Origin: an uncultured Eubacteriales bacterium
GTDB lineage: Bacteria > Bacillota > Clostridia > Christensenellales > Aristaeellaceae
Assembly (NCBI GenBank): GCA_900316415.1
Contig: ONCV01000008.1
Coordinates: forward strand, 1 to 64,000
Direction of reading: 5' to 3'
Length of the DNA stretch: 64,000 nucleotides
The translations under genes were made by a program, and so were the position numbers. Below the pieces are notes generated by a model that worked only from the letters and a program-made list of their open reading frames with translations, was not told the origin of the DNA and did not search any database. Of the stretch, positions 1 through 64,000 are shown one piece after another (positions within the stretch are counted from its first letter, which is position 1; each line of letters opens with the position of its first letter).

Positions 1-89
1 GCTGACAGCAGCTTGCGGTTCGCTACACTTGGCGGTAAATACCCGTGGCGGGACTTTCACCCGCTAGAATTGTGCCATGCCCGGCACAC
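1..89 (-). mobile_element. group II intron 5' end (probably class C), truncated by window edge
   Basis: Read on the minus strand, the sequence after the terminator T-run begins GTGTGCCGGGCATGGCAC and continues with a GGGTGAAAGTCCC-type element (around 50-65). This arrangement is typical of the start of domain I in bacterial group II introns. The intron begins about two bases after the T-run of an intrinsic terminator, the insertion preference known for class C introns. Only about 89 bases lie in the window, so the catalytic domains and any reverse transcriptase/maturase would be to the left. The identification rests on recalled 5' consensus, not on a covariance search. The exact first base (89 or 91) is uncertain because of a short GT repeat. 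Confidence 0.7.
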
Positions 90-91
90 AC

Positions 92-140
92 AAAAAAGGG
101 GGCCGGATGCTCCGTGATCGGAACATCCGGTCCCCTTTTT
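92..140 (-). terminator. intrinsic terminator of the 46-aa gene, likely intron target
   Basis: A long inverted repeat (92-109 with 124-140) pairs GGGGCCGGATG-type arms, with one G-T mismatch, around a 14-base loop. Both sides carry A/T runs, so it can act in both directions. It lies 34 bases after the stop of the small gene and directly before the intron start. Confidence 0.85.
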
Positions 141-173
141 CTATGCTTCGCGTTTCCTCAGGATCCAGCCCTG

Positions 174-314
174 TCAGGCGATCCTCATCTCGTCCAGCGT
201 GTAGCGGATCACCTCGCCGAGGGAGTCGTCCTCCTCCTGCGCGGGCTTTTGCGCCAGCCAGGGATGCTCCTCCGCCCAGGCCCTGTTTTCTGTTTCGACT
301 GTCTCCTGATTCAT
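174..314 (-). CDS. small acidic protein, 46 aa, function unknown
   Basis: The frame starts at ATG (314) after a GGAAAGGGTGGG ribosome binding site and encodes 46 residues beginning MNQETVETENRAWAEEHPWL and ending DEMRIA. It is rich in Glu and Asp, with two Trp-containing motifs (RAW, HPWL) and no membrane segment or signal peptide. It is framed by its own promoter (357-385) and a strong terminator (92-140), so it looks like a complete monocistronic unit rather than a chance frame. I do not recognise the family. Possible roles are a small regulatory or adaptor protein. Confidence rests on the promoter, ribosome site and terminator, not on homology. Confidence 0.6.
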   Translation of the reverse strand: MNQETVETENRAWAEEHPWLAQKPAQEEDDSLGEVIRYTLDEMRIA

Positions 315-356
315 CGCGTCTTCCCACCCTTTCCGGATTTCTCAGAACCGCAACAA

Positions 357-385
357 ATTGTACCTCATTCTTCACAAAAACGCAA
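357..385 (-). promoter_or_regulatory. promoter of the 46-aa gene
   Basis: Minus strand: TTGCGT (385-380), 17-base spacer, TACAAT (362-357). The -10 is good and the -35 partial. Transcription would start near 350, about 36 bases before the start codon. Confidence 0.55.
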
Positions 386-477
386 TATTCTGGGGAAGAC
401 TTTCGATGATTTTTTTCTGTTTCCCGCCGGAGGCCTCCGGCCGCTCCCTTTCCGCCGCGCTCCGCAGGGAACGGGGA

Positions 478-1758
478 TCAGACGCCGTGCCAGAAGATCC
501 AGATGAAGAGATAGCCGATGACCACCGCGGTCATCGTGAAGGGCACCCCGACGCGGAAGAAGTCGCTGTTCTTCACCTCGCAGCCTTCCTTCCGCAGGAT
601 TCCGATGCCCGCCACGTTGGCGGAGGCGCCGAAGGGCGTAATGTTGCCGCCCAGGGTCGCTCCGGTCAGCAGGCCGAAATACAGCACGTATGGCGCGATG
701 CCGAGGTTTCCGCTCAGCACCTCGATCACGGGCAGCATGGCCGCCACATAGGGAATATTGTCGATGAAGGCGCTCAGCGCCACGGATCCGAACACGATCA
801 GGGTATACAGCCCGAACAGGCTGCCCTGTCCGATGGTGGAGAACCAGCCCGCGATGGCGTCGATGATGCCCGCCTCCCGGATGGAGGCCACCACGATGAA
901 CAGCCCGCAGAGCATGGCCAGGGTCTGGTAATCCATTTCCCCCGCCACCAGCTTCACCGCGGAGCCGTTCTTCCGCTTCAGGCAGGCCCGGATCAGCGTC
1001 ACCAGGAACACCAGCAGGCAGATCAGCCCGTTCTTCAGGTTATCCACGCCCTCCGGGAAGGTCAGGAAGCTGGCGATGATGAGCAGCACCACCATCGCGA
1101 TCATCATCCAGCCGGGGAAATAATCGGTCACGGGGGTCAGGGGCTGCTTTTCAATGGGCTCCCGGTTTTTCCGGAACAGCAGGTACAGAATCGCCAGCGT
1201 GCCGGCGGCCCCGAGCTCCACCGCCCAGAAGATGCCGGGGCGCCCCTTCCACCAGATGAAATCCAGGAAGGTCATGCCCGCGTAATCCCCCAGCAGGATG
1301 CTGGTGGTGTCTCCCACCAGGGTGGCCGCTCCCTGCAGGTTGCTGCTGACGGCGATGGCGATGATGGTGGGCACGGGATTGATCTTCAGCTTTTTGCAGA
1401 TCTCCAGCCCCACGGGCGCCAGCATCAGCACCGTGGCCACGTTGTCCACAAAGGCGGAGATCAGCCCGGAGAAGGCGGACAGCGCGATGACGGCCCAGCA
1501 GGCGTTGGGCACCCGGTTCAGGATCATATCCGCCAGGCGGGAAGGCATGCCCGTTTCCACGAACAGGGTCACCAGACCCATGGTGCCCGCGATCATCATG
1601 ATCACGTTCCAGTTGATGTTCGGGAACACCTTGTCCAGGGGCATCACCCCGAAAAGCACCATGCAGGCCGCCGCGCCCAGCGCGAACCACACCCGCCACT
1701 TGGAGAAGATCAGCATTCCCGCGTACATCAGGACAAAAATGATCAGGGCCGTCGTCAT
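478..1758 (-). CDS. ArsB/NhaD/SLC13-superfamily anion permease
   Basis: This 426-residue integral membrane protein belongs to the citrate-transporter-like ion transporter superfamily (PF03600 type), which moves organic or inorganic anions or exchanges ions. Two inverted-repeat hallmark segments are visible: FVDNVATVLMLAP with SSNLQGAATLVGD near the middle of the first half, and FIDNIPYVAAMLPV with LGGNITPFGASANVAG in the second. Hydrophobic segments run throughout. The length is normal for ArsB/NhaD-like permeases. The start follows TCTTTTC-free AAGAGGAAATGCG-type ribosome sequence, 16 bases after the phosphofructokinase stop, so the two genes are probably cotranscribed from the promoter at 3045-3073. 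The substrate cannot be told from sequence: arsenite, dicarboxylate or Na+/H+ exchange are all possible. Confidence 0.85.
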   Translation of the reverse strand: MTTALIIFVLMYAGMLIFSKWRVWFALGAAACMVLFGVMPLDKVFPNINWNVIMMIAGTMGLVTLFVETGMPSRLADMILNRVPNACWAVIALSAFSGLISAFVDNVATVLMLAPVGLEICKKLKINPVPTIIAIAVSSNLQGAATLVGDTTSILLGDYAGMTFLDFIWWKGRPGIFWAVELGAAGTLAILYLLFRKNREPIEKQPLTPVTDYFPGWMMIAMVVLLIIASFLTFPEGVDNLKNGLICLLVFLVTLIRACLKRKNGSAVKLVAGEMDYQTLAMLCGLFIVVASIREAGIIDAIAGWFSTIGQGSLFGLYTLIVFGSVALSAFIDNIPYVAAMLPVIEVLSGNLGIAPYVLYFGLLTGATLGGNITPFGASANVAGIGILRKEGCEVKNSDFFRVGVPFTMTAVVIGYLFIWIFWHGV

Positions 1759-1774
1759 CGCATTTCCTCTTTTC

Positions 1775-2995
1775 TTACTCTTCCACGATATGCTGGGTCA
1801 GACCGTTGATATAAATGGGTGTCAGCTCCGCCTGGATCAGCGGCCGGGCATAATTCAGGAATTCGGGGAGCATGTCGGTGCGGGCTTCGTTGATCCATTC
1901 CACCGGCACCTTCTTCTCCAGATTCGCCACGTCGCTGATGTTCACCAGCTCCGTCGTGCACTGATAGGGATCGTCGGAAAGCCGCTTCAGCGCGACCATC
2001 CGGGCCGTTTCTCCCTCAAAGGCCGCCTTGGCCGCGGCGCCGCCCACCTGGAAGGCCTCCGTAATGTCCGTGCGGCTGGTCAGATGCCCCGCGCACCGCT
2101 GCAGGATGGACAGCTCCACCGCCCGGGTCTTGGTGGGCAGATTGCGCGCCACCAGGTTGGACAGATACCTTGCCGTGCCCGTCAGGTTGATGTGGCCGAA
2201 GGCGTCCACGCTGCGGGCGTCATCGGACAGCTCGCAGACGAAGCGGCCGTCCGGCAGCCGGACGCCCTCGGAAACGGCGATGACCACGCTGGCCCGCTCC
2301 TTCTGCATCCGCTCCACCTTCGCCAGGAAGCGGTCCGTATGGAAGGGCAGCTCCGGCAGGCAGATCAGGTCCACGCCCTCGCAGTCCTCCCCCCGGGCCA
2401 GGGACGCGGCGGCGGTGAGCCAGCCGGCATTCCGACCCATGATCTCCACGATGGTGACGTAATTGGTGCCGTACACCGTGGCGTCCCGGATGATCTCCTT
2501 CATGACCACGCCGATGTATTTGGCGGCGGAGCCGTATCCCGGGGTATGATCCGTCAGCATCAGGTCGTTGTCAATGGTCTTGGGTACGCCCATGAACCGG
2601 ATGTCGCTGCCGATGTGCCGCCCGTACCGGGCCAGCTTGTTGATGGTGTCCATGCTGTCGTTTCCGCCGATATAGAAGAACCACCGGATATCCAGCTTCT
2701 TCAGGATGACAAACAGCTTTTCATAAACCGCCTCGTCCTCCTCCGGCTCCGGCAGCTTGTAGCGGCAGCTGCCCAGGAAGGAGGAAGGCGTGCGCTTGAG
2801 CAGCTCGATATGCAGGAAGGAATTCAGGCGCTCGCCCAGATCGCAGACCCGTTCCTCCAGCAGGCCCTGAATTCCGTGCAGCATCCCGTACACATGCTTC
2901 GCTCCCCGGCTCTGGCACGCCTGAAACACCCCCGCCAGACTGGCGTTGATCACGGATGTCGGACCGCCGCTCTGTCCCACGATTGCGTTCGCCAT
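1775..2995 (-). CDS. pfp: 6-phosphofructokinase, PPi-dependent type
   Basis: This cytoplasmic enzyme of 406 residues phosphorylates fructose 6-phosphate in glycolysis. The N-terminal GQSGGPT loop (7-13), GGNDS (110-114), PKTIDND (138-144) and the later MGRNAGW are PfkA-family motifs. The Asp in GGNDS and the Lys before TIDND are the pair that mark pyrophosphate-dependent enzymes, where ATP enzymes have GGDGS and GTIDND. PPi use is therefore the best inference, and the reaction would be reversible. The start at 2995 is chosen because GGGAGGCGAAAAAC lies just upstream and the family begins at this point; a longer open frame to 3127 has no conserved sequence. A promoter lies at 3045-3073 and the permease gene follows. 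Confidence 0.92.
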   Translation of the reverse strand: MANAIVGQSGGPTSVINASLAGVFQACQSRGAKHVYGMLHGIQGLLEERVCDLGERLNSFLHIELLKRTPSSFLGSCRYKLPEPEEDEAVYEKLFVILKKLDIRWFFYIGGNDSMDTINKLARYGRHIGSDIRFMGVPKTIDNDLMLTDHTPGYGSAAKYIGVVMKEIIRDATVYGTNYVTIVEIMGRNAGWLTAAASLARGEDCEGVDLICLPELPFHTDRFLAKVERMQKERASVVIAVSEGVRLPDGRFVCELSDDARSVDAFGHINLTGTARYLSNLVARNLPTKTRAVELSILQRCAGHLTSRTDITEAFQVGGAAAKAAFEGETARMVALKRLSDDPYQCTTELVNISDVANLEKKVPVEWINEARTDMLPEFLNYARPLIQAELTPIYINGLTQHIVEE

Positions 2996-3044
2996 GTTTT
3001 TCGCCTCCCGTATGATGAATTTGAAAAAGGTTCCCGATACGCGG

Positions 3045-3073
3045 ATTATACTCCGCCGCGGCGGAATTGTCCA
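3045..3073 (-). promoter_or_regulatory. promoter of pfp operon
   Basis: Minus strand: TGGACA (3073-3068), 17-base spacer, TATAAT (3050-3045). It lies 50 bases upstream of the pfp start and overlaps nothing else except the 11-base gap before the ABC ATPase stop. Confidence 0.7.
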
Positions 3074-3083
3074 CCGCCGTCTC

Positions 3084-4157
3084 TCAGGTGCGGATCTGCA
3101 GCTGATCCTGCAGGTTTTCCCCGTCAAAAACCATCAGGCTCTGCACCTCCAGGCCCACCCGGTCGCCCGCCGCGAAGCGGGCATGGGCTGCGCCCTCCAT
3201 GATCGCGCGGACCTCCGCCTTTCCAACCCGGACCCGGAAATCCGTCGTGTCGCCCAGGTAATACGCGCGCTCGATGACGCCCTGAAGCTCCCCGGCTTCC
3301 GGCCGCAGGCGGACGTTCTCCGGGCGGATGCCCACGGTCACCGCGCCGCGGCGGGAAGGCTCCGGATCCGGCAGGCGGACGCCCCAGTCCGGCAGGAGGA
3401 TGCGGTCCTCCTCCGCGGTGCCGGAGAAGAAGGACACCTTCCCCAGGAAGTCCGCCACAAAGGGATTCACCGGATGATTGTAGATTTCCTGGGGCGTGCC
3501 GCTCTGCTGAACCTCGCCGTTGTTGAACAGGAGGATGCGGTCGCTCATGCTCATGGCCTCGCTCTGGTCATGGGTCACGTAGATCACCGTGATCCCCAGG
3601 CTTTTCGCCAGCTCCTTGATCTCAAAGCGCATGGATTCCCGCAGCTTCGCGTCCAGATTGGACAGGGGCTCGTCCAGCAGCAGCAGCTTCGGCTGCGCCA
3701 CCAGCGCCCGCGCCAGGGCCACGCGCTGCTGCTGGCCGCCGGAGAGCTGGCTGGGCAGGCGCTCCGCGTACTGCTCCAGATGCACCACCGAAAGCATCCG
3801 GTGAACCCGGTCGGCCACCTCCTGCTTTGCCGTCCGCTTGATCCGCAGGGGATAGGCCACGTTTTCGAACACGTTCATATGGGGCCACACCGCGTAGGAC
3901 TGGAACACCATGCCGATATCCCGCTTTTCCGGGGGCACGAGGGTGTGCCCGTCCGACACCAGGGTATTCCCGATCCGGATCGTGCCGGAGGTGGGCTGCT
4001 CAAAGCCCGCGATCAGCCGGAGGGTCGTGGTTTTTCCGCAGCCGGAGGGGCCCAGCAGGGTCACGAATTCCCCGTCCTGAAAGGTCACGTTCAGCGACCG
4101 CAGCACCTGATGGCTGCCGAAGCTCTTGGTCAGATTCTCAATGGTTACCTTTGCCAT
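3084..4157 (-). CDS. iron(III)/polyamine-type ABC transporter ATPase
   Basis: This 357-residue nucleotide-binding subunit energises the importer encoded by the two upstream genes. Walker A is GPSGCGKT (36-43), Q-loop Gln 86, signature LSGGQ (138-142), Walker B LLLLDE (157-162) and the switch His 196. The last ~110 residues form the TOBE-type regulatory extension usual in FbpC/PotA/MalK-like ATPases, including GIRPENVRL. The gene follows the permease by 26 bases and ends the binding protein - permease - ATPase operon. Iron(III), 2-aminoethylphosphonate, thiamine or sulfate-like anions are possible cargo; the sister genes favour the iron(III)-type group. Confidence 0.9.
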
Positions 4158-4183
4158 TTCCTTACCTCATCCGTTTCGGATCT

Positions 4184-6625
4184 TCAGATCGTAAACTCGC
4201 CCCGGGTCAGCCGGTTCAGGAGCGCATTCAGCACAAACACGAACAGCAGGATGCCGAAGGCCATGGCGCAGGCCTGGGGCTGGCTGGTGAAGGTCCAGTA
4301 CTGATACAGCTGAAAGCCGATGGTCTTGGTGTCGCTGGTGTACAGCAGGGTCGTCATGCTCAGCTCATAGAAGCAGGGGATGAAAATCAGGAACCAGCCC
4401 GCCGCGATGGAGGGCAGGATCAGCGGCCCCGTGATCCGGAGCATGGTGCGCAGCCATCCCGCGCCGGAGATCTGGGAAGATTCCTCCAGCGAAACATGGA
4501 TCTGCGTCATGGCGGAGGAAACCGTGCGCATTCCCATCATCAGATACTTGATCAGATACGCGATGACGAGGATGGACGCGGTGTTGTAGATATCGACGCC
4601 GAACTGGCCCCGCATGGTCATGATCAGCCCCAGGGCGATGACCACGGACGGGGTGCCGGAGCCCAGGGTGATCAGGAAGTCCGGCAGCTTCCGGCCCCGG
4701 ATCCGGGTCCGGTGCAGCAGGTAGCTCATGGTGCAGGAGATGACCATGCCGACGGTCGCGGCCGTGGCCCCGAAGATCAGGGAGTTCTTCAGGCAGCCCA
4801 GGGTTTCCTCCCGGGCCAGGGCGTTCCACTGGCCCAGGGTGAAGTTTCCCGGCTCCAGCAGGCTCTTTCCCACATCCACCTTGAAGGAGGTGGTCAGAAT
4901 CGTGGCGAAGGGAATCGCCACCGCGATGAGGGAGAACAGCCCCGTCGCCGCCGTCAGCGGCACCCGCCATCCGCGCAGGTCCACCAGGCTGGGCCGGGTG
5001 GATTTCCCGGACACGGTGATATACTGCTTCCGCGCCACCACCACGTCCGAAAGGTACAGCACGGCCAGCGCCACCAACACCAGGAAAACCGCCAGCCCGG
5101 TGGCGTCGTTCAGGCCCTTGACCCCCAGGCCGTAATACTCGATGATCCGGGTGGTCACGGTGTGCACGTTCCCCGGCGCGCCGATGATGGAGGGAATCCC
5201 GTAGCAGCTGGCCGCGCTGACGAACACCAGCAGCGCCCCGGCGATCAGGGAGGGGGTCATCATGGGCAGGGTAATTTTGAGCACCGTCCGGAAGGGGCTG
5301 GCCCCGGAGATCCGGGAGGCCTCCTCCAGGGAGGGATCCATCTTCTCCATCGCCCGGGACAGGGTGATGAACGCGTACGGGAAATAGAAGGTGGTCAGCA
5401 CCCAGATGAGCCCGCCCAGGGAATAGATGTTCAGCGGCCCCTCCGTGATCTTCAGGCCGAGGAGGCTCCGGAGGATCAGGTTGATGGTTCCCACATTCCG
5501 GTTCAGCAGCCGCAGCCACGCCATGGCGCCCACATAGGGGGGCACCATGTAGGTCAGCACGAACAGGGAGCGGAAAAACTTCCGCCCGTACAGATTGGTG
5601 CGGCCCACCAGATAGGCCAGCGGATAGGCGATGGCCGTGCCCAGCACCATAGCGCAGGAGGCGGCGATCAGGGTGTTCTTCAGCGCCTGCAGGTTCATGG
5701 GATAATCCACCAGCCGCCGGAAGATATCCAGGGAGAAGGCGCCCTCCGGGAAAAAGGCCCGGATCAGCAGATACACCAGGGGAAGCAGCTGGAACAGGAG
5801 CAGGAAATCCACGATTCCCAGAATCAGCACCCATTTGATATCCATCTGTCCGCTGCCTTCCCGCCGCAGGAAATAAAGCAGCAGCAGCGTATCCAGCGCC
5901 AGCAGCACGCCGACGAGGATCACCGTCCGGGCGTGCTCCGCGACCCAAGCGTTCACCGGAGAGATCCGGCCCTCCGCCCATTCCCGCAGCGCCGAGATTT
6001 CGTTCTCTTCGCTTCCCGCCGCCCGGGTAAAGGCCAGGGCGGTCTCCTTGTCCAGCACCGCGGCGTTCTCATTCGCCGATGCCAGAAAAACCTGCATGAG
6101 CATCGCCCGGTCCGCGTCCCGCAGCATCTCCAGCCCGGACAGCACCGGGTCCTCCGCGGCGTTTCCCCCCTCCGCCAGCAGGCGCAGCATCCGCTCCCGG
6201 GCCTCCGCCCGATCCGGCAGCGCCGCCAGGGCTTTCCGCCCGGAGGAGGGGATCTTCTTCCGGGAATAGGAATAGGTCATGGACAGCAGTTCCCACACCC
6301 GCTCATCGGAAAGGGACTCCAGGGTTTCCGCGCCGATGTTCCATTCCTCCGCCAGCAGCTCCCGGGCGGTCCGGCCCGCGGCCGCCCCGGTCTCCGGGGA
6401 CGCCTTTGCCAGCAGCGGCGCCACCGCCTCCCGGTACAGTTTCTCCGCCTCGCCGCCCAGGTTCCCCGTCCGGGTCCAGAGATCCCCGTCGGCATTCTCC
6501 GCCCCTTCCAGGGCGTAAAGCCCCTGAAAGCCGCCCCCAATCAGCAGCGCGGAGAGCAGAAACAGCGACGCCAGAACCACCCGCAGGATGGTTCTGGCGG
6601 TCTGACGATTGGATTTGCCTGTCAT
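4184..6625 (-). CDS. iron(III)-type ABC transporter permease, two fused permease domains
   Basis: This 813-residue inner-membrane protein carries two BPD-type permease halves in one chain, as in FbpB-like proteins. Each half has an EAA cytoplasmic loop: EEASRISGASPFRTVL in the first and EESSQISGAGWLRTML in the second. About 12 or more hydrophobic segments are visible after residue 220. The N-terminus is unusual: one membrane segment (about 15-35) is followed by about 180 residues of extracytoplasmic, Ala/Glu-rich helical sequence before the first core segment. The gene begins 12 bases after the binding protein gene. Cargo is inferred from the operon, not from this protein. Confidence 0.88.
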   Translation of the reverse strand: MTGKSNRQTARTILRVVLASLFLLSALLIGGGFQGLYALEGAENADGDLWTRTGNLGGEAEKLYREAVAPLLAKASPETGAAAGRTARELLAEEWNIGAETLESLSDERVWELLSMTYSYSRKKIPSSGRKALAALPDRAEARERMLRLLAEGGNAAEDPVLSGLEMLRDADRAMLMQVFLASANENAAVLDKETALAFTRAAGSEENEISALREWAEGRISPVNAWVAEHARTVILVGVLLALDTLLLLYFLRREGSGQMDIKWVLILGIVDFLLLFQLLPLVYLLIRAFFPEGAFSLDIFRRLVDYPMNLQALKNTLIAASCAMVLGTAIAYPLAYLVGRTNLYGRKFFRSLFVLTYMVPPYVGAMAWLRLLNRNVGTINLILRSLLGLKITEGPLNIYSLGGLIWVLTTFYFPYAFITLSRAMEKMDPSLEEASRISGASPFRTVLKITLPMMTPSLIAGALLVFVSAASCYGIPSIIGAPGNVHTVTTRIIEYYGLGVKGLNDATGLAVFLVLVALAVLYLSDVVVARKQYITVSGKSTRPSLVDLRGWRVPLTAATGLFSLIAVAIPFATILTTSFKVDVGKSLLEPGNFTLGQWNALAREETLGCLKNSLIFGATAATVGMVISCTMSYLLHRTRIRGRKLPDFLITLGSGTPSVVIALGLIMTMRGQFGVDIYNTASILVIAYLIKYLMMGMRTVSSAMTQIHVSLEESSQISGAGWLRTMLRITGPLILPSIAAGWFLIFIPCFYELSMTTLLYTSDTKTIGFQLYQYWTFTSQPQACAMAFGILLFVFVLNALLNRLTRGEFTI

Positions 6626-6637
6626 ATGATTCTTCCC

Positions 6638-7672
6638 TCAGGGCATGGTAACCGCTTCCTGGAACCGGGTCCGGATCTCCTCCCGGTCATGGTAGCAGCG
6701 CTCCCAGTTGACGCCCATGTCCTTTTCGATCAGGGCGTCCGTATCCATGGAATCATACGGATATTCGGTCATGCCCTTCCGCACGGAATGCATGTAGCCG
6801 GAGAGGATGCACTTCTGTCCCGCCTCGCTCAGCAGCCAGTTGGTCACGGCCTCGCAGGCCTCGATGTTGGCGTTGGCGCTCCGGTTCTCCGCCACGGTCA
6901 TGACGGTGCTGGGCACCAGGATCACGCCGTCCTCCGGATAGATCACCTCGATGGGGGAATTCTCCTCCTTCCGGATCTTCAGCACGGATTCCTCCAGAAT
7001 CATGATCGCCTTGCATTCCCCGGTCTGCAGCTTGGCCAGCGCGGAGGAGCCGGATTCGATCATCACGTGGTTTTCGCCCAGGGCCTTGAAATAGTCATAG
7101 CCGTATTTGTCGGACAGGGCGACGGCGGCGGCCATGGCGGTGCCGGAGGTCAGGGGATTGCTCATGGAAATCTTTCCGTCGAGGCTCCGGTCCTCCGCGA
7201 AGGCCTGGAAGGTGGAGGGCACCTCCTCCCGGGAATACTTCTCCGGATTGTAGGCCAGCACCATGTTCAGCGTCCGCACGGGATACCAGTATCCCTCCGG
7301 ATCGTATTCGAAGCGCAGCGTCTCTTCCGGATTCTCGATCATCACCGGTTCCAGATAGCCGTACTCCTTCAGCTCCAGGGAATAGGCGGGCTCCGCCACC
7401 AGCAGCATGTCGCAGCTGAGCCGGCCCTTCAGGTCATCCCCCATTTCGCCCGCCAGCTTGGTCTGCAGCTCCCCGGTGCCGCCGTAGAAGAATTCCACCT
7501 CCAGGTTCGGGAATTCGCCCTTCAGCGTTTCCTTCATCTGGTCAATCATGAAGGGATACATGGACGTGTAGATCACGATCTTCCCCTCGATGTCCTCGTT
7601 CGCCGCCAGGGCGGTTCCGCCGAGGCCCGCCAGCAGCACCAGCGCCAGCAGCATGGACAGCAGCTTCCTCAT
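6638..7672 (-). CDS. extracellular solute-binding protein, iron(III)-type family
   Basis: This 344-residue binding protein captures the cargo of the ABC importer outside the membrane. A Sec signal peptide runs to about residue 23 (ending ALA before NEDIEG). The mature protein starts with KIVIYTSMYP, the typical first strand of the FbpA/AfuA-like cluster, and has FYGGTGELQTKLAGE and a repeated two-lobe pattern. No lipobox Cys is present, so membrane anchoring is not evident. The start follows GAAGGAGGAAACAGAAA. It is the first gene of the operon, behind an extended -10 promoter at 7731-7739. The ligand could be ferric iron or an organic anion or phosphonate. Confidence 0.87.
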   Translation of the reverse strand: MRKLLSMLLALVLLAGLGGTALAANEDIEGKIVIYTSMYPFMIDQMKETLKGEFPNLEVEFFYGGTGELQTKLAGEMGDDLKGRLSCDMLLVAEPAYSLELKEYGYLEPVMIENPEETLRFEYDPEGYWYPVRTLNMVLAYNPEKYSREEVPSTFQAFAEDRSLDGKISMSNPLTSGTAMAAAVALSDKYGYDYFKALGENHVMIESGSSALAKLQTGECKAIMILEESVLKIRKEENSPIEVIYPEDGVILVPSTVMTVAENRSANANIEACEAVTNWLLSEAGQKCILSGYMHSVRKGMTEYPYDSMDTDALIEKDMGVNWERCYHDREEIRTRFQEAVTMP

Positions 7673-7730
7673 TTTCTGTTTCCTCCTTCTTTTCCGAAGG
7701 CATCCGCCTCTCCCGGCGGAAGCCGCCGGT

Positions 7731-7739
7731 ATTATATCA
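7731..7739 (-). promoter_or_regulatory. extended -10 promoter of the ABC operon
   Basis: Minus strand TGATATAAT gives a TGn-TATAAT extended -10 with no good -35. It lies about 60 bases upstream of the binding protein gene. Confidence 0.45.
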
Positions 7740-7808
7740 CATTCCGGCCCTTCCGGAGCACCTTTTGAGGGCCCCGGGGCCTTTTTCCCGGATTCCGCGC
7801 TCCGCCCC

Positions 7809-10598
7809 TCAGTCCCGGAACGGCAGCTTCAGCTCCTCCGTCATCCGAACGGTCATCTCCTCCAGCCGAAGGCCGCTCTGGGCGAAGAACAGCTTGATAA
7901 AGTTGTTGGTCCGCATCATGACGCCCAGATCCAGGGTGACCTCCCGGGGTTCGCTGTTTCCGCCCCGGAAGGACAGGGTTCCCATATTGCTGCCGTTCAC
8001 GAAGACGGTCACGGGCACCTGGGCCAGGGGCTCCGCCTCCACCCGCAGCCGCAGCCGCAGCTCGAAGCGGCCGGGCTTTTCGATCTGGATGCCGTACACC
8101 CGGGACGCGCCCCGGTCCGTGCGGATGTCGCGGACGTCCAGCTCCAGCCGGTCCGCGATGGGATGGAAGGGGATGTCGAAGTCCACCCGGTCCTCCTCGT
8201 CCAGCTGCTCCGCCGCCTCCAGTTCCTCCCGGCTCAGGCGGTTCATCGTCCGGGCCATGACCGGGGACCGCATCAACACCCGCAGGATGTTCCCCGCGCT
8301 GCGCTGCAGCTCGCCCCGGGTCAGCCGTCCCTCCGCCAGGCGCTCCGCCAGGTTGTCCCGGGCGCTGTTCTCCCCGGCGCTGTCCACCACCATGTACACA
8401 TCGTTCTGCGCCCGCACCATGGCGGCCGTGTTCCGCGGGGAGGGCGCCTCCCCTTCGTCGTTGATGAAGGCCCACCAGTCGGTCATGACCATGCCGGTGA
8501 AGCCCCATTCCCCGCGCAGGATGGTCGTGTTCAGGTCATAGCTTCCCGCGGTCCACAGGCCGTTGAGGGATCCGTAGGTGGTCATCAGGGAATAGGCTCC
8601 CGCCTCCTTCACGGCGATCTCGAAGCCCTTCAGGTAGATCTCCCGCAGGGCCCGCTCGGAGATGACCGAATCCAGGCTGCGGCGGTGGAATTCCTGGTTG
8701 TTTCCCGCGAAATGCTTGATCGTTCCGGTCACGCCGTAGCTGTGCAGCCCCCGGAGCTGCGCCGCGGCGATCCTGCCCGTCACCAGCGGATCCTCGGAGA
8801 AATACTCGAAGTTCCGCCCGTTCAGGGGATTCCGGTGAATATTGATGCCCGGGCCCAGCAGCGTATCAATCCGGTTTTTGCGCAGCTCCGCCCCGAGGAA
8901 GGCGAACAGCTCCTCGTTGAGCTTCTCGTTGAAGCTGGAGGCCAGGCAGGTGCCGTTGGGCAGGTTGAACGCGTAGGTTCCGCAGTCCATGCGGATGCCC
9001 GAGGGGCCGTCCGCGCAGCAGCCGCAGGGGATGCCGAGGGCCTGCAGCGCGTCCGTCACTCCGCCGAAGGCGGCCGCCGTTCCCGGCGTCACCTTGGGGG
9101 AGCACATGCCCTCGCCCCGGACCATGGCGCACAGATCCGCGTCGGTCAGCTGGGACAGGAATTCCTCCAGCGTGTTCCGGCCGTCCGCCACGTCCGCCAG
9201 CCGGATCCCCCGATCTCCCTGGTACGGGATTTCCGGCGGCAGCTCCTCCTGAATCCGCCGGGCGGGATCCGCGGTACGGAGCGGAACCGCCTCCTCCGCC
9301 GGGATCAGCCTGCCCTCCGCGTCCTCCGCGGGGCGGATCCGGGAGAAGGGGAGCACGGGGGCCGCGGCCTCCCGCAGGGTCTCCGTCACCTCCGTCTCCG
9401 CCTGATCGAAGCTTCCCACGCGCGCGGCGGACCGCACATCCGTTCCCAGGAAGAAGGTATAGGTGCCCGCCTCCAGCACATAGCAGGACTTGTGTCCCGA
9501 GGCGCCGCTGTCGTCATAGGAGGCCAGGCGGGCCCGGGGAATCTCCAGAACCGCCGTTTCCGTCTCCCCGGGCTGCAGAAGCCCGGTTTTGCGGAACGCC
9601 GCCAGGGCCCTCGCGGGCTTTCCCAGCCGGCCCTGGGGCGGGCAGACATAGGCCTGCAGCACTTCCTTGCCGGCCCGGTCCCCGGTGTTGGTGATTTCCG
9701 CCCGCAGGCGGATTCCCGCCTCCGTGATTTCCATCGTCCCGCCCCGGACGGCGAACGTGGTGTAGGAAAGGCCGTATCCGAAGGGATAGATCACCCGCTC
9801 CGGGGCAAAGGTTTCAAACCAGCGGTATCCGACGTAGATGTCCTCCTGGTAGAAATCCCGCTCCGCGCCGCCGAAATTCCGGGTGGACGGATAATCCCCG
9901 ATCTCCCGGGCGATGGTGTCCGTCAGCTTGCCGGAGGGGCTGACCCGGCCCGTCAGCAGATCCGCCGCGGCGTGGCCGCCCTCCATGCCTCCCTGCCAGA
10001 CGTACATCACCGCGTCCGGCCGGATTTCCCCGACCCAGCGCATATCCATGATGCCGCCCGTGTTGAGCAGCACGATCATCCGGTCAAAGGCCTGCCGCAC
10101 CCCGGTCAGCATCTGCCGCTCCAGGGCCGTCAGCAGATAGCTGCCCTCCCCGTTGGTGGCATCCTGATCCTCCCCCGCGGTGCGGCCCAGGATGACCAGG
10201 GCCGCGTCGCTTTCCGCCGCCGCGGTCCGGAGAACGCTTTCCTCCAGGGGCATCTCCTCCTGGCTCCAGGGTTCCTTTCCCCATCCGCTTCCCCGGTCAT
10301 AGGGATGCGCCTGCAGCCACTCCCGGTAAACCCGCTCCACCCCTTCGTGGATCCGCAGGTCCTTCTCTTCCTTCAGCGCGTCGGGAATGCTGACGACGTA
10401 CCGGGTGTTCACCAGGCCGCCCGAGCCTGTTCCGCTCTTGTAATAGTTGAACTGGCTCCGCCCGAACACCGCGACGGTTTCCCCCTTCCGCAGGGGCAGC
10501 GCCCGGTTTTCGTTGCGCAGCAGCACCGCGCCTTCCGCCCCGGCCTCCCGGGCCTTCCGGGCATAGGCGTCCCACCGCATGAGATATCGGTTGCTCAT
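7809..10598 (-). CDS. GH3 glycosidase with permuted domain order
   Basis: This 929-residue glycoside hydrolase family 3 enzyme probably removes beta-linked glucose or xylose from oligosaccharides. The domain order is swapped. The alpha/beta C-domain comes first (about 20-260, with ILGRTAGEDQD and YPFGYGLSY), then an Fn3-like domain (about 290-380), then the catalytic TIM barrel (about 450-760, with KHFAGNNQE and the nucleophile Asp 707 in MTDWW). A final beta-rich segment of about 150 residues follows. This order is known in some rumen GH3 beta-glucosidases. There is no signal peptide, so the enzyme likely acts inside the cell on imported oligomers. The start follows GGGAGGAAGAAACGA. It lies 32 bases after the sortase stop. 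Confidence 0.9.
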   Translation of the reverse strand: MSNRYLMRWDAYARKAREAGAEGAVLLRNENRALPLRKGETVAVFGRSQFNYYKSGTGSGGLVNTRYVVSIPDALKEEKDLRIHEGVERVYREWLQAHPYDRGSGWGKEPWSQEEMPLEESVLRTAAAESDAALVILGRTAGEDQDATNGEGSYLLTALERQMLTGVRQAFDRMIVLLNTGGIMDMRWVGEIRPDAVMYVWQGGMEGGHAAADLLTGRVSPSGKLTDTIAREIGDYPSTRNFGGAERDFYQEDIYVGYRWFETFAPERVIYPFGYGLSYTTFAVRGGTMEITEAGIRLRAEITNTGDRAGKEVLQAYVCPPQGRLGKPARALAAFRKTGLLQPGETETAVLEIPRARLASYDDSGASGHKSCYVLEAGTYTFFLGTDVRSAARVGSFDQAETEVTETLREAAAPVLPFSRIRPAEDAEGRLIPAEEAVPLRTADPARRIQEELPPEIPYQGDRGIRLADVADGRNTLEEFLSQLTDADLCAMVRGEGMCSPKVTPGTAAAFGGVTDALQALGIPCGCCADGPSGIRMDCGTYAFNLPNGTCLASSFNEKLNEELFAFLGAELRKNRIDTLLGPGINIHRNPLNGRNFEYFSEDPLVTGRIAAAQLRGLHSYGVTGTIKHFAGNNQEFHRRSLDSVISERALREIYLKGFEIAVKEAGAYSLMTTYGSLNGLWTAGSYDLNTTILRGEWGFTGMVMTDWWAFINDEGEAPSPRNTAAMVRAQNDVYMVVDSAGENSARDNLAERLAEGRLTRGELQRSAGNILRVLMRSPVMARTMNRLSREELEAAEQLDEEDRVDFDIPFHPIADRLELDVRDIRTDRGASRVYGIQIEKPGRFELRLRLRVEAEPLAQVPVTVFVNGSNMGTLSFRGGNSEPREVTLDLGVMMRTNNFIKLFFAQSGLRLEEMTVRMTEELKLPFRD

Positions 10599-10630
10599 TC
10601 GTTTCTTCCTCCCGTCCGGAATTCAGCTTC

Positions 10631-11686
10631 TCAGCGCTGCCGCAGGGTCAGGCTGTTTTCCGTTTCGTTTTTCCGCAGTCTCCGGGCCGCCACCACCAGC
10701 CGCTCGGTTTCCCCGTCCAGGCAGGTCACCAGCAGCAGCAGCTGATCCTCCGCCTGAACGTCCACCACGCTGGCGCAGGCAGACCGGCTCTCCATCTTCC
10801 GGAGGGCCGCCTCCCGGGCCGCCGCCTGATCCGTCAGCGTGGACCAGAGGTTGAACCACCCCGGGCTTCCCGGCACCGTGTCCATGCGGAACACGGCAAA
10901 CACCGCGTATTTTCCTTCCTCGTACAGGCTGTCGAAGCCGAGGATCTGATGCCGGAAAAAATAGGCGCTCTCCTCGTATTTCTTCAGCCGCCCGAACATG
11001 TTTCCGCTCTTCATGTTGTGCCCGTACAGGATCAGGGTGTCCGGCCGGGGCAGCAGGGGAATGCTTTCATCCAGGAAGATCGCGCCGTTCGCGTTCTTCC
11101 TTCCCAGGGCGTCATGGTCCAGATAATAGGAATTGTCCTTCTGGCAGACCGCCTCCTCCACCCCGTCCAGGCTGATCCATCCAATGATGTACCGGCTCCG
11201 CTTCCGAAGGCTGAGAAAGCGTTCCGAAATCTTCAGGTTCGGATTGTCCGGATAGGAGGTCAGGTACAGGGAAGCGGGCTCGGGCGGGGCCGGGACCCCC
11301 GCCTCCGCCGCGTCCGCTCCGTCGGGCTCCGTCCGGTCCCCGGAGGTTTCCGCCCCTTCCGCCGCGCCGGGGCGCTCCGTCCCGGACGGCGCCGGGGCTT
11401 CGGACGCTTCCTCCGCCGGCGCCGCGGAGGAGACCGTCTCCGCGATCCGCTGCAGCTCCCGGCTGGTATTCCGGGAGGCGGCGTACTCCGCCCCATACCC
11501 GATCAGGCGCACCAGCCCGTAGATCAGCAGGGCGGCGGATAAGATCATGCCGACCCGCGCCAGCCAGCCCCGGAGCTTCCGGGAGGGGCCTTCCGGCGGG
11601 GTTTTCCCGGCCTGCCCCTTCTTCCGCCCCGGGTTGGACACGTCCCCTTCCGGGGGCAGCGGTTTTCTTTCCGGATAATACGGCAT
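10631..11686 (-). CDS. class B sortase
   Basis: This 351-residue membrane-anchored transpeptidase would attach proteins to the cell wall or assemble pili. A membrane segment lies at about 46-64, then a long low-complexity Ala/Pro/Glu/Gly linker (about 85-145) that should span the wall, then the catalytic domain. Visible catalytic residues are His 223 in LYGHNMKSG, Cys 322 in LVTCLDG and Arg 329 in ETERLVV; the spacing and the helix after the His fit class B. No protein with a sorting signal is encoded in this window. The gene is flanked by the GH3 gene and the MATE-ATPase gene; spacing suggests possible readthrough into GH3. Confidence 0.9.
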   Translation of the reverse strand: MPYYPERKPLPPEGDVSNPGRKKGQAGKTPPEGPSRKLRGWLARVGMILSAALLIYGLVRLIGYGAEYAASRNTSRELQRIAETVSSAAPAEEASEAPAPSGTERPGAAEGAETSGDRTEPDGADAAEAGVPAPPEPASLYLTSYPDNPNLKISERFLSLRKRSRYIIGWISLDGVEEAVCQKDNSYYLDHDALGRKNANGAIFLDESIPLLPRPDTLILYGHNMKSGNMFGRLKKYEESAYFFRHQILGFDSLYEEGKYAVFAVFRMDTVPGSPGWFNLWSTLTDQAAAREAALRKMESRSACASVVDVQAEDQLLLLVTCLDGETERLVVAARRLRKNETENSLTLRQR

Positions 11687-11739
11687 GCTTCTTCCTCATT
11701 TCCCGCCGCGCGCGGCGGAACCGTATGCCGGCGGCGCGG

Positions 11740-13494
11740 TTATTTCTTTCCCGCGGAGGCCGGGCTCAGCTTGATGGCCAGGTTGTTCAGGTTCAGGGAA
11801 TAGGTATACCGGACGTCCTCCGCCATGGCCATGACCAGGCGGATGCCCAGCGCGTCCCTCTCGCCCCGGGGCACATAGCTCACCGGATCGAAGGCCGTGC
11901 AGTCATCCCGGAAGCGCAGTACCCACTGCTCTCCCCGGTGCTGCACCCGAACGGACAGATGATGATCCTGCCGCCCGCCGAAGCCGTGGATCACGGTGTT
12001 GCTGGCCATTTCCTCAATGCACAGCGCGATATGATTCGCGGTGTGCTCGTCCTGCCCGTGCTGCCGGCAGAAGTCCTCCGCGTTCCGGGCGGTCTCGGTC
12101 ACCTCCGCCAGGGTGCGGATATCCGTTTCCATCAGATCCTCGGGACGGACGCCGAAGTCCTCCCGCAGCAGCAGGAAGGATTCCGGCTTCAGCGCCGCCC
12201 CGCCGGCCTGCTTCCGGACATAGAGAACCGTGCACAGCAGCGCCAGGCATTCCCCGGCCACAAAGTACAGCCAGGCTCCCGTAATCCCGAAGAAGCGGCT
12301 CAGCACAAAGGCGGCCAGGGAGGGCAGCAGCGCACCCTCCAGGACGGAGATCGTCTCCGTCAGCCGCACCCGCTCCGTTCCCTGATACAGGCTTTTCAGC
12401 ACGTTGTTCAGGCAGCAGGGAATCAGGCCCAGGGCGAAGAGCCGCAGGCCGTGGATGGCCATCCGCCGCACCTCGCTCTCCCCGGGAAGGAAGATGCCGA
12501 CCAGCACCGGCGCCAGGAGCATCAGCACCGCGCCCATGCCCGCGCCCAGCAGCAGCGCATACCGGGACAGGCGTCTCATCAGCTCCTTCAGCCCCGTCCG
12601 GTCCTCCTCATGGAACAGGATGCCGGACAGGGTCAGCGACACGCCGCCCACGCCCGTGGAAATGCAGTTGCTGGCGTTGCCGATGGTCATCAGCACCGTA
12701 TAGGCTGCCACCGCGGTGCTTCCGCCCAGGCCCATCAGAATCCGGTTCATCACATACACCAGCACCACCGACGAGGCCATGCCGAAGACGGTGGGAACGC
12801 CGCCCGCCGCCAGTTCCCGGATCTTTTTCAGGGAGATCCTTTTCAGGGAGAAGGCGAACACGCTCTTTTTCGACAGAAAATAGGTCATGGCGAACACCAT
12901 CGCCACATAATAGCTGAGGGAGGACGCCAGGCCCATTCCGAACATGCCGCCGTGGAACACGAAAACATTCAGCAGATCCAGCGCCACGTCCGCGACGGTC
13001 ATGCCCAGCACCGCCACGATCAGCAGGCTGCTCTGTCCCGCCATCTGCAGGAAGGGCACCAGCACCAGCGCGCCCATGGAGCCCGGAGCGCCCAGGATGA
13101 ATCCGGCCAGGTAGTCCCGGGTCTGATCAAACAGCCCGCCTTCCCTTCCCGCGCCCATCAGGGTCGCCAGGGGATTCCGGAACACCAGCACGATCAGCGT
13201 CATCGCCAGGGAGATGCCCAGCATCAGTCCGATGGCCGAGGAATAGCCCCGGTTGGTCTCCTCCTGATCGCCGCTGCCCAGGGATTTGCTGCAGGCCACC
13301 TGCACGCCCGCGGCCAACATGCTTCCGATGGCGCCGATCACCAGCAGGATGGGGTTCGCCAGCCCGTAGGCGGCAATCGCCTGCTCGCCCAGGAAGCGGG
13401 AGATCATGATATTGTCAATCAGCAGGCACAGGGAAACCGTCAGGGCGGAAAGCGTCTGGGCGGTCAGCATCTGACGGATCAGTTTCTTAATCAT
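11740..13494 (-). CDS. MATE-family exporter fused to an anti-sigma-type ATPase domain
   Basis: The first ~450 residues form a 12-helix MATE transporter, with the family-like start MIKKLIRQMLTAQTLSALTV. Residues 455-584 are a separate HATPase_c_2 (RsbW/SpoIIAB-like) domain. It has the N-box EEMASN (Glu 495 to Asn 499), a G1 box RDDCTAFDP near 530 and an LGIRLV G2 segment. RsbW-type domains bind ATP and phosphorylate STAS antagonists or sequester sigma factors. The fusion suggests export is coupled to such a switch, which is an inference. The total length (584) exceeds a normal MATE (about 450) by exactly this domain. A TTGACA promoter lies at 13578-13606. The cargo is unknown. Confidence 0.88.
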   Translation of the reverse strand: MIKKLIRQMLTAQTLSALTVSLCLLIDNIMISRFLGEQAIAAYGLANPILLVIGAIGSMLAAGVQVACSKSLGSGDQEETNRGYSSAIGLMLGISLAMTLIVLVFRNPLATLMGAGREGGLFDQTRDYLAGFILGAPGSMGALVLVPFLQMAGQSSLLIVAVLGMTVADVALDLLNVFVFHGGMFGMGLASSLSYYVAMVFAMTYFLSKKSVFAFSLKRISLKKIRELAAGGVPTVFGMASSVVLVYVMNRILMGLGGSTAVAAYTVLMTIGNASNCISTGVGGVSLTLSGILFHEEDRTGLKELMRRLSRYALLLGAGMGAVLMLLAPVLVGIFLPGESEVRRMAIHGLRLFALGLIPCCLNNVLKSLYQGTERVRLTETISVLEGALLPSLAAFVLSRFFGITGAWLYFVAGECLALLCTVLYVRKQAGGAALKPESFLLLREDFGVRPEDLMETDIRTLAEVTETARNAEDFCRQHGQDEHTANHIALCIEEMASNTVIHGFGGRQDHHLSVRVQHRGEQWVLRFRDDCTAFDPVSYVPRGERDALGIRLVMAMAEDVRYTYSLNLNNLAIKLSPASAGKK

Positions 13495-13577
13495 TGTCTC
13501 TGTCCTTCCTGTCTCCGCTTCCTCCGGAACACCCGGCCGGGCCGCGTCCGGGCGGGGGAGGCCGGTTTTCCTTCAGC

Positions 13578-13606
13578 ATCATAAGGCCGGAATTCCCCGG
13601 TGTCAA
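13578..13606 (-). promoter_or_regulatory. promoter of the MATE-ATPase gene
   Basis: Minus strand: TTGACA (13606-13601), 17-base spacer, TATGAT (13583-13578). It lies 84 bases upstream of the start codon at 13494 and after the PL11 stop at 13670, so this gene has its own transcript. Confidence 0.7.
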
Positions 13607-13669
13607 GAAACCGGCGCAGGTTCCCGCCGCCGGGGGAATTCCGTGGTTCCGTTCCGGAGGGGCGAAGCT

Positions 13670-16498
13670 TCATTCAAAGCAGATGTCCGTCCGCCGCTCC
13701 GGCAGGGGCGCCTCGTCCCCCAGATAGAAGGAGGCAAAGCCCACCTGGTTGTAGCAGATGTTCTGGTTTGCCGCGGAATTGCGGTACCAGGGATCGTGCA
13801 TCAGGCAGCGGATGCCGTATTCGGTGGGGGCCAGGGTCCGGACGATCACGATGTGATTCTCCGCATCCGTCAGGACCAGCTCCTCCCGCCAGTCCCCGAA
13901 CAGATCCGCCTTCAGCGTGGGCGTCCGCTTCGCGCCGGTGGAAATCAGGCCGGTGGTCAGATACGGCTCGAACCGCAGGGTATCCGGATCCGGCCGGTGA
14001 ATCTCGCTTCCGTTGCAGGCCCAGTGGGTCAGCCCCGGGCCGAACCAGACGGCGTTCTCTCCCTGGGGAATGCCCCGGGGGCTGTCCGTCTCGGCCAGCA
14101 CGCGGCCGTCCACCAGGCTCCGGATCCGCCCGCCGCATTCCGATCCGCCCGCCATGGCGCCGGGCCAGCGGTTGGAGAAGTTGCCCGCCACGGAGCCCTC
14201 ATCATCGTCCCCGGAGAATTCCCCGAAGATCAGGGAGCTTTCCTTCACCAGCTCCCCGTCCTTCCGCCGGAGTCCCCGGTTCGGATCATGGGCCTCCGGT
14301 CCGGGCAGCCAGCCGAATTGCGCCCCGGTGTGCCGGTCGTCCAGCGTGTATTCCTCCGTTCCGGAATAGAGCCGGATCGCTCCCTCCGCGTTCACCGGCA
14401 GCAGGGCGCTGCGGTCTCCGTGCTGCAGCCCGGCCCAGAAGTTGCCCGGGGTGCGGCGGACCTCCTCCGTGGCGATGTTCTCCCCGAAGGCGGGCTGAAC
14501 GCCCGTTCCCCCGAGCATGGGCATGATATCCCCGCACAGCACCCGGGGCAGCAGATGCTTTCCGTCCGCGGACAGCTGCAGGTTCATGCCCTTCAGCACG
14601 ACCTCGTCCCGGCCGTCCCCGTCCACGTCCGCCATGTCCGTGAAATGGTTTCCCCGCGCCCGGTACAGGTCCGGGCCCTCGCCCAGCGTCCAGCAGGCCG
14701 GATCCTCCGAATCGAAGGTGGCCGGCGGCATCAGGCGGCTGCCCCGCATCGTGTAGGCCGCGAGGGTGGTCCGCTGGTAGTATCCCCGCTGGATCACGGC
14801 ATAATAGTTCTCCCCGTCCAGGCAGGCCACGCCGCCGGCGTATCGGTTGGCCCGGTTTCCCTGCCCGTCGCCCCAGACCGGGTATTTCCAGCGATGGGCC
14901 AGGAAGTACCCGTCCTTCTTCTGCATGATCTGAACCTTGTAGCTGTCCATGGTGTCCGCGCCGGGGAGCGGATCGGTAATCGTGCAGAAGTTTCCGCGCT
15001 GGGTCATGGGATCCAGGGCGAAATCATCCCCGTCCGCGGAGACCGCCGTCCAGGGGAAGGCGTAATCCACGGTGTCCAGGATCACGCCGCCCTTTCCGTC
15101 AAAGCCGATGGCGGTCACATATTCCCGGTGTCCCGGCCCCATGGGGCCGATGTGATAGGATTTGATCCAGGCCTTTTTTTCCGGATCGTTGGGGCCGTCG
15201 TTGTCGGCGGACCGGACGGGGGACCGGTAGCAGATGTCGAATCCGTTCAGCAGGGACCAGACCTCCTTCAGGGTCTGCTCCTCCCCTTCCGCAAAATACC
15301 GCAGGAAGCAGTCCGTGGTGCTCCGGAGGCCTTCCGCTCCGCCCACCACGTGCTGCGCGTCCGCGGGGTAAACCACCTTCCCGCTTTCCGCGTCCCAGGT
15401 TCCGACCCGGGTGCCCGGGGCGGTCTTCAGGATGATCTCCGCCCGTCCGTCCCGGTTGAAATCCTGCACGTGCAGCATCGTTTCATGATCGTTGCCGGAC
15501 TTCACGTTGTAGCCCATGTCGATCCGCATCAGCAGCCGGCCGTCCAGCTTGTAGACATCGATGTATTCCGGGGCGCTGAGATTGAAGTCCGACCGGTAGA
15601 TCGGGTCCGAAAACATGGGATCCGGGCTGTCCGCCCGCCACTTGACCACGATCTCGTACTCGCCGTCCCCGTCGAAGTCGCCCACGGTCATGTCCTGGGT
15701 CCGGTATTCCGCGGACAGCGAGGTTTCGATCGCGCCGCCGGCGGTCCGGGCAAAGGGCAGGGACGCGCCGCTGTCCAGCTCCCGGACATAGCGGATGAAG
15801 GCCGCCTCCAGCTCCCGGTACATTTCCTCCGTGATCCGGCCGTTCTCCGTCCCGTGCTCCAGCTCCAGCTCCTCCCCCAGCAACTCCGAAAGCCGGGCCC
15901 GGATCTCCCCGATCCGCTCATCGGAAACCGGCTCCCCGTTCTCATAGGGCTCCCGGAAGGCGCGCAGCAGGTCCATCTCCACCCGGTACCAGTCCTCCCC
16001 GTTTTCGAGGCGGAACGCCGCCGGATCCGGCGTGCAGCCCGGGCCCACGGAGACGCCGCGGTACGAAAAATGCGCCAGCGGAACCCGCTCCGGCGGCGGA
16101 GCCAGCGGAATCCGGTGCACCGCCGCGCGGAAGGCCTGGCCTTCCCCGCCGGCCAGGGGCTCCAGCACCGGCAGCAGGGGCTGCTCCCGGGGGCCTTCCT
16201 CCCCGTTGATCACCGGAGCCACCGCGTACAGATCCTCCGGCCGCCCCTCCGGATCCGCGTAGCAGCAGGGGGCCGTGTTTTTCTTCACGATGCCCGGATT
16301 TTCGGCGTAGTGGCTTTCCGGGGGCACGTCCCGGGGCGCAATCTCCGCGAGTCGCGTCCAGCCGTCCTCCCCCCGCTTCCGGTAGATCCGCCAGGCCGTT
16401 CCGTCCGGCTCGCTGCCCAGAAAGCGCCAGCTCAGATACATTCCCTTTTCCAGCCGGGCCGCGATCAGCCCCCGGTTCAGCTTTTCCATCCTCCGCAT
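13670..16498 (-). CDS. rhamnogalacturonan lyase, PL11
   Basis: This 942-residue enzyme belongs to polysaccharide lyase family 11 (YesW/YesX-like), which cleaves the rhamnose-galacturonate backbone of rhamnogalacturonan I by beta-elimination. It opens with LNRGLIAARLEKGMYLSWR, the usual family start. It has repeated Asp-rich calcium loops of a beta-propeller: DFDGDGEYEIVVKW, DFNRDGRAEIILK, DVDGDGRDEVVLK and LFGDWREELVL. It is longer than the ~600-residue core, with about 230 inserted residues near the N-terminal half. No signal peptide is visible, suggesting an intracellular or non-classically exported enzyme. The start at 16498 is chosen for AGGGAGGAACG upstream. Its promoter (16532-16560) shares its -35 with the divergent GT2 gene. 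Confidence 0.9.
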   Translation of the reverse strand: MRRMEKLNRGLIAARLEKGMYLSWRFLGSEPDGTAWRIYRKRGEDGWTRLAEIAPRDVPPESHYAENPGIVKKNTAPCCYADPEGRPEDLYAVAPVINGEEGPREQPLLPVLEPLAGGEGQAFRAAVHRIPLAPPPERVPLAHFSYRGVSVGPGCTPDPAAFRLENGEDWYRVEMDLLRAFREPYENGEPVSDERIGEIRARLSELLGEELELEHGTENGRITEEMYRELEAAFIRYVRELDSGASLPFARTAGGAIETSLSAEYRTQDMTVGDFDGDGEYEIVVKWRADSPDPMFSDPIYRSDFNLSAPEYIDVYKLDGRLLMRIDMGYNVKSGNDHETMLHVQDFNRDGRAEIILKTAPGTRVGTWDAESGKVVYPADAQHVVGGAEGLRSTTDCFLRYFAEGEEQTLKEVWSLLNGFDICYRSPVRSADNDGPNDPEKKAWIKSYHIGPMGPGHREYVTAIGFDGKGGVILDTVDYAFPWTAVSADGDDFALDPMTQRGNFCTITDPLPGADTMDSYKVQIMQKKDGYFLAHRWKYPVWGDGQGNRANRYAGGVACLDGENYYAVIQRGYYQRTTLAAYTMRGSRLMPPATFDSEDPACWTLGEGPDLYRARGNHFTDMADVDGDGRDEVVLKGMNLQLSADGKHLLPRVLCGDIMPMLGGTGVQPAFGENIATEEVRRTPGNFWAGLQHGDRSALLPVNAEGAIRLYSGTEEYTLDDRHTGAQFGWLPGPEAHDPNRGLRRKDGELVKESSLIFGEFSGDDDEGSVAGNFSNRWPGAMAGGSECGGRIRSLVDGRVLAETDSPRGIPQGENAVWFGPGLTHWACNGSEIHRPDPDTLRFEPYLTTGLISTGAKRTPTLKADLFGDWREELVLTDAENHIVIVRTLAPTEYGIRCLMHDPWYRNSAANQNICYNQVGFASFYLGDEAPLPERRTDICFE

Positions 16499-16531
16499 CG
16501 TTCCGTTCCTCCCTCGGGTGTGTCTGCTTCC

Positions 16532-16560
16532 ATTATAGCAATTTTTTGCCCGGTTGTCAG
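16532..16560 (-). promoter_or_regulatory. promoter of the PL11 gene
   Basis: Minus strand: CTGACA (16560-16555), 17-base spacer, TATAAT (16537-16532). The -35 bases overlap the -35 of the divergent GT2 promoter. Confidence 0.75.
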
Positions 16561-16582
16561 AAAAAAACACAAATGATATAAT
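16554..16582 (+). promoter_or_regulatory. promoter of the GT2 gene
   Basis: Plus strand: TTGTCA (16554-16559), 17-base spacer, TATAAT (16577-16582). It lies 66 bases upstream of the GT2 start. Confidence 0.75.
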
Positions 16583-16647
16583 CATTTCTGTTCCCACCGG
16601 ATCGCCGGACGGAAATGCTGATATTCGCGGAAAAGGGCGGAGGCATC

Positions 16648-17604
16648 ATGGACAGAATCGCGGTTTTGATTCCCTGCTATAACGAGGCGCGGACCATCGG
16701 AAAGGTGGTCTCCGATTTCCGCGCCGTCCTGCCGGAGGCGGCCGTCTATGTGTATGACAACAATTCCACCGACGGCACGGCGGAGATTGCGGCCGCGGCC
16801 GGGGCGATTGTCCGCCATGAGTATCAGCAGGGAAAGGGCAACGTGATCCGCCGGATGTTCCGCGAGATCGACGCGGAATGCTATGTCATGACGGACGGCG
16901 ACGACACCTATCCCGCCGAAAGCGCGCCGGAGATGGTCCGGCTGGTGCTGGAACGCCAGGCGGACATGGTGGTGGGGGACCGCCTTTCCTCCACGTATTA
17001 TGAGGAGAACAAGCGCCCCTTCCACAATCTGGGAAACCGGATCGTCCGCGGCAGCATCAACGCGCTGTTTCACAGCGAAATCAAGGACATCATGACCGGG
17101 TACCGCGCCTTCAGCCTGAATTTTGTCAAAACGTTCCCGGTGCTTTCCCGGGGCTTCGAGATCGAAACGGAGATGAGCATCCACGCCATCGACAAAAACA
17201 TGGCGGTGCAGAACGTCGTCATTGACTACCGGGATCGGCCGGAGGGCAGCGTTTCCAAGCTGAGCACCTTTTCGGACGGGTTTCGGGTGCTCCGGACGAT
17301 TCTCCGGCTCTTCCGGACCTATCGGCCCCTGCGCTATTTCGGCTTGATCGCCCTGCTGCTGGCCGCGGTCTCCCTGGCCTTCTTCATCCCGGTTCTGATC
17401 GATTTCATGCGCACGGGAAAGGTGGACCGGTTCCCGACGCTGATCGTCTGCGGCTTCGCCGTCATCGCCGCGATTCAGTCCCTCTTCACGGGGCTGATGC
17501 TCCAGAACATGGTGCAGAAAAACCGGCAGGATTTCGAGATGCGCCTGCTGGCCGTGCGGCGGGAGACCGCCTCCCGGAGCACGGACGCGCCGGATCCGGA
17601 CTGA
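16648..17604 (+). CDS. GT2 glycosyltransferase, DPM1-like, membrane anchored
   Basis: This 318-residue enzyme transfers a sugar from a nucleotide sugar, probably to a lipid carrier or a cell-envelope glycan. The GT-A domain fills residues 1-220, with IPCYNEARTIG at the start, DNNSTDGT (38-45) and the metal-binding DGDD at 83-86. Two membrane segments follow (about 233-257 and 264-291). This layout resembles polyprenyl-phosphate sugar synthases and wall teichoic or polysaccharide GT2 enzymes. The start at 16648 is chosen because GGCGGAGG lies 4 bases upstream. The gene is monocistronic: its own promoter upstream and a hairpin terminator 16 bases after the stop. Confidence 0.87.
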   Translation: MDRIAVLIPCYNEARTIGKVVSDFRAVLPEAAVYVYDNNSTDGTAEIAAAAGAIVRHEYQQGKGNVIRRMFREIDAECYVMTDGDDTYPAESAPEMVRLVLERQADMVVGDRLSSTYYEENKRPFHNLGNRIVRGSINALFHSEIKDIMTGYRAFSLNFVKTFPVLSRGFEIETEMSIHAIDKNMAVQNVVIDYRDRPEGSVSKLSTFSDGFRVLRTILRLFRTYRPLRYFGLIALLLAAVSLAFFIPVLIDFMRTGKVDRFPTLIVCGFAVIAAIQSLFTGLMLQNMVQKNRQDFEMRLLAVRRETASRSTDAPDPD

Positions 17605-17619
17605 AGGGCCTGCACAGAA

Positions 17620-17650
17620 AGGCAGACCGCCGAAGCGGCCTGCCTTTTTT
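17620..17650 (+). terminator. terminator of the GT2 gene
   Basis: AGGCAG-A-CCGC, loop CGAA, GCGG-C-CTGCC, then six T residues. Confidence 0.85.
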
Positions 17651-17739
17651 ATCCGGAACCGTCCTCCCGGGGGATGGGATCGCTGCCGGCGCGGTCCGAA
17701 GAAGGGTCACCGGCAGGGCGATCCGTTTTCTTCTGTCAT

Positions 17740-17768
17740 AAAAAAAGAGGGACCGCGCGGCCCGGTCT
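17740..17768 (-). terminator. probable terminator after the small secreted protein gene
   Basis: Minus strand GACCG, loop GGCCGCG, CGGTC, then CCTCTTTTTTT. The stem is short, but the T-run is good and it lies 35-60 bases after the stop. Confidence 0.5.
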
Positions 17769-17802
17769 GCCCGGCGCCCGATCCCCCGTTTTGCCTTATT
17801 CC

Positions 17803-18363
17803 TTATTCCGCAATGGGAGCAAATTCCACATCGGTCAGGAACTGAATCATGGCCTGGATGTCTTCCTCGCTCACGCCGCCTTCTTCCTCCGTGCCGGGGA
17901 AGAGATCCACTTCGATCTCGTGGCTCTTGTAGATGGTGTACACAGCCGCCATGGCGCCGTCCGCGGTCCGGGCGATCAGCAGGGGGGTGCCCAGGCCGGT
18001 CGCGGCATCCTCAAAGGTGATGTCGCCTTCGTCCAGCTCCGCCACGGTGTAGAAGTCTTCCTTCACGGCCGCCATGTCGTCTTCCGTCGCGTCGGCCAGG
18101 GTTTCCACGCCGTCCCACGCATCGCTGAAGGCCATGGTCAGCAGGATTTGCGGCTTGGTAGCATCCTCGGACGCGAAAGCGGCGGCATACATCATTTCGG
18201 TGTCGGTCAGCACCTGCATCTCATAGTCTTCCGGCAGCTTGTCGTAGGTCACGGTGAACGCACCCAGCATGGTAATGGTTTCCTTTTCCGCGGTCTCCGC
18301 GAAGGCGGAAACGCAGCCCAGCAGCAGCATCAGGCTCAGCGCCAGCGCAATGATTTTCTTCAT
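17803..18363 (-). CDS. secreted acidic protein, 186 aa, function unknown
   Basis: A Sec signal peptide covers about residues 1-22 (ending SAFA before ETAEKE). The mature protein is strongly acidic, with many Glu and Asp and no Cys, and no domain I can name. A lipobox-like LLGC ends at Cys 17, but the AFA site after it makes SPase I cleavage more likely. The start follows AAAGAGGAGGACTGCTGAAG. It begins 35 bases after the SH3b gene stop, so the two secreted proteins are probably one operon. It may be an extracellular accessory protein; nothing in the sequence shows an activity. Confidence 0.75.
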   Translation of the reverse strand: MKKIIALALSLMLLLGCVSAFAETAEKETITMLGAFTVTYDKLPEDYEMQVLTDTEMMYAAAFASEDATKPQILLTMAFSDAWDGVETLADATEDDMAAVKEDFYTVAELDEGDITFEDAATGLGTPLLIARTADGAMAAVYTIYKSHEIEVDLFPGTEEEGGVSEEDIQAMIQFLTDVEFAPIAE

Positions 18364-18398
18364 CTTCAGCAGTCCTCCTCTTTCTCTCTCGGGTTCCG

Positions 18399-18986
18399 TT
18401 ACTGATCCACGTATGCCACGTTCACGAAGCCCACGATGTTGTTGGCGGAATCATAGACCTGATACCACTTGTCCATTTCCGCCAGCACCTGCACCCGGGT
18501 TCCGGCAGGATACGCGCGCAGCAGCGTCGCCTGCTTGCTGGGAGCCCAGCGGACGTTCGCCATGCCCTTGCTGCTCTGGGTCGCCTTCAGGGTCACCTCA
18601 TAGGGGATGACCAGCTTCGCATTGCTGAAGAGGGTGTTGTAGCTGTCCTGCGGCGTGACGGCGGGCGTGGTTTCTTCCTTCTTCGGCGGCACATAGGGGC
18701 CCGGATAGGTGCCGGTGGTCAGGCTCTTCATCACAAAGCCGGGAACGCTGCCCCAGACGATTTCGCACCAGCCGTCGCCCACGTCGTGATCAATCGGGAC
18801 TTCCTGGCCATAGGGGATGGATCCGATCTTTTCATAGTTCTTGCCGGGGCCGGAACGGACGTTCAGCGGCTTGCCGTTTTCGCAGTGGGAATATACGATA
18901 TAGATCGCGGAAGCAGACGTCGTAAAGGCAAACATGGTCATGAGCAGAACCACGACCGCAATCAGGGAGAGGATCCGTTTGTTCAT
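18399..18986 (-). CDS. secreted protein with two bacterial SH3 domains
   Basis: The signal peptide ends near residue 27 (SASA before IYIVYS). Two SH3b repeats follow: about 35-90 (KPLNVRSGPGKNYEKIGSI is typical) and about 130-195 (MANVRWAPSKQATLLRAYPA), joined by a Pro/Thr-rich linker. SH3b domains usually bind peptidoglycan peptides, so the protein probably sits at the wall. No hydrolase domain is attached, so it is a binding or scaffold protein rather than an autolysin by itself. The ribosome site is GAAGGAGG. A hairpin terminator of the upstream STAS gene lies 36 bases before the start. Confidence 0.85.
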   Translation of the reverse strand: MNKRILSLIAVVVLLMTMFAFTTSASAIYIVYSHCENGKPLNVRSGPGKNYEKIGSIPYGQEVPIDHDVGDGWCEIVWGSVPGFVMKSLTTGTYPGPYVPPKKEETTPAVTPQDSYNTLFSNAKLVIPYEVTLKATQSSKGMANVRWAPSKQATLLRAYPAGTRVQVLAEMDKWYQVYDSANNIVGFVNVAYVDQ

Positions 18987-19021
18987 AAGTGATAGCCTCC
19001 TTCAATCAATGAAAATAAGTC

Positions 19022-19051
19022 AAAAGCAATTCTTTTCGGAATTGCTTTTTT
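19022..19051 (-). terminator. terminator of the STAS/ATPase gene pair
   Basis: AAAAGCAATTC, loop, GAATTGCTTTT forms a 9-11 base stem. Minus-strand transcription continues into TTTTGACTTATTTT. The plus strand also has a six-T run. Confidence 0.7.
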
Positions 19052-19125
19052 CATTCTCTTCCCGCCCTTCGGCGGCGGAACGGCGCGCCGGGCGGCCGCT
19101 GTTCCGAAGGGAGATCGCCGGATCC

Positions 19126-19422
19126 TTAGGAGACCCGGATCACGTCCGTCAGGCCGGTAATCTCGAAAACTTCCTTCACCACGGAATTGCAGTGAGTTGC
19201 CTCCGTGATGCCTCCCATGGCAATGCTCCGGTGCGCCATAAGCACCACCCGCAGCCCCGCGGAGGAAATATACTGCAGGTCGCTGAAGTCCAGGATCAGA
19301 TGGTCAATCTCCTTCAGCTGGGGAATCAGCTTCTCCTGCAGTTCCGGAGCGGTGGCGGTGTCCAGCCGGCCCTCCACCTTGACCGTCAGCTCTTTTCCAT
19401 TCTGCGTCATTTCACACTTCAT
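19126..19422 (-). CDS. STAS-domain anti-sigma factor antagonist
   Basis: This 98-residue single-domain protein resembles RsbV/SpoIIAA, which switch between phosphorylated and free forms to release partners from anti-sigma kinases. The segment EGRLDTATAPEL at 18-28 and LDFSDLQYISSAGLRVV (44-60) are the family core. The phospho-acceptor is expected among Ser 53/54. The gene starts 17 bases after the degenerate ATPase gene, in the usual partner arrangement. No sigma factor gene is present next to it. A regulatory role is therefore likely, but the controlled process is unknown. Confidence 0.88.
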   Translation of the reverse strand: MKCEMTQNGKELTVKVEGRLDTATAPELQEKLIPQLKEIDHLILDFSDLQYISSAGLRVVLMAHRSIAMGGITEATHCNSVVKEVFEITGLTDVIRVS

Positions 19423-19439
19423 GTCTCTTTCCTCCCCGC

Positions 19440-19976
19440 TTATTTCGCCGCGCCAAAGCGCTTGCTGACCGTAATCTCCACCGTGCCGCGCTGCACGCCG
19501 ATCTTCACCTCGTCCGCCATCCGCTTCAGGATGGAGCGCTCATACCCGTCCCACTCCGGCTCCTCCAGGACGCCGAAGGGCAGGTCCGCCAGAATATCGG
19601 TGGGAAGCGAAACGGTTTCCGGATCCGCGGCCATCGCTTCCTCGAACCTGTCCCGGATCTTTCCGAGGAAGGTCTTCGCCGCCTCGTTTTTCCGGGAAGT
19701 GGAGGAGGCGATCAGCTCCGCGCGCTTCTGCCGGTCCAGCACGGCCTGGGTGGCCATATGCATCACGGCCACGCCGTCTTCCATTTCAATCCAGAAGGAG
19801 GCCTCCATCTCGCCCGTCACACTGCGGGCCAGGCTGAGCATCTCCTCCGTCAGCACCTGCAGCTGAACCGCTTCGGCCGCGCTGATTCCCTCGTAGGCAG
19901 CGACCTTGCGGGTCTGCTCCACCGCGCTTTCAAATCCCTTTCCGGAATTGTCAATATGAACCGTATCAGATCTCAT
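19440..19976 (-). CDS. degenerate anti-sigma-type (HATPase-like) protein
   Basis: This 178-residue cytoplasmic protein has the helix around VLTEEMLSLARS (about 46-57) that aligns with the N-box of RsbW-like kinases, but the expected Asn is missing. The glycine-rich ATP boxes are not recognisable. The middle (about 95-150) is Lys/Glu-rich and the C-terminal strand ends EITVSKRF as in GHKL domains. It may bind its STAS partner without kinase activity. Its partner is the downstream STAS gene and its promoter is near consensus. Identification as an HATPase relative is an inference from the motif, the length and the partner. Confidence 0.6.
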   Translation of the reverse strand: MRSDTVHIDNSGKGFESAVEQTRKVAAYEGISAAEAVQLQVLTEEMLSLARSVTGEMEASFWIEMEDGVAVMHMATQAVLDRQKRAELIASSTSRKNEAAKTFLGKIRDRFEEAMAADPETVSLPTDILADLPFGVLEEPEWDGYERSILKRMADEVKIGVQRGTVEITVSKRFGAAK

Positions 19977-20008
19977 CGCGCATTTCCTCCTTATTGATTG
20001 TTGCTTCC

Positions 20009-20036
20009 ATTATAAAACCCCGCGCCAGATTGTCAA
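20009..20036 (-). promoter_or_regulatory. strong promoter of the STAS/ATPase pair
   Basis: Minus strand: TTGACA (20036-20031), 16-base spacer, TATAAT (20014-20009). Both boxes match consensus fully. The start codon is 33 bases downstream. Confidence 0.85.
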
Positions 20037-20051
20037 GCGCGTTTTTCATTT

Positions 20052-20094
20052 CTCCTGGTTCGCGGTTTGTTTTTCACTCCTCCTGGTTCGCGGT
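20052..20094. repeat. 28-bp tandem duplication over a stop codon
   Basis: The 15-base unit CTCCTGGTTCGCGGT occurs at 20052-20066 and 20080-20094, with a 28-base period. On the minus strand the copy at 20094-20067 is the native 3' end of the glycosidase gene, including its TGA. The second copy lies in the intergenic gap and repeats the codons and a TGA with small changes. Confidence 0.7.
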
Positions 20095-21258
20095 ATTTCC
20101 GATGCCGATCAGGGAGGTCACCGTCCGGACGAAGGATTTCCGCCGGTAGGTCGCCAGCTTGTTCAGCATCCGTCCCCGGAACACCAGGGCCATCGTATTG
20201 CCGCCGTCCAGGTTCAGCGCCTGCCGCACGCCCCGCTGCTTCATGGTTTCCGCCACCCGCTGCAGCGTGGTTCCCCTGCTTTCGGAGGTCCGGCCCTGGA
20301 AGGAAAGCAGCAGGTAATGCCCGGGCTCGATCATGCCCAGGGCGTGCCGCGGCTCCACGCTGCGGTAATAGGAATAGAGCATTTCGTTGATTTCCCCGTC
20401 CCGCAGCAGGATCGGGCCGAAGCTGAACACGTTGACCGCTCCCCGGGCCAGCAGCTCCTCCGCGGTTATCTCGCAGCATTCAAAAACCTCCGCGGAGCCG
20501 TCCGGATACAGGGCCATCATATCCAGATTGGGAAGATGATGCCCCTCCTTCCGATAGGTGTCCCGGCTGATGATCTCCCCGTTCCGGATAATGATGCCCA
20601 CCGTCTCCCGCTTGGCCATCCGGGTGGCGAAAAAATCATCGGAGAAGCCCAGCACAAACTGTTCCTGGCGGGCGATCACATACGGATACTGAAACTTCTT
20701 TCCGGGGTGTTCGGGATCCGTCTGCACCGTGCGGAAGGCCTCCCCGTTCCGCATGCGGATATCCGTTTCAAACCAGACCAGGGGAATGGAGGGCTCCGTC
20801 ATGCGGGTCACGGTGATCTGCAGATCCCGCCCCAGATAGACCCACCTTCCGTTTTCATCGTCCTCCCGGAAATACTCCCCGTCCTCCGCCAGAAACCCCC
20901 GGGCATCCCGGGCCGGTTCCTCCTTCCCCGCCGGCAGGGGGGCGGGCGTGCTCAGCGGGGGCAGGGTGGGATACGGCATCCGGACCGCGCCGTCCGAAAA
21001 CAGCGCCTCCCGGGTGGCCCCGTCCAGGGTCCCCGTGGCCGGCAGCCCGTTTCTCCGCTGAAATTCCCGGAGGGAAACGGCCGTCTTCTCCGTGAAGGTT
21101 TTGGTCAGCTTTCCCTTCTCGATATAGCCCAGGGTCTGCAGCCGCTGCTTCATGGCCAGGACCTCCTGCCCCTTGTCCCCGACCTGAAGCGCGCCCTCGG
21201 AAAGGGCGCCGCCCACCAGCAGCAGGATCGCCGTGACCCATGCCAGAAATCTTCTCAT
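20074..21258 (-). CDS. secreted phosphodiester glycosidase with peptidoglycan-binding domain
   Basis: The signal peptide ends near residue 20. A PG_binding_1 domain follows (about 24-85; VGDKGQEVLAMKQRLQTLGY is typical). The C-terminal two-thirds is an NAGPA-like domain (PF09992 type), with VGIIIRNGEII, the later SFGPILLRDG and QALNLDGGNTMALVFRG. Family members hydrolyse GlcNAc-phosphodiester or related glycan bonds in envelope polymers. The start overlaps the CapA stop by 4 bases (ATGA), so translation is coupled. It would act at the cell surface. A 28-bp duplication covers its stop codon. Confidence 0.87.
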   Translation of the reverse strand: MRRFLAWVTAILLLVGGALSEGALQVGDKGQEVLAMKQRLQTLGYIEKGKLTKTFTEKTAVSLREFQRRNGLPATGTLDGATREALFSDGAVRMPYPTLPPLSTPAPLPAGKEEPARDARGFLAEDGEYFREDDENGRWVYLGRDLQITVTRMTEPSIPLVWFETDIRMRNGEAFRTVQTDPEHPGKKFQYPYVIARQEQFVLGFSDDFFATRMAKRETVGIIIRNGEIISRDTYRKEGHHLPNLDMMALYPDGSAEVFECCEITAEELLARGAVNVFSFGPILLRDGEINEMLYSYYRSVEPRHALGMIEPGHYLLLSFQGRTSESRGTTLQRVAETMKQRGVRQALNLDGGNTMALVFRGRMLNKLATYRRKSFVRTVTSLIGIGNTANQEE

Positions 21259-22430
21259 GTCCGTCCCCCGTCTCCTTCCTCCGCGCCGTCCGGGGCCGGC
21301 GCGTCCGTCCCGGCCGTCCCCGCCTGGGGCGAAGGATCCAGGCCGGTGGAATCCTTCATCTTCCGAAAGACCCTTTCCGCGTCCTTCCCCGTCAGGAAGC
21401 GGGGCGAATAGTTGTTGTAATGCGGATCGCTGGTGATCGAGAGGGGATAGAACCGGAGCCGCACCTCCTGCAGCCGGCTTTCCTCAAAGATCATCTCCGC
21501 CTGCACCGCCAGCGCGTCCGAGTCCTTCGCGCGGGTGGTGCCGCCGAAGGAGCAGTTTCCCAGGCTGTAAACCACCGGCACCCCGTCGATCACCTCGTAC
21601 CCCTGCACCACATGGGGATGGTGTCCGATCACCAGGTCCGTACCGCAGGCAATCGCCCGGCGGGCAATCATCCGCTGATTCCGGTCCGGCTCATAGCTGT
21701 ATTCCGTCCCCGCGTGCATCACCGTGATCACCGCGGCGCAGCCCATGCTCCGCAGCGCCTCCATCTGGCGCTGATACCGCGTGTACCGGTTCCCGCTCAG
21801 GGAAAAGGAGACCCCGATAAAGCCGATTTTCAGTCCCTCTCCGTTCGACCAGACCGCCGTGTCCCCGGTGCCGAACCAGCCGATCCCCGCCCGCTCCAGC
21901 GCCGAGATCGTATCCGCGTATCCCTCTTCCCCATAGTCATGGGAGTGATTGTTGGCCAGCGTCACCCCGTCGATTCCCCCGGAGGTCAGGATCTCCGTGA
22001 AGGCGGTCGGTCCGCTGAAGTTGTACTTTTTCTCCACTTTCTTCAGGGTCCGGTCCGTCAGCACGCCCTCCAGGTTCGCCACGGTCAGGTCGTCCGTCCC
22101 CGTCAGCTCCTTCAGGTACCGCATCGGAAACGCGGTTCCGTTCTCCTGGATCCGCCGCAGATAGCCCAGGGAACTCTTCCGCGATTTTTCCTCCCCGCCC
22201 AGGGTGCAGTCCCCCAGGAAGGTGGCGGTGACGTTTCCGCTGAATTCATCCACCAGAAATCCGGTGTCCGCGGGGGGCTCTCCCCCCCGCAGCGTCGTCC
22301 ATTCGCCCTGCGCATGGGCAAAAATGAAAAGCAGGACCAGCAGGAGTGCTCCCCCGCGGCCCGCCCTCCGCGCTCCGCCGCCGGCGATTCCCCGGCGCGG
22401 CCCGAAGGTGGATTTCTCTTCTCTCCTCAT
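21255..22430 (-). CDS. CapA-family metallophosphatase-like protein
   Basis: This 391-residue protein has an N-terminal membrane anchor (about 27-40) and then the PGA_cap fold. Conserved metal-site motifs are FLGDCTLGG, ANLEGVL, ANNHSHDYGEEG, MHAGTEYSYEP and IGHHPHVVQGYE. CapA proteins take part in poly-gamma-glutamate or capsular polymer export and attachment, and some are surface phosphatases. The C-terminal ~35 residues are low-complexity Pro/Gly/Asp-rich. It overlaps both neighbours by 4 bases, linking exporter, CapA and glycosidase in one coupled operon. The polymer is unknown; no PgsB/C genes are near. Confidence 0.88.
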   Translation of the reverse strand: MRREEKSTFGPRRGIAGGGARRAGRGGALLLVLLFIFAHAQGEWTTLRGGEPPADTGFLVDEFSGNVTATFLGDCTLGGEEKSRKSSLGYLRRIQENGTAFPMRYLKELTGTDDLTVANLEGVLTDRTLKKVEKKYNFSGPTAFTEILTSGGIDGVTLANNHSHDYGEEGYADTISALERAGIGWFGTGDTAVWSNGEGLKIGFIGVSFSLSGNRYTRYQRQMEALRSMGCAAVITVMHAGTEYSYEPDRNQRMIARRAIACGTDLVIGHHPHVVQGYEVIDGVPVVYSLGNCSFGGTTRAKDSDALAVQAEMIFEESRLQEVRLRFYPLSITSDPHYNNYSPRFLTGKDAERVFRKMKDSTGLDPSPQAGTAGTDAPAPDGAEEGDGGRT

Positions 22431-24346
22431 GCTTTCTTTTCCGGAGGCGTCCTTCCGGACGTCTCCCCGCTCTCCTCCCGGGGCGTCTTCTCCCGCTCCT
22501 CCGGAGCGTCCTCCGCGCCCTTGAACTGCGTTTCATACAGCTCCTGATAGGTTCCGCCGGCGTGCACCAGCTCCGCGTGCGTTCCCCGCTCCACGATCTC
22601 TCCGTCCCGGACCACAAGGATCTCATCCGCCGCCAGGATCGTGCTGAGCCGGTGGGCGATCAGGATGGAGGTCCGCTCCTCGATCAGCGGATTGATGGCG
22701 GCCTGAATCGCCGCCTCGGAAATGGAATCCAGGGCCGAGGTGGCCTCGTCGAAGATCAGCAGCGCCGGATCCTTCAGCAGCACCCGGGCGATGGAAATCC
22801 GCTGCTTTTCGCCGCCGGAAAGCTTGAGCCCCCGGTTCCCGACCTCGGTGTCCAGCCCCTCCGGCTGCCGCTGGATAAAATCGTAGATATTGGCCTTCCG
22901 GCAGGCCTGGATCATCTCCTCCTCCGTCGCGTCCGGCTTCGCGTACAGCAGGTTTTCCCGGATCGTTCCGTTGAAGAGGTAGGTTTCCTGCGTCACCACC
23001 CCGATCTCCTCCCGCAGGGAGTGAAGCGTCAGGTCCCGCACATCCGTTCCGTCGAAGGTCACCCTGCCCTCCGTCGGATCCCAGAGCCGGGGAATCAGGT
23101 TCACGATGGTGCTCTTGCCGCTTCCGCTGGGACCGACGATGGCGACGCAGTCCCCGCTGTGCAGGGTGAAGCGGATGTTCTTCAGCGTCAGCTTCTCCCC
23201 GTCATAGGAGAAGCTGACATCCTCGAAGGCGATCTCGCCCTTCGCGTTCGTCAGTTCCTTCGCGTCCGGCCGATCGTCGATTTCCGGCTTCATGTCATAG
23301 TATTCAAAGATCCGGGTGAACATGGCCATGGACCGGATCCATTCCACCTGCATGTTCAGCAGGCTGTTCACCGGGCCGTACATGCGGCCCAGCAGCGCCA
23401 CCAGCACCGTGATGTCGCCCACGCTCAGGCGGCTGTCATACCGCATGATCAGAATGCCGCCCGCCAGATACAGCAGCATCGGCCCCACCGTCATCAGCGT
23501 GCTGAGCATCGTCAGGAACCACCGGCCCGCCATCCGCTCCCGGATGTTCAGCCGGATCATCCGCCCGTTCGCTTCCTCGTAGCGGGCGTATTCCGCCTTT
23601 TCCCGCCCGAAGAGCTTGACCAGCAGCTGGCCGCTGACGGACAGCGTTTCGTTCAGGATCCCGTTGATCTCATCGTTGCATGCCTGGGCCTCCCCGGCCA
23701 GCTTCCAGCGCTTTTTCCCCGCCAGCCGGGTCGGGAGGACGAAGAGCGGCACCGCCGCCATGCCCACCAGGGCCAGGATCCAGTTCTTCCGGAACATGGC
23801 GACCACGGCCACCGTCAGGGTAATGACGTTGGACAGGATGCTGGTGAAGGTGCCCGTGATCACCGATTCCACGCCGGAGATATCGCTGGTCATCCGCGTG
23901 ATGATGTCCCCCTGATTCGCGGAGGTGAAAAAGCGCTGGGACATCTTCTGCAGGTGCCGGTACATCTGGTTGCGCATGTCGTAGGAGATATGCTGGGCAA
24001 TCCAGTTGTTCAGATAGGTTTCCCCGACGCCGATCAGGTTCCCGGCCAGGTTCAGCGCCAGGGACAGCAGGATCAGCCGGACAAGGGCGGAAAGGCCCCC
24101 GCCGATCCACCCGCCCAGATCCCGGCCGGTCAGCACGTCGATAATATTGCCCGTCAGAATCGAGGGAAGCATGGCGCACACCGACGCAATGGCGATGCAG
24201 ACCAGCACCAGCGCCAGCTGTTTCCAATAGGGTGCCAGATAGGAAAACACCCTGCGCAGCAGCGCGCCGGTAATCTTCGGTGCCTGCTGCTTTTCTTCCT
24301 CGGTCAGAAAGCTGGCCCTTCTTCCCGGACCTCCGGGTCCCGGCAT
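22427..24346 (-). CDS. ABC exporter, fused membrane and ATPase domains
   Basis: This 639-residue half-transporter dimerises to export lipids, drugs or peptides. Residues about 40-330 form six membrane helices (ABC_membrane type) and the rest is the ATPase, with GPSGSGKST, TQETYLFNG Q-loop, LSGGEKQRISIARVLL and LLIFDEATSALD followed by IAHRLST. The N-terminal 15 residues are Gly/Pro-rich. The start at 24346 is chosen because AAAGGAGG lies 8 bases upstream; a longer frame to 24406 runs through the hairpin. It overlaps CapA by 4 bases, so the cargo may be an envelope component handled by the two downstream genes. The C-terminal tail is charged and Lys-rich. Confidence 0.88.
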   Translation of the reverse strand: MPGPGGPGRRASFLTEEEKQQAPKITGALLRRVFSYLAPYWKQLALVLVCIAIASVCAMLPSILTGNIIDVLTGRDLGGWIGGGLSALVRLILLSLALNLAGNLIGVGETYLNNWIAQHISYDMRNQMYRHLQKMSQRFFTSANQGDIITRMTSDISGVESVITGTFTSILSNVITLTVAVVAMFRKNWILALVGMAAVPLFVLPTRLAGKKRWKLAGEAQACNDEINGILNETLSVSGQLLVKLFGREKAEYARYEEANGRMIRLNIRERMAGRWFLTMLSTLMTVGPMLLYLAGGILIMRYDSRLSVGDITVLVALLGRMYGPVNSLLNMQVEWIRSMAMFTRIFEYYDMKPEIDDRPDAKELTNAKGEIAFEDVSFSYDGEKLTLKNIRFTLHSGDCVAIVGPSGSGKSTIVNLIPRLWDPTEGRVTFDGTDVRDLTLHSLREEIGVVTQETYLFNGTIRENLLYAKPDATEEEMIQACRKANIYDFIQRQPEGLDTEVGNRGLKLSGGEKQRISIARVLLKDPALLIFDEATSALDSISEAAIQAAINPLIEERTSILIAHRLSTILAADEILVVRDGEIVERGTHAELVHAGGTYQELYETQFKGAEDAPEEREKTPREESGETSGRTPPEKKA

Positions 24347-24371
24347 CGGCGGATTCCTCCTTTTCAGCTTT

Positions 24372-24399
24372 GGAGCCGCTCCCGCGGGGGAGCGGCTCC
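24372..24399 (-). terminator. strong hairpin between GH3 and ABC exporter genes
   Basis: GGAGCCGCTCCC and GGGAGCGGCTCC are a perfect 12-base inverted repeat with a 4-base loop. There is no T-run, so it may be a weak terminator or an mRNA processing or stability element. Confidence 0.55.
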
Positions 24400-24402
24400 C
24401 GG

Positions 24403-26118
24403 TCATTTGTCCGTGTTGAAGAAATAGTTCCGGACGAAGGGATCCATCGGGGAAACCCCCTTGAATTCGCTTTCGCCCACCAGCTTTTCCACCAGCGTGT
24501 CCACCACCAGCTCCGAGGAATTGTACGCGTTCACATAGGTGGGAATCCGCGGCGCGTCCATCAGGTGATAGGGATTGTCGATGGACACCATCATCGTGGG
24601 CACGTCGTGGATCATCATGGTGATGGTGACCCGCGTTCCCGGCCAGGAGATCCGCACGGCGGAATCGGAATTGGAGGAGGCCACGTTCATGAAGTAGATG
24701 ATCGCGTCGTATTTCTTTTTGAACTCCCGGATGGGGCTCTTTCCGATCATCTGCATGTCCTCCGGGGAGGCGTCGTACAGATGCACCTCAAAGCCCCGCT
24801 TCTCCAGATCCTCCGCGAAGCGGCGCTCGTATCCGCCCAGGGGATTGTGATAGTTCGGCTCCACCTTGATGGGGATGACAAAGAGCCGCCGGTGCTTTTC
24901 GGGCGTCAGGGGCAGCAGCCCCTGGGTGTCCTTCACCAGGGTGATGCCCCGGTCGGCCGCCTCCCGGGCGAAGGCCGCGCTCTCCGGCCGGCGGAACACC
25001 TCCAGGGCGCTCTCCGGCGGCACGATGGTCCCGGCGGCCTTCTTTTCCGGCAGGCGCAGCCGGGCCTTCATGCCCAGAATCCGCTCCAGCGCCTCATGCA
25101 GCCGCTCCTCCGTCAGGATTCCCTGCTCGTATCCGGCCTTCATGGAATCGAAGTCCTCCTCCAGATCCCGGGTGAACAGGAAGATATCCGCCCCGTGGGC
25201 GATGGAGGTCGGCACGGCCACGGACCGCGGCAGCACGTCCGTGAAGCCCGCCATGCTGGACGCGTCGGTCACCAGCAGGCCGTTGAAGCCCATCTTCTCC
25301 CGCAGCAGCCGCAGGTTCAGCTCCTCGCTCAGGGAGCCCGGCAGGATGTCCGCGTCCGGGGTATCGGGGCTGAACTTCTTCGTGTACGCGGGCTGCATGA
25401 TATGCACGGTCATGATGGTTTCCAGCCCGTCGTCAATCAGCGCCTGATAAACCTTTCCGTAGGTCGCGTCCCACTCCTCCACGGACAGGGAATTGACGGA
25501 GGAAAGGAAGTGCTGGTCCCGGCCGTCCACGCCGTCGCCGGGGAAATGCTTGGCGCAGGGCAGGATGCCCCCCTCCCGCATGCCGCGGCAGGCGGCCAGG
25601 GCGAACTCCCGCACCGTTTCGGGATCGGAGCCGAAGGAGCGGACGTTCGTCATGGGATTGAAGGGATTGAAGTCGATATCCACCACCGGACCAAAGTTCC
25701 AGTTCGCGCCCACCGCGCTGCACTCGGCGCCCATGATCCGGGCGCCGCGGTAAGCCATCTGCGGATCCCCGCTGGCCGCCAGCAGCATCTCATGCCCGTA
25801 CTGGGTTCCGTCCGAAATCATGTTGTACGCGCCGCGGTCCAGATCCCCCGCGATCAGCAGTGGGATCCGGGCCTGCTGCTGGAGGCGGGCGATCTTCTCC
25901 CGGGTCTCCGCCGCCGTTCCGGAGCGCAGCAGCACGCCGCCGGGCTGCAGCCCCAGCCGGTCAAACCGCGCGAGGGCATCCTCCACCGGCTCCGCCACCA
26001 TCGGCAGGAACAGCTGGCCCAGCTTCTCCTCCAGCGTCATCTCCCCGATCGTTTTCTCCACCCAGGCAATCTGCTCCTCCGTCAGATAAAACGGCTTTGC
26101 CTTCAGATTCACCTTCAT
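24403..26118 (-). CDS. GH3 glycosidase, NagZ-like
   Basis: This 571-residue enzyme resembles beta-N-acetylhexosaminidases and beta-glucosidases of family GH3. The catalytic barrel holds KHFPGDG (190-196), the Asp-x-His dyad D201/H203 typical of NagZ-type acid/base, and the nucleophile Asp 285 in LLVTDASSMAG. About 200 residues of alpha/beta C-domain follow. There is no signal peptide, so it likely acts inside the cell on recycled peptidoglycan fragments or imported glycosides. The start at 26118 follows GAAAGGGAGAAAGAGCC. It lies 100 bases after the aldo/keto reductase gene and may share its transcript. Hexosaminidase activity is inferred from the dyad. Confidence 0.85.
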   Translation of the reverse strand: MKVNLKAKPFYLTEEQIAWVEKTIGEMTLEEKLGQLFLPMVAEPVEDALARFDRLGLQPGGVLLRSGTAAETREKIARLQQQARIPLLIAGDLDRGAYNMISDGTQYGHEMLLAASGDPQMAYRGARIMGAECSAVGANWNFGPVVDIDFNPFNPMTNVRSFGSDPETVREFALAACRGMREGGILPCAKHFPGDGVDGRDQHFLSSVNSLSVEEWDATYGKVYQALIDDGLETIMTVHIMQPAYTKKFSPDTPDADILPGSLSEELNLRLLREKMGFNGLLVTDASSMAGFTDVLPRSVAVPTSIAHGADIFLFTRDLEEDFDSMKAGYEQGILTEERLHEALERILGMKARLRLPEKKAAGTIVPPESALEVFRRPESAAFAREAADRGITLVKDTQGLLPLTPEKHRRLFVIPIKVEPNYHNPLGGYERRFAEDLEKRGFEVHLYDASPEDMQMIGKSPIREFKKKYDAIIYFMNVASSNSDSAVRISWPGTRVTITMMIHDVPTMMVSIDNPYHLMDAPRIPTYVNAYNSSELVVDTLVEKLVGESEFKGVSPMDPFVRNYFFNTDK

Positions 26119-26218
26119 GGCTCTTTCTCCCTTTCTGTTTTTTCCCCCTGAATCGTTCCGCCCTTCGCGGCGGCTCCGAAACCGCCGGTTTCGGGGCATT
26201 CGTTTCCGGCGCGTCCGC

Positions 26219-27355
26219 TTACTCCGCGTTCAGCTCGCTCCAGGCCTGCCGCAGGCCCTCGATAATCCCCAGATGCTGCGGGCAGGCCGCCTCGCAGGCG
26301 CCGCAGCCGACGCAGTTGTCCGCGCCGCCGTTCTTCTCCCGGATCTGGCGGAAGTTCCAGTCCTCTTTGGGATCGATCTCATACAGGGACACATTGTTCC
26401 ACACCGAGAAGATGCCGGGAATCTGGACGCCGTTGGGGCAGGGCATGCAGTAGCGGCAGCCGGTGCAGCCGATTTTGGTCCGGCTGAGGTACGCGGCCCG
26501 GACCTCGTCCATGAGCCGGAGCTCCGCCTCCTCCATGATGCCCGCTTCCACCGTGTCAAAGATGCGCAGGTTGTCGTCGATCTGCTCCGCCTCGTTGCAG
26601 CCGGACAGCACCACCGAAACCTGCGGATGGTTGCACAGCCAGCGGAAGGCCCATTCCACGGGGGAGCGCCGGACCGGGAAGGCGTCGTAGAGCGCCTGGA
26701 CGTTCCGGGGCGCCCGGGACAGGCGGCCGCCCAGCAGCCCCTCCATGATCACCACCGGAATACCCTTGCTGCCCGCCAGCTCCAGCCCCTTCCAGCCCGC
26801 CTGATTGTCGACGTCCATGAAGTTGTACTGGATCTGCACCATATCCCAGTCCCAGTCGTTGAGGACGTACTCGAAATCGGAATAGGGCCCGTGGAAGGAG
26901 AAGCATTTATAGCGGATCTTCCCGGCCTTCTTCATGTCCTCGAAGAATTCCCGCGCGCCGATGGATTTGAAATACTCCCACTTCTCCTTATTGATCCCAT
27001 GCATCAGATAGAAGTCGATATGATCCGTCTGCAGCTTGGCCAGCTCGCTGTCCAGCAGCGCCTGCATCTCCTCCCGGTTGTGCACGTATTCCATGGGCAT
27101 CTTGGTGGCGATGGTCACCCGATCCCGGTATCCGTCCCGCAGGGCCTTGCCCAGCACAATCTCGGAGGTTTTGTCCAGATACACATAGGCCGTGTCCAGA
27201 TAGGTCACGCCCCCGTCGATGGCCCGCCGGATCAGGGAGATCGCCTTCTGTTCGTCGATCACGCTGTCCCCGGAGGCGGCGCCGTTGAACCGCATGCAGC
27301 CCAGGCCGAACGCGGAGGCCTGAATGCCCAGTTTTCCCATCGTGCGATATTTCAT
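26219..27355 (-). CDS. aldo/keto reductase with C-terminal 4Fe-4S ferredoxin domain
   Basis: This 378-residue cytoplasmic protein joins an AKR barrel (1-290) to a ferredoxin-like domain. The catalytic set Asp 54, Tyr 57/59, Lys 85 and His 119 fits the AKR tetrad. Two Cys clusters, CTGCRYCMPCP (about 300-310) and CVGCGACEAACP (about 350-361), can hold 4Fe-4S clusters. Such proteins are common in clostridia and probably reduce an aldehyde or ketone with electrons from ferredoxin or NAD(P)H. The natural substrate is unknown. The gene has its own TTGACA promoter and is divergent from the epimerase operon. Confidence 0.9.
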   Translation of the reverse strand: MKYRTMGKLGIQASAFGLGCMRFNGAASGDSVIDEQKAISLIRRAIDGGVTYLDTAYVYLDKTSEIVLGKALRDGYRDRVTIATKMPMEYVHNREEMQALLDSELAKLQTDHIDFYLMHGINKEKWEYFKSIGAREFFEDMKKAGKIRYKCFSFHGPYSDFEYVLNDWDWDMVQIQYNFMDVDNQAGWKGLELAGSKGIPVVIMEGLLGGRLSRAPRNVQALYDAFPVRRSPVEWAFRWLCNHPQVSVVLSGCNEAEQIDDNLRIFDTVEAGIMEEAELRLMDEVRAAYLSRTKIGCTGCRYCMPCPNGVQIPGIFSVWNNVSLYEIDPKEDWNFRQIREKNGGADNCVGCGACEAACPQHLGIIEGLRQAWSELNAE

Positions 27356-27438
27356 GCTGTTCCTCTCTTTCTGTTCCCGCGGAGCCGGTACCTTCCTCCC
27401 GTCCGCATCTGTCGGAGAAGCGTCTGTTTCTGTCCGTT

Positions 27439-27467
27439 ATTATGGGGGAAAAAGAAAAAGATGTCAA
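27439..27467 (-). promoter_or_regulatory. promoter of the aldo/keto reductase gene
   Basis: Minus strand: TTGACA (27467-27462), 17-base spacer, CATAAT (27444-27439). Confidence 0.7.
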
Positions 27468-27505
27468 TCCTGGATTCCGATGTCCCAAAAAGTCCCGGAC
27501 CGCCC

Positions 27506-27534
27506 TTCAAAAAGCGGAACTTTTCGCGTATAAT
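27506..27534 (+). promoter_or_regulatory. promoter of the epimerase operon
   Basis: Plus strand: TTCAAA (27506-27511), 17-base spacer, TATAAT (27529-27534). It lies 26 bases upstream of the ribosome-bound start at 27561. Confidence 0.65.
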
Positions 27535-27560
27535 TCTCCCAGAGAAGGGAGGGATTTCCC

Positions 27561-28223
27561 ATGAAACGCCTGCTTTGCCCCAGCATGATGTGCGCCAACT
27601 ACGGACACCTGGCCGCGGAGGTCAGGGCCCTGGACGACGCGGGGGTGGACATCTTTCACTGCGATATCATGGACGGCAGCTTCGTGCCGAACTTCACCAT
27701 GGGCGTCATGGATGTGCAGACCATCCGGCGCTATACGGACAAGCCGGTGGACTGCCATCTGATGATCGAAAACCCCGGCAGCAAGGTGGACTGGTTCATC
27801 CGCGCCGGGGCAAACATCATCTATATTCATCCGGAGTCCGAGCGCTATGTCGTCAAAACCCTGGCGCACATCAAGGAGATGGGCGCCGCCGCCGGCATTG
27901 CGGTGAACCCGGATACCAGCGTGGCCAGCATCTCGGAGATCCTGAACCTGTGCGACTATGTCATGGTCATGACGGTGAACCCCGGCTTTGCCGGGCAGGG
28001 CTTTATCGATTTTACCCGGAAAAAGGTCTGCCGGCTGGCGGAGCTCAAGGAGCAGTTCGGCTACCGGCTGATGATCGACGGCCATTGCAGTCCGGATGTG
28101 ATCGAGGATCTTTCGTCCGTCGGCGCGGACGGATTCATTCTGGGCACCAGCGCGCTGTTCCGCAAGGGGCGCAGCTACGCCGATCTGATCCGGGACCTTC
28201 GGAAAGGAGAAAACGCGAAATGA
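27561..28223 (+). CDS. ribulose-phosphate 3-epimerase family protein (possibly allulose-6-phosphate epimerase)
   Basis: This 220-residue TIM barrel interconverts ketose phosphates at carbon 3. Metal and catalytic residues are visible: His 33 and Asp 35 in FHCDIMDG, His 66 in CHLMIENP and Asp 173 in MIDGHCSPD. NPGFAGQGF (140-148) is the conserved phosphate-site loop. The sequence is closer in style to AlsE-like and short-chain epimerases than to housekeeping Rpe (for example MDGSFVPNF then MGVMDVQT), so D-allulose 6-phosphate or a related substrate is possible. The stop overlaps the next gene by ATGA. The ribosome site is AGAAGGGAGG. Confidence 0.85.
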   Translation: MKRLLCPSMMCANYGHLAAEVRALDDAGVDIFHCDIMDGSFVPNFTMGVMDVQTIRRYTDKPVDCHLMIENPGSKVDWFIRAGANIIYIHPESERYVVKTLAHIKEMGAAAGIAVNPDTSVASISEILNLCDYVMVMTVNPGFAGQGFIDFTRKKVCRLAELKEQFGYRLMIDGHCSPDVIEDLSSVGADGFILGTSALFRKGRSYADLIRDLRKGENAK

Positions 28224-29059
28224 GCCATTCCCTGCCCCGTCCCCTGATCGGGATCGTCGTTCCCACGGTGGACAATGCCTTTTTTTCCAGCCTGGCCGAA
28301 CACGCCGGCCGTTGCCTGTTCGAAAAGGGCTTCACGCCGCTGATGCTGAGCAGCGGCAATCACGCGGAGACGGAAAAGGAGCATCTGCGCTCCCTGGCCG
28401 CCCTCGGGGTTTCCGGCATTCTGTGCGTCAGCGGCCTGAGCGCGCTGCCCGACGGCCTGCTGCCGGAGGATCTTCCCCTGGTCTGGGTGGATCGCCAGCC
28501 CCAGTCCCGGCGGGAGGTTCCCTGCGTCGCCAACGACGACCGCGCCGCCATGGCGGAAGCCACGGATTACCTGATCCAGAAGGGCTGCCGCCACATTCTG
28601 CTGCTGCCGGGCTATCTGGCCGAAATGCGCCGGAGCCCCCGGGTGCAGGGCTATGAGGAGGCGCTGAGCCGGCACGGCATCGAGCCGAATCCCGCGTACA
28701 TCCTCCACCGGGCCGGAAAGGAGCCCACCGAAACGGAAACCGGCCGGCTGGTGCGATCCATTCTCGCCCGGGGCCTCCCTGTGGATGCCATCATCACCAG
28801 CAGTGACCGCGCCGCCTTCGGCGTGGTGACGGCGCTGCACGAGGTGGGGCTGTACGTGCCGGAGGATGTCCGGCTGATCAGCTTTGACAATTCTCCCTAT
28901 TCCGCCATGGCCTCCCCGGCCGTCACCGCGCTGGACCGCCGCCCGCAGGAGCTGGCGGAGGACGCCTGCGACCGCCTGCTCGCCCTGCTGCGGGGAGAGG
29001 CGGTGCCGTCCCGGACCATCGTTCCCGTCAGCCTGATCCAGCGGGATTCCACCCGATAG
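28220..29059 (+). CDS. LacI-type sugar sensor domain protein lacking the HTH
   Basis: This 279-residue protein is a two-lobe periplasmic-binding-like sensor of the LacI/GalR family. LIGIVVPTVDNAFFSSLAEH is the normal start of the effector domain, and ITSSDRAAFGVVTALHEVG then VPEDVRLISFDNSPYSAMASPAVTAL follow as in LacI regulators. The usual ~55-residue HTH and hinge are absent: translation begins ten residues before the sensor domain. The start overlaps the epimerase stop by 4 bases. There is no signal peptide, so it is not a periplasmic binder. It may sense a sugar phosphate and act through a partner protein. A wrongly assigned start is unlikely because upstream sequence in this frame is the epimerase gene read out of frame. 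Confidence 0.78.
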   Translation: MSHSLPRPLIGIVVPTVDNAFFSSLAEHAGRCLFEKGFTPLMLSSGNHAETEKEHLRSLAALGVSGILCVSGLSALPDGLLPEDLPLVWVDRQPQSRREVPCVANDDRAAMAEATDYLIQKGCRHILLLPGYLAEMRRSPRVQGYEEALSRHGIEPNPAYILHRAGKEPTETETGRLVRSILARGLPVDAIITSSDRAAFGVVTALHEVGLYVPEDVRLISFDNSPYSAMASPAVTALDRRPQELAEDACDRLLALLRGEAVPSRTIVPVSLIQRDSTR

Positions 29060-29075
29060 AGCCCCGGAAGCGGGC

Positions 29076-29489
29076 TCATTTCCCTTCCGCCAGCTCCCGG
29101 ACGCGGTTCAGGGCATCCTCCAGAATGGCGGCGGAGCCCTTGACGACGCCCGCCACATAGGTATTGCACAGGTTCATGGGAACCAGCACCCGATAGGCGG
29201 CGCTGGACGCCACGGCATGGGCCATCGCCGGGGAGATTTCGCCCATCATGGCGTCCGCCGTCGCGATGCCGAAGGGGCCCACGATGATCTGCGCCGTCCG
29301 GCAGGCCACGATCACGGCGTTTTCCCCGGTGGCCAGCTGATCGGCGCAGTTGCTGTTCATCATGTTCTGCGTGGCCATGCTGTTGGTGCCCACCGCCGTG
29401 ATCTGCGCCTCCGGACAGGTTTTCCGGATGCCCTCCAGCAGCTTTCTTCCCAGCCGCCCGCCCTGGCCGTCAATGACGAGAATGTTCAT
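29076..29489 (-). CDS. DUF3842 family protein
   Basis: This 137-residue cytoplasmic protein matches the DUF3842 family, found widely in Firmicutes without known function. It starts MNILVIDGQGGRLGRKLLE, a Rossmann-like glycine-rich segment, and has CRTAQIIVGPFGIATADA in the middle. The start at 29489 follows GGAGGGCGGAGC and overlaps the lipoprotein stop by 4 bases. It is the last gene of the MoxR operon. A nucleotide-binding role is suggested only by the glycine loop. The stop lies 16 bases from the convergent LacI-like gene. Confidence 0.85.
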   Translation of the reverse strand: MNILVIDGQGGRLGRKLLEGIRKTCPEAQITAVGTNSMATQNMMNSNCADQLATGENAVIVACRTAQIIVGPFGIATADAMMGEISPAMAHAVASSAAYRVLVPMNLCNTYVAGVVKGSAAILEDALNRVRELAEGK

Positions 29490-30493
29490 GCTCCGCCCTC
29501 CCTGTAATAGAAGATTCCCGAAGGAAGCGTCCCGGTGGCTTCCTCCGTCAGCATTTGCAGCATTTCCTCCGGGTTCACGTCTGAAAACAGATCCGGATAG
29601 GCGGTCTGGGCGATCAGCACCAGGGCCGCCGCCTGCCCATACGGCGTTTCCAGAAGCTCCCCGGAAAGCAGCAGGATCCGGCGGTTTCTGACCGCGTTGA
29701 TCCCCGCCCAGCCCTCCCGGCTTCGCAGGCTTTCCAGCAGTGCCCGGGCCGCCCGGTCGCCGGGAACGCCGCTGCCCAGCACGCTGCCGTCCGCGATCCG
29801 GATGATGAGGCCGGGGTTTTTGCGTACCACCCAGCCGTCCTCCACCCGCAGGTTTTCGGGCAGCAGGCGGGCCGACACGTCGTAGCAGCCCGCCTTCCCG
29901 ATCAGGGCATGCTCCGGGGAGCTCCGATGGATGGTCACCCGGTCCCGGTCCGTTTCCCAGTACGCGTTCTGCCGCTTGCATTCGAACAGGGAACCCGTTC
30001 GGTCCTGCAGCAGCACGGTGAAGTAGGTCAGGGCGGAATCCGCGGCGTCCGCGTCCTCCGAAACGCCCATCCGGTCCGCCTCCCCGGCCGCCACCGTCTG
30101 CTCGGCCGCCTTTTCCGCCCGGTCGTTCACCTGGCGGGCGGAAACCTCCGCGTCCTCCCCCGGGGCGGACCGGCCCTCGCCCCCGCCCGGCCCGTGCAGC
30201 AGACGCTCCGTGCCGGGATCGATCTCGGCGGGGGCGCTTTCATCGTATTCCTTTCGGGACGCCCCTGGGTTCTCCCGGGTCCGGCTGTCGGGGCCTTCCC
30301 CGTCCCCGGGTTCCTCCGGCCCGTTTTCCCCGGAAATGGTTTCGCCCCGAACATTTTCCTCCGCCCGGCTCCCGTCCCCGTCGGCGGGCAGGGTCTCCGG
30401 GCCGGTGCCGGTGCGCGTGCGGCAGCCGCAGAGGAGCAGCGTCATCCCCAGCAGCATCGCCAGCAGCCGTCCCTTTCCGGATTTCATTCCCAT
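29486..30493 (-). CDS. lipoprotein with a single BtuF-like C-terminal lobe
   Basis: The 335-residue product has a short signal with lipobox LCGC (lipid Cys near 24). Residues about 30-140 are acidic, Gly/Glu/Pro-rich and disordered looking. The last ~150 residues resemble the C-lobe of helical-backbone metal receptors (siderophore/B12-binding type): NPGLIIRI, WAGINAVRNRRILLLSGELL and LIAQTAYPDLFSDVNPEEM. The N-lobe that normally completes the binding cleft is missing, so it may not bind a metal complex. Two starts are possible: 30493 (GGGGAG 5 bases upstream, chosen) or 30487, which gives the 4-base overlap with the upstream stop. It sits in the MoxR - DUF58 operon. Confidence 0.72.
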   Translation of the reverse strand: MGMKSGKGRLLAMLLGMTLLLCGCRTRTGTGPETLPADGDGSRAEENVRGETISGENGPEEPGDGEGPDSRTRENPGASRKEYDESAPAEIDPGTERLLHGPGGGEGRSAPGEDAEVSARQVNDRAEKAAEQTVAAGEADRMGVSEDADAADSALTYFTVLLQDRTGSLFECKRQNAYWETDRDRVTIHRSSPEHALIGKAGCYDVSARLLPENLRVEDGWVVRKNPGLIIRIADGSVLGSGVPGDRAARALLESLRSREGWAGINAVRNRRILLLSGELLETPYGQAAALVLIAQTAYPDLFSDVNPEEMLQMLTEEATGTLPSGIFYYREGGA

Positions 30494-31977
30494 AAACACT
30501 CCCCGTACCGAAGGCGCAGCCGCGTTTTCCATCCAGCCTGCCGCCACAGCGTCTGCTCGGTTTCGTTCAATAATGCCAGCGCCTGTCGCCGGTGCTCCTC
30601 CCGCATTTCGTGGGAGCTGTAGGCCGCTTCCTCAAACAGCTTTTCGCAGGCCGCGAAGCGCTCCGGATAGCCCGGGGAAAGCCCGGTGTCCCAGGCGGCG
30701 TACAGCGCGTTTCCCCGCCCGTGGCCCGTGGCCTCCAGCCAGGCGATGACGTGCTGAAAAATGGCCGTCACCGCTTCCCGGACATCCTCGGATTCAAACG
30801 CCTTCCGGGCCTCCAGCGCCTTTCTTCTCCGCCGGTTCAGCAGCAGAAACGGAAGGAACGGCAGGGTCACCAGCGCCACCGTTCCCAACAGCAGCAGGGC
30901 GATCCGCAGATAGCTGACCCAGTGGGGGCGGGCAATCTGCTGTTCCTCCACCGTCTCCAGCCGGTATTCCCCCTCCGGCCGGGCTTCCCCGTCCCCCGCG
31001 GTCAGCGACAGGGAAAGGACGTGCCGGACTTCCTTTTCCCCCGCGGGCAGCTCCCTTGCCGTGCCGCCGGCGGACTGCGTCAGCCGGCTCAGCCGGTCCC
31101 GGACGGCCTCGGAGGCCGCTTCCGTGGCGGCATCCGTGCCGGGCCAGATCAGCAGCACCGCCAGGGACAGAATCCCGATCCCGGCCATCGCGGTCAGGAT
31201 CGTTTTCCGGCTCCGCGGCCGCCGCAGCGTCCGGAGGACAAACAGCGCAAAGAGCACCACGTTCCCTCCCGCCGGGAGGGACAGGCCGAAGTAGACCTGG
31301 AAAAGCACGATCCCCGCCATCAGCACCAGCGCCGGCCACCGGCTTTCGGCGCCCAAGACCATTCCCAGCAGGGAAAGCCCCAGAACCGCCGCCAGCGCCG
31401 CGGCCAGGGTCACCGGCTGCCCGGCGGGCACATCCAGGCGTACGTAGGCATAGGCATTGACCGCCTCGCTGGCCTCGAACAGGCGGTTGAGCAGGGCCAT
31501 CCCTCCCCGGCGGGCCGAAGGAAGCAATCCGAGCAGGAGCAGCGCCGCGAGAAAAATCAGCAGCGCCGCCCGGAACAGGCGCTTCCGGGACCGTCCCGCG
31601 GCGGGCGCGTCTTCCTCCCCGGCCGCTTTTTTTTCATCTTTCTCCGCGCTTTCTTCCCTTTCCCTCTCCCGGATCAGCAACTCGTCCCGCTTGGCGCTGA
31701 GCTTCCAGTGGATGCGGTTCACGGGATCGCCGGGCAGATACGCCCGCACGCCGCCCGATTCCTCCTCCCGGCGGCCAGGAACCTCCTCCGGCCGGGGAAG
31801 GCTCCGGGGCTTGCCCCGCTCCCCGTCCTCCTCCAGCAGGCCGCGCCGCAGCGCGGGCACCAGGGGAAGCAGCAGCGATCCGGCCAGCACGATGCGGGTG
31901 CCGGTGTTGTTCTCAAAGAAATACAGCAGAAAGGCCAGCGCGATCCAGACCGCCAGGCCGGCAGCCCGCTTTCTCAT
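30484..31977 (-). CDS. DUF58-motif membrane protein with DUF4129-like C-terminus
   Basis: The 497-residue product starts with two hydrophobic segments (about 8-20 and 28-42). It then has the DUF58 signature region GDPVNRIHWKLSAKRDELL (83-101). A run of further membrane segments follows (about 130-290). After a Glu-rich extracytoplasmic loop and another segment near 380, the C-terminal ~110 residues look like a DUF4129 tail. In many bacteria MoxR, DUF58 and a transglutaminase-like membrane protein are separate genes; here parts of the last two appear fused and the transglutaminase domain is absent. The start overlaps the MoxR stop by ATGA. Function is unknown, probably envelope-related. Confidence 0.72.
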   Translation of the reverse strand: MRKRAAGLAVWIALAFLLYFFENNTGTRIVLAGSLLLPLVPALRRGLLEEDGERGKPRSLPRPEEVPGRREEESGGVRAYLPGDPVNRIHWKLSAKRDELLIREREREESAEKDEKKAAGEEDAPAAGRSRKRLFRAALLIFLAALLLLGLLPSARRGGMALLNRLFEASEAVNAYAYVRLDVPAGQPVTLAAALAAVLGLSLLGMVLGAESRWPALVLMAGIVLFQVYFGLSLPAGGNVVLFALFVLRTLRRPRSRKTILTAMAGIGILSLAVLLIWPGTDAATEAASEAVRDRLSRLTQSAGGTARELPAGEKEVRHVLSLSLTAGDGEARPEGEYRLETVEEQQIARPHWVSYLRIALLLLGTVALVTLPFLPFLLLNRRRRKALEARKAFESEDVREAVTAIFQHVIAWLEATGHGRGNALYAAWDTGLSPGYPERFAACEKLFEEAAYSSHEMREEHRRQALALLNETEQTLWRQAGWKTRLRLRYGECLWE

Positions 31978-32921
31978 GGCTTTCTCATCCCCCGGCTGTG
32001 CCGGTCCGGATTCTCCACGGTTTTCAGCAGATCCTCCAGCATGGCTTCCACCGTCTTTTCGGCGTGCTCCTTCAGCAGCACCCGGTGGGCGCACACGTCC
32101 GCGAATACTGCCTGCACATCCTGCCCGGTCACATAATCCCGCCCGTCCATCCAGGCATGGGCCTTCGCCATGCGGTCCAGGAAAAGCGCGCCGCGGGGGC
32201 TGATGCCCACCTCCACCGCCCCATGCTCCCGGGAGGCCAGGGTCAGACGGGTAATGTAATCCAGAATCACATCCCGGGACAGCACCTGCCGGACTTCCTC
32301 CTGCATGCCGGCCAGCTCCTCCCTGCCAAGAACGCACCGGACCCGGTCCAGGGGATTGGCGCCCTGGCGGTTTTTCAGCATTTCCATCTGGGCCGCGTAG
32401 TCGGGATATCCCAGGGACAGCCGCACCAGGAACCGGTCCACCTGGGCGTAGGGCAAAAACTGCGTGCCCACCGCGCCGACGCTGTTCTGGGTGGCGATCA
32501 CCAGAAAGGGCCGGGGCAGGGGGTACGTCTCGCCGTCCACGGTCACCTGCCGCTCCTCCATGGCTTCCAGCAGGGCGGACTGGGTTTTGCTGGCCGCCCG
32601 GTTGATCTCATCCCCCAGCACCAGATTGGCCCCGTTCAGGGCGCCGGGATGATAGACCAGACCGCCGCCCTGCCGGTCATACATGGAAAAGCCCACCAGA
32701 TCGGAGGGCAGCACGTCCGGGGTAAACTGCACCCGCCGGCACGCCAGGCCGGATGCCCGGCTGAGGGCCACGGCCAGGGTGGTTTTGCCCACGCCGGGCA
32801 CATCGTCCAGCAGCACATGACCGTCCGCCAGCAGCGCTGTCAGAATCTTCGTGATGACGTCCCGCTTGCCGGCAAGAACCTTTTCGATCTCGGCAAGCAC
32901 CTTTTCCATTTCCGGGCGCAT
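31974..32921 (-). CDS. MoxR-family AAA+ ATPase
   Basis: This 315-residue ATPase has Walker A DVPGVGKTT (40-48), Walker B LGDEINRA, the following SALLEAMEERQVT and sensor-1 VIATQNSVGAVGTQFLP, all typical of MoxR. These proteins are thought to act as chaperones or activators for vWA/DUF58 partners. The start at 32921 is chosen because CAGGAGGAAATC lies directly upstream; the open frame extends further without conservation. It is the first gene of a four-gene operon in which each junction has a 4-base overlap. No clear promoter was found between the hairpin at 32940-32966 and the start. Confidence 0.9.
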   Translation of the reverse strand: MRPEMEKVLAEIEKVLAGKRDVITKILTALLADGHVLLDDVPGVGKTTLAVALSRASGLACRRVQFTPDVLPSDLVGFSMYDRQGGGLVYHPGALNGANLVLGDEINRAASKTQSALLEAMEERQVTVDGETYPLPRPFLVIATQNSVGAVGTQFLPYAQVDRFLVRLSLGYPDYAAQMEMLKNRQGANPLDRVRCVLGREELAGMQEEVRQVLSRDVILDYITRLTLASREHGAVEVGISPRGALFLDRMAKAHAWMDGRDYVTGQDVQAVFADVCAHRVLLKEHAEKTVEAMLEDLLKTVENPDRHSRGMRKP

Positions 32922-32939
32922 GATTTCCTCCTGAAAGAA

Positions 32940-32966
32940 ACAGCAAGTCCGCAGGCGGCTTGCTGT
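32940..32966 (-). terminator. probable terminator after the 5'-nucleotidase C-domain gene
   Basis: ACAGCAAG and CTTGCTGT form an 8-base stem. Minus-strand readout continues with TTTCTTTC, only a partial T-run. Confidence 0.5.
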
Positions 32967-33052
32967 CAAAGGCATGACCGGCCCCCGGAGCCGCTGCGAC
33001 GGTTCCGGCGGGCCGGAAGGAAGTGCCGGATGCAGCACATTCCGGTTTCCGT

Positions 33053-33922
33053 TTACTGAATGGTGATACGGCCCTGGGGTTCGGCATAGGCTTCGCCGAT
33101 CTGATTTCCCAGCTCCTTCTCAATGTACATCCACACCACATCCCGCACCACGGCCGTGGTGATGGTGCTCTTCCCGTTTTCTTCCGCCGCGGCGGGGAAG
33201 ATATAGGAGGAGTCCATGCCGTTGAAGTTCGCGTTGCTGGTGATCACGGCATAGGTGGCCTCCGCGTCAAAGGGCTGACCGTTCACTTCTTCGAGGACGA
33301 CCCGGCCCAGGGAAGCAGCCCGGAACCAGCCCTTTTCGCCGTAGGCTTCGCCCCGGTCAAACTCCCGGGACGTATCCACCGTATACTTCAGGCCGGATAC
33401 CTGCATGAAGGAGGCGCAGAGATCGGCCGTCTCCTCCGTGCAGGGCAGCCCCTGCGAGGCGGCTTCCAGCGCTTCCGCCAGCTGCGCGCCGGTCACATAG
33501 ACCACGGCCACCGTGTTGGGATAGGGCAGCACCTCCGCCAGCTGTTCCGCGCCGAACTTGCCCTCGGCCACGTCCGCGCGCAGATTGCCGCCGTTCCACA
33601 GGGCCACGATGTGATCGGCGTCCGCATCGATGCCCGTGATGCCGGCCGTCACGTCGTCCTCCTCAAAATAGTCGTTGATGGTTCCGGAAACCGCGAACCA
33701 GCGCAGGGCATCCGTCCACAGGTCCCCCAGATTGGTTTCGCCCGCGCGGGCGGCGTTCTCCGCGCCGCGAAGCACCGCGCCGGTATACGCCTCCAGCGAT
33801 TCGTCCAGCTCCACCGTGTTGCCGTGGGCGTCGGTGAAGGTGAGGGCGGACGCGGACACCGCCGCGCAGCAAAGCAGCCCCAGCGCCAGGATCAGGGCGA
33901 TCCTCTTTTGCATCTTTCTCAT
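33053..33922 (-). CDS. secreted 5'-nucleotidase C-terminal domain protein
   Basis: This 289-residue exported protein has a signal peptide ending near residue 26 (VSASA). The rest resembles the C-terminal substrate-binding domain of 5'-nucleotidase/UshA-like enzymes (PF02872), for example NLGDLWTDALRWF, ALWNGGNLRADV, VVYVTGAQLAEALEAAS and MQVSGLKYTVDT. The metallophosphatase domain that normally precedes it is absent. Such stand-alone domains could bind nucleotides or work with a partner enzyme. The start at 33922 follows AAGGAGGACAACC. The gene has its own promoter at 34112-34140 and a structured leader that contains an attenuator-like hairpin. No enzymatic activity is implied. Confidence 0.8.
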   Translation of the reverse strand: MRKMQKRIALILALGLLCCAAVSASALTFTDAHGNTVELDESLEAYTGAVLRGAENAARAGETNLGDLWTDALRWFAVSGTINDYFEEDDVTAGITGIDADADHIVALWNGGNLRADVAEGKFGAEQLAEVLPYPNTVAVVYVTGAQLAEALEAASQGLPCTEETADLCASFMQVSGLKYTVDTSREFDRGEAYGEKGWFRAASLGRVVLEEVNGQPFDAEATYAVITSNANFNGMDSSYIFPAAAEENGKSTITTAVVRDVVWMYIEKELGNQIGEAYAEPQGRITIQ

Positions 33923-33986
33923 GGTTGTCCTCCTTGTTCTCTTCCGGGAGGGTTCCTCCCGGCGGCTCATTCGCCGGCTTTACAGG

Positions 33987-34055
33987 AAAAAGGCGCCAGA
34001 AACCGTCTTCGGACGGTCTTCGGCACCTTCAGGATACCGGTTTATTTCTGGAGCC
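33987..34055 (-). promoter_or_regulatory. attenuator-like hairpin in the leader of the 5'-nucleotidase C gene
   Basis: On the minus strand GGC and CCAGAAA (34055-34045) pair with TTTCTGG and GCC (34002-33992), followed by five T residues (33991-33987). Inside is a very stable hairpin ACCGTC-CGAA-GACGGT (34017-34002) that competes for the same bases. It lies between the promoter (34140-34112) and the gene, so it can stop transcription before the coding region. The upstream leader also holds hairpins at 34068-34085 and about 34091-34106. I do not match it to a known riboswitch class. Confidence 0.6.
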
Positions 34056-34111
34056 TCTGACAGGAACGGCCTGCTTGGGCAGGCCCGGGGACAGCTTGTG
34101 CTGACAGGGGC

Positions 34112-34140
34112 AGGATATCATGGCGCCCCCCTTTTGTCAA
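34112..34140 (-). promoter_or_regulatory. promoter of the 5'-nucleotidase C gene
   Basis: Minus strand: TTGACA (34140-34135), 17-base spacer, TATCCT (34117-34112). It lies downstream of the amino-acid ABC gene stop, giving a leader of about 180 bases. Confidence 0.65.
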
Positions 34141-34179
34141 TGACATTCCGACGCCGGACGCCGCTTCCGCGGGCGCGGA

Positions 34180-35724
34180 TCACCCGCCGGTCCGGATTCC
34201 CTTCAGGATCTGTTCCGGCTTCCGCCTCCGGGGGTCGACGCGTAGACGGATGCGGCGGCCGGCGAAGCTGAACAGCCCCTCCAGCGCAAAGTAAATCAGC
34301 GTGATGGCGATCAGGGGGAAGAAGGCTTCATAGGTCCGGCTGCGCACAATGTCCCCCATCTTCGTCAGATCCTGCACGGCGATGTAGCCCACGATGGCCG
34401 TGGCCTTGATCAGCCCCGTGATCTCGCCCTGATAGGCCGGCATCACATGCGGAATGGCCTGGGGCAGGACGATCCGGAAAAAGGCGTGCAGGCGGGAGTG
34501 CCCCAGGGCGCAGGCCGCCTCGTACTGCCCCGGATCGACGGCGCCGACGCCCATTTTGAGGAGGCTGAACACCGCCGAGCCGAAGGTCAGCGTAAACCCG
34601 ATCACCGCCACCGCCGCGCCGCTGATGCGGAGGCTGCCGAAGACCACGTAGTACAGAATCATCAGCAGCACCACCATGGGCGTCCCCTGCACCAGCCAGA
34701 TGCAGATGCGGGTGATCCGGTTGGCGAGGAGATTTCCGTTTCGGCACAGCATGTACACGCCGAAGCCCGCGGCGGTGCCGAAGAGGATGGAGAGCAGGGT
34801 AATCAGCAGGGTGGTTTTCACGCCCTCCAGGAACAGCCTCCAGCGTTCCTCCCGGAGGAAGGTCTTCTCAAAGCTGGCTGAAAGCTGCTCCAGGATGCTT
34901 CCCTTCCAGGCCGGCTCCGCAGCCTCCGCCGTCTCCGGCACTTCTCCCCGGACCATGACCCCCAGCTTTTCCTCGTACAGGAGATCGGAGAAGGGCAGGG
35001 TCTCCGCCCGCTCCGGGGTCACGTTCAGGTTCGCCATGATGCAGTCCACGTCCCCGCCCGCGGCCGCCGCGATGATGGATCCGTAGTCATAGGTCCTGAA
35101 CTCCAGATCCGCGCCGAGCCAGGCCGCGAACCGGTATGCCAGCTCGATGTCCAGGCCGGCCCGCTCGGTGCCCACATAATAGCTGTACGGCGGCACGATG
35201 CCCGTCGTCCCGACCGTCAGGCGAAGGCCGAGGGCTTCCGGCGCCGGAATCTCCGGCATGGTTTCCCTGCCTTCCATCACCCAGCGCTGGAACATGTCGT
35301 CCAACGTGCCGTCCGCCCGGATTTCCCCGATGAACCGGTTCAGCTTCTGCTGCAGATCCGGAATTTTCGACACGGGAGAGATGCCCACGGCAATCCGGAC
35401 CGTCTCGTCCAGCGTCTCCTCCAGCAGATGCACCCCGGAGACCCCGCTTTCCAGGGCGAGGCGCATCTGTTTCACATCAAACACATAGGCGTCGATTTTC
35501 CCCTGGGCCACGGCCAGATACGCCGTGCTGTTGTCCAGGAAATAGACCAGCTCGGCCTGGGGGTACTGCTTCTGCACGATGCCCTCCGCCGCGCTGCCCT
35601 GGGAGATTCCCACGCGGATTCCCGGGCGGCTCAGCTCCTCCACGGACGAAATCGCTTCCCCGGCGAATGCGGGCAGAGCCAGCAGACAGATCGCCGCGAT
35701 CAGCGTCAGCATCCACTTCTTCAT
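34180..35724 (-). CDS. amino-acid ABC transporter, binding domains fused to permease
   Basis: This 514-residue protein joins extracellular binding and membrane parts of a polar amino-acid importer. After a signal peptide (cleavage near 21), about residues 28-160 match part of an SBP_bac_3 domain and about 175-280 start a second one (LRLTVGTTGIVPPYSYYVG, LDIELAYRFAAWLGADLEF). The permease (about 300-490) has the HisM/GlnP pattern EAACALGHSRLHAFFRIVLPQ as EAA loop. The matching ATPase is not adjacent. The start at 35724 follows GGAGGAGAGGGTTTC. The ligand is unknown; glutamine, arginine or cystine-like amino acids fit the family. The gene follows the SDR gene by 49 bases. Confidence 0.87.
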   Translation of the reverse strand: MKKWMLTLIAAICLLALPAFAGEAISSVEELSRPGIRVGISQGSAAEGIVQKQYPQAELVYFLDNSTAYLAVAQGKIDAYVFDVKQMRLALESGVSGVHLLEETLDETVRIAVGISPVSKIPDLQQKLNRFIGEIRADGTLDDMFQRWVMEGRETMPEIPAPEALGLRLTVGTTGIVPPYSYYVGTERAGLDIELAYRFAAWLGADLEFRTYDYGSIIAAAAGGDVDCIMANLNVTPERAETLPFSDLLYEEKLGVMVRGEVPETAEAAEPAWKGSILEQLSASFEKTFLREERWRLFLEGVKTTLLITLLSILFGTAAGFGVYMLCRNGNLLANRITRICIWLVQGTPMVVLLMILYYVVFGSLRISGAAVAVIGFTLTFGSAVFSLLKMGVGAVDPGQYEAACALGHSRLHAFFRIVLPQAIPHVMPAYQGEITGLIKATAIVGYIAVQDLTKMGDIVRSRTYEAFFPLIAITLIYFALEGLFSFAGRRIRLRVDPRRRKPEQILKGIRTGG

Positions 35725-35773
35725 GAAACCCTCTCCTCCGTGTCCTTCCGTCCCGTTCCGGATACGCCGGGTT

Positions 35774-36487
35774 CTACCACGGCATCTCCCGGCCCCGGTT
35801 GTCCAGATACCAGGGCCTCTCCCGGACGGGCCGGGGCGTATCCAGCACCGCAAGCACCTGCCGGGCGGATTCGTCCGGCGTCAGGGAGGCGGTGGTATCC
35901 AGATGCCCGCGCATGTACGTGGCAACATGCCCCGGATGGATCTGGATCACCTGGCCCCCTTCCCTTCGCAGGGTGTTGTGCAGCAGGGCTCCCTGCATGT
36001 TGTTGCCCGCCTTGGAGATGCAGTAGCCGAACCATCCGGTTCGCTCGCATTCCGCAATGCTCCCCGCTTCGGAGGAGATATTGACGATGGTTTTCCCCTC
36101 TCCCCTGCGAAGCAGCGGCAGCAGCCCCGTGCTGACCCGCAGCGTTCCCAGGGCGTTGACGTTGATCACGCGAAGCATCAGGTCATAATCCAGCTCCCCG
36201 TCCGGGCCCGGATCCATCACTCCCAGAATGCCGGCGCAGTTGATCACGAGATCCAGGCAGGGAAAGGCCTCGCCCACCGCCCGGCAGAGCTCTCGCACGC
36301 TGTCGTCCCGGCTGATATCCACCGTAAAAACGGATACCTGGTCCGGATATTCCCGGGCCAGCCCGTCCGCCCCGGTTTCGCCTTCGTTCAGGCGGCAGGC
36401 CGCCACCCGGTACCCCCGCTCCGCCAGCTGGCGCGCCAGGCTCAGCCCGAGCCCGTGATCACATCCGGTGACAAGCGCATACTTCAT
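35774..36487 (-). CDS. short-chain dehydrogenase/reductase (SDR)
   Basis: This 237-residue NAD(P)-dependent oxidoreductase has the classical Rossmann loop TGCDHGLG (7-14), NCAG (83-86), the catalytic Ser at 138/139 in NISSEAG and Tyr 155 with Lys 159 in YCISK. The length is normal. Candidate substrates include sugar-derived ketones in uronate breakdown, given nearby pectin genes, but nothing in the sequence fixes this. It starts 152 bases after the TIM-barrel isomerase stop, with an inverted repeat (36614-36632) in the gap. Confidence 0.88.
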   Translation of the reverse strand: MKYALVTGCDHGLGLSLARQLAERGYRVAACRLNEGETGADGLAREYPDQVSVFTVDISRDDSVRELCRAVGEAFPCLDLVINCAGILGVMDPGPDGELDYDLMLRVINVNALGTLRVSTGLLPLLRRGEGKTIVNISSEAGSIAECERTGWFGYCISKAGNNMQGALLHNTLRREGGQVIQIHPGHVATYMRGHLDTTASLTPDESARQVLAVLDTPRPVRERPWYLDNRGREMPW

Positions 36488-36639
36488 TCCGCTTCTCCTC
36501 CCCTGCCGGCCGCCGTCAGCGGTCCGGCTTCAGCCGGTCCGGCACCGGGCAGTCCGCTCCGGTGCCTTCCCTGCAGCCCAATGCCCTGCGGATTCAGGGA
36601 ATCCCGGGCGGTCCCCCTCCCCGGCGGGAGGGCCGTTTT

Positions 36640-37389
36640 CTACCGGAAGCCCCAGCTGCGCAGGTATTCATAGGAGCGGCGCAGGCACGCAAAGGGATCC
36701 TCGCCCTGGCAGTCGTCCTGCTCCACCAGCATGAACTGCGTGCCCGCGGCCTCCGCCTTTTCAAAGACGCGGCCGAAGTTGATATTGCCCTCCCCGACCA
36801 CCGCCATCCGGCGGCCGTAGGCATAATCCTTCAGATGGATGACCGGCACCCGGCCGCTCAGCTTCTCGAGCCACTGGGCCGGATCGCCGCCCCCCGCCTG
36901 CACCCAGAAGGTGTCCAGGGTAAAGCCCATTTCCTTGGGAGGCAGGGCTTCGGCCAGGCGCTCCAGAATCAGCCGTCCGTCCAGCTTTTTGAATTCCTGA
37001 TCGTGATTGTGATACATGAAAAGCTGGCCCGAGGCGGCGATCTTCTTCGCGATGGGCGGAAAGGTCTCCATCCACTGGTCAAAGCTCATGTTCTTCTCCG
37101 GGTCGAAGGCCCACCAGCCCAGGCCGATGCGCGGGCAGCCGAAAACCCGGTGATCCGCGATCACCTGATCCAGCTTCTCCGTCAGACGCGGCACCGGAAT
37201 GTGGGTCAGGACGCAGCGAAGGCCGTTCCGGTCCAGCTCCTTTTTCAGCCAGTCCGCCGGATAGGGGCAGGTCCCGGAAATCTGCACCGTGCGGTATCCG
37301 ATGTCCGCCACCTTTTTCAGGGAAAGCGCGAAGTCCTCCAGGTTCTGGCACTGCTGCCGTACGGTATAAAACTGTGCTCCGATCTCCAT
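36640..37389 (-). CDS. sugar-phosphate isomerase/epimerase-like TIM-barrel protein
   Basis: This 249-residue protein belongs to the AP endonuclease 2/xylose isomerase-like family (PF01261). Metal-binding style motifs are MYHNHDQEF (about 126-134), TLDTFWVQAGG and VIHLKDYAYG. Members isomerise or dehydrate sugars and inositol-like compounds. The start at 37389 is chosen because AAAGGAG lies 9 bases upstream. It begins 20 bases after the oligogalacturonate lyase stop, so a role in processing uronate products is plausible. The precise reaction is not visible. Confidence 0.82.
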   Translation of the reverse strand: MEIGAQFYTVRQQCQNLEDFALSLKKVADIGYRTVQISGTCPYPADWLKKELDRNGLRCVLTHIPVPRLTEKLDQVIADHRVFGCPRIGLGWWAFDPEKNMSFDQWMETFPPIAKKIAASGQLFMYHNHDQEFKKLDGRLILERLAEALPPKEMGFTLDTFWVQAGGGDPAQWLEKLSGRVPVIHLKDYAYGRRMAVVGEGNINFGRVFEKAEAAGTQFMLVEQDDCQGEDPFACLRRSYEYLRSWGFR

Positions 37390-37409
37390 GATCCGTTCTC
37401 CTTTCCCCT

Positions 37410-38471
37410 TCACCAGTCCGCCCGGACCTGATTCAGGTCGATCACGCAGACCTGGGCGATGCCGTTTTCATCCGGATTGGAAAACAGGATCTGATCCCCC
37501 TTCCGGTTGAAGGACGGGTGCTGATGATCCGCGCCGGTTTTGCACCGGCCCGTGGTGGCAATCAGTTTCTGCTTTCCCGTGGCCCGCTCGAAGAGAACGA
37601 TGCCCTCCTGAACCTTCGTGCCCAGGTAGCTGATCCGATCCGCGCAGAGCCACCTGCGGTCCCGGCTGATGCAGGGATGCAGCAGCTGGAGGGAGCGGGC
37701 CTCCACGTCAAAATGCCGTCCGTCCCGATCCCCGATGATGATGTTTCCGGTATGGGTCTCTCCCTTTTCCCCGTCCGCAAATCCCGGGGGATCCAGCTTC
37801 ATCAGCGCCATCTCCATCCCGTCCGCGGACCAGACCTCGTGCGTGATCCATTCGCTGGGATGCTCCACATAATAGGGCCGGACATATCTTTCCTTCACGT
37901 CGAACATCCAGGTCCGCTGGAAGGCATCCCCCTCGGTTTCATGAATATAGAAAATCAGGTTTTCGTCGGTGGGGCAGATCTGGGCGTGGCCCAGGCGGTA
38001 ATCGCTCTGATAAACCACCTCCGCTTCCTTTCCGGGATCCAGGATCACCAGGCCGTAGTACTTGTTCGCCAGGTGATAGCTGCAGGCGATCCGCCCCGTG
38101 TCCGCCGCGGTCAGGTGCCCGGTAATCTGCCCGCCCCGGGGCAGGTCGCCGATCTTCTCCATCCGGTTCGTCTCCAGATCCACGGCAAAAACTTCCGTCT
38201 CATTCCGGCAGGTATAGCCGATGTTCTTCTCCCGGTCCGTGGCAAAGCCCCGGAAGGTATCGTCCGTCACCCGCTCGATCCTGCCGGTTTCCACCTCCGC
38301 CCGGTAGCAGCCCCCGTCCGTGCGGCCTTCCAGCTGCTGCTTCATGAAATAGAAGTATTTATCGTCGGTGGAGAAATTCTCGCAGGTAAAATACAGCTTG
38401 GCGTTGCGCTCCGGTCCTTCCGTATAGCGGCGCACCTGATACCCGGTGACGGGATCCTGATAAACGACCAT
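37410..38471 (-). CDS. oligogalacturonate lyase, PL22
   Basis: This 353-residue cytoplasmic beta-propeller enzyme is similar to Ogl, which cleaves short oligogalacturonides from pectin into 4-deoxy-L-threo-hexulose uronate. Family-like segments include LYFTCENFSTDDKYFYFMK, CSYHLANKYYG, LGHAQICPTD, WITHEVWSADG and ADHQHPSFNRKGDQILFSNP with His residues placed as in the metal site. There is no signal peptide, fitting an intracellular step after import. The start at 38471 follows GGAAAGGACGGACAAAGC. It lies downstream of the ABC importer operon but separated from it by a strong hairpin at 38577-38605. Confidence 0.87.
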   Translation of the reverse strand: MVVYQDPVTGYQVRRYTEGPERNAKLYFTCENFSTDDKYFYFMKQQLEGRTDGGCYRAEVETGRIERVTDDTFRGFATDREKNIGYTCRNETEVFAVDLETNRMEKIGDLPRGGQITGHLTAADTGRIACSYHLANKYYGLVILDPGKEAEVVYQSDYRLGHAQICPTDENLIFYIHETEGDAFQRTWMFDVKERYVRPYYVEHPSEWITHEVWSADGMEMALMKLDPPGFADGEKGETHTGNIIIGDRDGRHFDVEARSLQLLHPCISRDRRWLCADRISYLGTKVQEGIVLFERATGKQKLIATTGRCKTGADHQHPSFNRKGDQILFSNPDENGIAQVCVIDLNQVRADW

Positions 38472-38576
38472 GCTTTGTCCGTCCTTTCCGCCCCCTGGGC
38501 GCTGACGTCGATGGGGTTTCCTGCCCCTCCGCCGCCCCACAGGGGGCCGGCGGGAGAGGCCTGCTTTCTGAAACAA

Positions 38577-38605
38577 GAGGCTGCCGCAGAACCTGCGGCA
38601 GCCTC
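38577..38605 (-). terminator. terminator of the LplB-LplC-binding protein operon
   Basis: GAGGCTGCCGCAG and CTGCGGCAGCCTC are a perfect 13-base inverted repeat with a 3-base loop, followed on the minus strand by CTTGTTTC. The T-run is short; readthrough into the PL22 gene is possible. Confidence 0.7.
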
Positions 38606-38626
38606 CCGCCTGAATGGACTCAGGAA

Positions 38627-40150
38627 TTACTTGGCAGCGTCATAGATCGCCTGATACTCCGCCAGGATATCGTCACCGCCCTGGGTATGCCAGTTGGCAT
38701 ACGCGGCCTGCAGGCCCGCCAGGTCGATCTTGCCGGCGATGTACTGCACCTGCGCGTCTTCCACTTCCTGGTTCAGGCTGGCGCCCATCAGGTTGTTGGT
38801 CTCGCTGTCGAAGGTGTAGCAGGGATTGCCGATCACGTACTGGGCGTTGTCCAGCAGGTTCTGGTTGTACTCATCCCGCAGGAGGGTGCCGGCCGCGGGG
38901 GGGGTCAGATCGCCGTTGACGTTCATGCCCAGCTGATTCAGGCTGTGCAGAATCACGTGGGTATTGGTGTCGGCAGCGTTCTTCTCCTCGTCGGTGGCGC
39001 CTTCGGGGAAGGTGTAGCGGAATCCGTCGCTGTGGATCCAGTAGGTCTCGCTTTCCACGCCGCAGTTCAGCAGGGTCTGGCCTTCGGCGCTGCTGCACCA
39101 GTCAAGGAACTTCATGACGGCGGGCAGCTTCTCGGCGGAAACCGCCTTGGTGACCACGATTTCACCGGACGCACCGATGTTCTGGGGCCAGATCTGGATC
39201 TTGCCGTTCTTGTCAGGCAGCGCGGTCAGCAGGGAAACGATGGGAGCGGTGGGATCCGCGCCCTTGTTCTGCTCCAGCCATTCCTGATAGCGATAGCCGT
39301 TGTCCAGGCAGTCCAGACGCATGAGGGCCTTGACAGGCTCGCTGCGCTCGGCGTCGTTCCAGTTGCCGGACTCGATGGTCATGAAGTTGGGATCGATGCC
39401 GCCGGCGGCATACAGCTCGCGAATGAAGTCCAGGCCTTCCTGGAAGGCTTCGTCTTCAAAGGCGGGATAGATCTTGCCTTCGGCGTTCACGCCGTACTGA
39501 TAGGGCGCGCCGTTCATGACGGTCATGATGCCGATGGTGCCCGCCACGTATTTGCACATATTGAACACGTAGGTGTTGGGATCCAGGGCGGCCATCTTCA
39601 GGCACATATCCTTGAATTCTTCCACGGTCTTGGGCTCTTCGGCGTAGCCGGCCTTGGCCGCGAAGTCGTTCCGGTAGTAGATGCCGGCACGCGCATAGGC
39701 GCGGGCGCGGTAGATGCCGTACAGGCGGCCGTCCACGGCGATGTTGTCATAGATGGACTCGGCGCCGGCAGCCAGGTTCGGATAGTTCTCGGCATCGGCC
39801 ACGAAATCGGTCAGATCCCAGAACGCGCCGGAGCGGGCGGAAGAGATCATGATGGCATCGCGGACGCCCTGCATGACCATGACTTCCGGCATATGGGCCG
39901 GATCCGCCAGGGTCAGGGTGGTCTGCTCACCGTAGCCGGAGTCCGGCACCCAGGTAATGTTCAGCTTCACGCCGGTGGCTTCGTAGATCTTCTGCAGGAT
40001 GGGGTTGCCGTCTTCCAGGCTCTTCCAGTCGGAATCGGAATAGAAGTCGGGCAGCATGACGTTCAGGGTCATGTCTTCCTCCGCCGCGGCGAAGCTCATC
40101 ACGGAGAGCAGCAGCGCCAGGCTCAGAAACAGGGAAACGAGTTTCTTCAT
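38627..40150 (-). CDS. extracellular solute-binding protein, polysaccharide/oligosaccharide type
   Basis: The 507-residue product has a Sec signal peptide (about 1-23), and the mature protein is a large family-1 binding protein of the LipO/YtcQ-like group that works with LplB/LplC permeases. It starts with LNVMLPDFYSDSDWKSLED. No lipobox Cys is seen before the mature start, so anchoring is uncertain. The start at 40150 follows AAAGGAGGAATATCCC. The gene is the third of the operon behind both permeases. The ligand is inferred to be oligogalacturonides or rhamnogalacturonan oligomers from the neighbouring lyase, GH28 and sulfatase genes. Confidence 0.88.
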   Translation of the reverse strand: MKKLVSLFLSLALLLSVMSFAAAEEDMTLNVMLPDFYSDSDWKSLEDGNPILQKIYEATGVKLNITWVPDSGYGEQTTLTLADPAHMPEVMVMQGVRDAIMISSARSGAFWDLTDFVADAENYPNLAAGAESIYDNIAVDGRLYGIYRARAYARAGIYYRNDFAAKAGYAEEPKTVEEFKDMCLKMAALDPNTYVFNMCKYVAGTIGIMTVMNGAPYQYGVNAEGKIYPAFEDEAFQEGLDFIRELYAAGGIDPNFMTIESGNWNDAERSEPVKALMRLDCLDNGYRYQEWLEQNKGADPTAPIVSLLTALPDKNGKIQIWPQNIGASGEIVVTKAVSAEKLPAVMKFLDWCSSAEGQTLLNCGVESETYWIHSDGFRYTFPEGATDEEKNAADTNTHVILHSLNQLGMNVNGDLTPPAAGTLLRDEYNQNLLDNAQYVIGNPCYTFDSETNNLMGASLNQEVEDAQVQYIAGKIDLAGLQAAYANWHTQGGDDILAEYQAIYDAAK

Positions 40151-40246
40151 GGGATATTCCTCCTTTGTCGATTTGTTATCAAACATGCGGCTTTTGGCCG
40201 CGGATAACCGGGGGACGAAATTTCCGCCACTGGCGGTCGTCGAATT

Positions 40247-41200
40247 TTAACCCTTAAGAGCTCCAACCATAACGCCCTTCACGAAGTACTTCTGCAGGAA
40301 GGGATAGATGCACATGATCGGAACGGTCGCCACCACGATAACCGCCATCTTGATGGACTGCTTCGGGGGCTCCACGAAGTTGGGATCCATCAGGCTCATG
40401 TCAGACGCGGAGGACTCCGCCGTCACGATGATGTTCCGCAGGATCAGCTGCAGGGGATACATCTTGTCGTCCGTCAGGTAAATCATGGCGGGGAAATAGC
40501 TGTTCCAGTGACCCACCGCGTAGAACAGGCCGAAGGTGGCCAGCACCGGCAGGGACAGGGGCAGCACGATCCGCCACAGGATCCCCATGTCATTGCATCC
40601 GTCCAGGGAGGCGCTTTCCTCCAGCTCCGCGGGGATGCCCTGGAAGAAGTTCTTGACGATCATCATGTTGTACGCGGAGATCGCTCCGGGCAGCAGCAGC
40701 GCCCAGTAGGTTCCGCGCATGCCCAGCCAGGAGGAAACCACCACGTATCCGGGGATCATGCCGCCGGAGAAGAACATGGAGACGATCACCAGGTTCAGGA
40801 TCGGCGTGCGGCCCCGCAGGAACTTCTTGCTGAGCGGGTAGGCCATCGTCACCGTAAAGAACAGGTTGATCGCGGTACCGCAGGCCGTGATCAGCACGGA
40901 GTTGCCGAAGGCCCGGATCAACTTGGGGGACGCGAAGATGTACCGGTACGCGTCCAGGGACCAGGTGTTCGGAATCACGAACATGGACCGGGTCTGCAGC
41001 TCCAGCTCCGTGGCGAAGGAGTTGAAGATAATGTAGATAATCGGCATCACCGTGGTGAAGGCCGCGAGCCCGATCACCAGGTAGTTCAGGATATCGAAGG
41101 CGATGCTGCCGGCCGTGCGGTAGACGCCCACCGGGCCGCCGCTCACATTGATGGTTTTTCCGTTGAGCTCAACGGTGGTAATTTCCTTTTTCTTTGCCAT
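40247..41200 (-). CDS. carbohydrate ABC transporter permease, LplC/YtcP-like
   Basis: This 317-residue inner-membrane permease has six hydrophobic segments and the EAA loop EESASLDGCNDMGILWRIVLPLSLP. A ~35-residue N-terminal cytoplasmic tail precedes the first segment, as in LplC-like permeases. The C-terminus ends FVKGVMVGALKG, a usual ending in this family. The start at 41200 follows GGGGAGGGGAAGAAA. It follows the LplB-like gene by 17 bases. It partners that permease and the downstream binding protein. The ATPase (MsmK/UgpC type) is not encoded nearby and may be shared. Confidence 0.88.
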   Translation of the reverse strand: MAKKKEITTVELNGKTINVSGGPVGVYRTAGSIAFDILNYLVIGLAAFTTVMPIIYIIFNSFATELELQTRSMFVIPNTWSLDAYRYIFASPKLIRAFGNSVLITACGTAINLFFTVTMAYPLSKKFLRGRTPILNLVIVSMFFSGGMIPGYVVVSSWLGMRGTYWALLLPGAISAYNMMIVKNFFQGIPAELEESASLDGCNDMGILWRIVLPLSLPVLATFGLFYAVGHWNSYFPAMIYLTDDKMYPLQLILRNIIVTAESSASDMSLMDPNFVEPPKQSIKMAVIVVATVPIMCIYPFLQKYFVKGVMVGALKG

Positions 41201-41217
41201 TTTCTTCCCCTCCCCTC

Positions 41218-42177
41218 TCAATACAGGCCTTCTTCGCCCAGCGCATGGGCGATCTTATTGGAGGAGACCACCAGCACCACGGACACCAGACTCTTCATCA
41301 GGCCCACCGCCGTGGTGTAGGACAGCTGGCCGTTCTTGATGCCGTTCTCGTAGACGAACACGTCCAGCGTCTGGGAAACGGACCGGTTCAGCGCGTTGCT
41401 CATCAGGATCAGATGCTCATAGCCCGTATCCAGCACGCTGCCCATCCGCAGCACCAGCATCAGCACGATGGTGGAGCGGATCGCCGGCAGGGTGATGTGC
41501 CACAGGCGCTGGGCCCGGTTCGCGCCGTCGATCATGGCGGCTTCGTACAGTTGGGTGTCCACGTTGGTCAGGGCCGCCAGGAAGATGATCGTGCCCCACC
41601 CGGTTTCCTTCCAGATGTTCTGGCCGACGATCATCCAGCGGAACACGCCCGGATCCCCCAGATAATCGATGGACCTTCCCAGCATCTGCGTTGTCAGCTT
41701 GTAGATGATGCCGTCCGTGCCGAAGATCACGTAGGTAATGGACACCACGATCACGATGGAAATGAAGTGCGGCATGTACAGCAGGGTCTGCGTCACCTTC
41801 TTGTACCGGATGCTGCGGATTTCATTGAGCATCAGCGCCAGGATAATCGGCGCCGGGAAGGTGAAGATGATGCTCATGAAGGAAAGGATCAGCGTATTGG
41901 TGAGATAGGTCACCCATTTGCTGGTCGAGAAGAACCGCTGGAACCAGTACAGCCCCTTCCACGCGCTCTTGAAGGGCCCCAGGAAGGGCGAATAGTCCTC
42001 AAAGCCGATGATGATGCCCCACATGGGCAGATACTTGAACACGAGGAAATAGACCAGCCCCGGAATCAGCATGAGATACAGCCAGGGATTCTTCATGAAA
42101 TCCAGGCTCAGCTTCTTCCAGTAGCCGTACTGCTTCCTGCCCGGAAGCGCCGTGTTCGCCGTCTTCGCCTTGGCCAT
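41218..42177 (-). CDS. carbohydrate ABC transporter permease, LplB-like
   Basis: This 319-residue permease starts the importer operon. Residues about 25-45 form the first membrane segment, with typical LplB sequence PWLYLMLIPGLVYFLVFKYLPMW from 29. The EAA loop reads YEAAMIDGANRAQRLWHITLPAI. The promoter at 42369-42398 with a palindrome over its -10 controls it. With the LplC-like permease and binding protein it forms a polysaccharide/oligosaccharide importer, here likely for pectin oligomers. Confidence 0.88.
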   Translation of the reverse strand: MAKAKTANTALPGRKQYGYWKKLSLDFMKNPWLYLMLIPGLVYFLVFKYLPMWGIIIGFEDYSPFLGPFKSAWKGLYWFQRFFSTSKWVTYLTNTLILSFMSIIFTFPAPIILALMLNEIRSIRYKKVTQTLLYMPHFISIVIVVSITYVIFGTDGIIYKLTTQMLGRSIDYLGDPGVFRWMIVGQNIWKETGWGTIIFLAALTNVDTQLYEAAMIDGANRAQRLWHITLPAIRSTIVLMLVLRMGSVLDTGYEHLILMSNALNRSVSQTLDVFVYENGIKNGQLSYTTAVGLMKSLVSVVLVVSSNKIAHALGEEGLY

Positions 42178-42357
42178 GGCCCGTCACTCCTTTTCGTGGT
42201 TTTCTCCGTTGCGCTTCCGGCGGGAAAAACCCGCTTCCCTCCGCAAGCTCCCGGATCACGTATGAAGGGCCCGAATCATCCTGTCCGCCGGCATCCGGAA
42301 GAGCAGCCTCCTGCAGGTTTCCCGATTTCCAGCGGCCTTTTGACAGCCCTTTTTGTA

Positions 42358-42384
42358 AAAACCGTCCTATTTTAGAACGGATTT
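42358..42384. promoter_or_regulatory. imperfect palindromic operator over the -10 of the importer promoter
   Basis: Arms AAAACCGTCC (42358-42367) and GAACGGATTT (42375-42384) match at 8 of 10 positions as an inverted repeat around TATTTTA. The centre is the -10 box. A dimeric repressor (LacI or GntR type) could bind here. Confidence 0.5.
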
Positions 42385-42398
42385 CGCCATGCTGTCAA
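42369..42398 (-). promoter_or_regulatory. promoter of the polysaccharide ABC importer operon
   Basis: Minus strand: TTGACA (42398-42393), 18-base spacer, TAAAAT (42374-42369). It lies about 190 bases upstream of the LplB-like start, leaving a long leader. The gap 42178-42612 contains this promoter, its operator and the divergent sulfatase promoter; I saw no other gene in it. Confidence 0.7.
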
Positions 42399-42523
42399 CC
42401 CTCTGTTTTCATTTTTGCAGGCTTTTTGCTCAGTTTTTGTTTTTCCGGGAATCCGGCTTTCCCGGCTTCGCGCGAAGGGAGGATTCCGGCTGCCGCCGCT
42501 GTTTCTGCTCTGTATTTTTTTGC

Positions 42524-42552
42524 TTGAGAGGGGCGGGCGGTTCTGCTATACT
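42524..42552 (+). promoter_or_regulatory. promoter of the sulfatase - GH28 - GH106-like operon
   Basis: Plus strand: TTGAGA (42524-42529), 17-base spacer, TATACT (42547-42552). It lies about 60 bases before the sulfatase start. Confidence 0.7.
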
Positions 42553-42612
42553 GATTCCGTTTTCCGGAATCCAAATGCAAAGAACCTGTCCGCCGTGGGG
42601 AGGAAAATCATC

Positions 42613-44127
42613 ATGAGCAGGCCCAATATCATTTTTCTGATGACCGATCAGCAGCGCTGGGATGCCCTGGGCTGCGTGAATCCGCTGGTGCAGACCCCGG
42701 GGCTGGACGCCCTGGCCCGGGAGGGAATCCTTTTTGACCAGGCCGTGTGTCAGGCGCCCATGTGCGTTCCCAGCCGGAATTCCCTGATGTTCGGCCTTTA
42801 TCCTTCCCAAACCGGGGTGCGGAACAACCGCGGCGCCCTGCTGGATGAATCCCGCCTGCCCGGAACGCCCCTGCCCCAGCTGCTGGCAGACGCCGGATAC
42901 TTCTGCGCCGGTTTCGGCAAAACCCACTGGAATCACGCGCTGGCCGGAAAGCCCGGCTCCCGCCGCGGCTTCCATGTCCGGGCGGAGGGGCAGAGCCGCT
43001 CCTCCATTCTCTGCGAGGAAGGCGCGGTCATGATGGATGACGAGGATCCGGAGGGACTGGCGGCCTATTATGAGGAAACAAAGGAATTCGGCGCCGGGGA
43101 GGAAAATGCCCTGGGGTATCTGGGCAAGCCCAGCCGGCTGCCGGAGGAGCATCACCGGGACGGCTTTATCTTCCGGAAATGCATGGAATTTCTCGACGGC
43201 TATGAGCCCCGGGAGGATCAGCCCCTGTTCCTGTATTTTTCCCTGATCAAGCCCCACGCGGGCTTCAATATTCCGCCCCGGTACGAGGCGCAGTACCGGC
43301 TGGAGGAGATTCCGGATCTGCCTGCGCCGCCCTGGGCGGAGGAGCCGGATACCCACATCGCCGCGGCCATGAAGGTCAGCCCCTCCCTGTGGGAGGTGCA
43401 TCATCAGCGCAAAGCCGCCCTGGAACAGGTCTCGCCGGAGGAAAGGCGCCGGATCACCCTGCGCTACTGGGCGAACTGCACCTTCATGGATTCCTTCCTG
43501 GGGCGGGTGCTGGCCCGGATCCGCGAGAAGGGCCTGGACCGGAACACGCTCTTCGTCTTCTGCTCCGATCATGGGGAGATGCTGGGGGAACGGGATCTGC
43601 GCTACAGCAAGTACTGCCTCTTCGACAGCAGCGTCCGCGTTCCGCTGATTCTGGCCGGGGATGTGATTCCCGCCGCCCTCCGGGGAACCCGGGACAGCCG
43701 CCCCGCCATGCTGACGGACCTGCTGCCCACCCTCTGCGCCGTTTCCGGCGCCCGTCCGGATCCCCGCTGGCCGGGGCTGAACCTGCTTTCCGGCGCGCGC
43801 CATCGCGGCGGCTTCTGCGAGTTCAGCGGCTGCGGAACGGAGCGGCTGCAGCCCGCCCCGGCCTGGATGTGGCGGACGGAGGAGTGGAAACTGATCCTTT
43901 TCCGGGACGGAAACGTGCTGGAGGATACGCCCCTGCGGGGCGAATTGTACAACCTGCGGGAGGATCCCCGCGAATGGTTCAACCGCTTTGAGGATCCCGC
44001 CTGCGCCGACGTCCGCCAGCGGCTCACCCTGGAGCTGCTGGCTCATGTCTCCTCCGCCTTCGCCCGGGGCCCCGCCTTCGGGGATTACCGGGGGCTGGAG
44101 CCCATCACCCCGCCCGCGGAGCCCTGA
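42613..44127 (+). CDS. sulfatase, Cys-type
   Basis: This 504-residue alkaline-phosphatase-fold enzyme removes sulfate esters, probably from carbohydrate. The N-terminal metal site is FLMTDQQRWDALG (8-20). The formylglycine motif is Cys 51 in MCVPSRN (50-56), to be matured by an anaerobic sulfatase-maturating radical SAM enzyme that is not in this window. Later VFCSDHGEMLG carries further metal ligands. No signal peptide is visible, so it works on imported oligomers unless exported otherwise. The start at 42613 follows GGGGAGGAAAATCATC. It leads an operon with GH28 and a GH106-like enzyme. Confidence 0.9.
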   Translation: MSRPNIIFLMTDQQRWDALGCVNPLVQTPGLDALAREGILFDQAVCQAPMCVPSRNSLMFGLYPSQTGVRNNRGALLDESRLPGTPLPQLLADAGYFCAGFGKTHWNHALAGKPGSRRGFHVRAEGQSRSSILCEEGAVMMDDEDPEGLAAYYEETKEFGAGEENALGYLGKPSRLPEEHHRDGFIFRKCMEFLDGYEPREDQPLFLYFSLIKPHAGFNIPPRYEAQYRLEEIPDLPAPPWAEEPDTHIAAAMKVSPSLWEVHHQRKAALEQVSPEERRRITLRYWANCTFMDSFLGRVLARIREKGLDRNTLFVFCSDHGEMLGERDLRYSKYCLFDSSVRVPLILAGDVIPAALRGTRDSRPAMLTDLLPTLCAVSGARPDPRWPGLNLLSGARHRGGFCEFSGCGTERLQPAPAWMWRTEEWKLILFRDGNVLEDTPLRGELYNLREDPREWFNRFEDPACADVRQRLTLELLAHVSSAFARGPAFGDYRGLEPITPPAEP

Positions 44128-44195
44128 CCGCCCCGCGTCCGGCAGACGGCGCGTCCGGCGGCGAAAGACCGCCGCGCGCAGAAAGGAAGCATCCC

Positions 44196-45497
44196 ATGAA
44201 TTCATCTTCCGTTTTTCCTGACGGAACCCCCATCGCGGCGGAGCTGCTCTCCGACGCGCTTCCCCCGCCGGATCAGCTGGGCCCTGTCTGGGATCTGGCG
44301 GAAAACGGCATCCTTCCCGGCCCCGCGGTGCAGACGGCCGCCCTGCAGGCCCTGATCGACCGGGCGGCGGCCTCCGGCGGAGGCGTTCTCTCCGTTCCCG
44401 CCGGCACCTATGTTTCCGGCTCCCTGTATTTTCCCCGGGGCGTCCATCTGCACCTGGCCCGGGGGGCCGTGCTGCAGGGCAGCGACCGCCTCGCGGATTA
44501 CGACCTGCGGGAAACCCGCATTGAGGGGGAAACCTGCCCCTATTTCACGGCCCTGATCAACGCGGATCACGCGGACGGGTTCACCCTTTTCGGTTCCGGC
44601 GCCCTGGACGGCAACGGCCTGCGCTCCTGGGAGGCCTTCTGGCTGCGGCGGAAGTGGAATCCGGCCTGCACCAACAAGGATGAGCAGCGCCCCCGCCTGG
44701 TGTACATTTCAAACTCCGATCACGTCACCCTCTCGGGCATCACGCTGCGGAATTCCGCCTTCTGGACCACCCATCTGTACCGCTGCCGTTTCGCGCGGAT
44801 TCTGGATTGCCGCATTTCCTCCCCCGCCGCGCCGGTGCCCGCCCCCAGCACGGACGCCGTCGACCTGGATGCCTGCCGGGACGTGGCGATCCGGCGCTGC
44901 CGCCTGTCCGTCAACGACGACGCCATCGCCCTGAAGGGCGGCAAGGGGCTGCAGGCGGATCGTCTGCCGGAAAACGGCCCCGTGGAGCGGGTGCTGATCG
45001 AGGACTGCGATTTCGGATTCAGCCATTCCTGCCTCACCTGCGGCTCCGAATCCATTCACTGCCGGAACATTCTGCTGCGGAACTGCCGCGTGGAGGGCGC
45101 CGCCAACCTGCTGCGCCTGAAGATGCGCCCGGACACGCCCCAGCATTACGAATGGATCGCCGTGGAGGGAGTCACCGGGAAAGCCGCGCAGCTGCTGAAC
45201 GTGAACGCCTGGACCCAGTTCGCGGATCCGGACGCGCCTCCGGCGCCGCCCTCCCTGGCGGAGGAGATCTCCCTGCGGGACTGCCGCCTGGTCTGCGACC
45301 GCCCGCTGGATCTGGATCCCGAAAGCGGCGGCTTCCAGGCCCGCCGGTTCTGCCTGGAAAACCTCCGGCTCTCCGCCCGGGAAGCGGGCTTCCCGCCGGA
45401 AAAGCTGGCGGAGGCGTTTCCGGGATCCCGGGTTTCCGGCGCGGAGATTCTTCTCCGCCCGGATCAGGCGCCGGTTCAGACCATGGAAATCATGTAA
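44196..45497 (+). CDS. GH28 glycosidase (polygalacturonase family)
   Basis: This 433-residue right-handed beta-helix protein resembles GH28 polygalacturonases and rhamnogalacturonan hydrolases. Visible active-site motifs are STD (218-220, usually NTD), NDD (240-242), His 277 in FSHSCLTCGSE, and RLK (307-309, usually RIK). The changed first motif suggests an unusual substrate or exo-specificity. There is no signal peptide, so it probably works in the cytoplasm on imported oligogalacturonides. It follows the sulfatase by 68 bases and precedes the GH106-like gene by 15 bases. The ribosome site is AGAAAGGAAG. Confidence 0.88.
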   Translation: MNSSSVFPDGTPIAAELLSDALPPPDQLGPVWDLAENGILPGPAVQTAALQALIDRAAASGGGVLSVPAGTYVSGSLYFPRGVHLHLARGAVLQGSDRLADYDLRETRIEGETCPYFTALINADHADGFTLFGSGALDGNGLRSWEAFWLRRKWNPACTNKDEQRPRLVYISNSDHVTLSGITLRNSAFWTTHLYRCRFARILDCRISSPAAPVPAPSTDAVDLDACRDVAIRRCRLSVNDDAIALKGGKGLQADRLPENGPVERVLIEDCDFGFSHSCLTCGSESIHCRNILLRNCRVEGAANLLRLKMRPDTPQHYEWIAVEGVTGKAAQLLNVNAWTQFADPDAPPAPPSLAEEISLRDCRLVCDRPLDLDPESGGFQARRFCLENLRLSAREAGFPPEKLAEAFPGSRVSGAEILLRPDQAPVQTMEIM

Positions 45498-45512
45498 TTC
45501 CAGGAGGTGCGC

Positions 45513-47606
45513 ATGCTCGCTCCGAATCTTTCCGAACTGCTTTCCCGGCTGGAGCATCCGTCCCGGGAGTATTCCCCCCTTCCCTTCTGGTTTCTGAACG
45601 GGGATCTGACCCACCGGGAAATCCGGCGCCAGCTGCAGGATTTCCAGGCCCATGGCGTTCACGGCGTGGTGCTGCATCCCCGCATGGGGATGAGCCGCCG
45701 GATCGGCTACCTGTCCCCCCTCTTCTTCCGCTACCTGCGAACCGCCGTGGAAACGGCGGCGGAGCTGGGCATGACCGTGATCCTGTACGACGAGGGCATG
45801 TATCCCTCCGGCTCCGCGGGCGGTCAGATCGTCCGGGAGCGGCCGGACCTGGCCAGCCGGGGCATCCTCTGGGTCGAGGCGCCCCAGCCCGGGGACACGG
45901 TGCTCCTGGAAACGGATCACGGCCTGCTGGTGGAGCGGTTCAGCGGCGGCACCCTCCGGGGAATCCACGCGGGGGAGGACGACGGGGAGCCCCGGGTCCC
46001 GCGCAGCGCGGATATCCTGAATCCGGAGGCGGTTTCCGCCTTTCTCCGCCTGACCCATGAGGCGTATGCCCGGGAATTCAGTCCCTGGTTCGGCAGCACC
46101 ATCCGCGCCTTCTTCACGGATGAGCCCAGCATCCTGGGCCGGAACGCCCCGGCGGGCATGCAGCCCTGGACCCGGGGCTTCGCGGAGATCTTCCGGGAGG
46201 CCGGCGGCCATCTGGCCGGGCTGGAGGCGCTGTTCCGCGGCGGGGAGAACGAGGATACCGCCCTCTACCGCCGGCTGATCCTGGAGCGGGAATCCACGGT
46301 GTATTACGGTGCCCTGTCCTCCTGGTGCGAATCCCACGGGCTGGCGCTGATGGGGCACCCCCATCAGAGCGATGACATCGAGGTCCTGCGCTGGTTCCAG
46401 ATTCCCGGGCAGGACCTGGTTTACCGCTGGGTTTCCCCGGAAACGGGCGGCACGAAGGGCATGGACAGCGTCATGGGAAAATGCGGCGCGGACATGGCCC
46501 GCCTGATGGGGCGATCCCGGAACGCCAACGAATGCTTCGGCGCCTGCAACCGGGAGGACAACCCCTGGTATTTTACCGGTTCGGATATGAAATGGTTCCT
46601 GGATTATCTGGCCGTCCGGGGCGTGAACCTGTTCGTTCCCCACGCGTTTTATTACAGTCTGGCCGGAAAGCGGAGCCAGGAGCGTCCCCCGGACGTCGGA
46701 CCGGGCAGCATCTGGTGGCCCCATTACCGGCAGTGGGCGGCGTATATGGCCCGGCTGTCCTGCCTGCGGACGGAAACGGAGGAGGAGATCTCCCTGGCCG
46801 TGCTCTGCCGGAACCGGGATCTGCGTCCCGAAGCCGTGGAGCCGCTGTTCCAGTCCCAGCGGGCCTTCCAGTACCTGCCGGAAAGCTTCTGGCCCCAGTG
46901 CCGGGAAGAGGGCGGCGCCCTGCGGCTGGACGGGCGGGTCTACCGGGCCGTTCTGGGGGAGGCGGAGCGGTTTCCCACCGTGCCGCACGATCCGGAAGCG
47001 GCGGCGCCGGTGCTCCGGTGCGATCCGCCCCAGCCGGATCTGCGCGCCGCGGCCCTGCGAACCGCGGATGGCGGGCGGTGCTGGATGCTGGTGAACGAAG
47101 GGGAAAGCGATCTGGAAACGGAAGTCACGCTCCCCGCCCGCGCGCCGCTGGCGCGGATGGATCTCTGGACCGGGGAAAAAGCGCCCCTGCCCGATCTCTC
47201 CGTTCCGGAAGGCCGGAGGTTCCGTCTTTCCCTCCCCCGGCGGGGCAGCCTGCTGGTGTTCCCCCGCGGGGCGGCAGAACCGGAGGAGCTTTCTCCGCCG
47301 GAAGCGCCGGACCGGGTGCTGGACGCCTCCTGCTTCACCCTTCAGGAGGAGGATCCGGCCCGCAGCACGCAGACCTGGACGGCGGAGATTCCCGCGGGCC
47401 CGCGGGATGTCCTGCTCCGGGTGGAAGCGGAGGAAATGGCGGAGCTGTATGTGAACGATCAGCTCGTCGGCGCGGCCTTCTGGCCGCCCCAGCAGTTCCG
47501 GATTCCCCACACCCTGCTGGAAAAGCCCGCCCGCCTGCGCCTGGTGATCACCGGCAGCCCCGCCAACCGATACGGCAGGCCCGTGCCCTACGGGCTGAAA
47601 AAATGA
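45513..47606 (+). CDS. GH106-like glycoside hydrolase (putative alpha-L-rhamnosidase)
   Basis: This 697-residue protein has the N-terminal style of GH106-type rhamnosidases: PLPFWFLNGDLTHREIRRQ, VVLHPRMGM and VILYDEGMYPSGSAGG. FFTDEPSILG is a likely acidic active-site segment in the barrel. The C-terminal ~250 residues are beta-rich. It is shorter than many GH106 enzymes (often over 900), so a distant GH106 relative or another rhamnosidase-like family is possible. The start at 45513 is chosen because AGGAGG lies 7 bases upstream; a GTG two codons earlier is too close to that site. With PL11, PL22 and GH28 it fits breakdown of rhamnogalacturonan. A hairpin directly after the stop probably ends the operon. 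Confidence 0.75.
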   Translation: MLAPNLSELLSRLEHPSREYSPLPFWFLNGDLTHREIRRQLQDFQAHGVHGVVLHPRMGMSRRIGYLSPLFFRYLRTAVETAAELGMTVILYDEGMYPSGSAGGQIVRERPDLASRGILWVEAPQPGDTVLLETDHGLLVERFSGGTLRGIHAGEDDGEPRVPRSADILNPEAVSAFLRLTHEAYAREFSPWFGSTIRAFFTDEPSILGRNAPAGMQPWTRGFAEIFREAGGHLAGLEALFRGGENEDTALYRRLILERESTVYYGALSSWCESHGLALMGHPHQSDDIEVLRWFQIPGQDLVYRWVSPETGGTKGMDSVMGKCGADMARLMGRSRNANECFGACNREDNPWYFTGSDMKWFLDYLAVRGVNLFVPHAFYYSLAGKRSQERPPDVGPGSIWWPHYRQWAAYMARLSCLRTETEEEISLAVLCRNRDLRPEAVEPLFQSQRAFQYLPESFWPQCREEGGALRLDGRVYRAVLGEAERFPTVPHDPEAAAPVLRCDPPQPDLRAAALRTADGGRCWMLVNEGESDLETEVTLPARAPLARMDLWTGEKAPLPDLSVPEGRRFRLSLPRRGSLLVFPRGAAEPEELSPPEAPDRVLDASCFTLQEEDPARSTQTWTAEIPAGPRDVLLRVEAEEMAELYVNDQLVGAAFWPPQQFRIPHTLLEKPARLRLVITGSPANRYGRPVPYGLKK

Positions 47607-47626
47607 GCCGCCCCGGCGGGGCGGCT
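47606..47626 (+). terminator. hairpin after the GH106-like gene
   Basis: AGCCGCCCC, loop GGC, GGGGCGGCT, starting in the stop codon. It has only a weak T-rich tail (TCTC). Confidence 0.5.
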
Positions 47627-47628
47627 TC

Positions 47629-48234
47629 TCAGACCGTCTTTTCAAAAACCATATCCGTTTGCGCGGCCCGGATGATTTCCTCCGGGTTTCCCCCCGGCCG
47701 GATCCAGTCCTCCAGGTACTGTTCCGGCAGCATGAGCGGCATGCGGTCATGGATAAAGCGGATTTCCTCCCCGGGTTCCCGGGTCAGAATCACATAGCAG
47801 GGCAGCCCCTCCTCCAGGCGGTACAGGCCGCACATCCAGGCCACGGCGCCGTTCCGGGGCCGGAGCATGTATTTGTCGCCCGTCTTCGTTTTTCCGCCGC
47901 CCGCGGGGAGATGCTCCCATTCATAGTACCAGGAAGCCGGAACAATGCACCGGTGGCTGGCCCAGGCCTCCCGAAAGGTGGGCTTCCGGGCCGCGGTTTC
48001 GGTTCTCGCGTTGATCAGGAGCGTCTTTCCCGTGAATCCCCACTTCATGGGGAACACCGCGCGCCTTCCGCTCCGGCTGGTCGCAATCACCGGCGCGGCG
48101 TTCGCAGGGCGGATTTCTCCCTGCGGCAGCACCGCGGTGCCCTGCGGGAACCGGCTCACCAGCGGAGAGCGGTTCATGGCCTCAATGATGGGCTGAAGCT
48201 CCGGCGAATAGTCCACAAAATACCGTACGCACAT
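47629..48234 (-). CDS. SRAP-domain protein (YedK/HMCES type)
   Basis: This 201-residue DNA-damage response protein forms a covalent bond with abasic sites in single-stranded DNA through Cys 2. The start MCVRYF places this Cys directly after Met, as required. Asn 75 in NARTE, Glu 105 in YYEWEH and His 162 in FIHDRMP match the family's active site. The ribosome site is weak (GGGGGAATGGAAG). It converges with the GH106-like gene and has no operon partners. Confidence 0.92.
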   Translation of the reverse strand: MCVRYFVDYSPELQPIIEAMNRSPLVSRFPQGTAVLPQGEIRPANAAPVIATSRSGRRAVFPMKWGFTGKTLLINARTETAARKPTFREAWASHRCIVPASWYYEWEHLPAGGGKTKTGDKYMLRPRNGAVAWMCGLYRLEEGLPCYVILTREPGEEIRFIHDRMPLMLPEQYLEDWIRPGGNPEEIIRAAQTDMVFEKTV

Positions 48235-48419
48235 CTTCCATTCCCCCGCGGAAACGTGATATCCGGAGTATACCATATTCCGGGGGCCGCGGGAATCCCC
48301 TGACTCACGTCCGGGCCGCCGGCATGCGGCGAAAAAAAAACTGCCAGGCCGGCCGGTGCCGACGTATCAAATAGCGGGACGGGGGAAAGCAGCGCCTGCT
48401 TCCGGCCCATCCCAGAAAG

Positions 48420-48438
48420 GCACGGCCGATGGCCGTGC
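48420..48438 (+). other. hairpin in the leader of the 583-aa secreted protein gene
   Basis: GCACGGCC, GAT, GGCCGTGC is a perfect 8-base stem located 18 bases before the start codon, just upstream of the AAGGAG ribosome site. It could affect translation or message stability. Confidence 0.4.
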
Positions 48439-48456
48439 GGAAAGAAGGAGTCGAAA

Positions 48457-50208
48457 ATGAAGAAGTTTTTTGGTTTGCTTGCAGCCCTGTGCCTGCTGCT
48501 TGCGTCCGTAACGGCCCTCGCGGCGGACGGGACCCCGGAGATTCTGACAGGGATCAACGGGCAGATATTTGAATTTTCCAGCGGAGTCGGTGCCTGGGGC
48601 ACGGAGCTGACCTTTCAGGAGAACGGCCTTTTCACCGGCGTGTTCCATGACAGCGAAATGGGCGAGACCGGCGAGGGCTATCCGGATGGATCCGTCTACG
48701 GCTGCTCGTTCCACGGCCAGCTGTCCGATCTGAAGCAGGCGGATGAATACACCTGGACCGCGGCCCTGTCCCTGGAGCCGGACGAAGGGCAGGCGCCGGA
48801 GGCAATCGAAGACGGAATCCGCTACGTGACTACGGCGCCCTACGGCCTCGAAAAGGCGACGTCCGTCACCCTGTTCGTGCCCGGCACGCCGGTGGAACGC
48901 CTGCCGGAGGGCTTCCTGCCCTGGTCCCATCTGCAGGACATCGCTCCCGACGCGAAGGAAATCCCGTATTATGCCATCTGGAGCGCGGAGGATGAAGCCG
49001 GCTTTATCTCTTCCGGGGAGACTGTTGCGCCGCAGAAAATCACGGGAGCCATTGAAAACGGGAGCTACGTGCTGACCGTGCGGCTGGATGCGGAGGAAGC
49101 CGGCGAATGGCAGGCGGACGAAATGGCCCAGGACGCCTCCGTGGTGAAGCTCGCCGAGTCCCATACGGCGGATGGCTGCTTCATCGCGCGCTATGAGCCC
49201 ACCGGGGACGGAGAGGTATCCGTCCATCTGCGCCGCATCCATCATCAGGTTTGCGCCGAGCTGCACAGCTTCGACCTTCGGGTGAAGGACGGAATGGTTC
49301 AGGAAGTCACCGGCGGATCCTACACGGCCGCGCCGGATGAGTCGGAGCAGGATCCCTGGCTTTCCGGCGAATGGCTGGAGAAGGATACGCAGTTCATCAC
49401 CCTGAGCGCGGCTCACCGGGACGAAGGCGGTTGGAATGTTGAATTCACCTCCCCGCTGACCCACGGGGCCTGGGTTCTTCGCGCCACCGCTTACTATGAC
49501 TGCGAGGAGGGCGCGTTCGTGTACGCGGACGGCGTCCGGTATGACCTGCTGCCCAGCGGGGAGATGAAGGAAACGGAATCCGCGAAGGATCTCTGGGGCA
49601 GGCTCACTCTGATCGACAGTCCGGAGGACGGGCTTCATCTGGACTGGTATGACATGGACACGATGAACGGGGAAACGGTTTGCTTTGAAAAGTCCGTCCT
49701 TCCCGCCTATACCTACACCGGAGAGGATCCGATCGAAGGAGCGGTCGCGGATTGGCTGGCCTCGGATGAACTGGCCTCCCGGTATCTGACCGTGCCGGGA
49801 TCCGCGGCCATCCCCTGCCCGATCCTTCATCGGACGGAAAAGCTGGATGACACGCATGTTCAGGTGTACGGCACTTTCTGGATCCTGAACTACGTCCAGC
49901 GCGGCAATCTCCTGTATGCCATCTCCGGCGGGGAGGATCCCGCCGTGCTGACCCTGGAGCAGGCCGACGGCGCCTGGCGCGTCACGGCCCTGGAGGAAGC
50001 CGGCGACGGGGAGGATTATACCGCGGATATTCAGCGGTTCGCCCAGGGGGATCCGGATCTGGAAAGCCGGTACTTTGCCGCTGCCGATCTTGACGCGCCG
50101 GAGAATCAGGCCATCCGGACCCGGTATATCCGCGCCTATGTCGAAGCGAACCAGCTGAACATCACCGCATACCAGGATTTCGGCTGGGATCCCATCCCGC
50201 TGCAGTAA
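48457..50208 (+). CDS. large secreted protein, function unknown
   Basis: This 583-residue protein has a signal peptide (about 1-22, ending TALA before ADGTPE). Residues about 28-110 hold the segment FSSGVGAWGTELTFQENGLF and HDSEMGETGEGYPDGSVYGC, a domain I have seen in uncharacterised Firmicutes proteins. The rest is beta-rich and acidic, with many Glu, Asp and Gly and no membrane anchor. No catalytic motif is recognised. The start follows GAAAGAAGGAGTCGAAA. Its position next to a rhamnosidase remnant and an SGNH hydrolase does not show its function. Confidence 0.7.
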   Translation: MKKFFGLLAALCLLLASVTALAADGTPEILTGINGQIFEFSSGVGAWGTELTFQENGLFTGVFHDSEMGETGEGYPDGSVYGCSFHGQLSDLKQADEYTWTAALSLEPDEGQAPEAIEDGIRYVTTAPYGLEKATSVTLFVPGTPVERLPEGFLPWSHLQDIAPDAKEIPYYAIWSAEDEAGFISSGETVAPQKITGAIENGSYVLTVRLDAEEAGEWQADEMAQDASVVKLAESHTADGCFIARYEPTGDGEVSVHLRRIHHQVCAELHSFDLRVKDGMVQEVTGGSYTAAPDESEQDPWLSGEWLEKDTQFITLSAAHRDEGGWNVEFTSPLTHGAWVLRATAYYDCEEGAFVYADGVRYDLLPSGEMKETESAKDLWGRLTLIDSPEDGLHLDWYDMDTMNGETVCFEKSVLPAYTYTGEDPIEGAVADWLASDELASRYLTVPGSAAIPCPILHRTEKLDDTHVQVYGTFWILNYVQRGNLLYAISGGEDPAVLTLEQADGAWRVTALEEAGDGEDYTADIQRFAQGDPDLESRYFAAADLDAPENQAIRTRYIRAYVEANQLNITAYQDFGWDPIPLQ

Positions 50209-50210
50209 AA

Positions 50211-50402
50211 GCTGACTCCACAGGCATTCGCAGGCTGAATCGCAGCCCCGATCCCGCAGGCTGGTTCAGCGCGCAGTGGATCTGCCGGGAGGACGGCGTG
50301 CGGTACGAGCTGAAAACGCCGGTTCCCGCGCGGATCCTCCTGCCCGGCGGAGAAGAGAAGCAGGTGGCGCCCGGAAGCTACACCTTCTGGACGGAGAAAT
50401 AA
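50211..50402 (+). pseudogene. C-terminal remnant of a GH78-type alpha-L-rhamnosidase
   Basis: In frame 50211-50402 the sequence ends with RYELKTPVPARILLPGG and SYTFWTEK before a stop. This matches the beta-sandwich tail of GH78 rhamnosidases (WICREDG followed by a P-x-x-x-x-x-x-LPGGE and GSYTF pattern). There is no start codon or upstream barrel; the frame runs directly after the stop of the 583-aa gene. It is probably what remains after deletion of a rhamnosidase gene. The family match is from recalled pattern and moderate. Confidence 0.55.
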
Positions 50403-50455
50403 GGCAGGGACAATCCGGGGACGCGCATCAGAAAGAACAGATGAGGTGAAAGAAA

Positions 50456-51136
50456 ATGACAGAACGGGAACAGATTATTCAGGAAGCACGCGGGCAGTTT
50501 ATGCAGGAGATGATGGCGCACTTCGGTCAGGAAAAAGAAAAAAAGCTGGCCAACTTTCGCAGCCAGAACCTGTACATTCAGAAAGGGAAGACCCTGTTTA
50601 CCGGCTCTTCCCTGATGGAGCAGTTCCCCATCACGGAATTCTGCCTGAACGAGGGCCTGCCGATCGCCTACAACCGGGGGATCGGGGGCTATACCACCGA
50701 TGAGTTTCTGGCGGCCATCGGCCCGATGCTGCTGGATCCGGAGCCGGCCAAGCTCTTTATCAACATCGGCACAAACGATATCCGCGACCTGCCGAACGGC
50801 GAGGACTGGTTCACCCATCTGTCCGCCAATTACCGGAAGATCTGCGAAATCATCCGGGAAAAGCTGCCGGAAACCAAAGTGTTCATGATGGCTTATTATC
50901 CCGTCAATCCTCACCGGGACAACCCGGGGCTGCGGGTGCGCACCAACGCCGCCATCGCCCGCGCCAATGAGATGGTCCGTGCGCTGGCCTCCGAGTTCGG
51001 TTTTCAGTATATCGACGCGAACGACGGCCTGAAGGACGAAGAGGGAAACCTTCAGCCGGAGCACACAATGGACGGCATCCATTTTGACGCCGCCGCGTAC
51101 CGCACCGTATTTGAGCGTCTGAGGCCGTACCTCTGA
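50456..51136 (+). CDS. SGNH/GDSL-family esterase
   Basis: This 226-residue hydrolase has the SGNH blocks: Ser 51 in FTGSSLMEQF, Gly 77 in NRGIGGYTTDEF, Asn 107 in NIGTND, and Asp 206/His 209 in DGIHFD. It likely removes acetyl or other acyl groups, perhaps from carbohydrate such as acetylated pectin. No signal peptide is present, suggesting an intracellular enzyme. The ribosome site is AGATGAGGTG. It is followed by a strong hairpin shared with the convergent GNAT gene. Confidence 0.88.
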   Translation: MTEREQIIQEARGQFMQEMMAHFGQEKEKKLANFRSQNLYIQKGKTLFTGSSLMEQFPITEFCLNEGLPIAYNRGIGGYTTDEFLAAIGPMLLDPEPAKLFINIGTNDIRDLPNGEDWFTHLSANYRKICEIIREKLPETKVFMMAYYPVNPHRDNPGLRVRTNAAIARANEMVRALASEFGFQYIDANDGLKDEEGNLQPEHTMDGIHFDAAAYRTVFERLRPYL

Positions 51137-51146
51137 CCGTCCGCAA

Positions 51147-51177
51147 AACTGCCGGCATGCTGATCATGCCGGCAGTT
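51147..51177. terminator. bidirectional terminator between SGNH and GNAT genes
   Basis: AACTGCCGGCATGC and its complement form a 13-14 base stem with short loop and T-rich edges on both sides. Its right arm lies inside the GNAT coding end. Confidence 0.8.
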
Positions 51178-51640
51178 CTTTCAGATAGAAGCGGTTCATC
51201 GCGGTGTGAATCACGAAGTCCGGTTTCGGAATCGCGTGATATCCGCATTTCTCATAGAGGCGGACAGCCGCCTCCAGGTTTGTATGCGTTTCCAGATACA
51301 TCCGCTGATATCCCATTTCCCAGGCCGCTTGCTCAATGCGGTCAACCATCCGGCGGCCCCATCCCCGCCCCCGATAATTCTCGTCCAGATACAGTTTTTG
51401 CATTTCACAGCAGGCCGGCAGGTCCGGGAGCTCCGCCAGCCCGATTCCGCCGATCAGTTTTTTCCCTTCCGTGAGGAGATAGTATGCCCTCCCCGGCTCA
51501 GCGTAAAACCCGGACAGATGATCCAGGGACGCATCAAAGTACGCGGTTCCCGGGATATCGAGCGCATGCGCTTTCAGAATGCGCCGGATGAGTCCCGCAA
51601 GCTCCGCGTCATACGCCGGCGAAATCAGTTCAAAGTTCAT
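51164..51640 (-). CDS. GNAT-family N-acetyltransferase
   Basis: This 158-residue cytoplasmic enzyme transfers acetyl from acetyl-CoA to an amine. The CoA-binding loop is LYLDENYRGRGWGRRMV (about 85-101; the R-G-x-G-x-G pattern is clear). The strand-helix end YLETHTNLEAAVRLYEKCGY is typical of GNAT proteins. The start at 51640 follows GGAGAGGTGGGACGT. The DUF554 gene ends 20 bases upstream, so both may be cotranscribed. The substrate is unknown. The stop codon lies in the loop of the shared terminator. Confidence 0.88.
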   Translation of the reverse strand: MNFELISPAYDAELAGLIRRILKAHALDIPGTAYFDASLDHLSGFYAEPGRAYYLLTEGKKLIGGIGLAELPDLPACCEMQKLYLDENYRGRGWGRRMVDRIEQAAWEMGYQRMYLETHTNLEAAVRLYEKCGYHAIPKPDFVIHTAMNRFYLKELPA

Positions 51641-51660
51641 ACGTCCCACCTCTCCGGATT

Positions 51661-52353
51661 TCAGAACGGAAGCAGGCTCCACAGCCAGGACAGCGGAAGC
51701 ACCAGGATCAGGGCCGGAATCATGTTGATCACCCTGGTATGCAGGATCCGGGAAACCCGCACGCCGGTAACCAGGGTCAGAATGCCGCCGCAGGCAATGA
51801 AATCCTTCATCATCCCCTCGCTCATCAGCGGCGCGATCAGCTTTCCCACCAGAAAGAGCGCCAGCATAATCGCCAGCATGGGCAGGCTGACCAGCGTGAC
51901 CGGGATGCCGACGCTGATGGCAAAAATCATGGCGGTAAAGGCGTCCAGCATCGCTTTCGAGATCAGCACCGAATGATCGCCGCTCATGCTGGAAAGAAAG
52001 GTGCCGTAATACCCGAAGCCGCTGAAGCAGAAGAGGACGATAACGATCATCAGCTGATTCAGATCCGTTTCTCCCCGAAGCGGCAGCCTTTTCAGCGCGG
52101 CCGATGTCATCCCCTGGATTTTTCCCTCCAGATCCCAGAGCGAGCCCAGAAGGCTTCCCAGAATCACCGCCAGAATCACCGGCGTCATGGAAGAGGCCTT
52201 GATGATGGAATTAATGCCGATTCCCATGGCGCAGAAGCCAAAGATGACGGTCAGCTGTTCCCGGGTCTCCCGGGGAATCCGTTTTCCCGCCAGGGTTCCG
52301 ATGATTCCGCCCAGTGCCACCGCAGCGCAGTCGGTCAATACTCCGATTGGCAT
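51661..52353 (-). CDS. DUF554 membrane protein
   Basis: This 230-residue protein has six or seven hydrophobic segments and matches DUF554 (YdfK-like), with the N-terminal IGVLTDCAAVALGGIIGTLAG and the later CGGILTLVTGVRV. The function of the family is unknown; a transport role has been suggested from topology only. The ribosome site is AAGGAGGAAAAAC. Its leader contains a possible 20-codon open frame (52396-52458). Confidence 0.87.
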   Translation of the reverse strand: MPIGVLTDCAAVALGGIIGTLAGKRIPRETREQLTVIFGFCAMGIGINSIIKASSMTPVILAVILGSLLGSLWDLEGKIQGMTSAALKRLPLRGETDLNQLMIVIVLFCFSGFGYYGTFLSSMSGDHSVLISKAMLDAFTAMIFAISVGIPVTLVSLPMLAIMLALFLVGKLIAPLMSEGMMKDFIACGGILTLVTGVRVSRILHTRVINMIPALILVLPLSWLWSLLPF

Positions 52354-52502
52354 TTTGTTTTTCCTCCTTCAGGAAGCATTCTGCTTTTCCGATCCTCAGA
52401 GCTTTCCCCGGCCTGCTTTCTGAACCTCGTGGATCTTCCGTATTCCCTCGTATTTCATTTGGCATCCTGTCCTTTCGGATTCTGCGGTCTTCTGCCGGAT
52501 GG

Positions 52503-53228
52503 CTACTTTCGGATTCCGATGACCCTTCGGATCCTGTCTTCCTCCGCATGGGGATAATACTTCCGGATCTGCACCCGGATTCTCTCCCAGGAATCCGCAG
52601 GAGATTCCCCGCAGGAATTCACCGCGTCGTATCCCCATTTGGTTTCCGGCGTCATCAGGGTGGCTGTATGCCATCCATAGGCCATTCCCTGCCGGTTGCG
52701 TCTCTGCCGGAAGTCATTCATCAGCAGGAATGCGTGCATCTGCAGATCCGTCAGTGCCCCCTCGAAGCCCTTCTCCAGCGCGGCCTTTTTCCGAAGGTCA
52801 CAGGACAGCATCTCCAGCCCTACGGCGTCCTCATTCAGTTCAAGCGCATCCAGAATCCGCTTGCATCGGCTGTTCATCCGGCCGTCCTCATACATTCCCT
52901 CATAGTCGTATCCGTCCCGCCTGTAATTCGCGAATACGGGAAACCACTCCCGGGAAACGAAGCCTGCCTTCTTATCGAAGAACTTCCCGTATGCCACCCG
53001 CGTATTGGATGCCAGCACCTGCCGCCAGGCCCAGGGATCTGAAGCAGGATCGTCCGTCCACCAGTCCGTCGCCGGCGTATGTTCTTCCACCGAGAATCCC
53101 GGAATCAGGTTTTCGAACAGGGGCAGAAAACCGATCCGCTCCACGAGGGCCAGTAAATCCTCCGGACTGTGTAGGCAGGATGGATCGCTCCTGCTGCATC
53201 CGTGCATGTTCCAGTCGCTGTCTGCCAT
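52503..53228 (-). CDS. AlkZ-related conserved protein
   Basis: This 241-residue cytoplasmic protein resembles proteins labelled AlkZ-related in Firmicutes, with LVERIGFLPLFENLIPGFSVEE at about 28-48, WWTDDPASDPWAWRQVL, VAYGKFFDKKAGFVSREWFP and FANYRRDGYDY. AlkZ/YcaQ glycosylases unhook interstrand crosslinks, but the catalytic QxQ/QxD motif is not apparent here, so glycosylase activity is not assured. The start at 53228 has CGGAGGAGG upstream, but lies inside the remnant of an acetyltransferase gene read in another frame. The ribosome site may be a by-product of that remnant. The name rests on recalled family resemblance. Confidence 0.7.
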   Translation of the reverse strand: MADSDWNMHGCSRSDPSCLHSPEDLLALVERIGFLPLFENLIPGFSVEEHTPATDWWTDDPASDPWAWRQVLASNTRVAYGKFFDKKAGFVSREWFPVFANYRRDGYDYEGMYEDGRMNSRCKRILDALELNEDAVGLEMLSCDLRKKAALEKGFEGALTDLQMHAFLLMNDFRQRRNRQGMAYGWHTATLMTPETKWGYDAVNSCGESPADSWERIRVQIRKYYPHAEEDRIRRVIGIRK

Positions 53229-53313
53229 TCACTGCCTCCTCCGTATCTTCCGCGCGGAATGGTCTCAGTATCAACCGGTGGGTTTCAATCCGCTGTGTGC
53301 CTGTTTTATTCAT
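53229..53313 (-). pseudogene. N-terminal remnant of a RimJ/RimL-type GNAT acetyltransferase
   Basis: From ATG at 53313 the frame reads RIETHRLILRPFRAEDTEEA, a clear GNAT start, then loses similarity and runs into the AlkZ-related gene in another frame. The acetyl-CoA domain is missing. A deletion that joined the two genes is likely. Confidence 0.6.
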
Positions 53314-53351
53314 TCGATCGATTGATCCTGTTCTCCTGTGCTGCCAGTTTC

Positions 53352-53912
53352 TTAACTTCCCGCAAGTCCAAGCTCTTCCGCATGTTCTTTCATTCCTTCG
53401 ATGCAGATTTCCGCCACATCCTTTACGTCCATCCCCAGCATCTCGCAGCCCTTTAAAATGAGCTCCCTGTCACACTTTGCCGCAAACTTCCTGTCTTTGA
53501 ATTTTTTCATGAAGCTTTTTGTTTCCATATCGCGGATGCCATTCGGCCGCATACGCGCTGCGGCCTGGATAATCCCGGTCAGTTCATCCACCGTAAAGAG
53601 ACTCTTTTCCAGATTCGTGACAGGCTCCACATCTGAACAAATGCCATACCCATGCGAAAGAATTGCTCTGATCTCTTCTTCGGAGACGCCCGCTTCCCGC
53701 AGAGGTTCCGCCGTATGCTGCAAGTGCTCCTCCGGGTATTTTTCATAGTCATAGTCGTGCAGCATGCCGATTGCCTGCCAGTGTTCCGCATCTTCTCCAA
53801 AGTGTTTCGCCATGGCACCCATCGCATAGCAGACATTCTTTGCATGCAGGATCAGATGATCCTCCGTGACCATGGTTGCGTTCAGTTCCGTTGCCTGTTC
53901 CAGGGTTAACAT
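53352..53912 (-). CDS. HD-domain phosphohydrolase-like protein
   Basis: This 186-residue protein has the HD pattern: LILHAKNVCYAMGAMA (about 20-36) and GMLHDYDYEKYPEEH (about 49-63), with downstream ILSHGYG. Such proteins hydrolyse phosphate esters of nucleotides. The start at 53912 is chosen because GCGGAGG lies 8 bases upstream and the -10 box is just before the earlier possible starts, so 53948 and above would not be transcribed in full. The gene is monocistronic with its own promoter. Confidence 0.85.
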   Translation of the reverse strand: MLTLEQATELNATMVTEDHLILHAKNVCYAMGAMAKHFGEDAEHWQAIGMLHDYDYEKYPEEHLQHTAEPLREAGVSEEEIRAILSHGYGICSDVEPVTNLEKSLFTVDELTGIIQAAARMRPNGIRDMETKSFMKKFKDRKFAAKCDRELILKGCEMLGMDVKDVAEICIEGMKEHAEELGLAGS

Positions 53913-53946
53913 GCTTTGCACCTCCGCCTTCTGCTGATTGTCCAAC

Positions 53947-53975
53947 ATTATACCATGCCCGGCCAGGCCCTGCAA
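53947..53975 (-). promoter_or_regulatory. promoter of the HD-domain gene
   Basis: Minus strand: TTGCAG (53975-53970), 17-base spacer, TATAAT (53952-53947). Transcription would start near 53940, which supports the start codon at 53912. Confidence 0.75.
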
Positions 53976-54045
53976 TGCACAGCTTTCAGCGCCGCAGCGC
54001 CGGTTTCAAAGGTTTCAGGGATATCAGATTGAACCTGCCGCGCTT

Positions 54046-54765
54046 TCAGCTTTTTTCTGCATCCTCCAGCTCTCTGAATACATGTTCCACATCCTCATGG
54101 ATCACCAGCGTCGCCCTGCTGTCTGCACCGGTTTCTTCCCGATTGATGATGACCAGATTCCTTCCTCTGAAATCCTCAAGGAAAGATGCGGCAGGCTCCA
54201 CCGCCAGAGACGTGCCTGCCACAATCAGCGTGTCGGCGTTGGTAATCTCTCTTCTCGCGCCGATACACACATATTTCGGCAGAGGTTCCCCATACAGCAC
54301 GACGTTCGGTTTGATCACTCCGCCGCATTCGCACCTTGGAATCCCCTCTGCGTGAAGAATGTACTCCATTGGATAGGAAGCGTTGCACTCCTCGCAATAA
54401 TTCTCATGCACATTGCCGTGCAGTTCATAGACCCGAATGTTTCCCGCCATTCTGTGCAGGCCATCCACGTTCTGCGTAACGATTCCGCGCAGCCTGTCCT
54501 GTTTTTCCAGTTCATACAGGAAACGATGAACCGCATTGGGTTTCGCATCCGGATACAGCATATGCGTCCGGTAATAATCAAAGAACCGCTCCGTTTCCAG
54601 ATAAAAGAAGCTCTTGCTCAGGATCATCTCCGGCGTCAGTCCGTCGCAGCCCTTCCTCCCGTTTTCTGATCGAAAATCCGGAATGCCGCTGGCCGTGGAA
54701 ACGCCGGCTCCCCCGAAGAACACGATTCGCTTCGAAGCATCCAATATTATACGCAAATCATTCAT
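54046..54765 (-). CDS. cobB: NAD-dependent protein deacylase (sirtuin)
   Basis: This 239-residue enzyme removes acetyl or other acyl groups from lysine using NAD. GAGVSTASGIPDFR (19-32), TQNVDGLH (97-104), catalytic His 116 in ELHGN, and the zinc Cys pairs 124/127 and 145/147 are all visible. The length is normal for class III/U sirtuins. The ribosome site is weak (GGTG). Upstream, 54766-55259 (about 490 bases) has no clear gene; it holds the leader of this gene, an AT-rich stretch, and the promoter and leader of the HMA gene. Confidence 0.92.
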   Translation of the reverse strand: MNDLRIILDASKRIVFFGGAGVSTASGIPDFRSENGRKGCDGLTPEMILSKSFFYLETERFFDYYRTHMLYPDAKPNAVHRFLYELEKQDRLRGIVTQNVDGLHRMAGNIRVYELHGNVHENYCEECNASYPMEYILHAEGIPRCECGGVIKPNVVLYGEPLPKYVCIGARREITNADTLIVAGTSLAVEPAASFLEDFRGRNLVIINREETGADSRATLVIHEDVEHVFRELEDAEKS

Positions 54766-55064
54766 CTGTCATACACCGCCATCTTCCGCTGTTTTAAATC
54801 CATTTTTCCCGAATAGTCCATGCGCATCCTTCCGTGCCACCTTCTCCCTTTGTCTCCATTGTTTCACGCCTCCCTCACAGTCCCAGCCAACAGCAGTATA
54901 ACACAACACTGAATTCGATTCACTTTTTCAATCATTTTCATCTTTGCGGCCCAAGCCTTCCCGATTCGCCCATGTGTCATGAAAGAGATCTTCGAAACGG
55001 AGGTCCCTCCGTTCATGAGAATAAAACCCGCGAACAGATTTTTTATGTATTTCCATTATTTTGC

Positions 55065-55092
55065 TTGTCTTCATCGAAAAATGGAATATAAT
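55065..55092 (+). promoter_or_regulatory. promoter of the HMA-domain gene
   Basis: Plus strand: TTGTCT (55065-55070), 16-base spacer, TATAAT (55087-55092). It gives a leader of about 160 bases. Confidence 0.7.
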
Positions 55093-55094
55093 GA

Positions 55095-55112
55095 TGTTAG
55101 AGGAAACTAACA
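55095..55112. promoter_or_regulatory. palindromic operator at the transcription start of the HMA gene
   Basis: TGTTAG, six bases, CTAACA is a perfect inverted repeat just after the -10. The half-site GTTAG/CTAAC resembles DtxR/IdeR-type metal-repressor sites, so iron or manganese control is possible. Confidence 0.5.
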
Positions 55113-55259
55113 GATTAGTCTCCTGATCCTGACCGCCCGTGATACGGGGGGCTGTTGTGAAAGGTTATTGTTGCGCATGGGATTCGAGCCGGCGGCCCCG
55201 GTCATGGCCCGGACGATCCGTCCGGCATAGAAGAAGGAATCCATTTCGGGAGGTATACG

Positions 55260-55520
55260 ATGATCAGGACAACGCTAAAAATCTCCGGCATGATGTGCGG
55301 CATGTGCGAGGCGCACATCAATGACGCGATCCGCGCAGCCTTTCCGGTGCGAAAGGTCTCCTCTTCCCACACAAAGGGGGAAACAACCATTCTCTCGGAG
55401 GCGCCGCTGGATGCAGAAAAGCTGAAGCAGGCCGTAAGCGCCACTGGCTACAGCATTGTCTCCATCTCGGAGGAAACCGCGGAGAAGAAGGGCATCTTTT
55501 CAGGTCTGTTCAAGCACTGA
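55260..55520 (+). CDS. heavy-metal-associated (HMA) domain protein
   Basis: This 86-residue single-domain protein has the metal motif GMMCGMCEAH (Cys 13 and Cys 16) and the usual beta-alpha-beta pattern. Such proteins carry copper or other soft metals, or accompany iron transport operons in clostridia. The last residues (EKKGIFSGLFKH) are basic. The ribosome site is TCGGGAGG. The gene is alone, with a palindrome at its transcription start. The metal is unknown; the motif favours Cu(I) while the operator style favours iron or manganese. Confidence 0.85.
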   Translation: MIRTTLKISGMMCGMCEAHINDAIRAAFPVRKVSSSHTKGETTILSEAPLDAEKLKQAVSATGYSIVSISEETAEKKGIFSGLFKH

Positions 55521-55574
55521 GATATGCGTAAAGGGCGTGTTAAAAAGCCCACCCGATAGTAGTATTTCTTTTTT

Positions 55575-55595
55575 GCGGTTCCTGTCCGCTTTTTT
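55575..55595 (+). terminator. terminator of the HMA gene
   Basis: GCGG, loop TTCCTGT, CCGC, then six T residues. The stem is short. Confidence 0.55.
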
Positions 55596-55604
55596 GCGTT
55601 TTGC

Positions 55605-55633
55605 TTGACTTTTTTCCGCCGGGGTGTTACAGT
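55605..55633 (+). promoter_or_regulatory. promoter of the gntP-glycerate kinase genes
   Basis: Plus strand: TTGACT (55605-55610), 17-base spacer, TACAGT (55628-55633). It lies about 50 bases upstream of the start. Confidence 0.6.
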
Positions 55634-55685
55634 GAATCCGGTTTTCTGGGTTCTACAGTTTTATATGCTGAAGGAGGGGTATTCC

Positions 55686-57044
55686 ATGACTGGTCTTCCT
55701 CTGATCATTGCCTTTGTGGTGGCAATCGTGCTGATGATCCTTCTGATCTCCAAGCTGAAGGTTCATCCTTTCCTCGCGATTATGGCTATCTCCCTGTTGC
55801 TGGCCATCGTCGCCGGCATCCCGCTGAAGGATATTCCCGGAGTCATCGGTTCAGGTTTCTCCGGAACCTTCACCTCCATCGGTATCGTCATCATCCTGGG
55901 CGCCTTCATCGGCACGGTGCTGGAAAAGACTGGCGCGGCTCTGAAGCTGGCGGATATGGTTATCCGTCTCGTGGGTGAGAAAAATCCGCAGCTAGCCATT
56001 GAGCTGATGGGCTGGGTTGTTTCCATCCCCGTTTTCTGTGACAGCGGCTTCGTGATCCTGAATCCCATCCGCAAGGCCCTGGTCAAGCGCACAGGCGTTT
56101 CCTCCGTGGCCATGACGGTCTGCCTCTCCTGCGGCCTTTATATCGCGCACGTCTTTATTCCGCCGACCCCCGGCCCCATCGCCGCTGCTCAGACGCTCGG
56201 CGTCGGCGAGAACCTGCTGCTGGTAATCGGTATCGGCGTACTGTGCTCCATCTTCCCGCTGATTGCCGGCCTGATTTACGCAAAGTTTATCGGCAAAAGA
56301 ATCAAGAGCGCTGACGAGACCGGAGACAACGGTGAAACCGTCAAGTCCTATGAGGAACTCAAGGCTGAATACGGCAAGCTGCCTGGAGGCCTGAACGCCA
56401 TCGCTCCCCTGGTGGTTCCGATTCTGCTGATGGCCCTCTCCTCCATTGCCGCCATGGCAAAATGGACCGGCGCTGTCGCCGATCTACTGACCTTCCTGGG
56501 CACCCCGATTATGGCTCTGGCCGTCGGTACCGTGCTGGCGATCATTCAGCTGTTCACCTCCGGGAAGCAGAAGGATTTCTACAATATGACCAACGACACG
56601 CTCAAGACCGTCGGACCGATTCTGTTCGTCACCGCGGCCGGCGGCGTGCTCGGCAAGGTCATCTCCTCCTCTGACATGGTCAATTTCATCACAGCCCATG
56701 CCAATGCGCTGCAGACGATCGGCATCTTCTTCCCCTTCCTGCTCGCTGCCATCCTGAAGACCGCGCAGGGCTCCTCCACCGTGGCGATTACGACCAGCGC
56801 CGGTATTGTGGCTCCGCTGCTTTCCGTGCTGGGCTTCACAACGCCCGTGGAGATCGCTCTGGTGGTTATGGCCATCGGCGCAGGCGCCATGACGGTTTCC
56901 CATGCCAACGACAGCTATTTCTGGGTTGTTACCAACTTCGGTGAGATGCAGCCTGAAGAAGGCTACAGGACCCAGACCCTGATGACGCTGATTATCGGTC
57001 TCGCTTCCATGGTGGAAATCTTCATTCTCAGCCTCATCTTCTGA
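55686..57044 (+). CDS. GntP-family organic acid permease
   Basis: This 452-residue H+ symporter of the gluconate/glycerate family has about 12 membrane segments and family-like sequence, for example FLAIMAISLLLAIVAGIPLKDI early and HVFIPPTPGPIAAAQTLGV in the middle. The start at 55686 follows AAGGAGGGGTATTCC; upstream frame is not conserved. The gene is followed by a terminator-like hairpin and then a glycerate 2-kinase, which makes D-glycerate (or a related hydroxy acid) the most likely substrate. It would work at the plasma membrane. Confidence 0.9.
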   Translation: MTGLPLIIAFVVAIVLMILLISKLKVHPFLAIMAISLLLAIVAGIPLKDIPGVIGSGFSGTFTSIGIVIILGAFIGTVLEKTGAALKLADMVIRLVGEKNPQLAIELMGWVVSIPVFCDSGFVILNPIRKALVKRTGVSSVAMTVCLSCGLYIAHVFIPPTPGPIAAAQTLGVGENLLLVIGIGVLCSIFPLIAGLIYAKFIGKRIKSADETGDNGETVKSYEELKAEYGKLPGGLNAIAPLVVPILLMALSSIAAMAKWTGAVADLLTFLGTPIMALAVGTVLAIIQLFTSGKQKDFYNMTNDTLKTVGPILFVTAAGGVLGKVISSSDMVNFITAHANALQTIGIFFPFLLAAILKTAQGSSTVAITTSAGIVAPLLSVLGFTTPVEIALVVMAIGAGAMTVSHANDSYFWVVTNFGEMQPEEGYRTQTLMTLIIGLASMVEIFILSLIF

Positions 57045-57060
57045 TCGGCAGACATATCCC

Positions 57061-57095
57061 GCACATCCTGTCTGCGGACAGGGTGTGCGCTTTTT
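57061..57095 (+). terminator. hairpin between gntP and glycerate kinase
   Basis: GCACATCCTGTC and GACAGGGTGTGC pair around a 4-base loop, then GCTTTTT. It probably lowers expression of the kinase relative to the permease. Confidence 0.75.
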
Positions 57096-57114
57096 CTGAT
57101 ATCCGGAGGAATAT

Positions 57115-58347
57115 ATGAATCAGCAATTACGTAATCACGCGGATCAAATTGTCCGGGAAGTCATTGCCGCCGTTCAGCCGGACGCGGCGGTGCAGCGGGC
57201 GTTCCGCGGCATGGATTTTCCCGGCCGTGTCCTGCTGGTAGCCGCCGGCAAAGCCGCCTGGCAGATGGCCAAGGCCGCTTCCGACTGTCTGGGAGACCGG
57301 ATTGAAAACGGTGTTGTCGTCACCAAATACGACCATGTGATGGGTCCTGTCGCGAACTTCTCCTGTTTTGAGGCTGGGCATCCGGTACCGGATGAAAATT
57401 CGTTCCGCGGAACCCAGGCCGCTCTGGATCTGGTGGCGGATCTGACGGAAAAGGATACCGTGCTTTTCCTGCTTTCCGGCGGCGGCAGCGCGCTGTTTGA
57501 AAAGCCTCTGATCCCGGGAGCGGAGCTGCAGGATATTACCGGCCAGCTGCTGGCCTGCGGTGCGGATATTGTGGAGATCAACACCATCCGCAAGCGCCTG
57601 TCCCAGGTAAAGGGCGGCCGCTTTGCTCAGCTTTGCTGGCCCGCCAAAGTGGAAGCCGTCATTCTTTCAGACATTCTCGGCGATCCGCTGGATATGATCG
57701 CCTCAGGCCCTGCCTGCCCAGATACTTCCACAGCGGAGGACGCCATGCGCATCCGTGAAAAATACAGCCTGCGGATGTCCGCTGAAGCGGAACGCCTTCT
57801 GGGCATTGAAACGCCCAAGGCCCTGGATAATGTGCACACCCAGATCACCGGAAGCGTGCGGGAGCTGTGCTCAGCGGCGGCAAAAACCTGCCGCGATCTC
57901 GGCTATGAGCCCATTCTGCTGACTGATCAGCTCTGCTGTCAGGCCCGGGAGGCCGGCAGCTTCCTCGCCTCCATTCTGAAGACCCATGCATCGGACAGCA
58001 AAGCCCTGGCCTTTATCGCCGGCGGTGAAACTGTTGTTAAACTCACCGGACACGGGCTCGGCGGCAGGAATCAGGAAATCGCCCTGTCCGCCGCCGCCGG
58101 CATTGCTGGATTGACCCGGGCGGCGGTTTTCTCGGTCGGCAGCGACGGAACGGACGGCCCTACCGATGCCGCCGGCGGCTATGCGGACGGGGACACCTGC
58201 CGGGAGCTTCTGGCCCAGGGACTCACAATCGATGCGGTGTTGCAGGATAACGACGCCTATCACGCGCTGGAAAAGACCGGCGGCCTGATCATGACCGGCC
58301 CCACCGGCACCAACGTCAATGATGTGTCGGTTGCTCTGCTGGAATAA
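57115..58347 (+). CDS. glycerate 2-kinase, MOFRL type
   Basis: This 410-residue cytoplasmic enzyme phosphorylates D-glycerate to 2-phosphoglycerate. It has LLVAAGKAAWQMA (about 40-52), the glycine-rich LLSGGGSALFEKP (about 121-133), and a C-terminal MOFRL segment with GGETVVKLTGHGLGGRNQE and SVGSDGTDGPTDAAGG. The length is typical of the TtuD/GckA group. The ribosome site is CCGGAGG. The upstream permease supplies its substrate. A shared promoter lies at 55605-55633. Confidence 0.9.
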   Translation: MNQQLRNHADQIVREVIAAVQPDAAVQRAFRGMDFPGRVLLVAAGKAAWQMAKAASDCLGDRIENGVVVTKYDHVMGPVANFSCFEAGHPVPDENSFRGTQAALDLVADLTEKDTVLFLLSGGGSALFEKPLIPGAELQDITGQLLACGADIVEINTIRKRLSQVKGGRFAQLCWPAKVEAVILSDILGDPLDMIASGPACPDTSTAEDAMRIREKYSLRMSAEAERLLGIETPKALDNVHTQITGSVRELCSAAAKTCRDLGYEPILLTDQLCCQAREAGSFLASILKTHASDSKALAFIAGGETVVKLTGHGLGGRNQEIALSAAAGIAGLTRAAVFSVGSDGTDGPTDAAGGYADGDTCRELLAQGLTIDAVLQDNDAYHALEKTGGLIMTGPTGTNVNDVSVALLE

Positions 58348-58393
58348 GAACGGAAGCCTGGATTCTTCCCCGAAGACAAGAGTCAGACAAAAA

Positions 58394-58423
58394 CGGCGGC
58401 CTCTCCATTCGGAGAGGCCGCCG
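58394..58423 (-). terminator. terminator of the flavoprotein gene (bidirectional stem)
   Basis: CGGCGGCCTCTCC and GGAGAGGCCGCCG are a perfect 13-base inverted repeat with loop ATTC. Minus-strand readout ends in TTTTTG. Confidence 0.9.
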
Positions 58424-58443
58424 CGTATTCAGTAGGGGGCTGA

Positions 58444-60336
58444 TTACTTTACATATTCTGCAGCCTGTTGACCGGCAATGCGGCCAAAGACCACGAAATC
58501 GGCCACGGCGTTACCGCCCAAACGGTTGGCGCCGTGCACGCCGCCGGTGACCTCGCCCGCGGCGAACAGGCCGGGGATGATCTCGCCGTTTTCATTCAGC
58601 ACATGGGTGTTTTCATCGATCTTCAGACCGCCCATGGTGTGATGGATGCCCGCGGTGACCTTCACCGCATAGAAAGGCGCGGTATCCAGGGGCTGGGCAA
58701 AGCTGGTGCGGCCAAACTCGGGATCGTTCTTTTCAGCCACATAACCGTTCCAGGTGTTCATGGTTTCGGCAAAAGCGTCGGCGGGGATCTCCAGGATCGC
58801 GGCCAATGCTTCATAGCTGTCCGCGCCGTACATGAAGCCCCGGTTGATGTAGCCCTGAATGACAGAGGAAGCATCCACCATCTTCTGGTCCACCACCAGC
58901 CAGGAGAAGGCGCCGGGCTGGGCGATCTCGGCAGCAGAGACCACGTCCCGGGTGCCCACTTCGTCGATGAAGCGCTTGCCTTCCGCGTTCACCAGGATCG
59001 CGCCGTCGCCCCGCAGGCCTTCGGTGATCAGGGAAGCGGTATCGGCCTGCACGGTGGGATGGATCTGGATCTGCTCCATATCCACGGTGGCGGCGCCCAG
59101 CGCCTGGGCCATTTCGATGCCCTGGCCCTGGATGCCGGCGGCATTGGTGGTCATGAAGCCGTCCAATTGAGGCGCGTACTTGACCACCATATCCAGGTTG
59201 GCGCCAAAGCCGCCGCTGGCCAGGATCACGGCCTTGGCGTTGACGGTGACGGTGTTGCCGGATTTGCCGGTGGCCACGATGCCGCAGGCCGCGCCGGCCT
59301 CATTGGTCAGGATCTGGGTGGCGGTGGTGTCGGTGAGCAGGGTAATGTTGTCCCGTTCCTGACTGGCCTTTTCCAGCAGCGGCACGGTATAAGCGCCTAC
59401 GGAGACCACCTTGCCCTCGGCGTTCACCGGACGATGGATGCGCTTGACGGACGCGCCGCCGAAGGCCGCCACGTTGTTCAGATCAATGCCAATGGAACTG
59501 AGCCAATCGATGGCGGCGGCGCTGTCGTTCACCAGGGTGTTCACCAGGTCAGGGTTGTTCAGGCCCTTGCCGCCGATCAGGGTATCCAGGGCAAAGAGCT
59601 CGGTGGAATCGAAATATCCTTCGGGATTGGCCTGCCAGGCTTCCCACTGCTCCTTGACCTTGGCAGCCAGGGCAGTGATGGCCTCGTTGTCGGCATAGGC
59701 TTCGGCAGCGGCCAGGGTCTTTTCCACGCCGGCGCCTTCGCCGAATTCATTTTTGTCCTGATACACGGTCTTGGCGGCGTTCATGCCGCCGGTGGCCTTG
59801 ACGGAGTTTCCGCCCACGGCAGGCTGGCTTTCCACGATGACCACCTTCTTGCCTTCGTCGGCAGCGGTGATGGCGGCTACCATGCCCGCGCCGCCCGCGC
59901 CGACCACCACGATGTCAGCTTCGTAGGTTTCGTCCTTGGCTTCCTCGGACTGGGCCTCGCGCATATAATCATCGGGGTTCACGCCGGCGTTTTCCAGCGC
60001 TTGGCGGGCCGCTTCGATCACGGCGCCGCGGGTAACGAAGGCAAAGGTCGCGCCGGTGTAGGTGTCCACGATGCCGTTCGCTTCCACGAAGGCCTGGGGC
60101 CACTCTTCAACGACCTTGCTGCCGATGCCCTCAGTTTCGGCGTCACCGACGATCTCCACAATGGCGATTTCGCCATCGTCCAGGGTCATGGTCACGGTCA
60201 CATCGCCGCCAAAGCCTTGGGCTGTGCCGGTGCCGGTGACAACAGCGGTTTCGGTGGCGGTTGTGGCCAGGGCCGCGGGCAGGATGCACAGCAGCATGGC
60301 CAGCGCGGTCAGCAGGGCGAGGATACGGTTCTTCAT
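58444..60336 (-). CDS. secreted FMN/FAD flavoprotein reductase (fumarate reductase/UrdA-like)
   Basis: This 630-residue exported enzyme has a signal peptide (about 1-24), an FMN-binding domain (about 30-115) with the covalent-flavin motif DTYTGAT (91-97, Thr 97 the expected site for ApbE-made FMN), then an FAD oxidoreductase domain with GAGGAG (147-152). GLRGDGAILVN, GIHHTMGGL and HGANRLGGNA resemble the active-site loops of flavocytochrome c-type fumarate and urocanate reductases. No heme CxxCH motif is seen. It would reduce an unsaturated acid outside the cell, with electrons from a membrane donor. The acceptor is unknown. The start follows AAAGGAGGAACCCTCT. It is downstream of the MATE pseudogene and under the promoter at 61006-61034. 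Confidence 0.9.
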   Translation of the reverse strand: MKNRILALLTALAMLLCILPAALATTATETAVVTGTGTAQGFGGDVTVTMTLDDGEIAIVEIVGDAETEGIGSKVVEEWPQAFVEANGIVDTYTGATFAFVTRGAVIEAARQALENAGVNPDDYMREAQSEEAKDETYEADIVVVGAGGAGMVAAITAADEGKKVVIVESQPAVGGNSVKATGGMNAAKTVYQDKNEFGEGAGVEKTLAAAEAYADNEAITALAAKVKEQWEAWQANPEGYFDSTELFALDTLIGGKGLNNPDLVNTLVNDSAAAIDWLSSIGIDLNNVAAFGGASVKRIHRPVNAEGKVVSVGAYTVPLLEKASQERDNITLLTDTTATQILTNEAGAACGIVATGKSGNTVTVNAKAVILASGGFGANLDMVVKYAPQLDGFMTTNAAGIQGQGIEMAQALGAATVDMEQIQIHPTVQADTASLITEGLRGDGAILVNAEGKRFIDEVGTRDVVSAAEIAQPGAFSWLVVDQKMVDASSVIQGYINRGFMYGADSYEALAAILEIPADAFAETMNTWNGYVAEKNDPEFGRTSFAQPLDTAPFYAVKVTAGIHHTMGGLKIDENTHVLNENGEIIPGLFAAGEVTGGVHGANRLGGNAVADFVVFGRIAGQQAAEYVK

Positions 60337-60354
60337 AGAGGGTTCCTCCTTTTT

Positions 60355-60953
60355 TTATTCAACACGTTCCCGGCTGGGAACGGTGTTTCCCGGGAGAGAT
60401 ACAAATGCTTTTCGGTAAAAAAGCAGGGACACGCCGGTGGCGATCACCCAGCCGATGGGCCAGGCGCACCAGATCCCCGTGGACTGCAGCGCCGTGCGGG
60501 AAAGCAGGATCGCCAGCATCACCCGCAGGATCAGGTCGGTAAAGGTGGCCGTCATAAACTGCCGCATCATGCCCGCTCCGCGCAGCACGCCATCCGCCGC
60601 CAGCTTGGCGGAAACCACGAAATAGAAGGGCGAGAGAATGCGCAAAAAAACGATGCCGGTTCGTAAGGCCTGCTCCGTCGGATCATCCATGAAGAACCGT
60701 ACCAGCGCCTCTCCCGCAAAGAAATACAGCAAGCAGAAAGGGACGCACAGCAGCCACACCATTTTGTGCCCTGCCCGCAAGCCTTGCCGCACACGCTCCC
60801 GCTTGCCCGCGCCGATGTTCTGCGCCGTGTAATTGGAAATGCCGTTGGCCAGCGTGGTAAAGGAAGTAATGACCAGGTTATTCAGCTTGACCCCGGCAGA
60901 ATAGCCCGCCATAATACTGTGGATGGTTTTCCCTCCGTCAGATCCTTGTTCAT
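60355..60953 (-). pseudogene. MATE exporter pseudogene with large internal deletion
   Basis: From ATG at 60953 the frame reads MNKDLTEGKPSTVLW, a typical MATE start, then meets a stop 23 codons in. In another frame the sequence continues with AGYSAGVKLNNLVITSF and ends at 60355, matching the last ~185 residues of a MATE protein. About 250 residues between are missing. The junction lies near AGTATTATGGCGG (about 60908-60920). The encoded protein cannot be functional. The remnant is transcribed with the flavoprotein gene. Confidence 0.8.
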
Positions 60954-61005
60954 GGTTTGCATGCTTCCCATCGTGCGTGAATTTGTGTATTCTCACACAA
61001 AAATG

Positions 61006-61034
61006 ATTATACACTTGACTTTGCTCTCTGTAAA
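61006..61034 (-). promoter_or_regulatory. promoter of the flavoprotein reductase transcript
   Basis: Minus strand: TTTACA (61034-61029), 17-base spacer, TATAAT (61011-61006). Its region overlaps the divergent LysR promoter. Confidence 0.75.
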
Positions 61035-61043
61035 AGATATATT
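61015..61043 (+). promoter_or_regulatory. promoter of the LysR gene
   Basis: Plus strand: TTGACT (61015-61020), 17-base spacer, TATATT (61038-61043). It overlaps the opposite promoter by 20 bases. Confidence 0.75.
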
Positions 61044-61083
61044 TTACATGTCGGCTATCAGGATTTGATATGGAGGGGAAAAC

Positions 61084-61986
61084 GTGGCGGCATCCTATGA
61101 ATCGTATCGGATTTTCTATCATGTGGCCACCTGCGAAAGCTTTACCATGGCGGCGCGTATACTGCACAACAGCCAGCCCAACATCACCCGGATCATCAAC
61201 CGGCTGGAGCAGGAGCTGGCCTGTCAGCTTTTCATTCGCAGCAACAGGGGAATTACCCTGACCCACGAAGGCGAAATCCTCTTTGCGCACGTACAGGAGG
61301 CCGTGCAGCACATCACCTGCGCCGAAACCGAGCTGAAAAACATGGCCCATCTGCACGACGGGCAGATCACCATCGCCGCCAGCGAAGTGGCGCTGCGGGG
61401 CACGCTGCTGCCCGCCCTGCGGGATTATCGGCAGGAGTACCCCGGCGTACAGATCAACGTACGCAGCATGACCAGCGAGGACGCGATCTTTTTGATCCTG
61501 CATGGCCTGGCCGATCTGGCCATCGTCACCAAGCCCCTTCATGAAAACGCTTCCCTGAACGTGGAAACTTTGGCCACTTTCCCCGACGTGCTGGTGGCTC
61601 CCGCATCCATTTCCGCAAAGGCCGACCCTGAAGTCTGCTGTACTTTGGAACAGATCGCTTCCTGGCCCTTTGTGGCAATGCCCCGGAAAAGCGTGAGTTA
61701 TGAAATGCTGTGCGGATACTTTGCCCGGCACGGCCTGCTGTTTCATCCCACCACCTTCGTATCCGCTATGTCCCAGATCGTGCCCATGGTGTGCAGCGGG
61801 CTGGGCGCAGCCTTCCTGCCGGAATTTATGGTCCAGGAACAGCTTCGTACCGGAGAAATCGTCAAAATCCGCTTGACCGGTGATCCTCCCGCCCATACCG
61901 TGTGCATGATCACCCGGGCGAACCAGCCTGCCAGCGCAGCCTGCCGCGAACTGATGAACAGGCTGCTTGAGAATACATGCAGATGA
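61084..61986 (+). CDS. LysR-family transcription regulator
   Basis: This 300-residue regulator has an N-terminal winged HTH (about 5-62: YESYRIFYHVATCESFTMAA then SQPNITRIINRLEQEL) and a C-terminal effector domain. It starts with GTG at 61084 after GGAGGGGAAAAC. It faces the flavoprotein reductase operon across overlapping promoters, so it probably controls that operon and itself in response to the acid reduced by the enzyme. This is the classical arrangement for LysR activators. The effector is unknown. Confidence 0.92.
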   Translation: MAASYESYRIFYHVATCESFTMAARILHNSQPNITRIINRLEQELACQLFIRSNRGITLTHEGEILFAHVQEAVQHITCAETELKNMAHLHDGQITIAASEVALRGTLLPALRDYRQEYPGVQINVRSMTSEDAIFLILHGLADLAIVTKPLHENASLNVETLATFPDVLVAPASISAKADPEVCCTLEQIASWPFVAMPRKSVSYEMLCGYFARHGLLFHPTTFVSAMSQIVPMVCSGLGAAFLPEFMVQEQLRTGEIVKIRLTGDPPAHTVCMITRANQPASAACRELMNRLLENTCR

Positions 61987-62010
61987 ACCATATTGCGGCA
62001 AAGACGCTTT

Positions 62011-62541
62011 CTACACAATCAGAAATTCATTCTCTTGCTCTATATATCTGCAAAAGATAAATATACCGCAAATAATTTCCGGGAGGAAACCGCAAGTATC
62101 TTCCACAATCCATCCTCCTGCAATGCCCTTGTGCATGATGCGGAGAACCTCAGAATTGGCGTTGTTTATCAAAGAGTAGTTCTGGCTATTGTGCATGGTC
62201 AAGAGATATTCTTCGCCGTTCACAACAATAATGGCGTGGTCAACTCTTGGCATTCTGCAAATCGGCCAGCCCACCACATCGGGATCATCACCATCTGCAT
62301 ATCCGGGATGGGCAGAACCAAGCAATCGGTTTTCGCTGTCAGTCAGAATATATTCTCGGTTTCTTACATCACCGGAACTGGCTTTTGCTTCATCGAGATA
62401 ACGGACATCTGCCGTTAAAAGCAGATCGTCTGCGATGCTGAGAATCTTTCTTTGCGAACCGAGCAACGCACTTTTTATTCTCGCCAAAGCAAGTTGCGGT
62501 TCATTTTTATAAAGAACTCCTGCCTTTATCGTGTATTTCAT
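62011..62541 (-). CDS. conserved hypothetical protein, possibly tubby/LURP-like beta-barrel
   Basis: This 176-residue protein has no signal peptide or membrane span apart from a hydrophobic C-terminal stretch (GFLPEIICGIFIFCRYIEQE). Its beta-rich middle with YILTDSENRLLGSA and VDHAIIVVNGEEYLLTMHNS could fit a tubby-like/LURP-one barrel, but this is a weak impression. The start at 62541 follows AAAGGAGACGCAGTG. It follows the CHR transporter gene by 16 bases and shares its AT-rich composition, so it is probably part of that operon. Confidence 0.6.
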   Translation of the reverse strand: MKYTIKAGVLYKNEPQLALARIKSALLGSQRKILSIADDLLLTADVRYLDEAKASSGDVRNREYILTDSENRLLGSAHPGYADGDDPDVVGWPICRMPRVDHAIIVVNGEEYLLTMHNSQNYSLINNANSEVLRIMHKGIAGGWIVEDTCGFLPEIICGIFIFCRYIEQENEFLIV

Positions 62542-62557
62542 CACTGCGTCTCCTTTC

Positions 62558-63121
62558 TTACAGAAGCGAATACAGGATAATTCCTGCAACACCTGAGCCT
62601 GCCATAACCCAAAGCGGATTCGGCTTCCATTTTCTTAAAGCAAAAATGCCAATGGCAAAAATCATCACGGCAATCAAATCCAGAGATAGCAAGTCATTCG
62701 GAAGCGTTCTCTGCCCATACAGTGCCATAATCAACAGCGAGATACCCGCCGATGCGATCATTGCAATGACCGCAGGGCGAAGTCCGGCAAGCACACCCTG
62801 CACCATATTCAACCCACGGAAACGATAATAGATATAGGCAAGGGTCGTTACGATAACACAGGATGGAAACACACACCCAACGGTTGCGATCATTGCACCG
62901 GGCAGTCCTGCAACTTGGATACCAACAAAGGTTGCGGAGTTGATGGCTATGGGGCCGGGTGTCATTTCAGCGATGGTCATAATATCCGCAAATTGTGTCA
63001 TTGTCAGCCAGGGGTGAATATCAACCACTTGATTCTCAATCAAAGGCATGGCAGCATATCCACCACCAATGCTGAATAATCCAATCTGAAAAAAGCTCCA
63101 GAACAATTCAAGATATATCAT
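62558..63121 (-). CDS. chromate (CHR) transporter, half-size
   Basis: This 187-residue membrane protein is a short CHR-family protein; two half-size subunits work as a pair in many Firmicutes. It has IGLFSIGGGYAAMPLIE near the N-terminus and AEMTPGPIAINSATFVG, both family signatures, with about five membrane segments. It overlaps its partner gene by 4 bases. The natural substrate may be chromate, sulfate or another anion. The codon use is more AT-rich than genes before 50 kb. Confidence 0.9.
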   Translation of the reverse strand: MIYLELFWSFFQIGLFSIGGGYAAMPLIENQVVDIHPWLTMTQFADIMTIAEMTPGPIAINSATFVGIQVAGLPGAMIATVGCVFPSCVIVTTLAYIYYRFRGLNMVQGVLAGLRPAVIAMIASAGISLLIMALYGQRTLPNDLLSLDLIAVMIFAIGIFALRKWKPNPLWVMAGSGVAGIILYSLL

Positions 63122-63693
63122 CTCTCATCACCTTCTTTCCGCATTCTTCCTTGATACCATGTATCCGCTGCTCCGATCACGCCACACACAAGAATAATGG
63201 CTATGATATTCACAGAGAAAAAGCGAACGGCGACAAAAGAACCGAGCATAACGATAATCGGCAATAACCGTTTCTTTTGAAAAATGGTTTTTGCCATATT
63301 GATCACAACATCACAAATCACCGCTGCCACTCCGCAAAGCATTCCTGCCATCGCCATATTTACAATGGCATTATCTCGAAATGCCTGATAAAACATGGAA
63401 ATGATTGATATAATAATCAATGGCGGCAACACAGTTCCCAATACAGTAAGCATTGCGCCGGGGAATCCTGCTACATGATAACCAACCAAAATGGAAGCAT
63501 TAACTGCTATTGCACCCGGAGAAGACTGTGCTATTGCAGTCAGATCCATCATCTCATCTTCTTCAATCCAACCAAGTTCCTCCACGAATTTCCTTCGCAT
63601 CAAGGGAATGATTACAAATCCACCGCCAAAAGTGCAAGCACTCAGTTTGAAAGTGGAAAAAAACAATTTTTTGTATTTTTGCAGGCTGTTCAC
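63118..63693 (-). CDS. chromate (CHR) transporter, half-size partner
   Basis: This 191-residue protein carries the second CHR half, with SACTFGGGFVIIPLM and QSSPGAIAVNASILVGY. It starts with GTG at 63693, with AAAGGATGG upstream at a rather long distance, so the exact start is slightly uncertain. The paired halves probably form the working transporter. The operon is divergent from a LysR gene, which likely regulates it. Confidence 0.88.
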   Translation of the reverse strand: MNSLQKYKKLFFSTFKLSACTFGGGFVIIPLMRRKFVEELGWIEEDEMMDLTAIAQSSPGAIAVNASILVGYHVAGFPGAMLTVLGTVLPPLIIISIISMFYQAFRDNAIVNMAMAGMLCGVAAVICDVVINMAKTIFQKKRLLPIIVMLGSFVAVRFFSVNIIAIILVCGVIGAADTWYQGRMRKEGDER

Positions 63694-63726
63694 TTCAAAA
63701 ATGCCATCCTTTCCGTGTTTTTTAAC

Positions 63727-63755
63727 TTTATACCACTTGATTTATGATAACGGAA
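63727..63755 (-). promoter_or_regulatory. possible promoter of the CHR operon
   Basis: Minus strand: TTCCGT (63755-63750), 17-base spacer, TATAAA (63732-63727). It overlaps the divergent promoter. Confidence 0.45.
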
Positions 63756-63765
63756 ATAATATAAT
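63737..63765 (+). promoter_or_regulatory. promoter of the second LysR gene
   Basis: Plus strand: TTGATT (63737-63742), 17-base spacer, TATAAT (63760-63765). Confidence 0.65.
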
Positions 63766-63805
63766 TTAACAGGAACGATAAGTATTCTAATATAAGGAGC
63801 TTATT

Positions 63806-64000
63806 ATGACGATACGACACATGATCATATTCCGTACCGTATGCGAAAACGGATATAATTCCACCAAAGCAGCGGAAGTTTTACACATGACACAACCGGC
63901 AGTCAGCCTTGCCATTAAGGAACTGGAACAATATTACGGCGTACGCCTGTTTGACAGAATCGGCAGAAGATTACAGATCACCGATGCGGGGCAGCATTTT
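63806..64000 (+). CDS. LysR-family regulator, truncated by window end
   Basis: From ATG at 63806 (after AAGGAGCTTATT) 65 codons are visible. They encode a LysR-type winged HTH: FRTVCENGYNSTKAAEVLHM, TQPAVSLAIKELEQYYGV and LFDRIGRRLQITDAG. The effector domain lies beyond the window. It is divergent from the CHR transporter pair, which is its likely target. Confidence 0.88.
   Translation, partial: MTIRHMIIFRTVCENGYNSTKAAEVLHMTQPAVSLAIKELEQYYGVRLFDRIGRRLQITDAGQHF

Follow-up and report, generated by a model that had tools for sequence, protein, structure and literature searches.

Partner switching is best known for the control of sigma factors. The locus described here raises the question why a MATE exporter should carry, within one polypeptide, an ATPase domain of the type found in the anti-sigma kinases RsbW and SpoIIAB, and whether this domain ties the exporter to a circuit of STAS proteins and SpoIIE-type (PP2C) phosphatases. 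The window, i.e., the whole stretch of 64,000 nucleotides that was analysed, contains the gene with the following parts.

11740..13494, minus strand: MATE-HATPase fusion gene, a single uninterrupted ORF of 584 aa
12205..13494, minus strand: MATE exporter domain, residues 1-430, 12 helices (Pfam MatE; PDB MATE matches by sequence and fold)
11767..12135, minus strand: RsbW/SpoIIAB-type HATPase_c_2 domain, residues 454-576 (Pfam PF13581; AlphaFold2 secondary structure)
13578..13606, minus strand: promoter-like TTGACA-17-TATGAT 5' of the fusion, near-consensus (1 found against 0.4 expected)

The earlier note had proposed that both domains belong to one protein, leaving the strand unstated, and this was confirmed. 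Both Pfam families were found in the one ORF above their curated cut-offs (MatE, E 4e-30; HATPase_c_2 at residues 461-565, E 1.6e-11, 44.7 bits against a cut-off of 27.4), while the score for the NCBIfam subfamily TIGR00797 stayed below the cut-off (133.0 against 147.4 bits), which by sequence marks the protein as a divergent member of the MATE family (MOP superfamily). The AlphaFold2 model, built with 53 relatives as input (pLDDT 86, pTM 0.85), has 12 long helices up to residue 430 and then, at 454-576, a domain with the topology beta-alpha-alpha-beta-beta-lid-alpha-beta-beta. PfMATE structures were the top PDB matches of this model in Foldseek, with TM-scores to the target up to 0.88. Since N- and C-termini are both cytosolic in the MATE family, the HATPase domain should be able to reach ATP as well as cytosolic partners. 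In addition, a ribosome-binding-like site, GGAAGGA, was found ahead of the ATG.

The boxes of the ATPase domain were not all preserved to the same degree.

11980..12015, minus strand: N-box, E494 E495 M A S N499 ... G504 F505, invariant in 18 diverse fusions and 53 orthologues
11884..11910, minus strand: G1 region, R529 D530 D531 C532 ... F535 D P537, with the Asp retained and Cys in place of the glycine
11839..11850, minus strand: G2 remnant, L549 G550 I551 R552, canonical GGLG lid shortened

By their spacing, E495 and N499 presumably match the catalytic Glu and the Mg-binding Asn of SpoIIAB, and D530 is taken by us to match its adenine-binding Asp. The earlier description of the N and G1 boxes as intact was thus correct for E494-E495...N499 and for Asp530, but not for the G1 glycine, which is Cys532, nor does the canonical ATP lid survive, being reduced from GGLG to ALGIR; the canonical form was found only in distant fusions such as that of genome G466. 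Because of the Gly to Cys replacement and the short lid, ATP turnover by the fused domain is uncertain. E495, N499, and D530 were invariant throughout the orthologue group of the window protein, and eleven positions (E494, E495, N499, G504, F505, D530, C532, F535, G550, R552, and N570) in the 18 diverse fusions, a set (A1) assembled without selection by pattern. The invariance of Cys532 in the 80-locus contig-scan set is partly due to selection, since the search pattern required DDC. Among 137 distinct fusions, the Glu, Asn, and Asp were all kept in 111 and not in the remaining 26. A stand-alone RsbW gene was found within five genes of 10/26 degenerate and 7/111 intact fused domains (p=9e-5, uncorrected for kinship). 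The fused domain of G466 is canonical throughout, the GGLG lid included, and its operon contains genes for STAS and PP2C but none for a separate RsbW. As far as gene content can tell, this placement suits a domain with a conserved STAS-docking role, the kinase role being either kept or handed over.

The earlier note had allowed that the two domains might be separate genes in relatives and the fusion a local accident. A survey of domain architectures was run on 151 genomes of the GTDB family, i.e., 150 genomes and the window's own, and on a sample of 398 genomes from the phylum, and fusions of MATE with HATPase recurred across several Bacillota families, with identities to the window protein between 23 and 78%. 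Fusion orthologues with 52-78% identity, a few of them partial, were present in 39/151 family genomes, and many more had full-length relatives at 23-35% identity. In the phylum sample, full-length fusions were found in at least seven other genomes of several families, a lower bound as three candidates were scored per genome; one of them, G164, is a one-contig chromosome. Among 84,980 species genomes scanned, 523 relatives were found, and the 80 retained were mostly ruminant-gut Clostridia MAGs. When a tree was built from the MATE part, a branch with support of 99 separated 42 bare MATEs from a group of 54 fusions that includes a single bare MATE, which is most simply read as one old fusion event after which the domain was lost at least once. 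Judged from these comparisons, the fusion subfamily is old, conserved, and near-monophyletic, and the idea of a local accident fails. The genome itself encodes a second fusion of 586 aa with a degenerate N-box on contig C25 (L008:10465-12225, minus strand), in a cluster (L008:8234-12225) where it is followed by a SpoIIE-type phosphatase with a predicted membrane anchor and a canonical stand-alone RsbW.

The earlier note had also pointed to a stand-alone STAS gene about 5.6 kb from the fusion, and that gene was found as described.

19126..19422, minus strand: stand-alone STAS protein of 98 aa (Pfam STAS, E 4e-15), probably not the cognate partner of the fusion
19440..19976, minus strand: 178-aa degenerate RsbW-fold protein adjoining the STAS, without Pfam family, in a clade where no fusion-linked member was found

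The second of these belongs to a family of 178-222 aa proteins, which have no Pfam match and usually adjoin STAS genes. A model of the 195-aa family made by AlphaFold2 (pLDDT only 66) matched SpoIIAB, RsbW, and UsfX in Foldseek at probability 1.00, while comparing the profiles of the 178-aa family and the fused HATPase domain gave no significant match. The family is a possible pseudokinase partner with a predicted degenerate RsbW fold.

There were two observations from the gene neighbourhoods. Firstly, a STAS, SpoIIE-type PP2C, stand-alone RsbW or 178-aa-type gene was located at most three genes away from 29/63 fusions and from 0/21 bare-MATE loci drawn from the same family as controls (p=2.6e-5, uncorrected for kinship), and on the basis of this contrast the link to partner switching is well supported. 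Within the orthologue group, 21/79 loci had a STAS, PP2C or 178-aa-type gene at this distance and 58/79 had none; nearby STAS genes shared the strand of the fusion in 13 of 14 cases. A recurrent gene set consisted of a STAS gene, a gene for a 195-222-aa protein without Pfam family and then the fusion. The second observation was that the same neighbours occur outside the family, where STAS adjoins the fusion in G164 and G283, and PP2C in G164, G466, and G291. The window fusion itself lies beside no STAS/PP2C/RsbW operon, its neighbours being a sortase, a GH3 enzyme, and a rhamnogalacturonan lyase. The general idea that the exporter is linked to partner switching by STAS and RsbW is supported by neighbourhoods with a negative control, but the choice of the particular STAS that had been named for it is not.

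Several other architectures were seen along the way. In L063 (9765-10940, minus strand) a STAS domain is fused to an APH-type phosphotransferase, as shown by Pfam for this locus only; STAS proteins of similar length occur in L061, L064, L065, L075, L088, and L247, mostly near MATE-HATPase fusions. By profile labels, proteins with PP2C and HATPase are found near fusions in L084, L088, L092, L149, and L174, and one with HATPase and STAS in L095. The GH3 enzyme of the window (7809-10598, minus strand) has a swapped domain order, with the C-terminal domain (25-279) ahead of the N-terminal domain (519-774).

No SigB/F/G-type sigma factor was found above the TIGR02980 cut-off in the window genome, which is 97% complete (best score 136.7 against 234.35 bits), and the sigma-factor sequences read from it look RpoD-like (two) and SigH-like. 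Since the genome nevertheless has STAS, RsbW, and SpoIIE-type proteins, an output other than a sigma factor is favoured, and the exporter is a natural candidate for it as far as gene content indicates.

Two features of the exporter part bear on how such an output could work.

13414..13416, minus strand: Asp27 in TM1, in the alignment at the position of the ion-coupling Asp40 of DinF-BH
12598..12609, minus strand: acidic motif specific to the fusions, E296-E297-D298-R299, in the predicted cytosolic loop that follows TM8 (column comparison)

The Asp27 column has Asp in 53/53 orthologues, 46/54 fusions, and 43/43 bare MATEs; in 5c6n the aligned position is Asn. Within the MATE part, no column told fusions and bare MATEs apart better than E296, present in 91% of the former and 2% of the latter, and D298 was found in 80 and 16%, respectively. 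MATE topology would place the loop after TM8 in the cytosol, which makes E296-R299 a candidate site for docking or gating. NRPS neighbours were considered as a pointer to the exporter substrate and dropped as unspecific, NRPS-type genes being near 6/71 fusions and 2/25 bare MATEs. In the window's own genome, a bare MATE gene (L112, C15:82646-83842) adjoins a 2038-aa NRPS-like gene.

We consider it fairly probable, at roughly 0.6, that the fusion protein belongs to a MATE subfamily with a cytosolic RsbW-type domain and serves a PP2C/STAS partner-switching circuit as its output at the membrane. Given the age of the fusion and its retention in many gut bacteria, it is probable that a phosphorylation circuit switches the exporter, or that the exporter helps to set this circuit. 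In the proposed mechanism, unphosphorylated STAS would dock on the HATPase domain and alter exporter activity by way of the acidic cytosolic loop that follows TM8. The STAS protein would be released once its serine is phosphorylated, either by the fused domain where Glu, Asn, and Asp are kept, as here, or by a separate RsbW, and a SpoIIE-type phosphatase would reset it. The binding of STAS, the direction of control, and the kinase activity in this scheme are what we infer. More tentatively, and at somewhat less than even odds, the system would be a sigma-independent switch, where STAS docking on the built-in RsbW domain gates a secondary-active MATE post-translationally, the kinase residing in the transporter in some branches of this large and old subfamily and in a separate RsbW in others.

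The flow could also be reversed, as in the first alternative of the earlier note, so that the exporter is a sensor whose transport state acts on the fused kinase, and through STAS phosphorylation on other partners, either the degenerate RsbW-fold proteins of 178-222 aa or a downstream regulator. The kinase residues that are invariant in the window group fit this, as does G466, where no RsbW-like domain other than the fused one was found in the STAS/PP2C cluster. We regard a sensor as rather unlikely, however, since the genome offers no SigB/F/G-type sigma above the cut-off, and since many fused domains lost the Asn and/or the Asp and yet stayed fused and linked to PP2C, STAS or RsbW genes, which suits a docking domain better.

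The candidates for the cognate partner are the two STAS proteins found in the genome, one in the window and one on contig C29, the latter paired with a 197-aa protein (L229:3847-4176 and L229:4198-4791, respectively). Ser53-Ser54 was invariant in 21/21 aligned STAS proteins, and the serine site SSAGLR is intact in both. The distance of 5.6 kb and the fact that only two STAS proteins were found speak for the window STAS. In a tree of the STAS-adjoining protein, however, its 178-aa neighbour fell in a nine-member clade (100/100) with no fusion-linked member in this sample, whereas the C29 pair grouped with those pairs that are linked to the fusion's closest orthologues; identity to a fusion-linked protein was 69% for the C29 protein and 46% (partial) for the window protein. 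This placement in paralogue clades makes the C29 STAS the better candidate partner. The earlier choice of the STAS at 19126-19422 is probably wrong, we consider it improbable as cognate partner, and its closeness to the fusion may be due to chance. The STAS pair and the fusion co-occur in 30 genomes (fusion in 39, pair in 41, of 151), a number confounded by common descent, as the window's genus also includes genomes that have the pair but no fusion orthologue.

Gating by energy state, where the HATPase domain would sense ATP/ADP and regulate the exporter without any STAS, would account for the retained ATP-contact residues next to a shortened kinase lid and the new invariant Cys532 and Arg552, as well as for the majority of orthologues that are not beside a STAS gene. 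It is quite improbable against a linkage to STAS/PP2C/RsbW that is far above the bare-MATE control, also outside the family, and against whole linked clades without ATP-binding residues. A chance or recent functionless fusion, or an assembly artefact, is hardly credible in view of the MATE tree, the one-contig genome G164, the second fusion in the same genome, and the invariant residues of the domain.

Compared with known systems, the reading of the exporter as a circuit output combines familiar parts. The MATE/MOP exporters PfMATE, DinF-BH, NorM, and ClbM share the fold, the Pfam MatE family, the 12 helices, and the TM1 Asp, while the fusion adds the C-terminal HATPase domain and the fusion-specific E296/D298 loop. 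With the anti-sigma serine kinases RsbW and SpoIIAB, the fused domain has in common the domain family, the N-box Glu and Asn, the G1 Asp, and the topology, but it is tethered to the membrane by an exporter, with the altered G1 and lid described above, in a genome where no SigB/F/G-type sigma scored above the cut-off. SiaABCD of Pseudomonas is a sigma-independent partner switch, with the SiaB-SiaC pair represented by PDB 6kko. SypE-SypA of Vibrio fischeri is likewise a partner switch without known sigma target (PMC8256260). Both consist of a SpoIIE-type phosphatase, an RsbW-type kinase, and a STAS-type protein acting on no known sigma factor, whereas the fusion has its kinase-type domain in one polypeptide with a transporter. 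The SulP/SLC26 anion transporters with C-terminal STAS are also transporters with a cytosolic domain of the partner-switching type; the fusion carries the opposite half of the pair, HATPase instead of STAS, and the transporter folds are unrelated. In Methanobrevibacter ruminantium, a MatE gene is grouped with serine phosphatase and anti-sigma-antagonist (STAS) genes in mru0066-0071, described as an NRPS cluster (PMC2812497), and by this published description the grouping is similar to the fusion loci. Full-text searches of the literature covered found no paper describing a MATE-RsbW fusion, while domain databases may list the architecture. MATE exporters, RsbW kinases, STAS partner switching, and switches without a known sigma target are all known already. 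If the proposed reading is true, a transporter would be directly under partner-switching control, in an arrangement that mirrors SulP-STAS with the opposite partner, and the fusion would offer a testable case of post-translational efflux gating in rumen and gut bacteria.
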